From Diplolepis rosae (Eukaryota; Arthropoda; Insecta; Hymenoptera; Diplolepididae): a stretch of DNA of 64,000 nt. The stretch covers positions 1,302,001 through 1,366,000 of the forward strand of contig JAPYXD010000700.1 in NCBI GenBank assembly GCA_030998225.1. Reading direction: 5' to 3'. Positions 1 to 64,000 of this stretch are shown here, piece by piece; the first letter of the stretch is position 1; the number at the start of each line of letters is the position of its first letter. The notes beneath the pieces are model-generated. The model searched no databases, was not told the origin of the DNA, and saw only the letters and a program-made list of their open reading frames with translations. A program made the position numbers and the translations under genes.

Positions 1-1029
1 CATAAACCATCTACAAATGAGAAAAAATGTTATCACAAATATTGATTGATTATAGAAAATCAATCAATCAATCAATCATAGGCTGTAACACATAAAATAT
101 AAGCTACAACTAAGTAGATGCAGGTATTCTTAGTGATACCTGGATCTACTTGTTGATTAGAAATAAGAATAGGTAAGAGAGAGAATAGAAGGGATATAAA
201 ATCCAAATTGCAGATCAACATTGACCAATAGTAATAGACCGTGGTGGGAGAAAACATAGATCTTTGATCGAACGTGACTTTATACAGAATTGCACCGCGC
301 GTGACTTCATACAAATTTGCACGGCGCGTAACTTTATACAATTTTGCGCGATCCACTCGCACTGCAGTCACTATTGAAGATCCAATAATATATATACCCC
401 AGATTCACCACTGGAGGTTTGTCATTAAGTTCCGAACAGTTGTACGGTTGTTAGGTCTGGGCCGGTAATTCAACGTCGTGAGCAGACCCTTCGATAAACG
501 TAAGTCTCATTGGATTTCTATGTGCAACTCAAAATTCGGTACTTGGTAAATAAAATCCCCGATCCTTAAGTGGTGCAAGTCCGGAAACCGTAGTGCTAGA
601 TAGTTCCTTTGGATTACGTGTATCGTCGTATTTAGTGGTGTCGGTTAATAGTGATTTATTTCTGAAATCGGGACGAACTAACCTATCTTGTTAACAAGTG
701 CATGTTTGATTCATTTCTCGTGTACTAAACAAAATACGTAAGCGGATAATTGATCACATCAGTTACTGGTGGACTTGCATCCCTTACACCATACCTCCTG
801 CAAAATTTATCGTTGTTTTGCTACCTCACGGAGACTCAAACGAAACTCAACTATCCTGCACGGATTTGTGCCGTTGACTTGCAATAATAGGAGTAAAAAA
901 GGACAATTCTCTCTTTTGCCTTCTAATTTAAGAGGTAGACAAGTAAGTTACCACCTAAGTATCATCCTGTGTGAAAACTTGCGCAAAATCTTATTTATTT
1001 ATAATAAATTATTTCATTTATTTATATAT
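1..1029. other. Intergenic, no gene seen
   Basis: No supported coding region. A small hairpin of ATTGATT/AATCAAT units lies at about 40-78. Around 270-350 there are three imperfect tandem copies of a roughly 27-base unit containing ACTT(T/C)ATACA and a CGCG junction. ORFs here are short, lack domains and overlap each other, so I do not call them. Confidence 0.6.
270..352. repeat. Three-copy imperfect tandem repeat, ~27 bp
   Basis: Three successive units of the form cgtgactttatacagaattg / cgtgacttcatacaaatttg / cgtaactttatacaatttt, separated by CG-rich joints (CACCGCG, CACGGCG). The CpG-rich joints stand out against the AT-rich background. No function is evident. Confidence 0.6.
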
Positions 1030-1360
1030 TCAGTGTTTTCCCTCGTGAAAATAAATACCAGTTTAAGACTACTTTTAGATCAGAAAAATACCAAGTTTGG
1101 TCTTTTTCTGGTATGTGCCGCTCAGCGTATACCTGCAGGTCATTGAAATTGATATTACTGTCTGTCCCTCGTAAAAATAAGTACTTTAAATACTAGAAAA
1201 AGACCAGAAAAAGTTCACGTACATATGTCTGCCATGTAGGCAACTATCTCTACCAACAGACTAGTTACCTGAAAATCCTCTGATTTATGATATCAGAGAC
1301 TTCGACTAGTTTCGGATAGTCTATAGAAAATAAATACCACTTTCAGACCAGGCATATATA
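1030..1360. repeat. Dispersed repeat shared with 43040-43130
   Basis: The stretch beginning CCCTCGTGAAAATAAATAC at 1039 recurs inverted near 43125-43105. In both places it is followed by related text with repeated 'agacca', 'gtggt' and 'tggtc' motifs and the phrase CGTATACC. No coding potential. Likely a fragment of an unidentified mobile element. Confidence 0.5.
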
Positions 1361-2046
1361 AGTACGTGACATTCTCTGTCCCTCTAGAGCCAATGTCCAA
1401 AGATCTTTCCTGTTAGAGGTACTAGGATTAAATAAAGGCGACCCCTTTAAAACTGATGAACTGCTTAGCACCAAAAACTCTGCTGGTAAACTAGCTTCCT
1501 TTTTTTGAATAGACTAAACTGCCCCCAAGTGGTTTTAAGAGAAAATATACCTAGACAAGTCTCTCTTTGAATTTAAATATCGTCTTTTACAAATTTGTGG
1601 GAAAAGGAAGCCTGATACAAATTCACTGTTAGAAGAATCTGTATTAAAGTTAATAAAATGTGTATGCAAATCACTTAACATTCATTTGTAAACAAAAAGT
1701 CACACGTTTGTATTTTATATTTACACATGTGTAATTAATTCGTATTAAATTTATTATAAAACTGCATGGGTTTTTTGCACGTATACAATATTGTATATAC
1801 GCTGAATTCATTTGCATATACATTTCATTAAATTCAATAGGATTTCTTTAAATATATAGATACAAACATACAGATATAAGTATTTAATTAGGCATAAAAT
1901 TAGCTGTAACCTCGATCTCGTGTATCTCTTTACGATGCAAATGTGTATCTGCTTCCTCATAGAGAAAGCATTAATAGTCCAGGAAAATTAGCTCAAAAAC
2001 GCTTTTTCTGGTTACAGATTGCGGAGGTAGCTTAAAAATCGTAAAT
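1361..2046. other. Intergenic, nothing recognised
   Basis: AT-rich sequence without a supported gene, RNA gene or clear repeat. Confidence 0.5.
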
Positions 2047-3143
2047 AAATTTAAGGAATAGAATGAAAACGAAAAAAAGTGGAAAAATGGGCGGAACAAT
2101 TGTTTATCGCGAGTTGAAGTAAAAAAAATGTGTTTTTTTCACTTTACCGCGTTTCCGGGCAAAAATTATGAGTTAGACAAAAAAAGTTTTCCAATAAAAG
2201 TTACAGCCAGATGATTAATGAACAAAAGAAGCCAGTTCCGATACCTGAGAGGGGAATTATTCATGAGAAAATCGATTGTTAATTAAAAAATTGACCTTTT
2301 TTTATTTTCATTGTATAGCCGCAACTAAATTATTCACGATGTTGCTTTTTTCAAAATCTATAGTCCACCTATATGCGAACATTGTCTTACAATTTGAGAT
2401 TTCCCCGGTTAATATTTTTTTAAGTATTCAATTGTTAATTTAGTAAAAGTGTCCTTGCTTAGGTCCTTATAAGTTGATGTAAAATGATCTCACACTGTTG
2501 AAAAGTATTGCAATTGATCCAGTGGCCACTTGACTTCAATTTGAAATTACGACAGTTTAACTTTATTGTTTATTTATATATATTTTTTTCATTTTGCAAG
2601 TAATTGGCATTTTTCAATCAATTGCCCTTTTTGGGGTTTAATATTAATTTTTTCGGAACGGAAAATGCGTTTCAATTGCAATACTCTTCAACAGTGTGAG
2701 ACCATTTTACATCAACTTATAAGGACCTAAACAAGGACACTTTTGCTAAATTAACAATTGAATATTTAAAAAAATATTAATCGGGGAAATATCAAATTGT
2801 AAGACAATGTTCGCATATAGGTGGACTATAGATTTTGAAAAAAGCAACATCGTGAATAATTTAGTTGCGGCTATACAATGAAAATAAAAAAAGGTCAATT
2901 TTTTAATTAACAATCGATTTTCTCGTGAATAATTCCCCTCTCAGGTATCGGAACTGGCTTATTTTGTTCATTAATCATCTGGCTGTAACTTTTATTGGAA
3001 AACTTTTTTTGTCTAACTCATAATTTTTGCCCGGAAACGCGGTAAAGTGAAAAAAACATATTTTTTTTACTTAAACTCGCGATAAACAATTGTTCCGCCC
3101 ATTTTTCCACTTTTTTTTCGTTTTCATTCTATTCCTTAAATTT
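2047..3143. mobile_element. Foldback (long palindromic) element, copy 1
   Basis: The first ~530 bases (from AAATTTAAGGAATAGAATG at 2047) reappear inverted and nearly complete up to 3143, with a centre near 2580-2640. Paired landmarks are GGGCGGAACAATTGT with its complement at 3095, and TAAGGACCTAA(G/A)CAAGGACAC with its complement. No transposase is encoded. The element at 38159-39527 contains related blocks (GTCCACCTATATGC, TCCCCG, AAATTGAC), so this is a family of non-autonomous foldback elements. A transcript would form a hairpin of roughly half a kilobase. Confidence 0.85.
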
Positions 3144-3284
3144 GTTCACCACCAAAAACAATTTTTGAAATATTATTACATTAAAAAAATTATTTTACGT
3201 CCGAATAATTTTCTTCGTTGGAGAAAGGAGGATGAACAACCTCGGACTAAATGGATGTTTCTCAAAATTTATTGTCTTTCAAAA

Positions 3285-3325
3285 TGACGACGTTTCAATG
3301 ACATTATATTATCCTCTTCAGGTCA
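3285..3325 (-). ncRNA. Hammerhead ribozyme motif, Penelope type (HHR-A)
   Basis: Read on the minus strand: stem I strand TGAC, core CTGAAGA, a stem II region that is only partly paired, core GAAAC, cleavage triplet GTC, then GTCA closing stem I with four pairs. Stem III is the minimal A-U/C-G form with no loop (GAAAC followed directly by GUC). This matches hammerheads described from Penelope-like elements. The poor stem II suggests weak or lost activity. Confidence 0.65.
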
Positions 3326-3828
3326 AAAATACATTTGTTTCAGTATTTTCTCTATAATAGTTATAAAAATAATGATAACGTCATAAAATTAATAAACACA
3401 AAATTATCAATAGCCATGAAATACTGTCTTGACTTCACGAGACTGTAACTGAATAAAACTCCAGTCACATATTCTGGGAAATTCCGGTAGAAATTTCTAA
3501 CAGTGTAGAATTCGTATTAGCAATTCTAAGCTAATTCTCATAAATAATCCTTTGTAATTTTATACTATATATGTACTTGAATCTATATCTTCAGTAACAT
3601 TTAGACACAAATATATACTAGTTTTTTAGTTGATGTATCTTAAAGTTATGTGCTAGAATTTTATTGTTATTCCTCAGGAAGTTTTTTGGTAATTTATCGA
3701 TGTTTTCTGTACAATTTATGTAAATTTTCTCACGGCTTTTTACATTTTACATATTACCAAAGTATATTTCAAAATAGGGGTCATATGTGCAATATTTTAT
3801 TCAATGCTTTTATATTTTAGAAATAAAG

Positions 3829-3866
3829 ATCACTGATGAGAACTCAGTTTAGAATTTGAACGTTTG
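3829..3866 (+). pseudogene. Degenerate hammerhead-like remnant
   Basis: ATCA followed by CTGATGA and, further on, ACGTTTGA matches the hammerheads at 41187 and 42631. Here the stem II sequence and the GAAAC core are altered (TTGAAC). The preceding AAATAAAGATCA is also shared with those copies, which supports common origin. Probably inactive. Confidence 0.5.
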
Positions 3867-3874
3867 AAAGTTAT

Positions 3875-4097
3875 AGAGATATTATAGATAGAGGAGACAA
3901 GCCATAGGCTGCTCTGTAAGTGGCAACGTCAGTCTGCAAACTCGGTGAGAGCGAAAGAGAGAGACGATGGGAGGCTTTTTCTGTCTTTGTCTACGCGTAG
4001 CGCGTTAGAGAGAGACAGCCTAACCCACAATATCACACTATCTCTCTCACCCGAGCTGACAGGTTTCAGGCTGGCTTGTCTCTATCTTTTATACCTA
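3875..4097. mobile_element. MITE with GATAGAGGAGACAAGCC-type termini
   Basis: The left end contains gatagaggagacaagcc and the right end ggcttgtctctatc, its approximate complement. The body is rich in GAGA/CTCT and contains TCTACGCGTAGCGCG. A truncated inverted copy of the same element lies at 38690-38872. No ORF of interest; the short ORF across it is just read-through of repeats. Confidence 0.65.
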
Positions 4098-4450
4098 ACA
4101 ACAATAACAATATTAACAATATTAACAACAACATCGTATGAAATTATGATTAAAAGCAATATCTAAATACCTGCAGTCATTAAATTCTTCTACATTTGCA
4201 CAAAACATTATGAAACTAATTATTTGTAAAATTTGTCACAAATTTGTCGAAATAAAATTCAAATTTTTTCATATTTTAGTTACGATGGTTTTTTTCTTGT
4301 GAGTCTCAATTTTTGTAAATAATTGTACATTTTCCTTATATCAAGTATGTGATTTCAATGAAAGTAATATAGGACTACTGAGAAGTCAAAAGAAAGCAAA
4401 TCGTGTTATGTAATTTTACATATAAAGAGTCTAATTATTTCAAAAGAACA

Positions 4451-4634
4451 ATTGAGGGTGCCAATTCAATAACCGTCTAGGCGCTCGGCCAGTAGGCCGA
4501 GTGGAGGGGAGACGCGACAACTGATTAGCTGAAATTTCATGTCGAGAAAAATTCGGCTTATCAGTTGTCGCGTCTCCCCTCCGCTCGGCTTACTGGCTGA
4601 GCGCCTAAACGGTTATTGCATGGGCACCCTCAAT
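4451..4634. repeat. Short GC-rich hairpin element
   Basis: ATTGAGGGTGCC at 4451 pairs with GGGCACCCTCAAT at 4634. The inner arms (CGCTCGGCCAGTAGGCCGAG, GGAGGGGAGACGCGACAACTGAT) pair almost perfectly across a loop of about 20 bases. It is a palindromic mini-element of about 184 bp, sharply GC-richer than its surroundings. A transcript would give a long, nearly perfect hairpin suitable for Dicer-type processing. Confidence 0.8.
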
Positions 4635-5059
4635 TTCAGAAATTTTTTACATAAAAAAGGAAAGAGAAAACAGGACTTATGTTATTACCAACTTAAAAGA
4701 TTATAGTTCTTCTTATGATATTATTTTATTTCAATTTATGTAAGTTTAAAGGATTTTAAATCAAATAACAAATATAAATATACAATTAATTCTATTTTCT
4801 ATAAAAGCGAAAATTTTATTTTAATTTTAAAAAGAAAAAAACCATTGTAACTAAAATATGAAAAAATTTGAATTTTATTTTGACAAAATCGTGACAAATT
4901 TTACAAATAATTAGTTCTGATATTTTGTGAAAATGTGGAAGGATTTAATAACTGCAGGGATTTAGATATTGCTATTGATAATTTTGTGTTCATTAACTTT
5001 ACAACCTTACCATAATTTTAATAATTATTATAGAACAAATACCGAAACACATGTATTTT

Positions 5060-5099
5060 TGACCTGAAGAGGATGACATAATGTCATTGAAACGTTGCA
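5060..5099 (+). ncRNA. Hammerhead-like motif (HHR-B), partner of HHR-A
   Basis: CTGAAGA at 5064, then a well-paired stem II (TGACA loop TGTCA), then GAAAC GTT at 5089-5096. Compared with HHR-A one base is missing after the cleavage triplet, so stem I pairs poorly. It lies at the right end of the inverted pair 3216-5165. Confidence 0.55.
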
Positions 5100-5165
5100 T
5101 TTTCAATGAAAATAAATTTTAAGAAACATCCATTTAATCCGAAGTTGGTCATTCTCCTTTCTCGA

Positions 5166-6110
5166 ATTGTAATATTATAAAAGTGCTGCAAAGAAATGTG
5201 TTCAATATTTTTCGAAATCTTCCCGTCGATCATGAGATATTAATAGTGGAAGTTAAACCTCCAAATTTTATCAATTCATCTGCAAACCTCTTCAAGTTAT
5301 CGTACAATTTTTTAAATAATTTTAAAAATTTTCACTGGGTTTCTTTCACTAAAAAAATGATTGGGCCATGCCGTTTCCTATTTCGAGAGCCACCTTACTG
5401 GCCAAAATAAATTAACGAATATCATGTGGTTTGCATTCAGTTTATTAATTATACATACATGTTTCTATATGCTTTTCTACCTGTCTACCAAATATCAGTA
5501 TCAACTTAACAATACGAATTTTCACATAATAAGAACAAACTCAAACTTACCATCTAATTTGAAAATATTAATACTCTATATTCCAATAATTTTTAAGAAG
5601 TATTTTAATTGCGTTCATTAAAAAAAATTATTAGGTTATATATATATATATATATATATATATCATATTATTCTTATTATATGTAAGAAAATTCGCATTA
5701 TTTAGTTGATAGTGTTGTTCAGTTGGCCTCAGTCTTGCCCACGTTAGTATTATTAGGTGTGTAACTTAATTTTTACAGATTTTTTAATATCGAAGTTCTA
5801 TTTAAAATTGCAAAAAAATATGCCGAACATGATCCCTAAAACTATCACAATTTTTGGTCATTTTCGACGTCGCTCAAAATGTGTGTGGAGGGGCGGGGGC
5901 ATTCTTATGAAGAATTGAATCCCTTCCGCTCTGTCAGAAGGGTGCGTATACTGTCAAATGATAGTGTGAGAATTGAAATTATTTTTATAACACGTTTGCT
6001 TGGATTGTTACTTTCAAGTATGAGGTAGTTAAACAGCATAGGATATTTTTTAGTATAAATATACAAGAGAAAAGGTTTTCAGTATTTCATTTTGAAGGTC
6101 TACCCAAGTG
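5166..6110. other. Intergenic with (TA)n microsatellite
   Basis: A (TA)n run lies at about 5637-5662. Two overlapping ORFs at 5183-5621 lack domain features and have the composition of AT-rich noncoding DNA. No other feature recognised. Confidence 0.5.
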
Positions 6111-6117
6111 TACGGTT

Positions 6118-6396
6118 TACTTTCTTAATATATGAATTAGTCAAAATCTACTGATTATCTGTGAAATTTGACTGATTCAAATAGCTCAAAAGAGGTTGCT
6201 GCGAATCAGTTAAATTACGCTGGTTACTTTAGTGAAAAGTAACTGATTTAACAGTGGAAAATATTGTTTTTACTAATTAAACAGTAAAAATTAACTGAAT
6301 AACAGTTAAATATATTGTTTCCGCTAATGAAGCAGTTTAAAGGCAAATTACTGATTCAATCAGTGAAAATTTGACTAACTCAGATTGAAAGAGTAA
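6118..6396. mobile_element. MITE copy with repeated ACTGATT motifs
   Basis: Begins AATTAGTCAAAATCTACTGATTA and ends with the approximate complement (TTTGACTAACTCAGATTGAAAGAG). Inside are several AACTGATTTAACAGT-type repeats. A cleaner copy of the same family with a TA target duplication is at 14892-15163. It lies directly beside the 3' end of the Tnp2-like ORFs; whether it is a terminus of that transposon is not shown. Confidence 0.6.
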
Positions 6397-6402
6397 ATGC
6401 GC

Positions 6403-8942
6403 TTATTGTACTTCTGCGGTACCTAATAATCTACACACGTAAGATGTATTTACATCAATTTGTATAAAATGGCATTGACCAATAATAGCTTTAGGTCTTA
6501 AATGTCGTAGTTCGAAGTTGCTAGGACAAACCCTCTTGATATGAGATAACTTTGTGTTTCCACATAATACCTCAGATGTTGCAATAGATTCTACGATCAA
6601 ATGACATTGATTATTTATTACAAATATTTCAGTAATTTTACCAAACCGTTCGTCACGTAATTCTACTATGCTGTCAAGCGATTTTTGGGTTCTCGTATAT
6701 TGTGCAGTTGAATACGAAACACCGTTTATTATGACTCTGAAGTACGACTCTACTTCAACAACGTCCTGATTAACTCCTAGAAGGAGCTGTTCAATTCTTG
6801 AAAGTTTTTTCAATTTTCCTTTGCCCAATACTACACTATTGTCTTCAAGAGCAATACCAACGTTGCTTGCATAACCCAAAGACATGCGTTGCCCCAGAGA
6901 AAAAGCCGTTTCTGACATTTTAAAATGCCTTTTCAAGTGTGACAGCGATTCCATTCTTGCAATCTTTTCTGTCACTTGGATACATACACCTTTGGCAGAA
7001 TGTATGCACTTCTTGAAGGTCAACATCTTGGATTCAAACACATACATTGAAAACGTCCACAGTGGTCCACACATCTATGTTGCCTTTGGTAAATGCCTCA
7101 AAATATGCACATTGTACATCATTTTGTCTACTCCGTAAAGCCGTTCAACTTCTCTAACGAATTCATCAAGAAGTACTTGACTTCTTTCAAGGTCGTCAAT
7201 GGTTATGACTGACTGCATTAGGAGAGATATCCCTTCAACAAGACATGAAAAATGGTCTACGTATTCTTTCTTGAGAATGCCACTTAAACATGGAATGCCA
7301 AAGTATAATAAAAAAGATTTACATTCTGACGCTTTCCAAACATTTCGTAGTGATATTGATCTTGGTTTTCGATGTATTTGCTTTGATAGACGAATTGACG
7401 TTATGCGCCTATTCAATAGACTGATTAAAGAAGGAGAGCCAATGTAGCAACCGCTCCGTACTTCATCGAACCAAGATGGAAAAAAAAACTCTTTGAAAAA
7501 TACCCTGCAGTAAATGCAATGAATCGGGTGGAAATCCCCATAGAACGTTGAAGAAGGGATTGGCACTCATCGAAGTTAGACCACTGAATCCCTTAACTGT
7601 TTTATCTTTTTCTTTAATCGTTACGTCTAATTGATTCTCTGCAGCTTGTATCATTTGATTGAGGACTTCTTCTTCTGTTCTTTCTCTGTAATCTTTTCTG
7701 ATTATCCTCTCTTCATACAGTTCAATAATATCCTCAGGATTATTCTGTGCATCCTCTTCACTAACAGAAAAAGGATACTTCCATCCACCCTTTTTATCGT
7801 CGTCACTGGTTGGATCGTTAACTCGGCGTCCAGGGTTATAGCAATAGGGACATCCATATTTACCATTATATTGCTTACATTCCATCATACAAGCTCGTGC
7901 CGGACTATCAACGCAGCAGCATAAAGGAATAATTTTAGTGTTTCGAACTGTTCGAACACACAATGTGGGACTTTGGTTTAGCTGAGCCAAACCACAAACC
8001 TCCTAAAATAGTTTTTTTCGATCTAAGTTTAGGCGTTAGTTGGTTCAAAGAGAACTGAAATGGCCAGCCCGACTTAACATTCGATTTAAACCAAGAGGCA
8101 CCATCCCAACTAAGATGGACACTCAAGTTCTCTAGATTGATCATCACCCCTTCATTAGCTTTTAGATTTTTGTACAATTCGCCATCAAATATATCTTGGA
8201 TATCACCCCCTCGTTCTGCCCTATTTCCCTCATTGTTACTTAATGCGTTACAAACTTCTTCATCTTCGAGACATATTCTAAATTGACGTTTTAGATCGAA
8301 AATGACGTAGTAAATGCCTTTCGTCAAATTTTTATTGCGTTTACTCTTACATACTTCACATTCTATAAGTTCCTCGCTCATTTCTGATCGCTTTGCCTTT
8401 ACAATTACATTTTCGCACTTCAGACAACATAAATAATAATTTATTGCGTATAATACACGAGAAAATATTTTTTTGTAATGGTATAAAGATGACGGAAGAT
8501 TATTCCGACCTAATATGAATCCAATAATTTTTAGTATATAATCTAATGACTTGTCAGTCAAGCCCTCCGAAGACGCAAAAGTTTCAATAAGGAAGATCAC
8601 CTCACCCACTGTAACTTGGCTATGATTGCATACTGGCTGGCTTAAAAAATCTAAATCAAATAACACAGAGTCTCTTTCAACATTATTGTCATTATCATTG
8701 GAAACGTTGCTAGAATCACTTTCATAGTCTATTTCTTCGAAGCTATTATTATTATCATCACTGAAATACATGTCCTCATTATTTTCAGTGTTGCTTAAGT
8801 GGTCCTCACTATTATTACCCTCTTCTTCATCCTTAGCAGATAAGTCGTTCAGGATGTTGCTTTCGATTAATTCTGGCCCTTCCTCGTATCCTTGGTACTC
8901 ATCTTGTACGTGAATATTAAATTCGTTCCGATTGACAGCCAT
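6403..8942 (-). pseudogene. Tnp2-like transposase (CACTA/EnSpm-type), broken
   Basis: Four minus-strand reading frames follow each other (8942-7935, 7990-7463, 7566-7075, 7074-6403) and together look like one transposase of about 840 codons. The first part has an acidic N-terminal stretch rich in D/E/S/N, a Cys-pair region (CLKCENV... ECEVC), and the block LSWDGASWFKS...LGGLWFG typical of Tnp2-family proteins. The second has CCVDSPARA and YNGKYGCPYCYNPGR, the zinc-binding region of that family. The third and fourth continue with PDSLHLLQGI, RHLPKAT and CGPLWTFSMYVFES. Breaks: a frameshift near 7960, one at the T-run near 7480, and an in-frame TAG at 7075-7077. Function in life would be cut-and-paste transposition. 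The family match is from recognised motifs; the CACTA assignment is less certain because terminal repeats were not found. Confidence 0.8.
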
Positions 8943-9423
8943 ATAGACATCATTTTCTTCTCTTTCATGGTTTAAAGCAATTTTTCTAAACTTTCTTTCT
9001 AACCTTTTTTTGGAGAATACGGAACTTGCTGGTTATCACTTCTTGAATCAGTCCATTGCTTGAGAATTTTCCGTGGGCGTTCGTTGTTTTCCATTATTCA
9101 ACCCTCTGTAAAATATAAATTTTCATGTACTCGCCCGTCCTGTTGCGAAAATGAAAAATGTTTTTAAAAAAGAAATCATTAAAAAAATTATTTTTCATAC
9201 TTCAATTGCCGACAGCATTTTCTATATCACTTTTAAAATAACTAAACAAGAAAAAACAAGCTTGAACACTAGGGTGGGTCAAACTTACTTGTTCTTAGGG
9301 CAACGACAAATCTGTGAGGTTCCTGGGAAAAATAAATGCGTGATTTTTTTCTTAATTTGGATTTTAACACGGTGCTCTTTCCTCCTGGAATTGACATATT
9401 GACAAAAAACGAGAGCATTTTCA
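8943..9423. other. Intergenic, nothing recognised
   Basis: AT-rich DNA upstream of the Tnp2-like reading frames. No TIR of that element could be identified here. Confidence 0.45.
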
Positions 9424-9495
9424 AAAATTTGGATATTTTTGGTGTACTTAGTTGGCTTTAGGTTCCACAAAAAATGTTAACTCAAGTTTTCATAT

Positions 9496-9536
9496 ATTCA
9501 AACGTTTCGACTCAGGTTGGAGTCCTCATAAGTGAG
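9496..9536 (-). ncRNA. Hammerhead-like motif, core-mutated (HHR-C)
   Basis: Minus strand: CTTATGA in place of the consensus CTGATGA, then stem II GACTC-loop-GAGTC, then GAAAC GTT TGA. The G-to-T change in the first core strand should abolish or greatly reduce self-cleavage. The mirror copy HHR-D has the identical change. Confidence 0.6.
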
Positions 9537-10210
9537 AATTTATTTATATAAAAAATACAAAGGAGGAATCTTAAAAATTGCCCGTGTGACGGATAAAAAT
9601 TGTAGTAAAAAAGTGAAATAAAAGAATTGCAGGTGTGAAAATATAAAATCGGACTAAATAACTAAATTTGCGATACAGTAAAACTGTAACAAACAGAACA
9701 AAAAAGTTTTTTCTACAAAATTACTAAAGAGAACCTTAAAGAATAGCACGTGTGACGGATAAAATATTATGGTAAACCGATATAAATGAATTGTACATGT
9801 GAACCTATAAAACTGATCCAAACTAAAGTATTTCAAGGTTCTTCCTTTATCTTTTTATAGGAATTTTTTCTGTACAAGTTTTTTTACATTTCTTTACATT
9901 TTGTTACATTTTTTCACATTTAGTTTAGATCAGTTTTATAGGTTCACATGTACAATTCATTTATATCGGTTTACCATAATGTTTTATCCGTCACGCGTGC
10001 TATTCTTTAAGGTTCTCTTTAGTAATTTTATAGAAAATTTTTTTTTGTACTGTTTGTTACAGTTTTACTGTATCGCAAATTTAGTTATTTAGTCCGATTT
10101 TATATTTTCACACCTGCAATTCTTTTATTTCACTTTTTTACTACAATTTTTATCCGTCACACGGGCAATTTTTAAGATTCCTCCTTTGTATTTTTTATAG
10201 AAATAAATTC

Positions 10211-10250
10211 TCACTTATGAGGACTCCAACCTGAGTCGAAACGTTTGAAT
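10211..10250 (+). ncRNA. Hammerhead-like motif, core-mutated (HHR-D)
   Basis: Plus strand mirror of HHR-C: CTTATGA at 10214-10220, stem II GACTC/GAGTC, GAAAC at 10238-10242, triplet GTT, stem I TGA. Same core change as its partner. Confidence 0.6.
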
Positions 10251-10323
10251 ATATGCAACCTTGTGTTCACATTTTTTCTGGACACTAAAGCCAACTAAGT
10301 ACACCAAAAATATCCAAATTTTC

Positions 10324-11000
10324 ATACGAAGGGTTGTTATAAGTCCTGTTTATTATTATTTTGGAAATTACTTTTTGAAAAATTTTGAACTTTCGATTAC
10401 GGTTTTTATTCTACTTGAAAAGCTCTACAGATTGTCTTCATAACATTTTTTGATCAGATTAAAACCATTAAAGTTACTGATTTGACAAAAACTGAAAGAA
10501 AAAGTCAAAAATCTAACTTCTTCAGGAAATGTGGAAATGGAAAAATCTGACAAATCGATATCGACACAACCTCATCTCACGTCTCTTTTAACGTAAACGT
10601 ATTATTCTTACAGGTCGTTTCTCTCTCGCGAAAAAAAAATCGTCAGGCATTTTCGGACCACCCGAATTTCATTAGTTAATGAAAATGCTGCCGAAAAAAA
10701 AATAGAATAAACTTTTTGAAAATTCAACACAAATAATTAAATCTTTATTTTATCCAGTAATATTTGCATTTGGTAGGTTATGTTGTGATAAATGATATCT
10801 ACATTAGGGGCCCCTTTTTGATCGTGCGTGCTTAGGGCCCCTTAGAAGCAGAAATGCGGCCCTGCGTGTTGTGCATACTGGACTGCTTTATTTTGAATTG
10901 TAAGCTATGAGATAAGTTTTTGAGTTTTATGATCTTACTTATTTTAAGTATCCCCTTTATGTTAATCTTTTACAAAAAATTTGAATTAATATTTTAATTT
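10324..11000. other. Intergenic, nothing recognised
   Basis: AT-rich sequence. The segment near 10805-10865 (GGGGCCCCTT, AGGGCCCCTTAGAAGC) is locally GC-rich and may be a fragment of an old DNA transposon, but I cannot name it. Confidence 0.4.
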
Positions 11001-11002
11001 AT

Positions 11003-11042
11003 GGCACTAAAGAGGCCCCCATATGTGGCCGAAACGTTTGCC
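11003..11042 (+). ncRNA. Hammerhead-like motif (HHR-E), solo Penelope end
   Basis: GGCA at 11003 pairs with TGCC at 11039-11042 (stem I). The first core strand reads CTAAAGA instead of CTGAAGA. Stem II is a perfect GGCC/GGCC pair, followed by GAAAC and GTT. The sequence and the following tail (GAAACTGACCC, GCCAAAA, then GGATCAAT) match the right end of the Penelope-like element at 33740-33900, so this is a solo terminal fragment of a related element. The core change predicts inactivity. Confidence 0.65.
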
Positions 11043-11691
11043 TTCCCTTTTTTGTGTTTTTTATATCTAACATCGATAATTTTTAAACGAAAAAAATAAA
11101 AAGAAACTGACCCTATGCCAAAACAACAAGAAATGAATAAAAATTCTGTGAATTTTGGATCAATATAATAGCAGGCATGTTATTAACTATTTCACTTAAT
11201 ATATAATGAATCATAAATAAAATAAATGATGGAGTATTTTCTTTCCTACGTATGCATACATGAAGATGATAAAAGTAATACCTTACCTTGACGTTGCAAA
11301 AGATACAATGAGTCAATATTTATAATAAATTAATATTATTATAAATAATTTTTGTCGCTTGTCACTGCCAGTTAAGCTCGCAAAGTAAAATTCGAAGCAC
11401 CAAAATTTTAATCCTAATTGCACTGAAGGTTTAAGTAAAACTACCTGACCTGTCAATAGGATTACAGGCAAGTTCCACAATTCCCTAAACAGGTCATAAA
11501 GTCTGTTTTGAACAATGACTGATCACCGATGGTGTACCTACGTACACCATATCTTCTTTAGGAAAATCTTAATACAAATTTCGTGCTGCTTTGTTATGCC
11601 CGTCGACTATGAATTCACTTCAGCAGAAAATAAAACTTGATGTTAAAACAAACATACTTGTATAATCTTGCAACAAAACTGCACGGAGAAA
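11043..11691. other. Intergenic, Penelope tail then nothing recognised
   Basis: About 11043-11180 aligns by eye with the tail beyond the hammerhead of the element at 33780-33912. The remainder has no supported feature. Confidence 0.45.
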
Positions 11692-11960
11692 CTTTTTATA
11701 TCAATTTTTACTATAGTATTTTTCAATTTAGGGAAAAACGAATCACTTTGAGAATTTTTGTTGGTAAAAATACTAAACTTTATAATAATGATATGAAACT
11801 TCAGCATAGTTCATAGCAAATTTTACTATAGTTTATACTAAAGTTTCATATCGTTATTATTAAGTTTAGTATTTTTATTAACAAAAATTCTCAAAGTGAT
11901 ACGTTTTTCCTTAAATTGAAAAATACTTAAGTAAAAATTGATATAAAAAGTTTCTCCGTG
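11692..11960. mobile_element. Palindromic MITE, CACGGAGAAACTTTTTATA termini
   Basis: CACGGAGAAACTTTTTATAT at 11692 is matched by its complement ending at 11960, and the arms pair inward to a centre near 11820. A second, right-truncated copy is at 13084-13300. Confidence 0.85.
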
Positions 11961-12235
11961 TGCGTATTTGTCACGAAAAAATCATGGTTATTATGAAATA
12001 ACGTATTTATAACGCTTATTTGGTATCTCACATATTATGGTTAAAAAATAGAATTTTTTATTTTCGATATTTAAACTTAAAACATGTCAGATAAAATTTG
12101 TAGATCTTATTGAAACGAACAATTTTGCAAACTTGCCTTTTTCATATTTCACACATTATTTTTAAAATTTCATACGATGTTATTGTTAATAGTTGGTTTT
12201 AAGGTCCAGAAATACTAACTCAGGAAGTTACATAC

Positions 12236-12275
12236 TTTCAAACGTTTCGACTCTGATCGGAGTCCTCGTCAAAGA
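12236..12275 (-). ncRNA. Degenerate hammerhead-like motif (HHR-F)
   Basis: Minus strand: TTGACGA where CTGACGA would be canonical, stem II GACTC-CGATCA-GAGTC, then GAAAC GTT TGA. The outer flank (TTGGTTTTAAGGTCC at 12192-12206) resembles the outer ends of the palindromes at 9424 and 41126. A solo end with no inverted partner found nearby. The first core residue is changed, so it is probably inactive. Confidence 0.55.
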
Positions 12276-12596
12276 TCTTTATTTCTAAAATACAAAAACA
12301 TTAAATAAAATATTAGACACATAGATTTTCGTACAGGAAGTGGAAATATTCTATAGATTTGAGGAGAATTGGCCGAATTTTCCGACTTATTTCCGGACTA
12401 TTGCGAAATATATCAAAAAGGTGAGAAAATTTCAACAATCTCCTAAGTTGTAAGACATTTTTCCCATGAAAAGCGGAAATTATTCCACAAAAACGGAAAT
12501 TCGTTCACTTTTTGGGATCTTTTTCCACTTAAATTATGAAATATATCTTTCTTTCCTAATAAACTGAATATTTCTCCGACCAAACAGTAGAAATTA
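12276..12596. other. Intergenic, nothing recognised
   Basis: AT-rich DNA with repeated TTTTCCGA-type phrases. No gene supported. Confidence 0.4.
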
Positions 12597-12972
12597 TTTC
12601 CAGTTCTATGTTGGAAATATTTCCGACTATATCTTTGGAAAAATTTACGATCCATTTGTATTTTAAACTGTCCGACTATGTTCGGAAAAATTTCCGAAAA
12701 TCTTTTTACAGTGTACCTAAAAACTTCCTTAGGAATAACAATAAAATTCTAGCACATAACTTTAAGATACATCAACTAAACAACTAGTATATATTTGTGT
12801 CTAAATGTTACTGAAGATATAGATGCAAGTACATATATAGTATAAAATTAAGACAGAATTTCACAAAATCTGCACTGTAAAAAATAGTCGGACAGCTTAA
12901 AATACAAATGAGTCGTATATTTTTTCAAAGATATAGTTGGAAATATTTCCGACATAGAACTGGAAATAGTTT
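12597..12972. repeat. Interrupted inverted repeat with CACTGTAAAAA ends
   Basis: 12597-12714 (ending TTTTTACAGTG) is the inverted copy of 12873-12972 (starting CACTGTAAAAAATAG). Both contain GTCGGACAG and AAATATTTCCGAC-type text. The ~155 bases between them are an inverted copy of sequence near 3545-3690 (AACAATAAAATTCTAGCAC, CTTTAAGATACATCAACTAA), so one repeat is inserted in another. Confidence 0.65.
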
Positions 12973-13083
12973 GGTAGTTTTGAGATACATTCTACGAAAA
13001 TTCGGTTGAGTTCCATAATATTAAGAAAAATTCAGAAAATTCAGTACATCTTTCAGTATATATAACTATATCATACTACATCA

Positions 13084-13300
13084 CACGGAGAAACTTTTTA
13101 TATCAATTTTTACCATAGTATTTTTCAACTTAGGGACAAGCGTATCACTCTGAGAATTTTTGTCAGTAAAAATACTAAACTTTATAATAATAATATGAAA
13201 CTTTAATACAAACTATAGTAAAATTTCCTATGAACTATGCTGAAGTTTCATATCATTATTATAAAGTTTAGTATTTTTACTGACAAAAATTCCAAATATT
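13084..13300. mobile_element. Truncated copy of the CACGGAGAAAC MITE
   Basis: Begins CACGGAGAAACTTTTTATAT as at 11692 and follows that element through its centre, but the right arm stops after ACTGACAAAAATTC without reaching the outer terminal repeat. Confidence 0.75.
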
Positions 13301-14442
13301 GATGAGATTGAAAAATTTAGATAACCCTTTGTCAGAACACATGGGTTGTTTCCATGAAGCCAATATTTGAACACTGGCATTTTTAGGAGCAATTTATTTA
13401 TGTTTTACGTTTATATCGCAAGTATATTCGCTGCATTTTAATTTTTTACTCTAAAGATTTTTTACTTGTTTTTATTAGAAGTTGTTATTATTTTAAAAAA
13501 TATTGGAACACTACGCTTTTAGAAATAATCGGAAATTTAAAAAAAAAAAATTTTCTATGTATTATTATATTTGATTTCTATTTATGCATGCTATGTGGTG
13601 ACGTAAAATTTGACGATTATATGATATTTTTGAGTAAAGGTATCTTGGAATTGCGAAAAATGCACTGAATTTTCTGAAACTTTAATTAATAATATGAAAC
13701 TCAACTGAATTTTCATAAAATGTATCTCAAAACTACCAAACTGTAAGAGAACTTCCATAAAATTTATCATAAAATTACGTAACTGTAATTGGGCTTTCAG
13801 TGACATGTGGTTAAATTTTCAGTTGCATGTAAATGCATTAAACTTCAGTTAGCCAAAATGAAAAATTATTTCTATTACAAGTTTCAGTATTTCCAGAGAA
13901 ACATATACATATACAGATATTTTTTTTCATGAATTTACTAAAAAGTAACTGAATTTTCTGAAATTCTGTCTTAATTTCGTAAGGCTGTAGCTGAATAAAA
14001 TTCCAGTCACATATTCTGGAAAATTTCAGTAGAAATTTCTAACAGTGTAGAATTCCTATTAGCAAATCTAAGCTGATTTTCATTAATAATCCTTTGTAAT
14101 TTTATACAACATATGTACATGCATCTATATCTTGGTTGGTTGGTAAACACGGGAGTTCGATTTTAGGACACTATAGGTACGAATCAGAGTTTTTTACAAT
14201 GTAAGTTTGAAGATTTATGAAGGTTGGGAAAATCCTAAATTGATCCGTACACATGGAAGGCTAGTAAGTTTTTCTGAGTACCTCTGAATATAGAGATACT
14301 GTAAAGAATTTAAGTCCTAGCGGCTGGATGGGCGATTCAGGTACTTTTGCCCTTTCGTAACGAGGTATCCAGCTCAGTTATTTCCGACTTTAGACGTACA
14401 GTACATGCAGCTCAAATCTCGGAACGTATTTTTTGGTAAATA
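13301..14442. other. Intergenic upstream of the BEN-domain gene
   Basis: Includes 13980-14135, which repeats text seen at 3440-3590 (AATTTCTAACAGTGTAGAATTC, CTTTGTAATTTTATAC). No promoter element is convincing. The BEN gene's 5' UTR must lie in the last few hundred bases. Confidence 0.4.
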
Positions 14443-14716
14443 ATGAGCGGGTCTAGTTTTCAAAAATTTAGCATTAGCTTTATCATGCCCCATGTGGAAG
14501 TGCAATTCTTAGATCATTCCCGAGCAAGAATGATAGTTCCTGCTAATAATGTGAAAGACTTCAATTTTAATGTGTGGAAAAACTCTACGAAAAATCAGTG
14601 GGAAATGAAGAAGAAAAAGTGGAAAGTGCTATTTACATGGAAACCAGAATTTGAAGGAAAGTTTGATGCTGCTTCCTTTGGACAATACTACGATGCCATT
14701 ATTCTACGAATTGGAG
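14443..14716 (+). CDS. BEN-domain gene, exon 1
   Basis: ATG at 14443; 91 codons plus one base (phase 1), with donor GAG|GTAAGAG at 14717. Encodes the N-terminal segment with VEVQFLDHSRARMIVPANN and KKKWKVLFTWKPEFEGKFD. This motif set is seen at the N-terminus of insect BEN-domain-like uncharacterised proteins. The donor is only 21 bases from the left end of a transposon. Confidence 0.8.
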
Positions 14717-14891
14717 GTAAGAGCTTAAATAATAATACACTGAGAAAAAAGAGTATTTGAATCAAAGAATATTTCTTTGATTAAAATAAATGGTTGAGCT
14801 GGATGGTGACCAATAAATATTTTTTTAGATCAAAGAAATATTTTTATTGTCTTTAAAAAATGAATAATTAAAACAAATATATGTTTTTCTA

Positions 14892-15163
14892 CTCTCTAAA
14901 TCTGAATCAGTCAAAATCTACTGATTATCAGAGAAATTTTACCTAATGAAATAGCTAAAAAAATGTTACTGTGAATCAGTCCAATTTTACTGATTAATCA
15001 ATGAAAAGTAACTGATTTAAAAGTGAAAAACATTGTTTTCAATGATTGATCAGTGAAAATGAACTAATTTAACAGTGAAAAATATTGTTTTAACCTATGA
15101 ATCAGTGATAAGGCAAATCACCGATTCAATCAGTAAAAATTTGACTGATTCAGATTTAGAGAG
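14892..15163. mobile_element. MITE, CTCTCTAAATCTGAATCAGTC termini, TA target
   Basis: Ends CTCTCTAAATCTGAATCAGT and its complement, flanked by TA duplicates at 14890-14891 and 15164-15165. The opposite palindrome arm (near 35817-35830) reads straight through TTTTTCTAGTACTATT without the element. It therefore provides the empty site and fixes the insertion boundaries. Same family as 6118-6396. Confidence 0.85.
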
Positions 15164-15699
15164 TAGTACTATTAAATATTCATTAGATGAAATAAATATG
15201 TTATCAACATTGTGTAGCAATGATTTGATATAAGAAGTGAATTCTTTGGTGTAAATTGATGTGATGCATGTTCAAAGAAACAATAGATTAATTAAAAAAA
15301 ATTTGCATTGGTTGAAGTAAGTTTGGTTTCCATTCCAATATATGATTCCTTGTTTGTAATGAGTGTATTGTTAATTGAAAGAAACATTTCTATGAAATAA
15401 GGAGATAATTTTTGGTAGGATTAAATAATGATTTGCTCCAAAGATATGATTTACTGTTTAAAATGGACAACTAGTAAAGTTTATTGAGTAATAATGAATG
15501 CAAAGAACGATAATATTGCCTATGGTAAGTTAGAAATTTGTGCCAAAAAGTTGTTATTGATATGAATGAACGTGTTTTGAAATTTAAGAAATATTTCTTA
15601 AATTTAAAGTAATATAAACTTCATGAATTGTAAGGAGTTAAGTAAAACGTTTTCATGGTTCTCTTAAATAACAAAAAAATTTGGTTTGCCTCGAACCTG

Positions 15700-16024
15700 C
15701 CATTAGTCATCCGATACATGCATACATAAATATCATACCTGAGAAATTTAAGTAAAATCTAAATATTTTATATTTTATGTTATAAACTTATCAAGACTTT
15801 TGCTGTTTAAATTTTTGTATAATCAATTTAAGTTAAAAAACCTAACTTAAAAATAAAGAAGTAATTATAATTTAATTAAGTTTCAAATGATATATTTCAT
15901 ATTGTGAATCGAAACGAATATTTCCTTAGAAAATAATGATAAATCTTCAACCCTATGAAATATATTCCATATTTGAAAGTATGTATATCTATGTTTGTAT
16001 ATCAACTATGATAAACAGTTGAAT
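15700..16024. repeat. Left palindrome arm segment
   Basis: Pairs inverted with 23275-23570 and, for its first part, with 34340-34395. No gene. Contains CGAATATTTCCTTAGAAA-type text that belongs to a ~220-bp unit repeated in the right arm at 22700-23400. Confidence 0.6.
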
Positions 16025-17935
16025 ACAAAAAAATCTGCCCGCTTCGCGGACACATTCTTATCGCACACAGTTCGCTTCGCTCGCAACTTTGAGGGCGCCT
16101 GGAGCGCGCGATTTGATCGTCGCGCCTCACGCTCCGTTCTTTTTGGACCTCGCGCTTAGCTATCAGTCTTATGCTCTTCGCATACATTCAAGTTTATTTC
16201 TTATAATTTGATACTGAATCTCAAACCAATTTTGTAATATTACAGATGATGTGAATTACACATTTTCTCAAGGTCACAAAACTTGTTTTTGAGTTTAAGT
16301 GAAACAGGAAATTCAATTTACTCAAGGCTCTATCGGCTTTTACGAACACATATTCTCATCATGATACTCGCGCTTCGCGCTCGATTTTCTGTATAAATTT
16401 TAGTAACTTTAATAAACATATCACATATTCAGGTTAAAAAATGGAATTTTTTCAGTAGTGTTCCTTTTTATCAAAACATATAATATACACTGAAAGAAAT
16501 GCTTGTGATTTATCAGCCATATGAATATAGCTGTATGTTTTTAAGTAATTCAACAAAATGTATTTGACAGTTAACCAAAAATATTGCTGCAATAGTAATT
16601 CATATGTTTGGAATACACATACAGGCTGAACTGATACAAGCAAACATAGCTTTTCGGTAAATCTCCAATATAATATTGGTCAAGGAACCACAATTATGTC
16701 TGTATCGTCGAATTTTTTTTTTAGCGTACATCCTGTCGAGAAGTGTCTCGATAAGAATTTGTAGACCCCATTTATGCAGATAATTTTCCATCTAAACGTT
16801 TTTTTTGTATCTCACATATTTTGTCTAAAAAATGGAAGTTTTAAATTTTTATCGTACTTCTGGAATTAAAACGAAAAATGAATGTTTTATCAGAAACTGC
16901 GTGCGACAAAAATTGTAGATCTTTTTGAAACGAACAACTGCATTCTCACGTTTTTTTCGTATTTCACATATTATTGTTAAAAAATTGAATTTTGGATTTT
17001 CAATAGTTTTTTTTTCAAATTAATAGAAAAATATGCATCTTATGAAAAAATGTTACAATCAAAATTTGTAGGTCTTTATGTGTTAAATAATATTGTATCA
17101 TAACGTTTTTTCGTATCTCGTATAATTTAACTCGAAAATGGAATTTTGATATTGACTTTTTTAGAATTTGAATAAGCTGTAACATTTCTAATTTTGATTT
17201 AATCAAAAAATGTTATCAGGATAATTTGTAGAGATTTATGAGCACTATCAAAAACCAGTGTTGAAATTTTTGATTTTTTCAAAAATTTATTTTCAAAAAC
17301 ACAAAAGTAGTGCTCAATCCCTCAATTTTGATTGGATGTGGCTGGTTAACGAACTTGTTCTTACTTTTTCGGCTCCGATAAAGTGTGCCAAAGCTTAATT
17401 CAATCTGATAATTCTATCGAGAGTTATGCCGCACACGACCTACTACAGACAGACAGACAGACACTTTCGTAAAAACAATTATTTCTGACTCAGGGGGTCC
17501 CAAAACGTAAAGATTTGATGAAAATTTCGAAAGTCATTTTTCACATAAAACCAATACCTTCTCATCCATGATGAGAATGTAAAAAATGGTCTAGTTTTCT
17601 CAATTTTGGTTAGATGTGGCTGGTTAACGAACTTGTCCTTACTTTTTCGGCTCCGATAAAGTGTGCCCAAGCTCAATCCAATCTGATAATCCTGTCGTGA
17701 GTTATCGAGTATACGACCTATTACAGACAGACAGACAGACAGACACTTTCGTAAAAACCGTTTTTTCTGACTCAGGGGGTCTCAAAACGCAAAGATTTGA
17801 TGAAAATTTCGAAAGTCATTTTTTACATAAAATTAATACACTGAAAAAAAAATTCGACGATACAGACATAATTGTGGTTCCTTGACCTACAAGTATATTA
17901 TATTGGAGATTTACCGAAAACCAAGGTGTAAAAAT
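16025..17935. mobile_element. 1.9-kb insertion in the left palindrome arm
   Basis: Absent from the corresponding point of the right arm (23268-23272). Near its ends an inverted pair (16640-16730 versus 17835-17925; GGAACCACAATTATGTCTGT) is visible, and TATACACTGAAAGAAAT/ATTAATACACTGAAAAAA phrases occur. Inside are two direct copies of about 200 bp (17325-17525 and 17605-17815) containing GGTTAACGAACTTGT, CAGACAGACAGACACTTTCG and CTGACTCAGGGGGTC. No coding region. The segment 16040-16200 is GC-rich with short runs of GCTTCGC/GCGCG. Confidence 0.6.
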
Positions 17936-18284
17936 GTAAAAATGTAAAAATGTATACTATGGTGGGACAAATATTTATTTGGAATAATACATTTCAAGTT
18001 TATAATGAGAGCGCATGTTTCTTAGAACGAGAATGATAAATTTTCAATTCTATAGAAAATATATGTTTCAAGTTTAAAAAACATGTAATCATAACAACTA
18101 TGCCAAACGTTTAAATGGAATACACAAATTTTTTAAACGAAAAATACCATAGATTTTTCAAAAAAATACTTCTTTCTTTTTAAAAAATGTTTTTTTTCTG
18201 TCTAAATTATTCCATATTCATAATGCAGGCGAATATTTCCTAGGAAGAATCCAATAAACATTTGATTCTAGGAAATACACTGAG

Positions 18285-18955
18285 AAAAATATATCTTAGT
18301 TTCTTCTTTTTTTTAGGCTTCCTTCTTCTCTTTACAACGTTTCTACCTTCATTTTTCTACTTATCATTGACAACCTGTGTGAAAGGAGAAATTATTCAGA
18401 CTTTTATTATCATGCACAATTATGAAACAATGTCAGTAATTATATTAGGAAATTTGAAATTTGATCATTAGTATATGGTGCAACTTTTTGGAAAATATCA
18501 ACTCGATTGAACAATTACTTTCGAAAATACAACGAGTTGAACGCAAATGCGAATTAGGTTTTGACGCTTATTTTCATGGTATGCCACTCATACTCTCTTT
18601 CTCTATCTTCCTTCGCTTCTTATACTTATCGGCGCGCCTGCATTGCTCGTAACAAAACCGGTAAAATCGCGTCAAAACCTAATTCGCATTTGCGTTCAAC
18701 TCGTTGTATTTTCCAAAGTAATTGTTCAATTGAGTTGATATTTACCAAAAAGTTTCTCCATATACTAATGATCAACTTGTTTACGGGAAGTTTACTGTAG
18801 CTCAAACTTCCTCGCTCACTTTTTCGATCCGAAGCTCGAAAAACATAGTTTTTTCTTTGAATTAAAAAAAAAACCATTTAACAATGAACAAAAAAATTTT
18901 TTGCAAGCACTGTCGCATCTGCCAGAGATTCACGAGTAGAACGCAAAAAAAAATT
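18285..18955. mobile_element. Insertion containing a palindromic MITE (18462-18777)
   Basis: Within this left-arm insertion, 18462-18560 (TGATCATTAGTATATGG, GTTGAACGCAAATGCG, CTAATTCGCATTTGCG partner) pairs inverted with 18670-18777. That makes a palindromic element of about 315 bp. The remainder is AT-rich without a recognised gene. Confidence 0.65.
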
Positions 18956-19260
18956 TCGCAATCCGTTAATTAATGAATATCGTTTTCTTTGAAATAAATG
19001 TTCTTCTTGAATAAATGCGTTCATTCTACTGTTCACAAAATACATTTTTTTCAACTAAAGAAATAAATTCAAATTAAGTCGAAAGCGTCTTTTTTTCCAC
19101 AGAAAGATTTTCAAAATTCTTTAATAAAGAAATAAATATTTTTGTAAACACAATATTTTATTCATATACAGAAACGTTACATTGACATACATGTATTAAC
19201 TCTTTAAATCGAATAAATATCTTTCTAAATTATCTTGTTGAATTCAAAAAATAGGACCTA

Positions 19261-20216
19261 CACTGAGAGAAATCGGCTTTGGTTCCTGTGCACATAGCAC
19301 ATAAATTTTTTGTACAGTAGTTGCCTTGACCAAAAAAGTTGAGAGAAGCTACTACTTTTATAGTTATCATGACAGTAATTTGGACTTTTTTGTGTATTCG
19401 GTTGTTGTGACCAAAGTTGATGATTAGAATGAGCTTTATACGTACCCCAACGGTTAGTACACGTACATTTTCTTTATGTGTACTGCCAAGCTCCTTTGGT
19501 TACTACAACCGCAGCGTTCGCTGTTGCGCTAGACAAATCAAGTATAACTTTCATTGAAAGATATGCAGCCTAAGTTGAATCCTGCCAATTCTCGTTCTCG
19601 ATTCCTGGACTATATTTCACCGTGCCAAGCATTATCAGGTAAATAATTCTATTATAAATATAGTTTGACAATTCTTTCTAAATGATAAACGATTTTGTTC
19701 GGGGACAATGCAATGCGTTCCAATTTTGCTGTCTCGTCGTATTTTGTCAAAACTATAGTCAGTCAAAAAAAGTTTATGATGATGAAAAAAGTGACAATTT
19801 TTTAACTTAATCGACGAAAGTTATCATAAATATCATTATACCGGATTATTTTTCTTAGATCTTTTCGGTGAAACTTTATTTTTTCTCATCAAATTGAATT
19901 TGTATTTTGATAACTAAGAGAACCATACCTATAACCTTAAAAATAATTTTGGCTGGGTATTTACTGTCCGTAGACTTAGTCATTTTAACTAAACTCTATG
20001 CGCGGCTTTACGATGGACTTTGGTTCCTATAACCGCAGCGCTATGGTATTTCAAGTACCAGAATCGTGGTCTCAGTAACGTTCCTTGCAGTTGAAGTAAA
20101 CACTTTTCCAATGTATGACAGCCACTACCATGATTGTCATGAGAACTTTAACATTTTTGTAAAGACGTATTAACAAAAAAACTTTGGTCAGTGAAACCTA
20201 AAATTTCTCTCTGTGT
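19261..20216. mobile_element. MITE, CACTGAGAGAAAT/ATTTCTCTCTGTG ends, TA target
   Basis: CACTGAGAGAAATCGGCTTT at 19261 and AAAATTTCTCTCTGTG ending at 20216 form short terminal inverted repeats with TA on both sides. The opposite arm of the palindrome lacks the segment. No ORF; it carries several ACTTTGGT.../GGTTCCT phrases near the ends. Confidence 0.7.
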
Positions 20217-20569
20217 ATTGAATTAAACAAATATTCCTTTGAGTGCGGAAACAAGATTCAAATAAACTAGGTACTTAGTTTCAAAGACATGATTCGGTTG
20301 AGTTAATTCCCTTACAGTCACAAGCAACGAAATATTTTCTTGTATTAAAAAAATGCCTCTCAAATGAATTATTTCTTTGAATCAGAGAATGCGTTTCATG
20401 CTTCTAATAAATATTTAATTGAATTGGGTAACAAATTGTTTGACACAAAGAAATGGAATCAAAAAGTATTAATTTCTTTATCCTCCAGAATTTCGAATTA
20501 TTTAACTTCAGAAAAGTGTTCAATCTTATGAATTAAAGTTAAAGAAACTGTATATGACGCTCTACTGAA

Positions 20570-22012
20570 GTAAAGGCGGATATTTGACACATAAGAAATC
20601 GTTTTTTAAATAAATATTCATTTTCGTTAGTTTTCGTGAACAAAAAATTGAAAATAGTATTCTATTTTAACTTAGTACCAGCCAGAATTGTCAGTAAACT
20701 TAAAAGAATTGTATTTTTCAAGATTTAAGTAAAGACAATTTTACTCAGTACTATATTTGGCACCATATTTTTTATTGACCCTTTCAAAGCCTACTTAGCG
20801 CTCACTGGTCACGTCCTGCCTATCTGTCTACCAGATTTTTTATTGCACCTTCATTGCTTGGTTTTACAACCGTTGAGTTGCTACAAGGCAAGCGAGGTAG
20901 AATACACTGAGGGACGATTCATTTCGGTAATTTATAAAAGCAAACTAAATTTTGTATATTTTGTTTAAAAATAGGGAAAAGAGGATATTAATATAAAAAA
21001 TTAGTATAATGTTTTTCAGACAGCAAAATTCATATTTTCGTTTGAATAATAAAATTGATATTAAATTACATAGTATGAAATCTACGAGACATTAGTATTC
21101 AATACATAATATTAAAATTCAAAAGCGAATTAAGAACAATCTTACAACGATGAATTCAAGAAATTTAAAGAAACTTTCCAAATGAATTTCCAAAAAACTT
21201 GAATTCTATTTAACCTGTTACCAAAGAATTTATTTGTAGATACCGTTACAGAGAAGACATTCAAAAATGTGAACATTTTTTATAAATAGTTTGAAAATAG
21301 TTTGAAAATGGTTTCAGAAAAAGTAGTTTAAAAAAATAGCCTCAATGGTCTAAGTCAAACTATCCACATTCAGCTTCGAACCAAAGAATTCATTTGGGTA
21401 ATTTTATGGTTCCTCAAGGAATCCCTGAAAACTATTCTAAGAAATAAAGCACATCTATGTAAAGTGTTTCAATGGGGAAGATCAAAGGTAACAACTCTTG
21501 TCCTGATCAAATATCCAAACCTTTAATTTTCAATTACAAATTTAATTTAAAACAGTATTATAAAACTATGTTTCATAAGATTTAGCCCATAAGAAATCTG
21601 ATACCAAAAAAATTTATTTAGAATTTATTAAAATATTTTTCGTATTATTGAAAGCTACGCGTCTTTACTTCAATACAAATGTTCAGAAACATATGCGAAC
21701 ATTAATCGTACTATTAAATATTGAAAAATATTAAACAATAGTCCATCCAACTTTAATATTAAATATCATATGAGAGGTTATTATAAAATAAGTTCGAAAT
21801 ACTTTATGTTTGAACCGTACCAAGTACTGCGTTTTTAAAATAAAATTTACCTGTAAATAATTATATAATTTTCATTATAATATTATCGAAATATTTATAA
21901 TTTTAAAAATAATTAAGCGTACTTTTTGGAATAACAAAAAATTCAATTCAAATGTTCTTAATACATAATCACTATTAAGTATGCAAAAAATTAACATCAA
22001 TCTACCTTCTTA
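20570..22012. other. Central, largely unpaired part of the palindrome
   Basis: AT-rich, no gene. 21915-22012 is an inverted copy of 36085-36195 (TTAATACATAATCACTATTAA and neighbours), so sequence flanking the complex on the right also occurs here. This points to repeated insertion of one element family into copies of the same host repeat. Confidence 0.5.
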
Positions 22013-22689
22013 CATACACTGAGAAAAAAGATTCTTAGATCCAAAGAAATGTATTTAATTGATTCCATTTCTTTGTATCAAACAATTCGTTACCTAATTC
22101 AATTAAATATTTTTTAGAAGCACGAAACGCGTGCTTTGATTCAAAGAAATAATTTATTTGATACGCATTTCTTCAATACAAAGAAATATTTCTTTGCTTG
22201 TGAATGTGAGCGAATTAACTCAACCAAATCATGTCTTTGAAACTAAGATAGTTTATTTGAATCTTGTTTTCGCACTCAAAGAAATATTTATTTGATTCAA
22301 TAAGTCCCATTTTTTGAGTTCAACAAGACGCATTTGAATCAAATAATTTATCCAGGGATGAATCGAGCTTTAGGTTTAGTTGAATCTAGGAAATATTAAT
22401 TTAATTGAGGCATTCATTAATTAATTTAGGAAGATATTTATTCGATTCAAAGAGTTGATACATGTATACCAATGTAACGTTTATTCATATCAATAAAATA
22501 TTGTGTTTACATTAATATTTATTTCTTTAGTTGAAAGAAATGTTTCTTGTGAACAGTAGAATGGAAGAATTCATTCAAAAAAGAACATTTATTTCAAAGA
22601 AAACGATATTTTGCTGAAATGGCTGCGAGTACGTTCAGTTAAAATAAATAATTTCTTTTACATAAATGTTTGGCATCATTGTTACAATT

Positions 22690-23400
22690 GTCAATCTCTT
22701 TGAACTTGCAACATATTTTGTAGAATTAAATCTTTATTAGATTTCTCCTAGGAAATATCTACCTACATTATCAATATAAAATAATTTAAACCAAAAAAAA
22801 CCAATTTTTTAAAAGAAAGAAATATTTTTTTGAAAAAACTGTGGGTATTTTTCGTTTAAAAATTTGTTTATTTAATTTAAAGGTTTGCCATATTTGTTAT
22901 GATAACATATTTTTTAAACTTGAAACATATTTCATATAATTAAATGTTTATTGGATTCCTCCTAGGAAATATTCGCCTGCATTATGAATATGGAATAATT
23001 TACACCAAACAAACCATTTTTTTAAAGAAAGAAGTATTTTTTTGAAAAATCTATGGTGTTTTTCGTTTAAAAAATTTGTGTATTCCATTTAAACGTTTGG
23101 CATAGTTGTTATGATTACATGTTTTTTAAACTTGAAACATATATTTTCGATAGAATTGAAAATTTATCATTCTCGTTCTAAGAAACATTCGCTCTCATTA
23201 TCAACTTGAAATGTGTCAATGTGTCATTCCAAACAAATATTCGTCCCACCATGGTATACATTTTTTTTCTATTCAACTGTTTTTCATAGTTGATATGAAC
23301 ATACATATACATACTTTCAAATGTGGAATATATTTCATAGGGTTGAAAATTTATCAGTCTCTTCAAAGGAAATATTCGTTTTGATTCACAATATCAAATA
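22690..23400. repeat. Tandem ~220-bp unit in the right palindrome arm
   Basis: Three to four diverged units contain TTTAAACTTGAAACATAT, a GAATTGAAAATTTATCA-type stretch, CCTAGGAAATATTCGCCTGC and TTTTTCGTTTAAAAA. One unit is mirrored in the left arm at 17940-18265. Confidence 0.6.
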
Positions 23401-23681
23401 TATCATTTAAAATTTAATTCATTTATAATTATTTCTTTATTTTTCACTTAGGTTTTTTGAATTAAATTGATTTTACAAAAATTTAAACAGCAAAAGTCTT
23501 GATAAATTTATAACATAAAATCTAAAAAATCTACACAAGATTTAGATTTCACATAAATTTCTTAGGTACAATAATAATTTAGAATTCACAATTGTATAAT
23601 TTATATTTTGAAAATATATAACACAGAAAATAAAAGAATTTCCTTTTAAATGTTTTTACACAAGATTCTTTTTTATTTCTC

Positions 23682-24555
23682 TGTAATATTTATTTTGGCT
23701 TGGGGTCAGCTTAGTTTCTAATTATTTATGTCATCGAGGACATAAACATTAGGAAGGCAAACGTTTCGGCCACAGATGGGGGCCCTCTTCAGTGCCAATT
23801 AGCTTAATTGTAACCTTTAAATATTTATTAACTAATACATGCAATTAAGAAATATATGGTATTTTTTGTTTTTTTGTTTTTTGCTTTTTGCTTATTAATT
23901 AAAAATAGAGTACACATGCAGAAAAACTTATGAGTAAGTGAGTTTCTAGGTGTGAAGAACCAGGCCGTTCCAAAAACTGCTCCAACAAGTAATCCTCTCC
24001 CACAGGAACCGTGAAAAATGCGGCCGCGGAACGCACTCCCTCAAGGGCACATATATAAACACAATTATTTCAAACCAGAAAGAAACAACACACGGGAGAA
24101 TATAACGTGGGTCCTTGGTAAAACACGCACAGCAAACCACACATATGCACGAGCACCAGAAGTAAAGGACACTGAAGTTAAAACAATCAGAACATTGCAA
24201 TTGGTACAGAAAAATTTATTTATTTTCTCAAAAACCACAGAGATGACAGACGGATGTAAGTCCACCACTCTGCCACATGGCTAGAAGAAAACTGATTTGG
24301 GAATAACTCGTGTTTAGGAAGACAAGTGTTCAGAGTTTGACGTATATGGAGAGCATTCTCCATGATAGGTCAGGTTCCAACACCAAGGGTTATACACAGT
24401 CAAAATTTACTTTAATGTCCCCGGCACTTGAGATTTCTATGTGCTCAAGCGTCCAAGGAAAGCAAACCCCTACCACGTGTTCGAAGAATTCTGTAAGGAA
24501 AGGCACTCAATACGGTCCCGGCGTCGTAAAAATTAAACACATTTTTGTGGATATA
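23682..24555 (-). repeat. Left terminal repeat (pLTR), inverted
   Basis: Inverted and nearly identical to 33000-33857. It includes the hammerhead at 23756-23796, an A-rich AAAAAGC...AAAAAACAAAAAAAC tract (complement here), and a GC-rich GGCCGCGGAACGCACTCCCT region. ORFs on both strands are present in both copies but show no domain, and I do not call them. Confidence 0.85.
23756..23796 (-). ncRNA. Hammerhead ribozyme motif, left end (HHR-G)
   Basis: Minus strand: GGCA stem I, core CTGAAGA, stem II GGGCC...GGCC with one unpaired G, core GAAAC, triplet GTT, TGCC closing stem I. All invariant core residues are present. Stem III is the two-pair, zero-loop form typical of Penelope hammerheads, which are thought to work best as dimers. 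Confidence 0.8.
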
Positions 24556-24707
24556 GAAAATAAAATGCAGCTAAGGTGGAAATTCACGAAAAATTAATTT
24601 CCTGGTTTTTCGAAACCTCTGATTCTTAATAACTGGAACCCGGAAAAATACAATATTAAGTTTATAAGTATGATGTCCGAGTATTTCGGATTATAAGACT
24701 GCTGTAA

Positions 24708-26425
24708 AGTGGTAAAATATTACGCGAGCTATTCAAACTCTGATTTGAATAGAGAGATCAATTAATACGGTAGCACTACGGATTCTGAGACTAATAAAAA
24801 GTTGCAAAGTGATGCGCGAGCACTTCAGACTCTGACTTTAAGTGAGGTGGCCAAGTAATGCGCGAGTTCTTAGGAGTATAAGAGTTTTTATAAAGTGGCA
24901 AAGTAATACGCGAGATTTCCCGACTCTGACTTTAAGTAAGGTGATCAAGTAATGCGCGAATTCTTAGGAGTATAAGAATTGTTATAACGTGGCCAACTAA
25001 TACGCGAGATTTCCGGACTCTGACTGAAAGTAAAGTGGCCAAGTAATGCGCGAGTTCTCAGGAGTATAAGAATTTTTATAAGTGGCCAAGTAATACGCGA
25101 GTTAAACGCAGTCTGTCTTGTAAAGAGTGACCAAGTAATGCGCGAATTCTTAGGAGTAAGAGAATTGTTATAGTGGCCAAGTAATACGCGAGATTTCCGG
25201 ACTCTGACTTTAAATAAGGTGGCCAAGTAATGCGCGAATTCTTAGGAGTGTAAGAATTTTTATAAAGTGGCCAAGTAGTACGCGAGATTTCCGGACTCTG
25301 ACTTTAAGTAAGGTGGCCAAGTAATACGCGAGTTCTTAGGAGTATAAGAATTTTTATAAGTAGCCAAGTAATACGCGAGTTAAAAGAAGTCTGTCTTAAA
25401 AAGAGTGGCCAAGTAATGCGCGAATTCTTAGGAGTATAAGAATTGTTATAAAGTGGCCAACTAATTCGCGAGATTTCCGGACTCTGACTTAAAGTAAAGT
25501 GGCCAAGTAATGCGCGAATTCTTAGGAGTATAAGAATTTTTATAAAGTGGCCAAGTAATACGCGAGATTTCCGGACTCTGACTTTAAGTAAGGAGGCCAA
25601 GTAATGCGTGAATTCTTAGGAGTATAAGAATTTTTATAAAGTGGCCAAGTAATACGCGAGATTTCCGGGCTCTGACTTTAAGTAAGGAGGCCAAGTAATG
25701 CGTGAATTCTTAGGAGTATAAGAATTTTTATAAAGTGGCCAAGTAATACGCGAGATTTCCGGGCTCTGACTTAAAATAAGGTGGCCCAGTAATGCGCGAG
25801 TTCTTAGGAGTATAAGAGTTTTTATAAAGTGGCAAAGTAATACGCGAGATTTCCCGACTCTGACTTTAAGTAAGGTGGCCAAGTAATGCGCGAATTCTTA
25901 GGAGTATAAGAATTGTTATAAAGTGGCCAACTAATACGCGAGATTTCCGGACTCTGACTTGAAGTAAAGTGGCCAAGTAATGCGCGAGTTCTTAGGAGTA
26001 TAAGAATTTTTATAAGTGGCCAAGAATTACGTGAGTTAAACGAAGTCTGTCTTGAAAAGAGTGGCCAAGTAATGCGCGAATTCTTAGGAGTATAAGAATT
26101 GTTATAAAGTGGCCAACTAATACGCGAGATTTCCGGACTCTGACTTGAAGTAAAGTGGCCAAGTAATGCGCGAGTTCTTAGGAGTATAAGAATTTTTATA
26201 AGTGGCCAAGAATTACGCGAGTTAAACGAAGTCTGTCTTGAAAAGAGTGGCCAAGTAATGCGCGAATTTTTAGGAGTATAAGAATTGTTATAGAGAGGCC
26301 AACTAATACGCGAGATTTCCGGACTTTGACTTAAAGTAAGGTGTCCAAGTAATGCGCGAATTCCTAGGGGTATAAGAATTTTTATAAAGTGGCCAAGTAA
26401 TGCGTGAGATTTCCGTACTCTGACT
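24708..26425. repeat. Left box-and-spacer tandem array
   Basis: A conserved box, GTGGCCAAGTAATRCGCGA (19 bp), recurs every 40-50 bases. It is separated by three spacer types: A (GATTTCCGGACTCTGACTT...), B (ATTCTTAGGAGTATAAGAAT..., itself an imperfect hairpin) and C (GTTAAACGAAGTCTGTCTTG...). A and B mostly alternate, and C appears at intervals after B. Units at the outer edge (24708-24850) are diverged and units in the middle are homogeneous. Orientation is opposite to the right array. Confidence 0.9.
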
Positions 26426-26426
26426 T

Positions 26427-26610
26427 TAGACGCCGGGACCGTATTGAGTGCCTTTCCTTACAGAATTCTTCGAACACGTGGTAGGGGTTTGCTTTCCTCG
26501 GACGCTTGAGCACATAGAAATCTCAAGTGCCGGGGACATTAAAGTAAATTTTGACTGTGTATAACCCTTGGTGTTGGAACCTGACCTATCATGGAGAATG
26601 CTCTCCATAT
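26427..26610 (+). repeat. Internal terminal-repeat fragment 5' of the RT ORF
   Basis: GACGCCGGGACCGTATTGAG... through CATGGAGAATGCTCTCCATA is a direct copy of 33010-33195 and an inverted copy of 24340-24535. It ends exactly where the RT frame opens. It may supply the 5' untranslated region or promoter, or mark an internal template switch. Confidence 0.8.
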
Positions 26611-26612
26611 GA

Positions 26613-28403
26613 ATATATAAAGTTAATAATTTTAAAAAATTTGGCAACGAGCATAAATCTAAATTCGTACAGCCTGTTAAAGAAATCAAAGAAGCTAGAA
26701 ATTTCGTTAAAAATAATCCGGACATAGTTTTTACCAGGGCAGACAAAGGTAACACCACAGTAGCCTTGACGCGAACAGATTATAATGAGAAAGTTAAAAA
26801 CCTTTTACAAGACGAGAACACATACCAAGTCCGCCCCAAAGACACAACAACTAAAATTCAAAATAAATTCAATTCTCTAGTCAAATCATGGGAAAACAAG
26901 AGTCTAATTAACAACCTGTTAGCTAAGGATTTAAAGTCTTCCAATGCCGTTCCCTCGAGATTTTACGGATTACCCAAAATTCACAAAGAAAGTATTCCTG
27001 TTAGACCAATTGTTTCCTATGTGGGCAGCCCAACTTACAATCTAGCTTCATTCTTCAGCTCTACTATATCCAAAAACACTACCCCACCTAGATCAAAAAT
27101 CATCAACAGTTTTGAATTAGTTAAAAAACTTAAAAATGTGAACGTCCCGGATAACTATGTTCTGGCCTCATTAGATGTAGTCTCTCTCTTCACAAATGTA
27201 CCCAAGGAAGCAGCTATCTCTGCAGTAAAAAGTAGGTAAGATGAGATTCGTCGCAAAGTATCATTACCATGGAGAGATTTCGAAGAAGGGTTACGATTAT
27301 GCTTAGACAGCACAGATTTTAATTTTGATGGCAAAACTTATTTCCAAAAACGTGGATTACCAATGGGTTCTCCTTTCTCCCCCGTCCTTGCTGATTTAGT
27401 GATGGATGACCTAGAGAAAGACAGACTTTCCAACCTTGACTTTGAAGTACCTGTCTATTTTCGTTACGTTGACGATATTTTCATCATGGTTCCCAACACA
27501 CATGTTGATCGCATTTTACAAATTTTCAATACTAACCCCCTCAATATTGAATTCACTCTAGAAAAAGAGGTCGGTGGTGCTATCAATTTCTTAGACGTCT
27601 CTATCACGAGGAAACAGAACCAAAAACTATCTTTCAATTGGTATAGAAAGCCTAGTTGGTCAGGCAGATACCTTAACTTCAACTCCCACCACCCCCTTAG
27701 ATATAAAAAAAGTGTAATTAACAATTTGGTTGACAGAGCAATTTTACTTTCAGACAAGAAATTTCAAAAAAACAACCTTAAATTAATTACAGATACACTA
27801 GATGAAAATGACTACCCACCTTGTTTCACACAAGACATTATTAACCAGAGACTTCTTACCCTTGAACAAAAAACACGATTAGGCAACAATCATATCGACA
27901 TAAACGCGGAAATCAAACCTTTCATTAGCATTCCTTATATCGAAGGTCTGTCAGAAAAAATATCGGGAATCCTACACAGCTACAACTTGAAAACCGCGTA
28001 TAAAAATCAAAAAAATCTAAAAATGATATTCAAGCCAACCAAAGATAAAATTCCTAAAGAACTATCGTCCAACATCGTCTACAGAGTTCCTTGCAAAGGG
28101 AATGATTGCAAAGCCATCTATATAGGTCAAACTAAAAGGTTCCTTAAAAACAGGTTAAAAGAACATAAAAACAACATTAGAGAAAGCCCTAATAAACAAA
28201 ATGCACTAACTAAACATACAATTGAGAAAGACCATTTCTTCGATTTTGACAGAACAAAAATCCTAGCTAACGAAATACACTATAAAAAAAGATTACTGTT
28301 GGAAATGTGTCACATTGCAGGTACGGACGATGCAGTGAATCTTAGAACTGACATAGAAAACCTTTCTAAGATTTACAACCCTATACTTAAAAAAGGGTCA
28401 TAA
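26613..28403 (+). pseudogene. Penelope-like RT with GIY-YIG endonuclease, one in-frame stop
   Basis: One frame is open from 26613 to 28403 except for a TAA at 27237-27239, so about 596 codons. In order: a pre-RT segment with TRADKGNTTVAL; RT blocks with YGLPKIHKESIPVRPIVS, SLDVVSLFTNVP, RGLPMGSPFSPVLADLV and the catalytic YVDD at about 27465-27476; then a linker. It ends with a GIY-YIG nuclease domain (CKAIYIGQTKRFLKNRLKEH near 28100-28165, conserved downstream H and the E in LLEMCHI). The start is missing: a stop lies directly upstream at 26610, where the terminal-repeat copy abuts, so the N-terminus is truncated relative to full-length Penelope proteins. The product would nick target DNA and reverse-transcribe the element RNA. 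Very little decay implies recent activity of the family. Confidence 0.9.
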
Positions 28404-28504
28404 AAAATCTGACCTGAGAAATTGGGACTCCACCATGTATTTCAGTCGTCCCTTCAGGTTTTATGATCTCACATCTGGCTACTTTATCTGGGCCAGATTT
28501 TGTT

Positions 28505-31500
28505 GAAATTCGCGCATTACTTGGCCACCTTATTTGAGGTCAGAGTCCGGAAATCTCGCGTATTACTTGGCCACTTTATAAAAATTCTCATACTCCTAAG
28601 AATTAGCGCATTATTTGGCCACCTTACTTAAAGTCAGAGTACGGAAATCTCGCGCATTACTTGGGCACTTTATGAAAATTCTTATACTCCTATAAATTCG
28701 CGTATTACTTGGCCACTTTACTTAAAGTCAGAGTACGGAAATCTCACGCATTACTTGGCCACTTTATAAAAATTCGTATACCCCTAGGAATTCGCGCATT
28801 ACTTGGACACCTTAGTTTAAGTCAAAGTCCGGAAATCTCGCGTATTAGTTGGCCTCTCTATAACAATTCTTATACTCCTAAAAATTCGCGCATTACTTGG
28901 CCACTCTTTTCAAGACAGACTTCGCTTAACTCGCGTATTACTTGGCCACTTATAAAAATTCTTATACTCCTAAGAACTCGCGCATTACTTGGCCACTTTA
29001 CTTTAAGTCAGAGTACGGAATTTTCACGTATTACTTGGCCACTTTATGACAATTCTTATACTCCTAAGAATTCGCGCATTACTTGGCCACTCTTTTCAAG
29101 ACAGACTTCGTGTAACTCGCGTATTACTTGGCTACTTATAAAAATTCTTATACTCCTAAGAACTCGCGCATTATTTGGCCACCTTACTTAAAGTCAGAGT
29201 CCGGAAATCTCGCGTATTACTTGGCCACTTTAGAAAAATTCTTATACTCCTAAGAATCCGCGCATTACTTGGCCACCTTATTTAAAGTCAGAGTCCGGAA
29301 ATATCGCGCATTACTTGGCCACTTTAGATAAATTCTTATAATCCTAAGAACTCGCGCATTACTTGGCCACGTTACTTTAAGTCAGAGTCCGGAAATCTCG
29401 CGTATTACTTGGCCACTTCAGAAAAACTCTTATACTCCTATGAGTTCGCGTATTACTTGGCCACCTTACTTAAAGTCAGAGTCGGGAAATCTCGCGTATT
29501 ACTTGGCCACTTCAGAAAAACTCTTATACTCCTAAGAGTTCGCGTATTACTTGGCCACCTTATTTAAAGTCAGAGTCCGGAAATATCGCGCATTACTTGG
29601 CCACTATAGAAAAATTCTTATAATCCTAAGAACTCGCGCATTACTTGGCCGCGTTACTTTGAGTCAGAGCCCGGAAATCTCGCGTATTAGTTGGCCACTT
29701 TATAACAATTCTTATACTCCTAAGAATTCGCGCATTACTTGGCCACTCTTTTCAAGACAGACTTCGTTTAACTCGCGTATTTCTTGGCCACTTATAAAAA
29801 TTCTTATACTCCTAAGAACTCGCGCATTACTTGGCCACCTTACTTAAAGTCAGAGTCCGGAAATCTCGCGTATTAGTTGGCCACTTTATAACAATTCTTA
29901 TACTCCTAAGAATTCGCGCATTACTTGGCCACTCTTTTCAAGACAGACTTCGTGTAACTCGCGTATTACTTGGCTACTTATAAAAATTCTTATACTCCTA
30001 AGAACTCGCGCATTACTTGGCCACCTTACTTAAAGTCAGAGTCCGGAAATCTCGCGTATTACTAGGCCACTTTAGAAAAATTCTTATACTCCTAAGAATT
30101 TGCGCATTACTTCGCCACCTTATTTAAATTCAGAGTCCGGAAATCTCGCGTATTACTTGGCCACTTTAGAAAAATTCTTATAATCCTAAGAACTCGCGCA
30201 TTACTTGGCCACTTTACTTTAAGTCAGAGTCCGGAAATCTCGCGTATTACTTGGCCACTTCAGAAAAATTCTTATACTCCTATGAGTTCGCGTATTACTT
30301 GGCCACCTTACTTAAAGTCAGAGTACGGAAATCTCGCACATTACTTGGCCACTTTATAAAAATTATTAATCTCCTAAGAATTCGCGCATTACTTGGCCAC
30401 TCTTTTCAAGACAGACTTCGTTTAACTCGCGTATTACGAGACCACTTATGTATTTATATCAGTCCTGTGGTCCATTGAACTCGCGCATTACTTGGCCACC
30501 TTACTTAAAGTCAGAGTCCGGAAATCTCGCGTATTACTTGGCCACTTTAGAAAAATTCTTATACTCCTAAGAATCCGCGCATTACTTGGCCACCTTATTT
30601 AAAGTCAGAGTCCGGAAATATCGCGCATTACTTGGCCACTTTAGAAAAATTCTTATAATCCTAAGAACTCGCGCATTACTTGGCCACTTTACTTTAAGTC
30701 AGAGCCCGGAAATCTCGCGTATTAGTTGGCCACTTTATAACAATTCTTATACTCCTAAGAATTCGCGCATTACTTGGCCACTCTTTTCAAGACAGACTTC
30801 GTTTAACTCGCGTATTTCTTGGCCACTTATAAAAATTCTTATACTCCTAAGAATACGCGCATTACTTGGCCACTCTTTTCAAGACAGACTTCGTGTAACT
30901 CGCGTATTACTTGGCTACTTATAAAAATTCTTATACTCCTAAGAACTCGCGCATTACTTGGCCACCTTACTTAAAGTCAGAGTCCGGAAATCTCGCGTAT
31001 TACTTGGCCACTTTATAAAAATTCTCATACTCCTAAGAATTAGCGCATTATTTGGCCACCTTACTTAAAGTCAGAGTACGGAAATCTCGCGCATTACTTG
31101 GGCACTTTATGAAAATTCTTATATTCCTATAAATTCGCGCATTACTTGGACACCTTACTTTAAGTCAAAGTCCGGAAATCTCGCGTATTAGTTGGCCTCT
31201 CTATAACAATTCTTATACTCCTAAAAATTCGCGCATTACTTGGCCACTCTTTTCAAGACAGACTTCGTTTAACTCGCGTAATTCTTGGCCACTTATAAAA
31301 ATTCTTATACTCCTAAGAACTCGTGCATTACTTGGCCACTTTACTTCAAGTCAGAGTCCGGAAATCTCGCGTATTAGTTGGCCACTTTATAAAAATTCTT
31401 ACACTCCTAAGAATTCGCGCATTACTAGGCCACCTTAATTAAAGTCAGAGTCCGGAAATCTCGCGTATTACTTGGCCACTTTAGAAAAATTCTTATAATC

Positions 31501-32985
31501 CTAAGAACTCGCGCATTACTTGGCCACTTTACTTTAAGTCAGAGTCCGGAAATCTCGCGAATTAGTTGGCCACTTTATAATAATTCTTATACTCCTAAGA
31601 ATTCGCGCATTACTTGGCCACTCTTTTTAAGACAGACTTCTTTTAACTCGCGTATTACTTGGCTACTTATAAAAATTCTTATACTCCTAAGAACTCGCGT
31701 ATTACTTGGCCACCTTACTTAAAGTCAGAGTCCGGAAATCTCGCGTACTACTTGGCCACTTTATAAAAATTCTTACACTCCTAAGAATTCGCGCATTACT
31801 TGGCCACCTTACTTTAAGTCAGAGGTCGGAAATCTCGCGTATTAGTTGGTCACTTTATAACAATTCTTATACTCCTAAGAATTCGCGCATTATTTGGCCA
31901 CTCTTTTTAAGACAGACTTCGTTTAACTCGCGTATTACTTGGCTACTTATAAAAATTCTTATACTCCTAAGAATTCGCGCATTACTTGGCCACCTTACTT
32001 AAGGTCAGAGTCCGGAAATCTCGCGTATTACTTGGCCACTTTAGAAAAATTCTTATAATCCTAAGAACTCGCGCATTACTTGGCCACTTTACTTAAAGTC
32101 AGAGTACGGAAATCTCACGCATTACTTGGCCACTTTATAAAAATTCTTATACCCCTAAGAACTCGCGCATTACTTAACCACTCTTTTCAAGACAGACTTC
32201 TTTTAACTCGCGTATTACTTGGCTACTTATAAAAATTCTTATACTCCTAAGAACTCGCGTATTACTTGGCCACCTTACTTTAAGTCAGAGTTCGGAAATC
32301 TCGCGTATTAGTTGGCCACTTTATAACAATTCTTATACTCCTAAGAATTCGCGCATTACTTAACCACTCTTTTTAAGACAGACTTCTTTTAACTCGCGTA
32401 TTACTTGGCTACTTATAAAAATTCTTATACTCCTAAGAACTCGCGTATTACTTGGCCACTTTACTTTAAGTCAGAGTCCGGAAATCTCGCGTATTAGTTG
32501 GCCACTTTATAACAATTCTTATACTCCTAAGAATTCGCGCATTACTTAACCACTCTTTTGAAGACAGACTTCTTTTAACTCGCGTATTACTTGGCTACTT
32601 ATAAAAATTCTTATACTCCTAAGAACTCGCGTATTACTTGGCCACCTTACTTTAAGTCAGAGTTCGGAAATCTCGCGTATTAGTTGGCCACTTTATAACA
32701 ATTCTCTTACTCCTAAGAATTCGCGCATTACTTGGCCACTCTTTACAAGACAGACTGCGTTTAACTCGCGTATTACTTGGCCACTTATAAAAATTCTTAT
32801 ACTCCTAAGAACTCGCGCATTACTTGGCCACTTTACTTTCAGTCAGAGTCCGGAAATCTCGCGTATTAGTTGGCCACGTTATAACAATTCTTATACTCCT
32901 AAGAATTCGCGCATTACTTGGCCACTCTTTTTAAGACAGACTTCGTGTAACTCGCGTATTACTTGGCCACTTATATATTCTATAT
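28505..32985. repeat. Right box-and-spacer tandem array
   Basis: About 4.5 kb of the complement of the left array: box TCGCGYATTACTTGGCCAC with spacers A' (AAGTCAGAGTCCGGAAATC), B' (ATTCTTATACTCCTAAGAAT) and C' (TTTTCAAGACAGACTTCGTTT). Longer and more varied than the left array. At about 30440-30480 one spacer is replaced by unrelated text (ATGTATTTATATCAGTCCTG). ORFs through it are artefacts of the repeat. Confidence 0.9.
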
Positions 32986-32999
32986 CCACAAAAATGTGT

Positions 33000-33857
33000 T
33001 TAATTTTTACGACGCCGGGACCGTATTGAGTGCCTTTCCTTACAGAATTCTTCGAACACGTGGTAGGGGTTTGCTTTCCTTGGACGCTTGAGCACATAGA
33101 AATCTCAAGTGCCGGGGACATTAAAGTAAATTTTGACTGTGTATAACCCTTGGTGTTGGAACCTGACCTATCATGGAGAATGCTCTCCATATACGTCAAA
33201 CTCTGAACACTTGTCTTCCTAAACACGAGTTATTCCCAAATCAGTTTTCTTCTAGCCATGTGGCAGAGTGGTGGACTTACATCCGTCTGTCATCTCTGTG
33301 GTTTTTGAGAAAATAAATAAATTTTTCTGTACCAATTGCAATGTTCTGATTGTTTTAACTTCAGTGTCCTTTACTTCTGGTGCTCGTGCATATGTGTGGT
33401 TTGCTGTGCGTGCTTTACCAAGGACCCACGTTATATTCTCTCGTGTGTTGTTTCTTTCTGGTTTGAAATAATTGTGTTTATATATGTGCCCTTGAGGGAG
33501 TGCGTTCCGCGGCCGCATTTTTCACGGTTCCTGTGGGAGAGGATTACTTGTTGGAGCAGTTTTTGGAACGGCCTGGTTCTTCACACCTAGAAACTCACTT
33601 ACTCATAAGTTTTTCTGCATGTGTACTCTATTTTTAATTAATAAGCAAAAAGCAAAAAACAAAAAAACAAAAAATACCATATATTTCTTAATTGCATGTA
33701 TTAGTTAATAAATATTTAAAGGTTACAATTAAGCTAATTGGCACTGAAGAGGGCCCCCATCTGTGGCCGAAACGTTTGCCTTCCTAATGTTTATGTCCTC
33801 GATGACATAAATAATTAGAAACTAAGCTGACCCCAAGCCAAAATAAATATTACAGAA
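33000..33857 (+). repeat. Right terminal repeat (pLTR), direct
   Basis: Mirror of 23682-24555 with only scattered substitutions. Contains the outward-facing hammerhead at 33740-33780 and is followed by a tail matching the one at 11043-11180. Confidence 0.85.
33740..33780 (+). ncRNA. Hammerhead ribozyme motif, right end (HHR-H)
   Basis: GGCA/TGCC stem I (33740-33743 and 33777-33780), CTGAAGA core at 33744-33750, GGCC/GGCC stem II with one extra G, GAAAC at 33769-33773, triplet GTT. Cleavage would fall after 33776, between the triplet and stem I. Confidence 0.8.
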
Positions 33858-33924
33858 TTATAACTGTGGGTCAATGTAACAAGGAACATGTACGGAAACA
33901 TGTCACGATATAATTCTTTTTTAT

Positions 33925-34395
33925 ATTAATGAAATTTTTGAATATATATTTTAAAATTTAGTTTCATTAAACTTCATACGTATAGTTATAATAAAAATGT
34001 ATACTTAATATTAATTGATAATTATATTATATATTTATCAATAATCATGATTATAATAATTTAAAATAATATTTTATGTATAATTTATAAAAATAGTTGA
34101 TTTATTTTTACTTGAGTGAGGCTCAAAAGCTCTAGTCACGACACATTTCTCTCACAAGCTCTGAATAACTAATAAGAAAGTTCCAAATTTTATGTCTCAG
34201 AATTGTAAGCGAGCGTGTGCGTGATTCGACGAAAGCGTATCGTCGTATATATAAGTTTTAGTTATTAGGTTTATATCTGCGAAGTTGTATGTTTAAGTGT
34301 ATTTGCGATAGGAAATATGATTGGCTGCGACTGAATGGTGTGAATGTAATTGTATGATGTTTATATATGTAAGTATCGAATGATTAATGGAAGTT
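33925..34395. other. Noncoding segment of the right arm without left counterpart
   Basis: AT-rich. The last ~55 bases pair with 15680-15740 of the left arm; the rest has no partner. Nothing else recognised. Confidence 0.4.
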
Positions 34396-34615
34396 TCGAG
34401 GTGAGAATTTTTTTGTTATTTAAGAGAACCATGACAACGTTTAACTTAACTCCTTACAATTCATGAAGTTTATATTACTTTAAATTTAAGAAATACTTCT
34501 TAAATTTCAAAACACGTTTATTCATATCAGTAATATCTTTTTGACACAAATCTCTAACTTACCATAGGCAATATTATCGTTCTTTGCATCCATTATTACT
34601 CAATACACTTTACTA

Positions 34616-35514
34616 CACGGAAAAAAAAGTTCATCAAATTTTCATTAACTCGTCAACCACTTTTGGACAGGCCAGAAAGTCTTTTAAAATTTAGAATTGT
34701 CAACGTTTGAAAATTGGATATAGAATTCTTTAAAAAGTATAAAACATTCAAGAAACTTTCGTTGACTCTCGAAGGAAATTCGACGGCAGAGTTCTAGAGT
34801 TTTTATAAAACTCGCAAACTAAAGTTTCGAAGCCAGTTCAAGAAACTTTCATTAACTGTTCATGAAAATTTAGCGAACTTGCGTTTCCTAAAAAAAAAAT
34901 TTACGTCGATTATTTCCTAACCGTTTTATTTATTACTTAAACATAATTTTATTTTATTTATGGACAATCATTTACAACCAAACTTATATTCACTATATAT
35001 ACGCTTCTTAAAAATTATATCCGCCGCTGCGGGATTCGAACGCCTAACCTAACGTATAACGCATTTTATTCCTAAGCAACTAACCAGCGCCGCTATCGAA
35101 AATTATGATTTCCATGAAAATAAAACCTTAACTCTATCACACATTAACAACTGCGCAACGTGGTGCGTCAGGCAGTTCGAAAAACTTTAGTGAACAGTCA
35201 AAGATTCTTTCGTTAACTCGTATCATACTTATTCATTTCTGTGTGAGAAGGTTATTTCATTCCAGAACTTTTAAAATTTGGAGAACATTTTCTGAGAGTT
35301 AGATACTTTTTCATAATTTTTCAAGAACTATTTAATAAAAATTGGAAAACTGCTATTATTGTACTAGTTCTTAACAATTTCTATAACTTTTTTTGATTTT
35401 TCGACAAAGTTTATGATTTTTTACTTAAAAGTGCTGGAAATTTAAAAAATGTAGTACCCTATCCAAAAGTGGTTGACTAGTTAAAGAAATTTTGATGAAC
35501 TTATTTTTTCCGTG
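34616..35514. mobile_element. TA-flanked DNA element, CACGGAAAAAA termini, with tRNA-like core
   Basis: CACGGAAAAAAAAGTTCATC at 34616 and its approximate complement ending CCGTG at 35514 form terminal inverted repeats that extend through CAACCACTTTTGGA. TA flanks both ends. The left palindrome arm (near 15465-15480) gives the empty site. It encloses the tRNA-like sequence at 35010-35100. Confidence 0.8.
35010..35100 (-). repeat. tRNA-derived (SINE-like) segment
   Basis: On the minus strand, TGGTTAGTTGCTTAGG resembles a tRNA A box and GTTCGAATCCC matches a B box, about 45 bases apart. The expected acceptor and T stems do not pair, so this is not a functional tRNA. A SINE head or a tRNA pseudogene captured inside the DNA element is likely. 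Confidence 0.45.
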
Positions 35515-35975
35515 TACTTGACCATTTTAAACAGTAAATCACATCTTCGAAGCAAATAATTATTTGATCCTACCGAAAATTATCTCCTTATTTCAAATAA
35601 ATATTTCTCTCAATTTACAATACGCTCATTAAAAACAAGGAATCTATATTGCAATGGAAAACGAATTTACTTGAACCAATGCAAATTTTTTTGAATTAAT
35701 CCATTGTTTCTTTGAACATGCATCACATCATTTTACATCAAAAAATTTACTTCTCTTATCAAATAATTGCTACACAATTTTAATAACATATTTATTCAAT
35801 CTAATGAATATTTAATAGTACTAGAAAAACATTTTTTTGCTTTAATTATTCATTTTTTAAAGGCAATAAAAATATTTCTTTGATCTAAAAAAATATTTAT
35901 TCGTCACCATCCAGCTCAACCATTTATTTGAATCAAAGAAATATTCTTTGATTCAAATATTCTTTTTTCTCAGTG

Positions 35976-37007
35976 TAACGAATGAATTATAAACTTATTA
36001 TCGACAATTCATTGAATATATAAAATTGATAATCTAGTATTAATCTCTTATATTTAATAAAATCGCAATATAATTATATGCAGCATTTGTTATAAGTAAG
36101 AGGATAGATTGATGTATAATTTTTGCATGATTAATAGTGATTATTCATTAAGAAAATTTGAATTAAAATTTTTGCTATTTAAAAAAAAGCGCGCCAAACG
36201 ACGCACGTGCAATAGAACATCTATAGTAGTGAATGAAGGAGTTACGAGAATCTAACAGGGATTTAATTAAGTCTGTTTTAAGTCCTTAAAGCGTGTAGAA
36301 ATGGAAATTTCCGCATATTTTGAACACTTATGAATAGGACTTGGATTATATTGAAATAAACCCTCATTAGATCCTCGTAAATCATCTGAAATAGAGAATT
36401 TTAAAGTATGAAAAAAGTACCTATATTTCGACTCGATTCAATCGCTACGATTGTTTTGATATTTAAGTACTTCATATTTCTAATTATTTGATACTGGAAC
36501 TTCTGAAATTGAAATTATTCAGTTTGAAAGGTCTCAATTTTAAAGTACGGGTTTTTAATTTTTGGATTTATTTATAATTTAAAGTTTCTATTGAAAACAA
36601 AAATTTATAAATGTACTCGAATAAACTTTCATATCCGTTTTTCCTTTGCTATTCATATTCGATTGTTTCTACTATAGTATGAATCTAATGCACTCTGGTT
36701 TCTTCTCCTCCCTTTCTATTTCCGTTCATATTTAAAACAAGAATAAATAATTAGAAAATTTGAATGATCAAATTTCAAACTTAGAATTAAGTGACGGAAA
36801 GGGACGCTGCTTAAAATTCATCAGTTCAACAGCTGGTTCTAATGTATGTAATATTTTTAATTAGACTTATTTCAAATTGAAAATATTCAAAATTTAATGA
36901 CTGTCAAACTAACTGTTACATTGTACAAGAAATTTTTCTGAATACATCATTTACTTTAATTTATAAAACTATTTGAGTATATAGTAATGAATAAAATTTG
37001 TTAATAG
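35976..37007. other. Residual intron 1 sequence
   Basis: What remains of BEN intron 1 outside the transposon complex (about 1 kb). 36085-36195 is repeated inverted at 21915-22012. No other feature. Confidence 0.5.
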
Positions 37008-37156
37008 ACACCAAAGAGAAGTTGGAAAATTCGACTACTCGATGCCGCAAAGTGCCGTTAAAGTTCCTCCGTACAGACACTGAAAGTGGAGGCGAGGATG
37101 AATTTGAGGACAAAGTGATTACAACTGATATACGACAAAAAAGACTTGCTGATAGT
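37008..37156 (+). CDS. BEN-domain gene, exon 2
   Basis: Acceptor TTAATAG|AC at 37007; two bases complete the split codon from exon 1, then 49 codons, donor AGT|GTGAGT. Encodes a basic-then-acidic segment (TTRCRKVPLKFLRTDTESGG, EDEFED). Phase fits both neighbours exactly. Confidence 0.8.
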
Positions 37157-37270
37157 GTGAGTAAAATGTGACCCCGGTTTTTTGTCTGAACAAAAGAGCG
37201 GATTTAAACACTAGGATATAAAAATATAAGAAATAATTAAGATGTATTTTTCGTTTCTATGTTTTTCCAG

Positions 37271-37691
37271 GCAAATGGTAGGAAACTAAGTTCCACTGTA
37301 AGAAATCGGGAGCAAGAAGAATTGCTCAAAAAAGTCAAACGTCGACTTATCCATAATAGCAAACTTGTGGAAAACACTGCAACTACTGATATTTCATCTG
37401 GTCCGCGCGTTCAGGAACTTCCTATTTCGTATGAAGCCGAAAGTACTTTCTGTGCAAAATCTCCAATCAATTTTTCACCAACTCATGAAAACCTAAAAAA
37501 TGAAGGACCAACTATTGCCAAAATTACAATAGAAAAACTAAAAAATGAGTTACAAAGAGCAAACCTCATTATTAAAGAAAAAGAAAATATAATAAGAAAT
37601 CTGACAAAAAAAGATAACGAGAATAAAATGACCATAAGTTTTCTACAAGATACATTGAAAAAATTAACTCAAGATGTAGGAGTTGTTCGAG
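37271..37691 (+). CDS. BEN-domain gene, exon 3 (coiled-coil region)
   Basis: Acceptor TTTTTCCAG at 37270; 140 codons plus one base, donor GAG|GTGAGG at 37692. The second half (ITIEKLKNELQRANLIIKE...) has heptad-like spacing of L/I and many K/E/N residues, so a coiled coil is likely. Confidence 0.78.
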
Positions 37692-38004
37692 GTGAGGCGC
37701 AAGAATATTCTCTAAATTCTATTATTTCTCATCTTTATTTTACCTCAAATCATTTGACCTCTTTAATTCTCATTTACCATCCGCATCAATTTATTTAACT
37801 TCTTATTTTTCCGAATCACCATTTGACATGCGTTTCATTTTTCTGAATAACTATTTGACTTGATTTTCATTTTATCGAATAATCATTGGCCCTAATAGAA
37901 GTTATGACTAACGATATTTCGAAAAAATAAAAATTATGCTAGCAAATTGTTATTCGGTCGAATGATTGTAAGTAAAAAATTAATAGAGTAATACTTATTT
38001 TCAG

Positions 38005-38078
38005 AATACATAATGGAGAAGAGCAGCACCAACGCAGAGAAAGATTTTCCACCAATAGGGCAACTGAATAACAACAAG
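38005..38078 (+). CDS. BEN-domain gene, exon 4
   Basis: Acceptor TTATTTTCAG at 38004; two bases complete the codon, then 24 codons (EYIMEKSSTNAEKDFPPIGQ region), donor AAG|GTAAAAG. A short linker exon just before the BEN domain. The following intron contains a 1.4-kb foldback element. Confidence 0.75.
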
Positions 38079-38158
38079 GTAAAAGTAATTCAAAGCTCCA
38101 TATTTCCCGAAAAATGAAAAAACGAATAAGCGACAGCGGAATTTGTCTAATGCATATA

Positions 38159-39527
38159 GTCCAGTAGAATTAGCCGAAAACGGCTTTTTTCGCCTACTCC
38201 TCTGTAAATTTGCTTAATAATTATGAAAAATGCTAGAAACATATAGAGTAAGAAAAAAAGACCGTAAATAGCGTGCACAACTTTTGGTGGTGAATTTAAG
38301 TTAAAAAAAAGTGTTTTTTTGTCTTTAAGGCGTTTCTGGCCAAAAACTATGAGCCGGACAAAAAAAGTTATCAAGCAAAAGTTGTAGCCAGATGATTAAT
38401 TAACAAAATAGCATAAGTCCAGTTCTGAAAAAATGATTTGTTTACAAAATATGAGATTGTTAATTAAAAAATTGACTTATTTTTATTTCAATCGTGCAGC
38501 CGCAAATAAAAAATTTACAATGTTGGTTTCTTCAAAATCGATAGTCCACCTATATGCCAACATTGTCTAGAAATTTCAAGTTTCCCCGATTTATATTTTT
38601 TAAATTATTTAATTGTTAATTCAACGAAAGTGACCCTATTTAGGCCCTTGTACTTTTTTGTTAACAATCTAAAATAGTGGTAAGGTGTTGGAATCATAGA
38701 GATATTACAGATAGAGGAGACAAGCCAGCCTGAAACCTATCAGCTCGGGCGAGAGAGAGAGTGATATTGTGGGTTAGGCTGTCTCTCTCTAACGCGCTAC
38801 GCGTAGACAAATACAGAAAAAGCCTCTCATCGTCTCTCTCTTTCGCTCTCACCGAGTTTGCAACTAACTGGGACTTTAGATTTTTTGGTTTCAGGGTTGA
38901 ATTTCAATTTTTGAAAATGAAAAAAAATATAAATAAACAAAATATTCCGATTTCTTGATTGAAAATTGAATTCAAGTGGCCATTGGATGGATTCCAACAC
39001 CCTACCACTATTTTAGATTGTTAACAAAATAAGTACAAGGGCCTAAACAGGGACACTTTCGTTAAATTAAAAATTGAATAATTTAAAAAATGTAAATCGG
39101 GGAAACTGGAAATTTCTAGACAATATTGGCATATAGGTGGACTATCGATTTTGAAGAAAACAACATTGTAAATTTTTTATTTGCGGCTGCACGATTGAAA
39201 TAAAAAAAGGTCAATTTTTTAATTATCAATCTCATATTTTGTAAACAATACATTTTTTCAGAATTGAACTTGTGCTATTTTGTTAATTAATCATCTGGCT
39301 ACAACTTTTGCTTGAAACTTTTTTTTTCTGGCTCATAGTTTTTGACCAGAAACGCCTTAAAGACAAAAAAACACTTTTTTTTTACTTAAGTTCACCACCA
39401 AAAGTTGTGCACACTATTTACGGTCTTTTTTTCTTACTCTATATGTTTATAGCATTTTTCATAATTATTAAGCAAGTTTACAGAGGAGTAGGCGAAAAAA
39501 GCCGTTTTCGGCCAATTCTACTGGACT
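38159..39527. mobile_element. Foldback element, copy 2, in BEN intron 4
   Basis: GTCCAGTAGAATTAGCCG at the left and its complement at 39527 begin arms of about 530 bases. These pair through AACTTTTGGTGGTGAA/TTCACCACCAAAAGTT and the CCACCTATATGC block. Same family as 2047-3143. The centre (38690-38872) carries a truncated copy of the GAGA-rich MITE seen at 3875-4097. Two ORFs in the arms are mirror images and not genes. Confidence 0.85.
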
Positions 39528-39611
39528 AATAGTGAATAATTCAACATTTGAAAATATTTTGTAAGACAAAATTTTTTTCTTGTCTCCAACTATTTGACTT
39601 TTTAATTTCAG

Positions 39612-39783
39612 TTTCATCTTGGAAATGGCGTATACATTTTGAAGCAGACTCTGCAAAACATCCGAGACTACTCGTCAAGCCCTTCAGTTTTCGTCGGAAA
39701 CCTTGCTACTAACATCTTCGGTAATGAGTTACTAAGCAAGTCAGCAACTACATTGGATCCAGTGAGAATGGACGTCTTTCGAA
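39612..39783 (+). CDS. BEN-domain gene, exon 5
   Basis: Acceptor TTTAATTTCAG at 39611; 57 codons plus one base, donor CGAA|GTAAGT. Carries most of the BEN domain: FHLGNGVYILKQTLQNI, SVFVGNLATNIFGNELLSKS, LDPVRMDVFR. The pattern hydrophobic-G-N-G...L...FGxExL is characteristic. Confidence 0.8.
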
Positions 39784-39938
39784 GTAAGTATAATTATATG
39801 AGAAAGTTTTTCAGGTAAAAGCAAGCCCAAAATGATTCACTGTGAATGTTATGCCTATAAACTTTTATTAAAATTTTTTTTTAATTGTTTAGTTAGAACT
39901 TTATTATTTTATGCATACTAATATTGAAACTTTTTCAG

Positions 39939-40042
39939 ATGAATATGGTCGCTGGCTCAAAGAAGAGTGGTTCGCCAAGGACCAGACAAATAAAGTGGAC
40001 CATTTTGCCAAGTTTCACCGGTACCTGAATAGAAAAATTTAA
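39939..40042 (+). CDS. BEN-domain gene, exon 6 to first stop
   Basis: Acceptor TTTTTCAG at 39938; two bases complete the codon, then the end of the BEN domain (NEYGRWLKEEWFAKDQTNK, HFAKFHRYLNRKI) and TAA at 40040. Confidence 0.78.
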
Positions 40043-40555
40043 AACTCTAAGGCAAAAATAGAAAAGAAGGATGCCAAAACGGTTCAAGTTGTGAATGCGG
40101 AAGTAAGGACTCGAGTGAAAAGAAAATGTACTGAAACGTCACCAGATGGTCATGAAGACACTAGTGTAGACACTAGAGATGAAGCTTTGACTTCAAAAAG
40201 AAAACGGGCAGAAGAATCTCCAGATGGTCATGAAGAAACTAGTGTAGACACCAGAGATGAAGCTTCGACTTCAAAAAGAAAACGGGCAGAAGAATCTCCA
40301 GATCGTGGTCCGAAGATGATCACAGCTGTTGCAGAGGTTCATCGAAATGCACCAGATATTAGTGAATCGAATGTTACAGTATGACCATCGAATAGTTTCA
40401 GTATTCGTAGTTTGTTGTCCGAGTCAAGAAATGAAACAACTCCATCAGCTCGTGCAACGAACTATGTTTATATAGACTATGACTCGAAAGGTTTTACTGG
40501 TAACATAAATAACTGGTTGCATACTAGCATGGATATTGTTCAGCAATTACTGTAA
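40043..40555 (+). pseudogene. In-frame coding-like tail of the BEN gene with 26-residue repeats
   Basis: Same frame as exon 6 after the TAA. It contains a tandem repeat of 26 residues (78 bp) of the form SPDGHE(D/E)TSVDTRDEA..TSKRKRAEE in two copies plus the start of a third, with a nuclear-localisation-like SKRKRA in each. A TGA interrupts at 40382-40384, after which plausible protein text (SFSIRSLLSESRNET, NYVYIDYDSKGF) runs in frame to TAA at 40553. Two isolated nonsense changes with no frameshift suggest recent loss of the tail, or read-through; I favour loss. Confidence 0.65.
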
Positions 40556-41125
40556 TACTGTGCCTTTGATACAAAAAAAAAATCAAAAACAAATACTAAA
40601 AAGTTACTTTCTGATGCAACATTACAATGAAATATTTTTATAACTTATAATTGATATAAATTTCACTATAGATTTTAAACATTTAAAGAATTTGAAAATA
40701 TTTATGTGGAAAAAAAGACGCTTTCGACTGTGCTGGGATTAGAGGCCAGGTCTTTCGATGACCTCGAATCCCAGCACAGTCGAAAGCGTCTTTTTCCACA
40801 AAGATTTACAAATTCTTTAAATATTTGAATTCATTGGCACTTATTTGCGGTATAAGACTTTGAAATTGTTTATATTATTGTATATATTATTATATTATAT
40901 TAAATTAATTAGTTGAGTTTGAAAGGGCTCGAATCCCAGCGCAGTCGAAAGCGTCATTTTTTCCACAGAAAGATTTTCAAATTCTTTAAATATTATATTA
41001 TATTATTTTTGATATTATTATATTATATTATTGTATATATTATTATATTATATTATTGTATATATTGTAATATTATATATTATTATATTATATTTAAAAT
41101 AGAAATTATGTCGACCCTCAATAAT
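40556..41125. other. Downstream region with hairpin and AT-rich repeat
   Basis: Contains the hairpin at 40679-40828 and then TATTATAT-type low-complexity DNA. AGTCGAAAGCGTC recurs at 40939 and at 19078, so fragments of one element are scattered. Confidence 0.5.
40679..40828. repeat. Hairpin element with AGACGCTTTCGACTGTGCTG arms
   Basis: Arms of about 60 bases pair almost perfectly (TATTT...GGAAAAAAAGACGC with its complement GCGTCTTTTTCC), around a loop GAGGCCAGGTCTTTCGATGA. A palindromic mini-element. A transcript would form a long stem. Confidence 0.75.
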
Positions 41126-41186
41126 AATATTTGTAATGTTGGATAATTGGCTTTAGGGTCCATAAATGAAAAAAACAGTAGTTTTA

Positions 41187-41226
41187 ATCAAACGTTTCGA
41201 CTCTAATTGGAGTCCTCATCAGTGAT
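41187..41226 (-). ncRNA. Hammerhead ribozyme motif with canonical core (HHR-I)
   Basis: Minus strand: ATCA stem I, CTGATGA, stem II GACTC-CAATTA-GAGTC, GAAAC, GTT, TGAT closing stem I. All invariant core positions are present. Stem III has two pairs and no loop. The best-formed ribozyme in the window. Confidence 0.82.
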
Positions 41227-42630
41227 CTTTATTTCTAGAATATGGAAAAAATAACTAGTGAATATTGCGCATGTGAGTCTCACTTTTGAGTACAACTTGG
41301 GTAATATGTGGAGAATAAAAATATGAGAAAATTTACATAAAATTGTACATAAACATTTTTTTTGGGTGGAACACAGGAGAAATCTTAAGAATTAATGTTG
41401 AAAGGTAACACATAGATTTTTTAAAAACATCTGAGATAAAAAACAAGACACGTTTATGTATAAATGTAACTTGAATTGTAGATGCAAGTATATAAATGTG
41501 AGAAAAAAATATAACTCAAAAATACAAAAAAAGTCTTCGATAAAAACTTCGATAAAACTTTAAAATCATTGATTGAAAAAACCATGAAAACTATTCCACG
41601 TTTATGTATAAGTGTATTATAAAATATAGATGTATGAAATATGAAAAAAACCTTAAAAATAAGCAAACAAAACATTGATAAAGACTTCGATAAAACTTCG
41701 ATGAAAACTTCAAAAAAACTTCGATAAAAAAAGCATGAAAATTCTTTGGGATTGCGTGGAGAATAAAAACATGAGAAAATTTACATAAAATTATACATAA
41801 TATTTTTTTGGGAACGCAAGAGAATTCATAAGAGAATTTATATTGAAAAGTAAAACATACATTTTTTAAAAAACATCCGAGATAAAAAAGTAGACACGTT
41901 TATTTATTCACATTTTTTATGTACTCACATCCACATTTAAGTTACATTTATACATAAACGTGTCTACTTTTTTATCTCAGATGTTTTTTAAAAAATGTAT
42001 GTTTTACTTTTCAATATAAATTCTCTTATGAATTATCTTGCGTTCCCAAAAAAATATTATGTATAATTTTATGTAAATTTTCTCATGTTTTTATTCTCCA
42101 CGCAATCCCAAAGAATTTTCATGCTTTTTTTATCGAAGTTTTTTTGAAGTTTTCATCGAAGTTTTATCGAAGTCTTTATCAATGTTTTGTTTGCTTATTT
42201 TTAAGGTTTTTTTCATATTTCATACATCTATATTTTATAATACACTTATACATAAACGTGGAATAGTTTTCATGGTTTTTTCAATCAATGTTTTTAAAGT
42301 TTTATCGAAGTTTTTATCGAAGACTTTTTTTGTATTTTTGAGTTATATTTTTTTCTCACATTTATATACTTGCATCTACAATTCAAGTTACATTTATACA
42401 TAAACGTGTCTTGTTTTTTATCTCAGATGTTTTTATAAAATCTATGTGTTACCTTTTAACATTAATTCTTAAGATTTCTCCTGTGTTCCACCCAAAAAAA
42501 ATGTTTATGTACAATTTTATGTAAATTATCTCATATTTTTATTCTTCACATATTAGCCAAGTTGTACTCAAAAGTGAGACTCACATGCGCAATATTCACT
42601 AGTTATTTTTTTCATATTCTAGAAATAAAG

Positions 42631-42670
42631 ATCACTGATGAGGACTCCAATCAGAGTCGAAAAGTTTGAT
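42631..42670 (+). ncRNA. Hammerhead ribozyme motif, mirror copy (HHR-J)
   Basis: ATCA at 42631, CTGATGA at 42635-42641, GACTC/GAGTC stem II, GAAA at 42659-42662, then A instead of C, then GTT and TGAT. The C-to-A change breaks the second stem III pair, so activity is doubtful compared with HHR-I. Confidence 0.72.
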
Positions 42671-42779
42671 TAAAACTACTGTTTTTTTCATTTATGGACC
42701 CTAAAGCCAATTATCCAACATTACAAATATTATATTATATTATTGTATATATTAAATTTAATAATATACGTATATAAAT

Positions 42780-43440
42780 GTATCTTAATGATCTCTAATT
42801 ATTTCTGTAGATTTGCAACCCTTTCTTGTATCTAGCGGCCATTTTGAAACGTGACGTAATTTCTAGTGACGTTGCTTACGTATCATAAATCAGTACGAAC
42901 GTATCATAAATCACTACTAACGACCCATTATCGATTTATGCCGTTCATAAATATAAAGGGATTAAAACCCTAATAATGATGTGATTATTAGGATTTTACC
43001 TGCGAGAGGCAAAACGGCCGTGGTCTTCTGGGAGCCAGAATATACCACTTTAAGACCACTTTAAGATCAAGCACTTTACCTGCGGTATACGTGGTCTAAA
43101 AGTGGTATTTATTTTCACGAGGGTTATTATCATTGTGAACAACTCAGGGCCCATAGACCTGACAAGTGACAACGTACCCACAAACAAAAATAAATTATCA
43201 GGCCTTACCAACCTGATATAATCAGCTAACCTCCTCCCTTACATCAAAAATCCAAACTATCCTCGCCTTTTGCTCGGGACGTAAGAAAACAGTTCAACTC
43301 GATCGTTGAGAGACTCCGGTAACAAAGTCCTTAAGAAAAATTCTCAAAATTGATGTGTTCGGATTGCGGATAATTCCTTGTGTGAAGTATATAATAGTTG
43401 TTATTATTAATAAGGTTAGGATACTGGACCCTCCTAGTCC
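42780..43440. other. Intergenic, possible decayed LTR beside the envelope gene
   Basis: Includes the dispersed repeat near 43040-43130. The stretch 43140-43440 lies just 3' of the minus-strand envelope gene, where an errantivirus would have its polypurine tract and LTR. A purine-rich GGACTAGGAGGG (minus strand, 43423-43434) is suggestive, but no second LTR was found. Confidence 0.3.
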
Positions 43441-43461
43441 ATATTTTTGGGCTAATTCAAT

Positions 43462-45160
43462 CTAATAATGATTACTTTCCAAGTCGAGAAGCTGTTCTTC
43501 TATAGTAGAGAGTGATTCTTCCGTATGCAGATTTTTCCATTTTCCATCTTTTTCAGTTTCACATGAAAATGATTTTATACTAGGAACATGCATAGTTTTA
43601 TAAATTATATGGGAAATTCCTGATCTATGTAATAAAAAACCTGGGTTGTAAATAAATTCTTCTGATTTTACATTTATTTGGGTTCCAATCAACTTTGTGT
43701 GTTCCGTTCTGACAATACACGCTGCACTTAATCTTAATATTCCTGAATTTGTAATCTGTCCCTTTTATGTTTTTCTCTTTTTACAGGTAATGCTGATTGG
43801 CTCTGGATTTTTAGTTGAAAATTCCCATACTTTTAATAATGGAATATGCTTCCAAAAAACTGAATTTTTTGTGTTTATTTTAACAAGACATTGCTGTAAA
43901 GTTTTCACTGAAGGGCGTGTAAGCATTAGACATTCACAGGACGTAGTTGTAAATATCTCTTGTATTGGTTGGGTGCTTTCGTAGATCGTATGATGGATGG
44001 TTTTCTGACAAGTGTCATAGTAATCTTTATCTGTCAAAAAGAATTTCCTTTCGTCTTCTGCCAGGGCAATATATTGTTTTCTTGGTAAAATGTAGACGGC
44101 TCTTGTATAATTTTCTGAAATGTTCTGGTACACAAGAAATGGATAAATTTTATATAATTGTAGTGCTTTTCTATCTAGCAATGGAATGTCTACTGATATT
44201 AGTAGTTTTCCAGATGTAATTGTGAGGTCCGTTTTGCCAATTTGTGAAAGTAATTCCACTCTAATGTGTGAAGTAGGAATCGGAAATTCGTAACCTTCCA
44301 TTTTAATGTGTATTTCGGTGATTACTTCTTGTAGTTGGACTTCAGAAATTGTCGAAGGGCGTAGTTTGACTTCTCGTGCGTATTCTGTTATTTTAATGAA
44401 TTGTTTTGATATTTTATGTAAATATTCTAATTTTAGTTCCAAATGTGTTGACCATTGGATCATTTTTTCGTAATACATGTAGTCATTCCAGTATTGCCTT
44501 TGGGATTCTATTTTGTGAACAGTCTCTTTTAATTCTTTTTGAATGAATTGAATTTGTTTAGTTTTCTTGTTTAAATCCTAATGAATATTATTTACTTCTG
44601 CTTTTATTATGTGGGTTTTTTTTTCCTATTATTTTACAGATGTTATGTTGCTTTTCATAAATGTCGTTTATTGCTTCGTTGTATTCTTCTACGTCGTCGG
44701 AAGTCATCACCCCTATTACTGGTCCGAGAATACTGCCTATAAATCCTAGAAGAGGTACTCTTCGTCTGTGCATGGTCCTTGGACGGGTTATTTCCTGGGG
44801 TATGTCCTGGTGTAGTTCCATCGGTATTTCAGTTAAATCCTCATTTATAATCTCGAGTTGGTGTAGCTTTTCATTAAGTCGATTCAGTTTCATCATGTCC
44901 CTACAGTTAGTACTTTTCAAGCAATTTGGGCATGTTTTGTCAATTTCATGAATTTCCGATTTCATTTTGTCGAATTGAAGATGTTCCTGTAGTTTTTGGG
45001 GATCCATGAATATAAAAAACTTCCAATGGTTCTGGGTAGTGCAGATGGTTTCTAGTTTTTCGTAGAACAATCCTGGATTATTATTGAAAGGTTGGATTTC
45101 ATAGTTCCGTGCATGGGGGTGAAGCGGGTCAGTGGAAGGGGAGAAATGCGTGCAGCGCAA
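43462..45160 (-). pseudogene. Envelope fusion glycoprotein, errantivirus/baculovirus-F type, broken
   Basis: Minus strand. The first part (45160-44588) has an extracellular segment with a CPNCLKSTNC cysteine motif, a basic furin-like RRR and a following hydrophobic glycine-rich stretch (LLGFIGSILGPVIGVM), as at the F2/F1 junction of this glycoprotein class. The second (44478-43765) and third (43692-43462) parts continue the ectodomain with conserved cysteines. Breaks: a frame change between 44590 and 44520, and an in-frame TAA at 43765-43767. No transmembrane anchor or cytoplasmic tail is seen before 43462. No adjacent pol was found, so this is an isolated remnant of an endogenous insect retrovirus-like element. 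In life such a protein mediates membrane fusion. Confidence 0.7.
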
Positions 45161-45596
45161 AAGTGGGAATTAGAGTGGCCAATCAGGATTCAGCATGTCG
45201 TCATGTGTGACGTCACGTATTTTTCAAATTTTTCCAAACAGACGCCGGGTATTTTGGGGTTATGTGTATCATCTCAGTGTGAAGAGACGGACCGGTGTTG
45301 CAAGATTTTGTGGAAATTGGATGGACTGTTAAAGGTAAACCGCCGAACTGACATATTTATGTACTTTCTTGGAACTTTTTTTTACAAGGGGCCACTTTTT
45401 GCTACTTTTTTCATTTAAAAGCTACTTGAAGTCACTTTTTTAAAAACAATTTTTATATTCTCCAATATTTGCAGTATTTTTTCTATTTTGAAAAATTATT
45501 TTACGTTTTTACTGCTTCTATTCAAAAGATTTTAAATACTTAAATTTATTATTATTTGAATTATATTTTCTAAATTCTTTTTTAAGGTTCGAAATG
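45161..45596. other. Intergenic, nothing recognised
   Basis: No supported gene. 45480-45596 is the first member of the direct repeat described at 45597-45640. Confidence 0.45.
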
Positions 45597-45640
45597 TGAC
45601 ACAGGATCCAGTTTGTCCAGCCAATCTAACATCCAGGTAG
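45597..45640 (+). repeat. Duplicated start of the Sra-1/CYFIP exon with its acceptor
   Basis: TTCTTTTTTAAG|GTTCGAAATGTG and the ~110 bases upstream repeat 46280-46400 directly. After about 20 coding bases the copy diverges. It marks a local duplication of an intron-exon boundary, with the palindromic MITE now between the two copies. Confidence 0.6.
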
Positions 45641-45764
45641 TTTAAAATGCAGTAACTGTACGCCATGATCCATAACTTTTTAACTTTTACGGTTTATCAA
45701 AGGAGCCTCAAAAAGGTATAAGGAATTTGAATTTAATTTATTCATTTCCAATTTAATAATTTAA

Positions 45765-46145
45765 CCGTAACCCTAGCGTAAAGTTGCATTATAACTTATG
45801 AATGAGGCAAAAAAAAATTACCATGTTTTTATTCTTATTTTACGTTAAAAATAACGATAAAAGTTAATGAAGATATTGCGATAATTTTAGTTATTATAAC
45901 GCTTAAAATTTTAGAAATATAATGTCTGTCCTTAACCTCTGCTAAAGGCGAGTGTCAAGAACAGACATTACATTTTAAAAATTTTACGCGTTAATAACTA
46001 CAATTATCGCTATGTCTTTATTACCTTTTAACGTTATTTTTAACTTAGAATAAGTATAAAAACATGTTAATTATTTATTTTGCCTCATTCATAAGTTATA
46101 ATGCTACTTTACGCTACGCTTGCGCTAGGTTTACGCTACAGCATA
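45765..46145. mobile_element. Palindromic MITE, CTAGCGTAAAG...GCCTCATTCAT family, copy 1
   Basis: Left arm CTAGCGTAAAGTTGCATTAT...ATGAATGAGGC and right arm GCCTCATTCATAAGTTATAA...CTTTACGCTA pair, with ACAGACATTA/TAATGTCTGT in the inner part. Same family as 51478-52049. Confidence 0.75.
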
Positions 46146-46386
46146 AACCTATAGCGTGCACGCGGTTTGCTAGAGAGGTTTTGTATTCTTCAATATTTGC
46201 AGTATTTTCTCCAGTTTTAAAAAATTACTTTTCCTTTTCACTCCTTTTATTCAAAAGATTTTAAGTACTTCAACTTATTGAATATGGTCTTGACACTTTT
46301 CTATTGTCTTATAGTAGTTTGAAGTCTGAAATTGTTTTAAAATATTTATTATTATTTGAATTATATTTTGTAAATTCTTTTTTAAG

Positions 46387-46686
46387 GTTCGAAATGTGCC
46401 CCGGGATGCAGTTAGTGAATATTCCGGATTCGTGGGTCCCTATCATTTCCAGACGATGTGCAAATTCCTTGGATATCAGGGTATTACAGTGGTCATGGTG
46501 GAACTGTACTGAAAATCGTCAAATCCCTGATTCAAGGAAGTGTTCTTCAATTTACAAAAACTCTGATAGAAACGATGCCAAGAGTCTGCAAACTTTTTCC
46601 TTACGACTACGGATCTTCTGGACTTCTTGGATATTATCATGCTCAGTTAAACGATATCGTTCAATATCCGAGCGCAAAAACTGATA
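46387..46686 (+). pseudogene. Sra-1: Exon fragment of Sra-1/CYFIP (WAVE complex subunit)
   Basis: After a plausible acceptor (TTTTTTAAG) the frame reads [20 protein letters not shown] and CKFLGYQGI. After a small insertion near 46507 (CTG-TA-CTG) it continues in another frame as [46 protein letters not shown] and QYPSAKTD. These blocks are strongly conserved in cytoplasmic FMR1-interacting protein/Sra-1, the Rac-binding subunit of the WAVE actin regulator. The frameshift gives an immediate TGA at 46510, and no neighbouring exons are visible, so this is a dispersed, broken exon and not the working gene. Confidence 0.8.
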
Positions 46687-46926
46687 GATGAAATCAGCAA
46701 AACCGATTTGCTTGCATCAAATTACTCGCAAGTATGAATACTAATGCTGTGATATTATAAGCATAATTAAGATGTAACGAAAACCAAAGTACCTACAGGT
46801 ATGACTTCTAATGCTGTGATATTATAAGAATAATCAAGCTGTAACTGATTCCAAAGTACCTACAAGTATGACTACTAATGTTAGGATGTTATAATAAGTT
46901 TTTAATATATAAGTATAATGTTTTAA

Positions 46927-49900
46927 TTGCGGAATATAGACCAATCGCTGCCGTTAGTTTCCATAATATCTCCTCTGAATCGAAAAGTAACGCGGTCATG
47001 CAAATTTCCCGGTTGCGAAAAGAAATGCTACACTCCAATTGATGAAAATATGAAAAATCCACGCTTTCATAGGTTCCCACGTGATAATAAAAATCATAGA
47101 GCATGGAAAAATGTCTGTCAGATAGAGAGTTCCATTAATTGTTCACATTTTTACGTTTGCGATGATCATTTTGTCGAAATTGATTATTTTAACCATCTTA
47201 AGCAGAGAGGCACGTTTAACGCAGTACCATCTGCTTCGAAGAAAACAGGAGATGAGAAAAGCACAGTCTTATCAACCTACATTTGATGCAGAATCTTCGA
47301 GCACCGGTCTTCATAATCATACTTTTGCTTTACGTGATATTACAAATTCTAATTCTAAACCTGATTGCTGTCAGCAATCATCGAATATTTCATCTAATAA
47401 AAGTGGGGGTTCTCATTTTTCTGAAGAAAAAATTACTCGGCAAATAATGACCTTAAGGAACAATTGTCAAATTCTTACCTTCGAGATAATATTTCGATAT
47501 CTATTAATGAGGAATTACCTCCAAATTCTAACCTTCCAGATAATAATTCAATTTCTATCGGTGAGGAATTACCTCCAATTTCGAATGAAAATCTTCTTCA
47601 TTTGGGAGAATTATTAACTTGTAATGCACAAGGAGACGGATACCAGTTGCTTGAGGTGGATGCATCGAATAAAGGTACTGATTCCAATCAGAATCCTACC
47701 AAAAACAGAAAATCTAACCATGGATTTCTTTCACAAATAGGCTTACATCAAAGAGATCTTTCCCCTACAAAAGAGAAAATGTATAAAATTCATTTGAATG
47801 TCACAAATAGACTGTCAAAGCTGAAAACTAAATTGGAATTTAAAGAGGGAGAAATTAAGACATTACAGTATTTATATAAAAAAGATTTGTTTCATGTAAT
47901 TGAGAGAGATCTTAATGATGTATAACTAAGAACTTTATACATTCTCAATTAAGAAATAATAACAAAAAACCAACTCAGCGAAAATGGACGGTTGATGACA
48001 AGGCCTTTTTCCTCTCATGGTACAAACGTAGCCCAAAAATGTACACTTACTTGAGTTCATTTTTCATACTACCAAGCATTCGTTTACTAAAAGGCATTTT
48101 GTCTAAAATACCTTTCGATACTGGTATTAATGAAAGCGTCATAGAAAATTTAAAAAGTAATGTAATGTAATTATATTATGACGAAAACAAGCAAAAACTT
48201 ATTGGATATGAAGATATAGGCCATTTAGGTCGTTCCATTCGCAGAGCAAATCATGTACTCGTTTTTATGGTAAGAGGTGTTTCACGTCCGTGCAAACATG
48301 TTTTAGCCTATTACTTCACAGTCGGTACAATTTCTACTCAAAATTTAAAAAAACTAATAGTTCAATTAATCTCTCAGCTGCAGAGCATTGGATTAAACGT
48401 GATTTCTACAATTTGTGATCAAGGTACCACTAACAAAAGTGCTGTTACTCAACTGTGTGCCGAAACTAATCAAACGAAGGATCAGTTTTACTTTCTTGTA
48501 AATAATGAGCCAGTGACTGTGCTATTTGATATTCCTCATTTACTGAAAAATACCAGAAATGCATCATTGACATGCACATTATAAATGCCCGGGGAAAGTT
48601 TGTTAAATTTGAATACATTAGAAAAGCTTTTGAATTAGATCAAAAAAAGAAATTTCGATTGTTAGATAAATTAAAACCAGAATATTTTAATACAGGTGAT
48701 CATTACTATCAGATGAAAGTCAAAGTGGCAGCCGCACAGTTGAGTAGGAGTATGGCAGGCAGCATTGAACATTTTGTCGCGTCTAACCAATTACCTACAG
48801 AAGCTTTATTTACTGCCGAATTCGTGGAAATTAATGATAAGTTGTTCGACTCCATGAATGGAGCGACTGAACATGGAACTGATAATAAACCATACAAATG
48901 TGGTATAAGCGACACATCGCCTCACCTGTTATTATGGGATAAATTATCCAATGATATTCCCAAATGGAAATTATGAAATTATGTCACAAAAACTTTTTCT
49001 TTTCTAGACGGTTGGGTTTCGAATATGAAAGCGTTAAAGTTCTTATGGGCCACATTAAAAAAAGAAGGGTTTTCTTATTTGTGCGTCCGTAATTTGAATC
49101 AAGATCCGGTAGAAAACTTATTCTGCAACATCAGACAACACGGTATTGCGAACACCAATCCTACCTCTTTTCAATTTACTGTTGCATTAAAAACAGTTCT
49201 TATAAATAGCATATCGCAACCCACGAGCGAAAAAAGCAATTGTGAAAAAGACGATTGTCAACCCTTGGATAATTTGCGCGAATTTTTGAAAAATGATTAC
49301 GATGAAAATGTCTCTCCATCGGAAAAATACGTTTCGCTTAGAGAAGAAAAAGAATGTCCAGAAATACAAATTCATAATTTATCTTTTCACGATAGTTGCG
49401 ATATTTCTAGTGTAGCCAAAGAATTATTGGCCAGTCTACAAATACCAGACATATGTCAAACATGTCAAAAAGCATTGTTTCGTACAGAAATTAGAGAAAC
49501 AAATTTTCTTTCGCTTCTTGATGTCACGTTTATTGATCAGTCTGATAAATATGCGCAAACTTACGCCAGTGAGTCGTTCTTGTTATTGATAAAAAATACT
49601 TATCATTTCCTGTGGACATTTCTGCAAGAAAATGGGCACGAATGCCCTTTACACGACATTTTTTTACAATGATTTCAAAAAAACTGTTCTGCTTATCATG
49701 CTTTCTGTAAAGATCACTCTTGCGAGAAACTGATTGTAGAAGAATGTTTCCATATGGTAATCAGGAAATTCGCAAAAGAAAATAAAGTGGTTGAAGAGGA
49801 ACCTGTTGAAATTGTTCCAAAACCTGCAGTTTCTCAGATACCTGATATACCACATGATCTTCAAATTCAACATATTTCTTCAGAATTATCCACGGGACAT

Positions 49901-49942
49901 AACAAGAAAATGAAAAATTTCATTGAATCAAAAATTGTATGA
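46927..49942 (+). pseudogene. P-element-type transposase with THAP domain, broken
   Basis: Successive plus-strand frames form one transposase-like protein. A THAP zinc finger (CKFPGCEKKC...FHRFPRDNKNHRAWKNVC...HFYVCDDHF) is at about 46990-47250. A linker follows with a coiled-coil-like segment (LSKLKTKLEFKEGEIKTL). Around 47975-48180 another frame reads KWTVDDKAFFLSWYKRSPK. Then come the RNase H-like catalytic region with LGRSIRRANHVLVFMVRG, STICDQGTTN and VLFDIPHLLKNTRNA, and the C-terminal region with NLNQDPVENLFCNIRQHG. Several frameshifts and stops separate these pieces (47286, 47925, 48584, 48976, 49672). The family performs cut-and-paste transposition using GTP. Terminal inverted repeats were not found, so the element ends are unknown. 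Confidence 0.82.
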
Positions 49943-51477
49943 TTATTCATACTTTGAATTAGTTTGGGTCCTTCTTTGAGGCTAATCTATTGGGCTAAAC
50001 CTAAAATACTTTGCAATTTCTAGACTTTTCTACAGAATAATTTGGTATACCTGTTAAAATTTTATCCATAATTTTATCCACGTTCAAAGCCTTAAATTTT
50101 AATTATATAATTCATATATGACAATATATGCGTAAAAATACCTTGCATCTTTCAATAGCTGTCTCAGTATTTCTTATATTCAGATTCAATAATCCTGTTT
50201 GTGCCGCAGGTTTACTTCTTGTATGCATAATAGTTTACCGATTTAGTGTAACACTTTCCATATGTTCTGTCTTTTATGAATGGAGAAAAATCTCTTTTTC
50301 ATCGTGATATTGAAATGTATTGAACTTTCAACTTCATTACTATGTAAATATTGTTGAAAAATCAAAAATATTGATTAGTTGTATTTATTACTATTATTAT
50401 ATCAAGTTACGAGTTACGTGTTTCTGAATATTGTAATTCTTCAACTTCATTGTATTATACATATTGTTACGAATCAAAAAAGAAATATTTTTTCTATTGC
50501 CAAGTTATGAGTCCCTTAATAAATTATTTCAGAGTATCAAAACGTTTTATTATTTTAAAATAGTTGCATTATAATCTAATTACATTATATAGGACCTTAA
50601 GATATTCATTAATTGAAATATTTATCAAGCACTTTACTTCTTTCCCAATAAAAATAATTAAATTTTAAAAAAAAATTGTTCAATAAATTCATAATTCATT
50701 GAAGACGCACTTATATTGAACTTAAAATGCAATTACAAAATAATAAAAAAATTACTATAAGTACGTTTTTAATGAATTATGGATTTATTGAACAATTTTT
50801 TCTTCAAATTTAATTATTTTTATTGGGAAATAAATATAAGAAATATCTCGCAATTTGAATTTTCCGCCAAGGCGGCAGCGCAAAACTACTTTGATCAATT
50901 GAACAACTATTTTCACAATTGCTCAACGATCAACGTAGTTTAGTGCTCTTAATTCCCCACATGCTTCACCCCCATGGTTCCGTGGATTTCCTGATGTCCC
51001 TGCCATGATGAGTAGTATTCCTGTACAGGTCATTGCTGCTTGGCCTAGGATTTGGGTAACCATCCTTCTGTATATCAAAAAGGTTTTTTTTTTAATTTAT
51101 TAACGTTTTATAAGGCGTGTTATCTTCTGTTATGTTACTGTGTTGGTAAGGGAAGAAAGAAAAAAGCAACCTCCATATCCTCTCCCTTGATTTCATTATT
51201 CCCTTATTTTCATGAAATCAGGATATACAAATGTGAAAAATAATAAATTAAAATATAAATGTGATATAGGTGTATGTATGAAAATGAAGTAGTTAATAAG
51301 ATTTTGAATCAAATGTATATATAAATGTATAACTATTATAAAATAATAAAGGTGTTTCTGGGGTTTAAATTATTGATTGAACAATTTCCATTTAAACTTT
51401 CTCTATTTTCTTTTACAAGATTTTTTATAAAGCTACAGTGTTTTCATGAATTTAAATCAATATATATAATCCCTAAC
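49943..51477. other. Intergenic; one palindrome, otherwise nothing recognised
   Basis: 50640-50835 is a palindrome (TTTCCCAATAAAAATAATTA and complement TAATTATTTTTATTGGGAAA) of mini-element type. At 51063-50923 (minus) a 46-codon ORF starts with a hydrophobic signal-peptide-like run; it is too short to call. Confidence 0.45.
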
Positions 51478-52049
51478 GAACTGGCTGAACGCTAGCTTTA
51501 CCCTGTAGCGTAAAGCTATCGTAAAGTAGCATTATAACTCATCAATGAGGCAAAATAAATATTCAAAATCTTTTTATCCTTATTCTACGTTAAAAATAAC
51601 GTTAAAAGCTAATGGACATATGCAATAATTTTATTTATTAACGCTAAAAATTTAAAAAAACATAATACCTGCCATTAAAGGCAGTGCAGTGGTTCATCAC
51701 TTTCCATGTCTTCACCGTCAGGATTGACTATTTGTTAGAGTGAGATGAAAGTATAGTTGTGCCTTACTCCAACCAATGTCAACTTTAGCGGCGGAGACGT
51801 TCCACAAAAGGTGAACCGCTGCACTGCCTTCAATGACAGGTATTATGTTTTTTTTAAGGTTTGGCGTCAATAAATAAAATTATTGCATATGTCCATTACC
51901 TTTTAACGTTATTTTTAATGTAGAATAAGGATAAACAAAATTTTGAATAATTATTTTGCCTCATTCATGAGTTATAATGCTACTTTACGATAGCTTTACG
52001 ATAGCTTCGTTACAGCGTAAAGCTAGCGTTCAGCCAGTTCGCTAGGGAT
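51478..52049. mobile_element. Palindromic MITE, CTAACGAACTGGCTGAACGC family, copy 2
   Basis: Left CTAACGAACTGGCTGAACGC at 51478 pairs with GCGTTCAGCCAGTTCGCTAG ending near 52046. Arms continue through CATTATAACTCAT.AATGAGGC and ATTATTGCATATGTCCATTA. The central part is a GC-richer inverted pair (CCTGCCATTAAAGGCAGTGC). Complete copy of the family at 45765. Confidence 0.85.
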
Positions 52050-52498
52050 ACTAATATGCATCTAACATAACAGTGATATGTATCTGATAGTAAGAATATA
52101 TATGATAATAATAATGATATATAATGGTGATAATATATAATAGTAATAATAATAATGATAGTGTGGCTATAGACACATGAGGGTCTCCGTGACATAACCG
52201 TTTTAGGCGCGCGATACATTTTCCGTTTCTCTGTTCGCGAGGCAAAGTGCTGGAAAAGCATTGTCCGAGAGAAAATTTCGGAAAATGAAGGAAAAAAAAA
52301 TGAAATAATTTTTTGTTATAAATAATTACATAGTTTTTTGAAATAGTATGAACTTAACATAAGGTTACATAAGATTTTTTTGTTAATAACTAAATACATC
52401 AATAATTTTTATTTCATATTCGTAAATTATATCATGCTATAATATAAAACGTAATTTTATGATATCGTAGATTAGTAAAAAAAATTTTTTTTTTTTTT
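52050..52498. other. Intergenic, low-complexity; expected place for a 3' LTR
   Basis: ATAATAATAATG-type low-complexity DNA, then unique sequence with CGCGCGATACATTTTCCG. If the minus-strand gene block is one retroelement, its 3' LTR should be here or further left. I see no convincing LTR or polypurine tract. Confidence 0.3.
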
Positions 52499-52948
52499 TC
52501 AAGAATTATTTTTATATTTCTTATTACGTAAGGGGTTGCGGCAGTTATGAGCTAAATGCCCTCTTTGAAAACACCTTTCACAAGAGTTGGTCCATTTTTG
52601 CAAGGTTTCTTTACTGATTTCATCACTTATTTTAAAAATTTTCGATTCTGGGATTAAGCTTTTTTATTTCATTTCTTCTAAAAATACATATCTTGTGGAA
52701 AGCATTTCCAAGAGTTTAGATGCTGTATTTTGCTTTGCAGACTTTTTTTGAGGGGCTGGTTCCCCAATACAAGAAAAAGTTATTTTATTTTTAAAGATTT
52801 CGCAAGTTGCTTGGAACGGTGGCAGTTCTTGGTGTTTTCCAAGCGATTTTACAATATATGAGGGTTCGGAGAAATCATACTCAATGCTTATCTCGTTTAA
52901 AACTTGTACAGCAGTGCCTTTCGATAGGTCTCTTGTCTGCAAGGCCAT
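52499..52948 (-). pseudogene. dsRNA-binding domain plus CCHC zinc knuckle, one in-frame stop
   Basis: Start chosen at ATG 52948, nine bases after the acceptor-like TTCTTTTGCAG. Residues about 15-85 form a dsRNA-binding domain: TAVQVLNEISIEYDF, a central beta region, and the C-terminal helix with KKSAKQNTASKLLEML, whose lysines and alanines match the RNA-contacting helix of the family. An in-frame TAA at 52664-52666 follows. The same frame then continues to a perfect CX2CX4HX4C zinc knuckle (CERCFQRGHLAHNC) and TGA at 52499. Likely role: binding double-stranded or element RNA, perhaps as a silencing suppressor or nucleocapsid-like factor (inference). Related in design to 58208-58790. Confidence 0.72.
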
Positions 52949-52963
52949 TGTTTTGATCTGCAA

Positions 52964-53301
52964 AAGAATTACCTGTTTGAGTTGATGATTGAATTTATTG
53001 AAATTCTAAAGTTAGTTAGTTTTTTTTGTAATAATTTTGTGTTTGTTGATATATTCACTTTCCGCGTTTCCTAACTCAAAGAGATTTTTCATGCAGAGAA
53101 AACAGTGATCTGTTTTTAAGAACATTTTAATTTATTAAGGTTTGTCGTTACATTATAGCGGTTAAGGAAGAAGTAGTGGCAATATGTTTTTAAACAACGA
53201 ATAAAAAATTAAAAGGGAAAATTTTTTAACAAAAGTTACTAATTGATATTGTTTATATTTAGAAAAAGGAATAATAAAAAATATGTTTTGATTTATTATT
53301 T
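52964..53301. other. Intergenic between accessory ORFs
   Basis: No gene. Just upstream of 52948 (minus strand) is the acceptor-like pyrimidine-rich TTCTTTTGCAG. Confidence 0.4.
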
Positions 53302-53733
53302 TTATTCGTCGTTGTTATAAATAATGGTGGAAGCTTCGGAATTGACGTCGTTATATAATGCTTCTTGTTGGCATAAATGAATTACACGTTCGGCACAAGT
53401 TACGCATAAATCTGCTCTTTTCCGCATGTAAAAAATTTGTGTATTGCAAATGGAGCAGTCGAGGCTAGATAGTTTTAACGTACAATATAAGTCTTTAGTA
53501 ACTATGTGATCTATTCGGGCGGGTAATGTTACTTCGGTTTCGAAAAAGCTGAGTTCTGTCATCCAACAATCCTCGCAAACAAGTTTTTTTTCGAGAACAT
53601 TCATGTAAAAATTCTCGACCAGGGTTGTGCAGCAGTATTCTGACCATAATTGATTTTCAAAATACGGCTGAACATCCTGCTCGCTTGCTCGAACTTCTTC
53701 TGCTTCGATTGTTTCGATTTCTTGGGGCAGCAT
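53302..53733 (-). CDS. Cysteine-rich protein 1, zinc-binding, unknown family
   Basis: 143 residues, intact. The ATG at 53733 follows an acceptor-like TTTCCCCAACAG by four bases. An acidic N-terminus (ETIEAEEVRASEQD) is followed by CC, CEDC, a C in the middle, CSIC and RKRADLCVTC near the C-terminus, so several paired CxxC motifs likely bind zinc. It is related to the next ORF upstream (53873-54280): both have C..C, then CxxC, then an RKRA-x-x-C-x-x-C signature. I do not recognise the family. Its place among dsRBD and envelope ORFs suggests an accessory, possibly RNA-binding or regulatory, function. Confidence 0.6.
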   Translation of the reverse strand: MLPQEIETIEAEEVRASEQDVQPYFENQLWSEYCCTTLVENFYMNVLEKKLVCEDCWMTELSFFETEVTLPARIDHIVTKDLYCTLKLSSLDCSICNTQIFYMRKRADLCVTCAERVIHLCQQEALYNDVNSEASTIIYNNDE

Positions 53734-53872
53734 TTTTCTGTTGGGGAAATTTACAATATTTAAGGAATTTGAAATATTTGAAAAATTTACAATTTTTTAG
53801 TATTAAGGATTTTATTAAATTTAACAAAATTTTTCATGCGTGATTACATGCGTGGAAGGTAGATACGTATAA

Positions 53873-54280
53873 TCATGCAGGGATATTTTCTACTAGAACT
53901 TCGTTTCCTTGACTAATTTTGAATTTATAATTTAAATATTGTTCGATACATTCTCTACAATCAGCTGCTCTTTTTCGCGGAGTAATTAATAGTTCTTGAC
54001 AACCGTAACAATTCATATATATGCATTTCAATTTACAAATGGAATTCCATGAAGTAAAAACTTCACAGTTATTTTGAGTTTCCTGATCTAATTTCTCGAA
54101 ACAGAATTGACAATATCTTTTTGTGGTTTGATGGTTATAATATAAAAACAATGTTGAGGGTTCTAATTCGAAGCAATAACTTTGTAATAGGTGCGCGTGT
54201 GCTATCGGATAGTCCTGCGGACGTACACCGTCTACTCGTCCAAGATGGTTAACAATAGGTTCACTTGGAGTTGGTATCAT
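53873..54280 (-). CDS. Cysteine-rich protein 2, paralogue of protein 1
   Basis: 135 residues, intact. The ATG at 54280 follows an acceptor-like CTAACAATTTGTAG by three bases, with CTAAC as a possible branch point. Cysteine motifs: CQFCF at mid-protein, a C-rich KLKC...NCYGCQEL block, and PRKRAADCREC near the C-terminus. The shared RKRA..C..C motif and order of cysteine pairs with 53302-53733 indicate an old tandem duplication. Unknown family. Confidence 0.6.
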   Translation of the reverse strand: MIPTPSEPIVNHLGRVDGVRPQDYPIAHAHLLQSYCFELEPSTLFLYYNHQTTKRYCQFCFEKLDQETQNNCEVFTSWNSICKLKCIYMNCYGCQELLITPRKRAADCRECIEQYLNYKFKISQGNEVLVENIPA

Positions 54281-54856
54281 TTTCTACAAATTGTTAGAAT
54301 AGATTTATTTTATTAAGGTCTGATAAGGAGATTGAAAAATAACTTTTTGAATATATTTTCTAATCATGCAAGGTAAAAGATTTTGCTAAAGGTGTTTTAC
54401 TTTCCGTCAGAAAAACAACTTTTATATTACAGTTTGTTTTTTTCTTTAGTAAGAAATATTAAAGGCGTGGGTACAAAAACTGTCCTTCTGACGGTATAGG
54501 ATTTACAACGTTCATGCACGTGGTTTTGAGGAAGGTAAGGACGGAATGTGCCTGTATCTGAAAAAATTTCTGAGGTGACTTTGAGTCTATATATTAAAAA
54601 AGGGTAAAAGGAAGATAGAATAAAGGGATGGTCAAAAGTAGAGTTATGAGTCATATAAAAAAAAGGTTTCGTTTGAAAAGGGATTATTTGGTACAAGGTA
54701 ACAAAATTGTTCTTAGAAAATTAGTTACGGATTTTCTCTAGTTGCTGGTAAAAAAAGAAAATGGAAGGAGGAATATGGTTAGGAGTTAGAACTTGGATTT
54801 TAAGATTTAGTCTTGTAGATTCTTCTTTCAAGTTTGAAGTATTACGTGCGATTGAA
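54281..54856. other. Divergent spacer between accessory ORFs
   Basis: Separates the minus-strand cysteine-rich genes from the plus-strand spliced gene. A minus-strand ORF at 54696-54427 has no M near an acceptor and no domain, and is not called. Confidence 0.4.
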
Positions 54857-56105
54857 ATGGAGGAAATTTTTGAATTGTTAAGTGAAGTTGATTTTAGTTC
54901 CGTAGAGTTTGAGCGTAGTGAAGATATAGACATAGAAAAATTGATTGAGGAAGTTAGAGATGGAAGTGTCGCGGACAGGAGTGATTATAATAATTTAATT
55001 CATGAGTTAGGTTTGATTGAAAATGACATTAAAGTGAGTAATAGAGAAGCAAGAGACAGCAGTGCTATTATAAGGGAGTTAGAGAATGTAGGTTTAGAAT
55101 TTAGACATAAAAGTGGTGTAAGAGTTGGATCCGTAGAGACTGTTAATCGGAATTTAGGTCCAGTCAACGAACAAAGAATAGAGAATTTTTGTGGGGGGGT
55201 TTTAATAAAATGTCCCTTAGGCTGAAATGAATTTCCAGCTAACGAGAGGGTCACTTTGCTTAATACTCTGAGGGAGCAACTAGCTTTCCATGGAATAGCT
55301 GGTGCTTTCTATTTGAAGAATATTTTTTATGAAGTTGATGAGAAGAATGACCTGAAGATTGTAAGTATTTAAAACGATAATTTTTCTCTAATGTATATAT
55401 TTGAATATTTCTTAAATATATTTATTATTTTTTGTATACAGTTGGATCCGGCCAGAATTCGGCGGATGCCTGATGGTCGGAGATTAAAGAGGGCGCTGCC
55501 AAAGTTGGAGAACAACGTTCTTCAACCTCCTTTGGCATGGTCATCCAATCGTCGTATGAAAATAGACGATTGGATAAGGCCATATTATAAAAATCTTAGG
55601 AGTCCTTTTGTTTCCGGTGGCATGAGGTGGAAATTACAGGAAGAACGAATCGTACGAGTAAGTGTGAATGAGATTGTTAAATTTCAGTATGACTTAAAAT
55701 TATCTCAAGATTTGTATTTATTAATTGTATTTGTTTTTAGGTAGGAAGTGAAAATTTAAAATGGACTGGGCAGGATTCATCAATGTCCGTAAATGAAAGG
55801 GATCGTATCTTCGAATACAGGGGCAAAAATATAAAGGTGCCCCTGGATTGGATGTACGTTAACCCGAGTAGGTTGAAGAAAAATAAAGCCCTGCTGAAGG
55901 TTATCTTGAATAATGAAAGGGAGGGGGCTCCATTTATAATAAATGAGCAACGATATCGTCTGGTCAATGACGAGATTGTACAGGTAATATTTGCAAATCC
56001 AGTCAATTTTAGTTTTGGATACTGAAATTAAATAGTATTAATAAGAAATTTTTATTCTCTTTTTTTTAGTATTGGGACAACTGCGAGGAATTATTTTTAA
56101 GATAA
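54857..56105 (+). pseudogene. Four-exon gene of unknown family, opposite strand, one in-frame stop
   Basis: Exons 54857-55360, 55442-55657, 55741-55983 and 56070-56105 are joined by three short GT-AG introns (81, 83 and 86 bases), all in phase 0, giving about 332 codons. An acceptor-like TTCTTCTTTCAAG lies just upstream of the ATG. One TGA at 55223-55225 (codon 123) interrupts exon 1; the same frame resumes at once with plausible protein (NEFPANERVTLLNTL). N-terminus acidic; middle rich in arginine (RIRRMPDGRRLKRALPK); C-terminal part with aromatic and basic residues. No family recognised. It is antisense to the surrounding envelope/dsRBD block. It could be a captured host gene, an antisense gene of the retroelement, or an unrelated neighbour. 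Confidence 0.65.
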
Positions 56106-56358
56106 TTTTGTATATTTAAGTTTCGTGTGATGTTTATCGGTATATTTATTGTTATTTATACATATTGTAGTAATAGTGTTGTATGTTTTGTAAATATTAG
56201 TTTATATAATAATGATAATGTTTCTACGGTAGTCATAGTGTGTATATTTGTTTATTTATATAGATTTATGTATGACGATTTGTATTGATTTTGTTATTTA
56301 ATATATATTATATTTTATTCTAATCTCTGTGCAATTTATTTCAATATGAATTTTCATA
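56106..56358. other. Convergent spacer
   Basis: AT-rich sequence between the plus-strand spliced gene and the minus-strand envelope gene. No feature recognised. Confidence 0.4.
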
Positions 56359-58148
56359 TTATTCGTAGTCAAAGTTAAATGTTAAGTCAGTGAGTAACGG
56401 TTTTGTCACTGAGCTTAAAGGAGTTTTTTGTATAAGTTCTATACGTGTTGGCGTTTTGTTTATTTTTTTAGATATTTTTCGAATTTTCAATAGTAATAAT
56501 CCTAAAATTGTAATCATAAGTAAAGTGATAAAGATTAGTGCTAATGTTAATTTATGTGCACTAGAAATAAAAATCGATGGAATGATTTTTTGAATGTTTA
56601 CATATTTTGTAAGGATAAAGACATGGTTTTCGAAGATTGATAATGGCATGTCTTCTTTTTGCTGAAGAAGAAGTAATACCTTTTTTAGTAAGTGAGGCTC
56701 TTGAATGGAAATATTATATAAAAATGGTGAAATTATAGCAAGGGAAGTAGTTGATTTGCTGACTGGAATTGAATTATCCATTATATTCAAATGGTTTTGA
56801 AGAAGGTAATATGGAGTTGATGAATCTAGATTGCAACCTGTTTTTTTTGCAAAATTCCTATTCCTTGGAGTGTGATTAAGGTCTTAGAGTTTTTTCGACA
56901 TGATAAGAAAATTTGTCGGGGGAAAATTGTTGAGTATAGCCATCCATGATGAAATTGCAATGGTGTTAGAAAGGGATATTCACTAAAACTGATGAATATT
57001 TCACACTTGTATGGTTGAGAATTTAGAAACATTGATGTTTCACAAATAGGATTGTTATCGATATTAGATATAGATCTTGGTGGGTGACAAAATGTTTGGA
57101 ATCCATTTTGATAACATGCATTGAGGAAATTTTCATTTGTTATAAAGTATGATTGGTTATTTGAAGAAATAGCGAGATAAGAATTTTGAAGTTTTATGTA
57201 AATAGAGGAAATTACGTCAGTATTAAAATCGAGATGTATTGGAATTGGATGTGGTTTAAATAATTGAAATTCTTCAGCAGGTGGGATTGGTATAGTCATA
57301 ATAAAAATCAAGTACTTATCGAATAAGAAGTTTTGTATTTTAGAAAATGGAAGGACCATAGAAAAAAGGGATGTTGAAATGTGTGGGTCTTCTTTGTTGG
57401 ATTTGAAGTCTAAGAAGGTATCAGGAAGTAGCATAGGGTGCCATAAATTAGTTGCGGCATTGGTAATAGCTTCTGTAAGTTGGTCAAGGAGTAAAAGAAA
57501 AGATTGAGAAATTTCATGCAGGTCTTTAAGCCAATTTGCTGCTAATATTTGATATAGGTGAATATTTGGATCTTTTTGAGAATTATGCCATTTTTTGTAG
57601 GTCATAATGTTGTCAAGTTTTGAAGAAAGATTTGTAACTTTTTGGAAAAATGGATTTGGAAGTAGAAATAAATTTTCTTTGGGCCAGTAAAGGGAGGTTT
57701 CCTGTCTCATTCTTAATTCTAAAAGTACCTTTCGTATATGTTTTAGGAATGGATCATTAGTTTTAGAAATATTCGTGATATTACGAGCTTGTCTAGATAT
57801 AAATGATATTTCTTCAAGAAAATAGTTGATGCGTTGTTCTATAAAATCAAGTTGTGTCTGATGATCGTATAAATTACAATTATTTGCAATATTTGAGAGT
57901 ATGCAATATTCATATAATTTATGTGAGAAATCTATTATTTTGTATTTAAGTACGTCTGGCTGAAAGATATGGATATAAGATATAAAATGATATTTTTCAG
58001 AAAAAAGACGAACTTTTGAAATTGTTTCAAAATAAATCCCCGAAGAATGAGAAAATTGTGAGTCTATGAAGTATTTTTCTGCTTTGGAGAAAAGGAGTGG
58101 AATTAAAATTGAATACACTCTGGATGCTAGTTGATTAAGGAAATTCAT
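56359..58148 (-). pseudogene. Second envelope-like glycoprotein (F1-like with TM anchor), one frameshift
   Basis: Minus strand, ATG 58148, preceded by a strong acceptor-like CTACTTTTCTTTTTCAG. The large part (58148-56826) is a helical ectodomain and then a cysteine-bearing membrane-proximal region (ACYQNGFQTFC, CETSMFLN, YKCEIF, SCRK). Its order resembles insect errantivirus/F-type envelopes and the broken gene at 43462-45160. The frame changes at an eight-base homopolymer near 56841-56848. The other frame carries the last part (to 56359) with a clear transmembrane segment (LTLALIFITLLMITILGLLLL) and a basic cytoplasmic tail. No furin site or fusion peptide is recognisable near the N-terminus. 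Probable role: surface glycoprotein of an endogenous retrovirus-like element. Confidence 0.65.
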
Positions 58149-58207
58149 TAGGCTTCTCGGAAGGCTGAAAAAGAAAAGTAGGATTAATATTGGATAAAAT
58201 AGGATGT

Positions 58208-58790
58208 TTACATATGGTTGGATTTAGGTCTAAAAGTTTTTTGGAGAAAAGGGGAAAAAAGTCTACGAAATGTTGAGGAGTTTCTTGGTGGAACTGGAGG
58301 GGGAAATTGGGTTGATTTGTCTACTTTAAAAATATTTCGTCTACGGCACTCTTTTGTAGCATGCATTTGAGTGTTACAAAATCTACAGGAATTTTCCCAA
58401 GGTATTAATTTTGGTCTTGGATCGGTTTGAATACTTTGATTTTTGGTTTTTTGCCTTTTTTTATCATCATTATTATAAAATTTTTCGTCGCAGAGATCGT
58501 ATGATCTTATTAGTAGCAATAATAATTTTAAAGCTGCTCTATTTTCTGCTAATTCACTAGTAGGGCCGGCTTGTATAACAAAATGTTCATTTATATTAAT
58601 TTGTGCAAGAAAAAATGACTGTTTTCGAATTTGGGTCAGGATAGACTGTATATTGCGGTAACGGCAGTCCATATTTTATCGTGAAGTTTCTTAAAATTTC
58701 TACATGATTTAAAAATTCCATGGAGTCTGTTCTGTATTTCTTTTTTGGGTAACTTGGTAAGTGTGTAGGCTCGTCGTAGTAATGCTCCAT
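58208..58790 (-). pseudogene. dsRNA-binding domain plus CCHC zinc knuckle, frameshifted
   Basis: ATG 58790 is preceded by acceptor-like CCGATTCAG. The first frame (58790-58596) holds the N-terminal half of a dsRBD (NHVEILRNFTIKYGLPLPQY...). The second (58672-58208) holds its end (SELAENRAALKLLLLL, the C-terminal helix) and then a perfect CX2CX4HX4C knuckle (CRFCNTQMHATKEC) and a basic, proline-rich tail. The frame switches at a T6 run near 58610. The same dsRBD-then-knuckle order as 52499-52948 shows that these are one protein family duplicated within the block. Confidence 0.68.
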
Positions 58791-58827
58791 TGCAGTTGAT
58801 TTCCTGAATCGGTATGGAATGCTTATA

Positions 58828-59565
58828 TTAGAATTTATTGTACTGGTTGGGAGGTCTATATCCGCATTTAAAACATTTTTTAAAGCTTTTCGTAGAGAAA
58901 GATGATGCAGTATGATTATTATTTGTTTTCATTTTATATGAATTTGTATTTTTATCACGATTGTTATTTGAAGTAATAGGTTTAGTTATTTGGCTACTCG
59001 TTGAAGGTTTTGGATCGTTTATAGATGATTCTTGAATTGTTACATGCAAATGTTCTAGTGAGTTTATCAAACGTAGTTCACATTTCTCGTTTTTATGGGA
59101 AAGAGAATTAATAACTTTTCTGGCAGCAAAATCCTTAGCTGTTTTTATTGAGTTTGCTATTCCTATTTGTTTAATGTTATTAATGAAACAAATTGCTATG
59201 TATGTTGAGTCTTTTGATGAGGTTTTTATTCGTAATACTGTATATTTTGGATACTCAAATTTATTTTGAGTGCAAATTTCGTTTAATTTTTTGCAATTTT
59301 TACTAATAGAATTTGGTTGGACGTTTTGATTTGTTTCCTTTGATTCATTAATTAAGGCATTATATAAATTTTGTGCTACCTTTTGCTTTACATTTTCTTT
59401 ATCTTTGCCACTATTCATTATTATATAATTTTTATATTGTAAATTAACATGAAATAGACATTTATTATTATTGGTTTGTTCAATGAGTATCTCATAAATG
59501 AGGGGTGGATCTCCTCTTTGTTGAATAATTTTGTTTAGTAAGGTTGTAAAAGGAACATGCGACAT
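58828..59565 (-). CDS. Protein with two dsRNA-binding domains and partial zinc knuckle
   Basis: 245 residues, intact. ATG 59565 lies one base after an acceptor-like TCTAACATCAG with a possible branch point. Residues about 5-72: first dsRBD-like domain (TTLLNKIIQQRGDPPLIYEI...KQKVAQNLYNALI). Residues about 90-160: second (KLNEICTQNKFEYPKYTV...AKDFAARKVINSL). A serine/asparagine-rich linker leads to CFKCG, the first half of a zinc knuckle, but the protein stops before the H and last C. dsRBD proteins bind A-form RNA regardless of sequence; in viruses they often block Dicer or dsRNA sensing. Assigning that role here is inference. Confidence 0.68.
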   Translation of the reverse strand: MSHVPFTTLLNKIIQQRGDPPLIYEILIEQTNNNKCLFHVNLQYKNYIIMNSGKDKENVKQKVAQNLYNALINESKETNQNVQPNSISKNCKKLNEICTQNKFEYPKYTVLRIKTSSKDSTYIAICFINNIKQIGIANSIKTAKDFAARKVINSLSHKNEKCELRLINSLEHLHVTIQESSINDPKPSTSSQITKPITSNNNRDKNTNSYKMKTNNNHTASSFSTKSFKKCFKCGYRPPNQYNKF

Positions 59566-59572
59566 TCTGATG

Positions 59573-61354
59573 TTAGATTTGGATAGAGTAGTGGGTTCTA
59601 CTAAGTTCTTCTTTTAGTTCAGAGTGAGGATAAAGAGTTGTGTTTGTATTATTGTGATCTTTACCTGAAGTAGTATTTGCGTAATACGATGGACTTTTAG
59701 GTGCCTCTTTCGAGCTTTGTGGCGCTGAAGCTGTTAGCAGTTCTTGATGACTCTCAGCAGGAGGTCCAGAAGGTCGATGGGTACCTAAGTGTAATAAGAG
59801 GTTAGTGACCGAATCCCGGAAGGCGCCTAGTAGATTGAGAGACCATCCAAATAATTTGTGTAGCGCATATCCATGAATAATGGTATCAGCTATCAATTTA
59901 ATCCCTCTAATTATTATTATTAATCCAATTAGGCCTGCACTAGTAGTTCCAAAACTTGTAAAAATTGCCCAAAATCTACCCCATGCGGATTCAGCAATTT
60001 TATCAATTACATCTTCATTAAATAAATTCGTTAATGATATTCCTTGATTAATAGTTGGATGTCCTGTTATTTCTCTAGCTAAAGAATTTAGAATCATTGG
60101 TTTTTCTGCTGGAAAAATAATATGATCTCGCAGTTTATCAAGATCAGATTGAGAATAAATGCCACTTGTTGCTAAGGATGAAGGATTTGTGTATTTCCAG
60201 GTTGCTTTTGTGAGAGGTTTAACTATAGTTGGTGCTATGGATTCGACAGGATTTGGAAGTAATTTGTACCAAGTTTCTCCAAAAAGGTACATTGGTGGAA
60301 GGAAAGAATTGCAATTTGTTTGGATACCAGATTTTGTTAATACATGAGTTCGTGGAGAAAGGAAAAAGGACTGATTCCCTCTAAATATTGGTAGTTGTAG
60401 ATAACATTCTTCAGTTTTACGATATTCTACTTCAACCGGTATACATTTTACGATATGTACTACTTCTCCTGCAATTACTGACATATATCCTGGACCTTTC
60501 ATTAAATGATATGCAAATTCGTCTGGTGATTGGGTTGCTAAGGTTAATGTATTTCTAAAAACTTGCTGTTCAAGTATGCATCGTTGAGTAAGAACATCGT
60601 GATAAAGTCTATTTACTTCAGTGCGTATATGTCGTTCTACATATATAAATTTAGAGTTAACGTATGTAAAAATGTCCATATTTTGAATTTCTAAATGTTT
60701 ATTTTCTAAAAATGAATTTCCAGGTCTGGTTTCAAAAATTAATAATTTTGGATGTTCGGTTTGTATTAAAACGTAACTGCAAACTGGTAATGTAATGTAA
60801 TGGTAATGTTCTTGTAAAGTTATTTTAAATATTGCTTGGACTACGACATTATTCCATGTTCCATATGGGTCAGAAAATTGTGTACCAGTACAGTCTCCGT
60901 TAGGTGTTACAGAACCTGCTAAAGTAACGCTATGAAATGAAGTTTCGTTTACTTTTAACTTTGATATCTGAAGAGAAGGAGTTACTAAAAATGTTCCCAT
61001 TGTGTGCATTTGATTACATTGATCTCGTGTAACATCATGTATATATTCACTGTGGCCATTTGCTACTATGGAACTGTGAGAATGCATACTACAATGAGAG
61101 ATAGCGCGTCGAATTTCTATTTTGCATTGTATTACTTTTGTATTTTAAAATCCAGTTAATTGTAAAAGTTGTATATAAGTTCTTTCAACATGTACTTGAG
61201 ATCGAGGTAGATCACATTCTCCTACCTCTAGTAAAGATAATGTCGTAATATTTGATTGATTTGAACCGCAATCGAACCCTATGATGGCGTAGACTGTTGT
61301 TATATAGATGAAGTTGCAAGTGAGCAGTGCCAAAAGGTAGCCTCGTAATCCCAT
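59573..61354 (-). pseudogene. Chuvirus-like (Jingchuvirales-type) glycoprotein, one in-frame stop
   Basis: ATG 61354 is preceded directly by a strong acceptor (CCCCCTTTTTCCAG). A signal-peptide-like start (LLALLTCNFIYITTVYA) is followed by GFDCGS and a VGECDLP region. The same frame continues to 59573 except for a TAA at 61145-61147 (codon 70). Other visible blocks: MHTMGTF, DPYGTWNNVVVQAIFKI, CYLQLPIFRG, LRDHIIFPAEKP and a C-terminal membrane segment (GLIGLIIIIRGIKLIADTII), then a proline/serine-rich tail. The order matches glycoproteins of chuviruses, which are known as endogenous copies in arthropods and as captured envelopes of LTR elements. Length about 593 codons. It would mediate particle entry. 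With the stop, only the tool-visible part downstream of 61145 is open. Confidence 0.75.
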
Positions 61355-61473
61355 CTCTGGAAAAAGGGGGTTCCGATTAGCAGCTTGCTTTGTAATATAA
61401 GAATAGGAAAATGTTTTATCATTACATATGTATATTTTTGAAGTTATTGATTTACTTTTTGTATTTTGCGTTC

Positions 61474-61755
61474 CTAGTTCATTATATCCAACATGTCGGC
61501 TATGACAATGTGATTTGATAGCCGTAAACTGAGAATTAAATTTTTGTATGCGTCCGGTCCTCTTGTTTTGATTGTTGAAAAAATGTCTTTTATTATTTCT
61601 GGATTGTTTAGATTTCTGCTCCATGTGGGGATATTACAGTCGTCTTTCTTAAAAATTCCAGTTTGAATTAAGTATGGCCAGAGAGCTACCATGTCGATGA
61701 AACAGGGAACTATTTCAATGAGATCATCTATGCGTTTGCGATGAATTTGTTCCAT
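61474..61755 (-). CDS. CARD-only protein (Dronc/caspase-CARD-like)
   Basis: 93 residues, intact, ATG 61755 five bases after acceptor-like CATTATTCCAG. The whole protein fits a caspase-recruitment domain: MEQIHRKRIDDLIEI at the start (helix 1), a GIF turn, then IFSTIKTRGPDAYKNLI and LRLSNHIVIADML. The RGPxAYxxLI signature and final helix are like the CARD of insect initiator caspase Dronc. No protease domain follows. A CARD by itself would be expected to compete for the apoptosome adaptor and damp cell death (inference). It sits between integrase and glycoprotein, a place where retroviruses and errantiviruses keep spliced accessory genes. Confidence 0.68.
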   Translation of the reverse strand: MEQIHRKRIDDLIEIVPCFIDMVALWPYLIQTGIFKKDDCNIPTWSRNLNNPEIIKDIFSTIKTRGPDAYKNLILSLRLSNHIVIADMLDIMN

Positions 61756-61759
61756 TATA

Positions 61760-61987
61760 TCTGGAATAATGTGTTATGTCTGAAATTTCATTTTTATTTT
61801 GTTTTATATATTTTTTTATTTTATATATAAAACATATATTTTCATAAAAAAATTTTTTATTTTTTATATTTTTACTATTTATCGACAAAATAAAATTTCT
61901 ATATCTTATTTAAATTGTATATGTATATATATATATATGAATATATATATATTAATGTACAGATATTTTGTTTCTATTTTTATTTAT
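61760..61987. other. Very AT-rich spacer between integrase and CARD ORF
   Basis: TATATA-rich with no open frame of interest. The plus-strand ORF here is compositional. It contains possible acceptor sites for the downstream CARD mRNA on the minus strand. Confidence 0.5.
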
Positions 61988-64000
61988 TTACTTTTGTACT
62001 TGCACATGTGAGCGTTTTAGTCTATTAATGTGGACAACAGTAGGTTTGCCTTTATAGCTTATTTTTACATTTCATTTTCCTAACACTTCCAATATTTCAT
62101 AAGGCCCTGTATAATGACTGTCAAGTTTTTTTAATTTTACCTCCTTTTAATAAAAATACGTAATCTCCAATTTTTACTTCAAAAGGATTTATTTTTTTGT
62201 CATAATATAATTTAGATTTTTCTTTTGCTGAAATAAGATTTTCTCTTGATTGTGTTCGCATTTCATGTAGTTGTGTTACGAAATTAATTAAATAATCGTC
62301 ATATGTTTGTAGTTTTTCTTGTTGTGATAAAAGTTCACTGGAAGGTTCACGAGCTAGTTTACCAAAAACCAATTCATAGGGTGTGCATTTTTTGCCTTCA
62401 TGTACACTAGTATTATATGAGAACATTGCTAGTTCAAGCCAATCATCCCATTCTGAATTTTTTGCAACAAATTGTTTGAGATATTCTCCTAAAACATGAT
62501 GTGAACGCTCTAATGACCCGTTTGATTGAAGGTGAAAAGCTGTGGTACGAAATTGTTTAATTCTAAAACGTTTTGCCAATCTTTTTAATAAATTATTTGA
62601 AAAATCTCTGCCTTGGTCAGTAAGTACTCCTTTCGGTGATCCAAATATGCAAATAAATTTTTTCACGAAAGCGTCTGCTATCGCACTAGCTTGGTGATTA
62701 GGAAGAGGTATTGCTAAAGAATATTTGGTAAAATTCTCTTGTATCGTTAGAATATATAAGTTACCAGATTTTGTTTCAGGTAGTGGACCAACAATGTCCA
62801 TTGATATTTTTTCAAAAGCAGTAGTGGGTGTGTCAGTGATTACCATAGGGTTTTTTGTTTTGACTCTGATTAATTTTTTCAGTTGACATTGTAAACAGCC
62901 TTGAATATATTTTTGAATGTCTACTTTCATATTTTCCCAAAAAAATGTTTGGCGAATTCGGCTATAAGTTTTTGTAACGCCTTTATGGCCTCCTAATGCT
63001 GAAGAATGAGCTTCTTCAATTAAATGAGTTCGTTGTTCCTTTGTTGGATATTGCGTTATTCCATTGCAAACTATAATTTTTGTAGTTGAATTTGAAAAAA
63101 TTGAATCGAAAATTGATTTCACTTCTTCCCAAGATATATGATTAATTCTGGAAGTTTTTGAAACACTAATTGTTCGCAATTTAACTTTTTGAGATAATTC
63201 ATGTAATGAGTGAATTGATAATTTTATATTATTTAAAGTTTCTGATAAATTTTCCTTAGTTTCTTCTTCAATTGGAAGTGCAAAATGGTAGTAGTTTCCT
63301 TTTTTAATCTCTTTTGCTATTCCCTTTTGTAAATTTTTAAATTTTGGTAAAGTTTCACGTTTTTCTAAAATTTTTGATCCGCTGTCGCGAGGAGTTCCAT
63401 TTGTTGTAACAAAATATGCATAATTATCTTTTCGCATAGTTAATTGATCGCGACATTCGACTATATTTTTCTTCGTTATAATTTTTTCTGTTTGAGAGTT
63501 TATAGGAGGAGGTTCTGGGGGTGGACGATTACAATCATCATGATCATTATCGTTTTTTCCAGAATTTATTTGAGATCTTCGGTTTAGTTTCAAATTTTCA
63601 TTAAAATAAGGCTCTTCAAATTCTTCTACCAATTTTTCTTCTCGGTTTTCTTCAAAATTTTCTTCAAAATTTTCCTCAAGATCGTCTCCAAAATTTTCTT
63701 CATAATTCTGTTCAATATTCTTCTCAAAATCTTCTTCAAAATTATATTCCAAATTTTCTTCATAATTTTCTTCATTATTTCCTTCGTGTGAGGTTTCAAT
63801 GTCGTTGATTTCATCTTCTGAGGTTGAAAAATAATTTTCACTTTCAAATTCATTAATATTTTTTGGCTTCTTGGCATTCTTCTTATTTTTGTTGCTTGCT
63901 TGAGTTAGTTTCAAATAATCTAAATATTCAGGATCAGAGTCGGAATTTGATTCTACTTTTGTTCGGCTTCCTTTTTGCATATTTATTTTTGGTAATTCAT
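61988..64000 (-). pseudogene. Ty3/gypsy integrase, 5'-partial at window edge, frameshifted 3' end
   Basis: The frame is open past the window end (64000), so the true start and the protease/RT/RNase H parts lie outside. From the right: an unusual acidic E/N-rich repetitive stretch (EENYEENLEYNFEEDFEKN and following, about 63770-63610), a proline patch, then the integrase. Its HHCC zinc domain is HLIEEAHSSALGGHKG...CLQCQ. The catalytic core has D in SMDIVGPLPE, D in LTDQGRDF and E in GSLERSHHVLGEYL. The C-terminal domain starts FEVKIGDYVFLL. At the A-run near 62123-62130 the frame changes. The rest (SHYTGPYEILEVLGK, VVHINRLKRS) is in another frame with one TGA, ending at TAA 61988-61990. The GPYEIL/VVHINRLK tail is typical of gypsy/errantivirus integrases. 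Confidence 0.85.

What the first reader, a model, noticed from the sequence alone, without database searches (positions are those of the whole stretch)
52499..64000. Complex retrovirus-like element with CARD, dsRBD, cysteine-rich and two glycoprotein genes
Seen: downstream of a gypsy-type integrase, on one strand, lie a CARD-only ORF, a chuvirus-like glycoprotein, three ORFs with dsRNA-binding domains (two followed by CCHC knuckles, one by half a knuckle), an F-like envelope gene and two paralogous cysteine-rich ORFs. Known: errantiviruses carry gag-pol-env and chuvirus-type G genes have been captured by LTR elements. I know of no described insect retroelement with this accessory set. Inference: the set looks like host-defence antagonists (CARD against Dronc-dependent apoptosis, dsRBD and Cys-rich proteins against RNAi), as in complex retroviruses.
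Basis: partly seen in the sequence, partly recalled or inferred. Interest (0 to 1): 0.92.

Follow-up and report, generated by a model that had tools for sequence, protein, structure and literature searches.

The report
Complex endogenous retrovirus with antisense genes
A very large virus-like jumping element, present in many recent copies in this animal genome, carries two different cell-fusion genes, a set of likely host-defence blockers and, on its opposite strand, an intron-containing gene; I found no description of such an element in the papers I could search.

Summary
The block is part of one mobile element, not a chance cluster: in 7 of 7 copies checked, near-identical LTRs with perfect 4-bp target duplications enclose the set (17.6-19.3 kb). 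Pairs of the genes recur in fixed order and strand in up to 103 copies; all six traced genes in 20 of 96 (capped lists). Against diverged copies the accessory genes show purifying selection (dN/dS 0.09-0.33). A more distant lineage has INT-CARD-G, with the CARD above Pfam's cut-off. New here: between F and Cys1 lies an antisense four-exon gene, AS1; 85 of 88 scored splice sites are canonical in 18 copies of two lineages. A second antisense gene, AS2, follows it in the sister lineage. Sense ORFs start just after splice-acceptor-like sites, but no leader donor was found. The anti-RNAi and anti-apoptosis reading is plausible and untested. Many copies lack AS1. The window copy is damaged (G, F and AS1 broken, no 3' LTR found). 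Host unknown. Searches of openly licensed papers found no such animal element.

The parts
62121..63998 (-). 3' part of pol with integrase (broken C-terminus in this copy; runs past the window's end towards RT, PR and gag)
   Evidence: other copies have pol frames up to 1652 aa
61474..61755 (-). CARD-only gene, 93 aa
   Evidence: AG 5 nt before the ATG
61145..61354 (-). G (chuvirus-type fusion glycoprotein), N-terminal part, broken off from the rest in this copy
59573..61087 (-). G, main part; lacks an internal coding stretch that other copies have
58828..59565 (-). dsA: two dsRBD stretches and half a CCHC knuckle, 245 aa
58208..58672 (-). dsB: weak dsRBD plus CCHC knuckle (knuckle by eye); N-terminus altered in this copy
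56826..58148 (-). F (baculovirus-F-type envelope), main part
   Evidence: AG 16 nt before the ATG
56359..56790 (-). F, C-terminal part with membrane span (separate frame here, one 596-aa frame in L013 and L014)
54857..55360 (+). AS1 exon A (antisense gene; one in-frame stop in this copy)
55442..55657 (+). AS1 exon B
55741..55983 (+). AS1 exon C
56070..56105 (+). AS1 exon D, ends at the stop codon
53873..54280 (-). Cys1, cysteine-rich, 135 aa
53302..53733 (-). Cys2, cysteine-rich, 143 aa
52664..52963 (-). dsC: dsRBD; the CCHC knuckle of other copies (149 aa in L036, L042) is out of frame or absent in this ORF
52305..52663 (-). rest of the 3' region alignable to other copies; the alignment stops about 230 nt short of where their 3' LTR begins

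Best explanation
The block is part of one damaged copy of a young, multi-copy complex endogenous retrovirus of the Ty3/gypsy (Metaviridae) type. Shown by sequence: gag-pol, PBS-like and PPT-like sites, then a conserved order of sense genes (CARD, class III-type G, dsA, dsB, F, Cys1, Cys2, dsC) between LTRs, and in part of the copies an intron-containing antisense gene AS1 (in the sister lineage also AS2) between F and Cys1. Inferred: gag-pol come from unspliced RNA; downstream sense genes come from spliced RNAs that use the acceptor-like site just before each ATG; the antisense genes are transcribed from internal promoters and spliced. Antisense orientation is what lets their introns survive passage through the genomic RNA. 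G and F serve exit, entry or cell-to-cell spread. CARD interferes with CARD-dependent caspase activation. The dsRBD-CCHC proteins bind dsRNA, including dsRNA that two-strand transcription would make, and blunt Dicer. My odds: anatomy about 0.95, spliced expression about 0.7, host-defence roles about 0.45; the figure below is for the whole without the defence roles.
For: LTR pairs 98.95-100% identical, own 4-bp TSDs, PBS- and PPT-like sites in 5 of 5 copies and LTRs plus TSDs in 2 of 2 AS1-bearing copies. Linkage on one strand. Purifying selection. AS1 splice sites 85 of 88 scored; AS1 dN/dS 0.26-0.36 in 4 of 5 sister comparisons (0.55 in the youngest) with 0-1 stop-containing codon pairs; 37 of 37 AS1 places with a listed sense neighbour are antisense. 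AS2 with TATA and initiator in 2 of 2 copies read. Acceptor-like sites before sense ATGs: 5 of 7 positive against 13 of 163 other ATGs.
Against: No RNA data of any kind. No GTRAGW or MAGGT donor in the leader of 5 of 5 copies. dsA and Cys1 acceptors score below zero. Many copies lack AS1: 5 of 9 loci spanning the junction have the short form, so AS1 is dispensable for amplification; main-lineage AS1 dN/dS is 0.40-0.87 on few changes. The window's CARD is below the Pfam cut-off. Fold models failed. Host and tissue unknown.
Confidence: 0.8

Rival explanations
1. The dsRBD-CCHC, Cys-rich and CARD proteins are not defence antagonists but RNA-handling or structural factors (packaging, export, localisation or translation of an 18-kb RNA; assembly), like extra nucleocapsids.
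For: CCHC knuckles are a nucleocapsid feature and sit behind dsRBDs in dsB and dsC; the genome is unusually long.
Against: A CARD has no obvious packaging role; a dsRBD protein of an invertebrate virus is a proven RNAi suppressor (PMC4231766, abstract). No direct evidence either way.
Confidence: 0.35
2. AS1 and AS2 are passenger genes caught from a host or another virus and carried in antisense without a role for the element.
For: Many copies lack AS1 and these amplified well; no similarity to the retroelement's other proteins or to any Pfam family.
Against: Constraint in the sister lineage, splice sites kept between lineages 38-54% identical, AS1-AS2 pairing in 30 of 42 sister places.
Confidence: 0.25
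3. Chance juxtaposition of unrelated elements and viral fragments next to a gypsy integrase.
For: 45 of 113 listed integrase copies had no listed partner.
Against: LTRs and TSDs enclose the set in 7 of 7 copies checked; of 4 unpartnered integrase copies inspected 3 do carry CARD and all or part of G; partner lists were capped.
Confidence: 0.01

Closest known systems
Insect errantiviruses / iERVs (gypsy, ZAM; Metaviridae), PMC12992720 passages
   Same: Ty3/gypsy-type pol, F-type envelope related to baculovirus F, LTRs, 4-bp TSDs (TSD length of errantiviruses recalled)
   Different: Two and a half times longer (recalled 7-9 kb); second, unrelated fusion glycoprotein; CARD, three dsRBD, two Cys-rich genes; antisense spliced genes
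Anakin (BEL/Pao elements with chuvirus-type G in mosquitoes), PMC7642597 passages
   Same: Chuvirus-type glycoprotein captured by an LTR retroelement
   Different: Here the pol is Ty3/gypsy-type and an F-type envelope is present as well. PMC10084718 (passages) saw no clear Gypsy capture; PMC13172572 (passages) mentions gypsy regions with type III fusion glycoproteins, so this point alone may not be new
Plant Retand, Grande and RIRE2 LTR elements with antisense ORFs, PMC7264820 and PMC11963269 passages
   Same: Conserved antisense genes between pol and the 3' LTR; Grande's has its own promoter
   Different: Plants; different proteins; the word intron does not occur in either text, while AS1 has three introns and AS2 one
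Complex retroviruses with antisense genes (HTLV-1 HBZ), recalled and cited in PMC11963269
   Same: Accessory genes by splicing (inferred here) and an antisense gene
   Different: Other family, no homologous accessory proteins, antisense promoter in the LTR there and internal here (AS2, inferred)
Iridovirus IIV-6 340R RNAi suppressor, PMC4231766 abstract
   Same: Single-domain viral dsRBD protein in invertebrates
   Different: DNA virus protein; no direct comparison was made

Membership tests
Metaviridae (Ty3/gypsy) | gag and PR-RT-RH-INT order between LTRs | tested here: met
   CCHC-bearing gag (knuckle profiles 20.6-22.1 bits, just under cut-off) and RT, RNase H in copies A and D, protease only a weak hit (E=0.009) in the window copy's upstream piece; integrase; LTRs
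Metaviridae (Ty3/gypsy) | GPY/F motif after the integrase core (recalled hallmark; named in PMC12440569) | tested here: met
   SGPYEV by eye in the integrase end of L072; the window copy's integrase breaks before it
Metaviridae (Ty3/gypsy) | RT phylogeny inside the family | not tested
   no reference set at hand
Errantivirus / iERV | F-type env downstream of pol | tested here: met
   Baculo_F 66-79 bits, cut-off 24.1
Errantivirus / iERV | Env from a spliced subgenomic RNA | tested here: inconclusive
   strong acceptor-like sites before G and F, no leader donor found, no RNA
Errantivirus / iERV | pol tree position in the gypsy/gypsy clade | not tested
   no tree made
Anakin | BEL/Pao-type pol with chuvirus-type G | tested here: inconclusive
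   G met; the pol has an H2C2-rve integrase and a GPY motif, read here as Ty3/gypsy, but no BEL/Pao profile or tree was run
CARD domain (PF00619) | profile match above cut-off | tested here: met
   met by the L072 orthologue (30.9 v 23.9 bits); the window copy itself has 15.3 bits; fold model unusable
dsRBD suppressors of RNAi | dsRNA binding and Dicer inhibition | not testable with these tools
   only the dsrm profile and a KKSAK stretch in dsC like the recalled dsRNA-contact motif

The most novel reading that the evidence does not exclude
An animal LTR retroelement that runs as a true two-strand complex retrovirus: eight sense accessory genes, each behind its own splice acceptor, and one or two antisense, intron-bearing genes with their own promoters, whose orientation protects their introns from loss in the genomic RNA. 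Because both strands are transcribed, the element makes its own dsRNA and carries a family of dsRBD proteins to survive the RNAi it provokes, plus a CARD decoy against cell death.
Probability: 0.4. Interest if true: 0.95.

Novelty: new variant of a known kind. Interest (0 to 1): 0.88.

Why it matters
Invertebrate endogenous retroviruses are usually described as gag-pol-env. A recently amplified element with two unrelated fusion proteins, a CARD gene, a dsRBD family and spliced antisense genes would show that complex retroviruses also arose outside vertebrates, would supply natural candidate counter-defence proteins for RNAi and apoptosis, and would show a natural use of the antisense-intron arrangement. 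LTR pairs up to 100% identical mean recent activity, so it could be studied by RNA sequencing of the host once the host is named.

Tried and rejected
Chance juxtaposition: rejected. An intron in G: a stretch of about 246 nt in other copies but not in the window copy was tested as an intron and rejected; it reads as coding and lacks GT-AG ends. 'The stretch at 54.4-56.3 kb is an insertion private to this copy': rejected, it is an element gene. Troyka: not it; Troyka has no envelope (PMC12440569, parts 1-3 of 5 read). AlphaFold models of CARD and Cys1: mean pLDDT 53.8 and 42.1, not used, no fold search made. PDB searches: for the CARD alignment a designed protein at E=0.0098 and Caspase Dronc at 0.65; for the Cys alignment a thiolase at 0.21; for dsC a Dicer homologue at 1e-3; for G only glutathione transferase at 0.035. 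Viral-contig scan with dsA: 2 pattern hits, no relative. Host identity: genome-size paper search empty, no (TTAGG)6 array, no tRNA in the window. Leader splice donor: none found. Paper searches list no such animal element (two returned nothing); only openly licensed papers are held, and Chary and Hayashi 2025 (289 metazoan errantiviruses), seen only as a citation in PMC13172572, could not be read. Papers seen: PMC12440569 parts 1-3 of 5; PMC7642597, PMC10084718, PMC12992720, PMC13172572, PMC7264820, PMC11963269 by passages; PMC4231766 abstract and outline; all others as listings only.
Full report
What is there. Pfam identifies integrase, G (Monjiviricetes_fusion), dsA and dsC (dsrm) and F (Baculo_F) above cut-off; CARD falls below it in this copy and dsB has no hit. 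CARD is secured by relatives: 9 of 13 aligned homologues match PF00619 at E<=0.1, and a 46% identical ORF between integrase and G in another lineage (L072) scores 30.9 bits against a cut-off of 23.9. In other copies dsB has a dsRBD-like region (20.8 bits, cut-off 23), dsC a dsRBD plus CCHC knuckle, F is one frame of 596 aa and G one frame of 766 aa.

It is one element. The window lies in a 757.7-Mb genome of unnamed species. Comparing only the two ends of five copies, I found LTR pairs of about 763 bp, 98.95-100% identical, beyond gag on one side and dsC on the other, 5 of 5. LTRs begin TG and end CA; each copy has its own perfect 4-bp duplication; a PBS-like 18-mer lies 14 nt after the 5' LTR (tRNA-Gly-GCC by recall) and a G-rich PPT-like run ends at the 3' LTR. 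Lengths are about 17.6 kb. Two copies that carry AS1 are 18.9 and 19.3 kb, with 4-bp duplications (GTAT in both); their LTRs are 99.7-100% (436 aligned nt; the 3' LTR has an internal deletion) and 99.5% identical (435 nt compared). Between these LTRs the lists show integrase, CARD, G, dsA, F, Cys1 and dsC in 4 of the 7 copies; the other three lack one listed gene each (CARD, F, Cys1), and the lists were capped. The gag start was found in 5 of 5. dsB and Cys2 were not traced genome-wide.

Copy number and linkage. Genome searches list at least 83 scored G, 150 dsA, 96 F, 150 CARD, 150 Cys1, 150 dsC and 113 integrase copies, about 87-100% identical; only part of the candidates was scored, so these are lower bounds. 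In those lists 95 of 96 F, 134 of 150 dsA, 137 of 150 Cys1, 129 of 150 CARD, 129 of 150 dsC and 68 of 113 integrase copies have another of the six traced genes (G left out) within 14 kb on the same strand; gene pairs on opposite strands occur only 0-4 times per pair. The best-linked pairs are Cys1-dsC (103) and CARD-dsA (102). Twenty of 96 F copies have all five partners listed. Of the 45 unpartnered integrase copies I read 4: two carry CARD, G and the start of dsA; one carries CARD, the start of G and then F tail, Cys1 and part of Cys2; one carries none of the genes but a piece of LTR.

Selection and lineages. Against diverged copies dN/dS is 0.22-0.32 for CARD, 0.17-0.31 for G, 0.23 for dsA, 0.25 for dsB, 0.16 for F (0.25-0.33 for its tail), 0.12 for Cys1, 0.09 for dsC and 0.11 for integrase; for F, Cys1 and dsC dS is 1 or more, so these ratios are rough. 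Cys2 could not be scored because dS is saturated. Among young copies ratios are noisy (0.09-0.36 for most, 0.70-0.73 for F, 1.45 for one Cys1 pair on 7 changes, 0.13 for Cys2). dS between the window copy and the C117 copy rises along the element: about 0.2 at integrase, CARD and G, 0.32 dsA, 0.51 dsB, 1.0 F, 2.3 Cys1. I read this as recombination between two old lineages of the same layout. L072 is a third: INT 74%, CARD 46%, G 43-73% in pieces; only 2.2 kb of it was read. Five places share its CARD score.

The antisense layer. The stretch between F and Cys1, which looks like an insertion, encodes a protein on the plus strand in four exons, all phase 0: 54857-55360, 55442-55657, 55741-55983, 56070-56105. 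The same gene sits at the same place and orientation in the C117 copy, with 38, 54 and 49% identical exons A, B and C. Across 18 copies (12 main, the window's included, and 6 sister) 85 of 88 scored splice sites are canonical; 2 of 90 could not be scored. In the sister lineage dN/dS is 0.26, 0.27, 0.30, 0.36 and, for the youngest pair, 0.55, with 0 or 1 stop-containing codon pair; in 11 main-lineage comparisons it is 0.40-0.87 on few changes, so relaxed or unresolved. Exon B has 118 genome matches. Of 59 main-like places typed, 37 had a neighbour among 36 hand-picked sense-gene rows, all 37 on the opposite strand; of 42 sister places typed, 30 have AS2 within 2.5 kb on the same strand. AS2 (51 matches) is preceded by TATAAATA and, about 32 nt on, TCAGTT, in both copies read; it has one intron in L048. 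No Pfam family fits the four exons scanned (AS2 exon 2 was not scanned). AS1 overlaps none of the sense genes, so its constraint is not borrowed. AS1 lies inside LTRs in 2 of 2 copies checked. Of 9 loci that span the junction after F or before Cys1, 4 have AS1 sequence there and 5 the short form.

Expression. Seven of seven sense ATGs tested have an AG within 16 nt upstream; a simple acceptor score is positive for 5 of 7 against 13 of 163 other ATGs in the same stretch, and none of 20000 random draws reached the observed mean. dsA and Cys1 score below zero. dsB was left out because its start is altered here; in L003 an AG lies 13 nt before its ATG. A consensus donor was not found in the leader of any of 5 copies. 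Separate spliced RNAs are likely, unproven, and their donor is unknown.

How it may work. The layout suggests unspliced RNA for gag-pol and packaging, spliced RNAs for the accessory genes, and separate antisense transcription. Introns survive in AS1 because sense RNA cannot be spliced at reverse-complemented sites. Two-strand transcription would make dsRNA, and three dsRBD genes are what such an element would need. A viral dsRBD protein that binds long dsRNA and stops Dicer-2 is known (PMC4231766, abstract). CARD-only proteins can compete for CARD contacts (general knowledge). These functional steps are inference.

Against what is known. Errantiviruses have gag-pol-env with an F-type Env from spliced RNA (PMC12992720, passages). 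Anakin is BEL/Pao plus chuvirus-type G (PMC7642597, passages). A 2023 survey saw no clear capture of such G by Gypsy elements (PMC10084718, passages), while a 2026 paper mentions gypsy regions with type III fusion glycoproteins in mosquitoes (PMC13172572, passages), so G in a gypsy element may not be new by itself. Plant Retand, Grande and RIRE2 elements have antisense ORFs; the word intron does not occur in the two texts searched (PMC7264820, PMC11963269). The paper searches made list nothing with this set; the most likely place for a description, Chary and Hayashi 2025, was not available.

State of the window copy. It is damaged: G and F frames are broken, G lacks an internal stretch, dsB and dsC are altered, AS1 has one stop, and similarity ends near 52305 with no LTR match in the window. 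Intact frames of single genes exist elsewhere in the genome.

Noticed in passing
window 48267-49672 (+): Three ORFs of a decayed DNA transposon with TNP-like RNase H and GTP-binding insertion domains (P-element/THAP-type).
   Followed up: partly
window 51469-52049 and 45766-46127: Palindromic repeats (inverted arms 86-93% complementary) that look like short terminal-inverted-repeat elements just beyond the end of the retroelement; one may have removed the 3' LTR.
   Followed up: no
window 63601-63792 (-): A 12-nt tandem repeat (12 overlapping register copies listed) encodes an acidic E-E-N-F-type run in pol upstream of the integrase, an unusual addition.
   Followed up: no
C117:611387-617400 (L045, L049): Short relative: CARD 89%, start of G, then directly F tail 65%, Cys1 62%, Cys2, dsC 73% and an LTR; dsA, dsB, most of G and F and AS1 are missing. 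An internally deleted or recombinant form.
   Followed up: partly
L002 plus L048 (C117:682352-692872): dS jumps from about 0.2 (integrase, CARD, G) to 1-2.3 (F, Cys1) along one copy, pointing to recombination between lineages.
   Followed up: partly
protein database hits P0001-P0089: 52 CARD, 28 Cys1 and 9 AS1-exon-A homologues (54-96% identical) lie on short ENA contigs of unnamed origin; relatives therefore occur in other deposited sets, or in reads of the same species.
   Followed up: no
LTRs of copies A-E (L034-L043): The LTR carries a shifted self-match of about 56 nt (85.7%, offset about 33 nt), so it holds a short internal tandem repeat.
   Followed up: no
G000: No exact (TTAGG)6 array in the genome; telomeres are another type or not assembled.
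   Followed up: no
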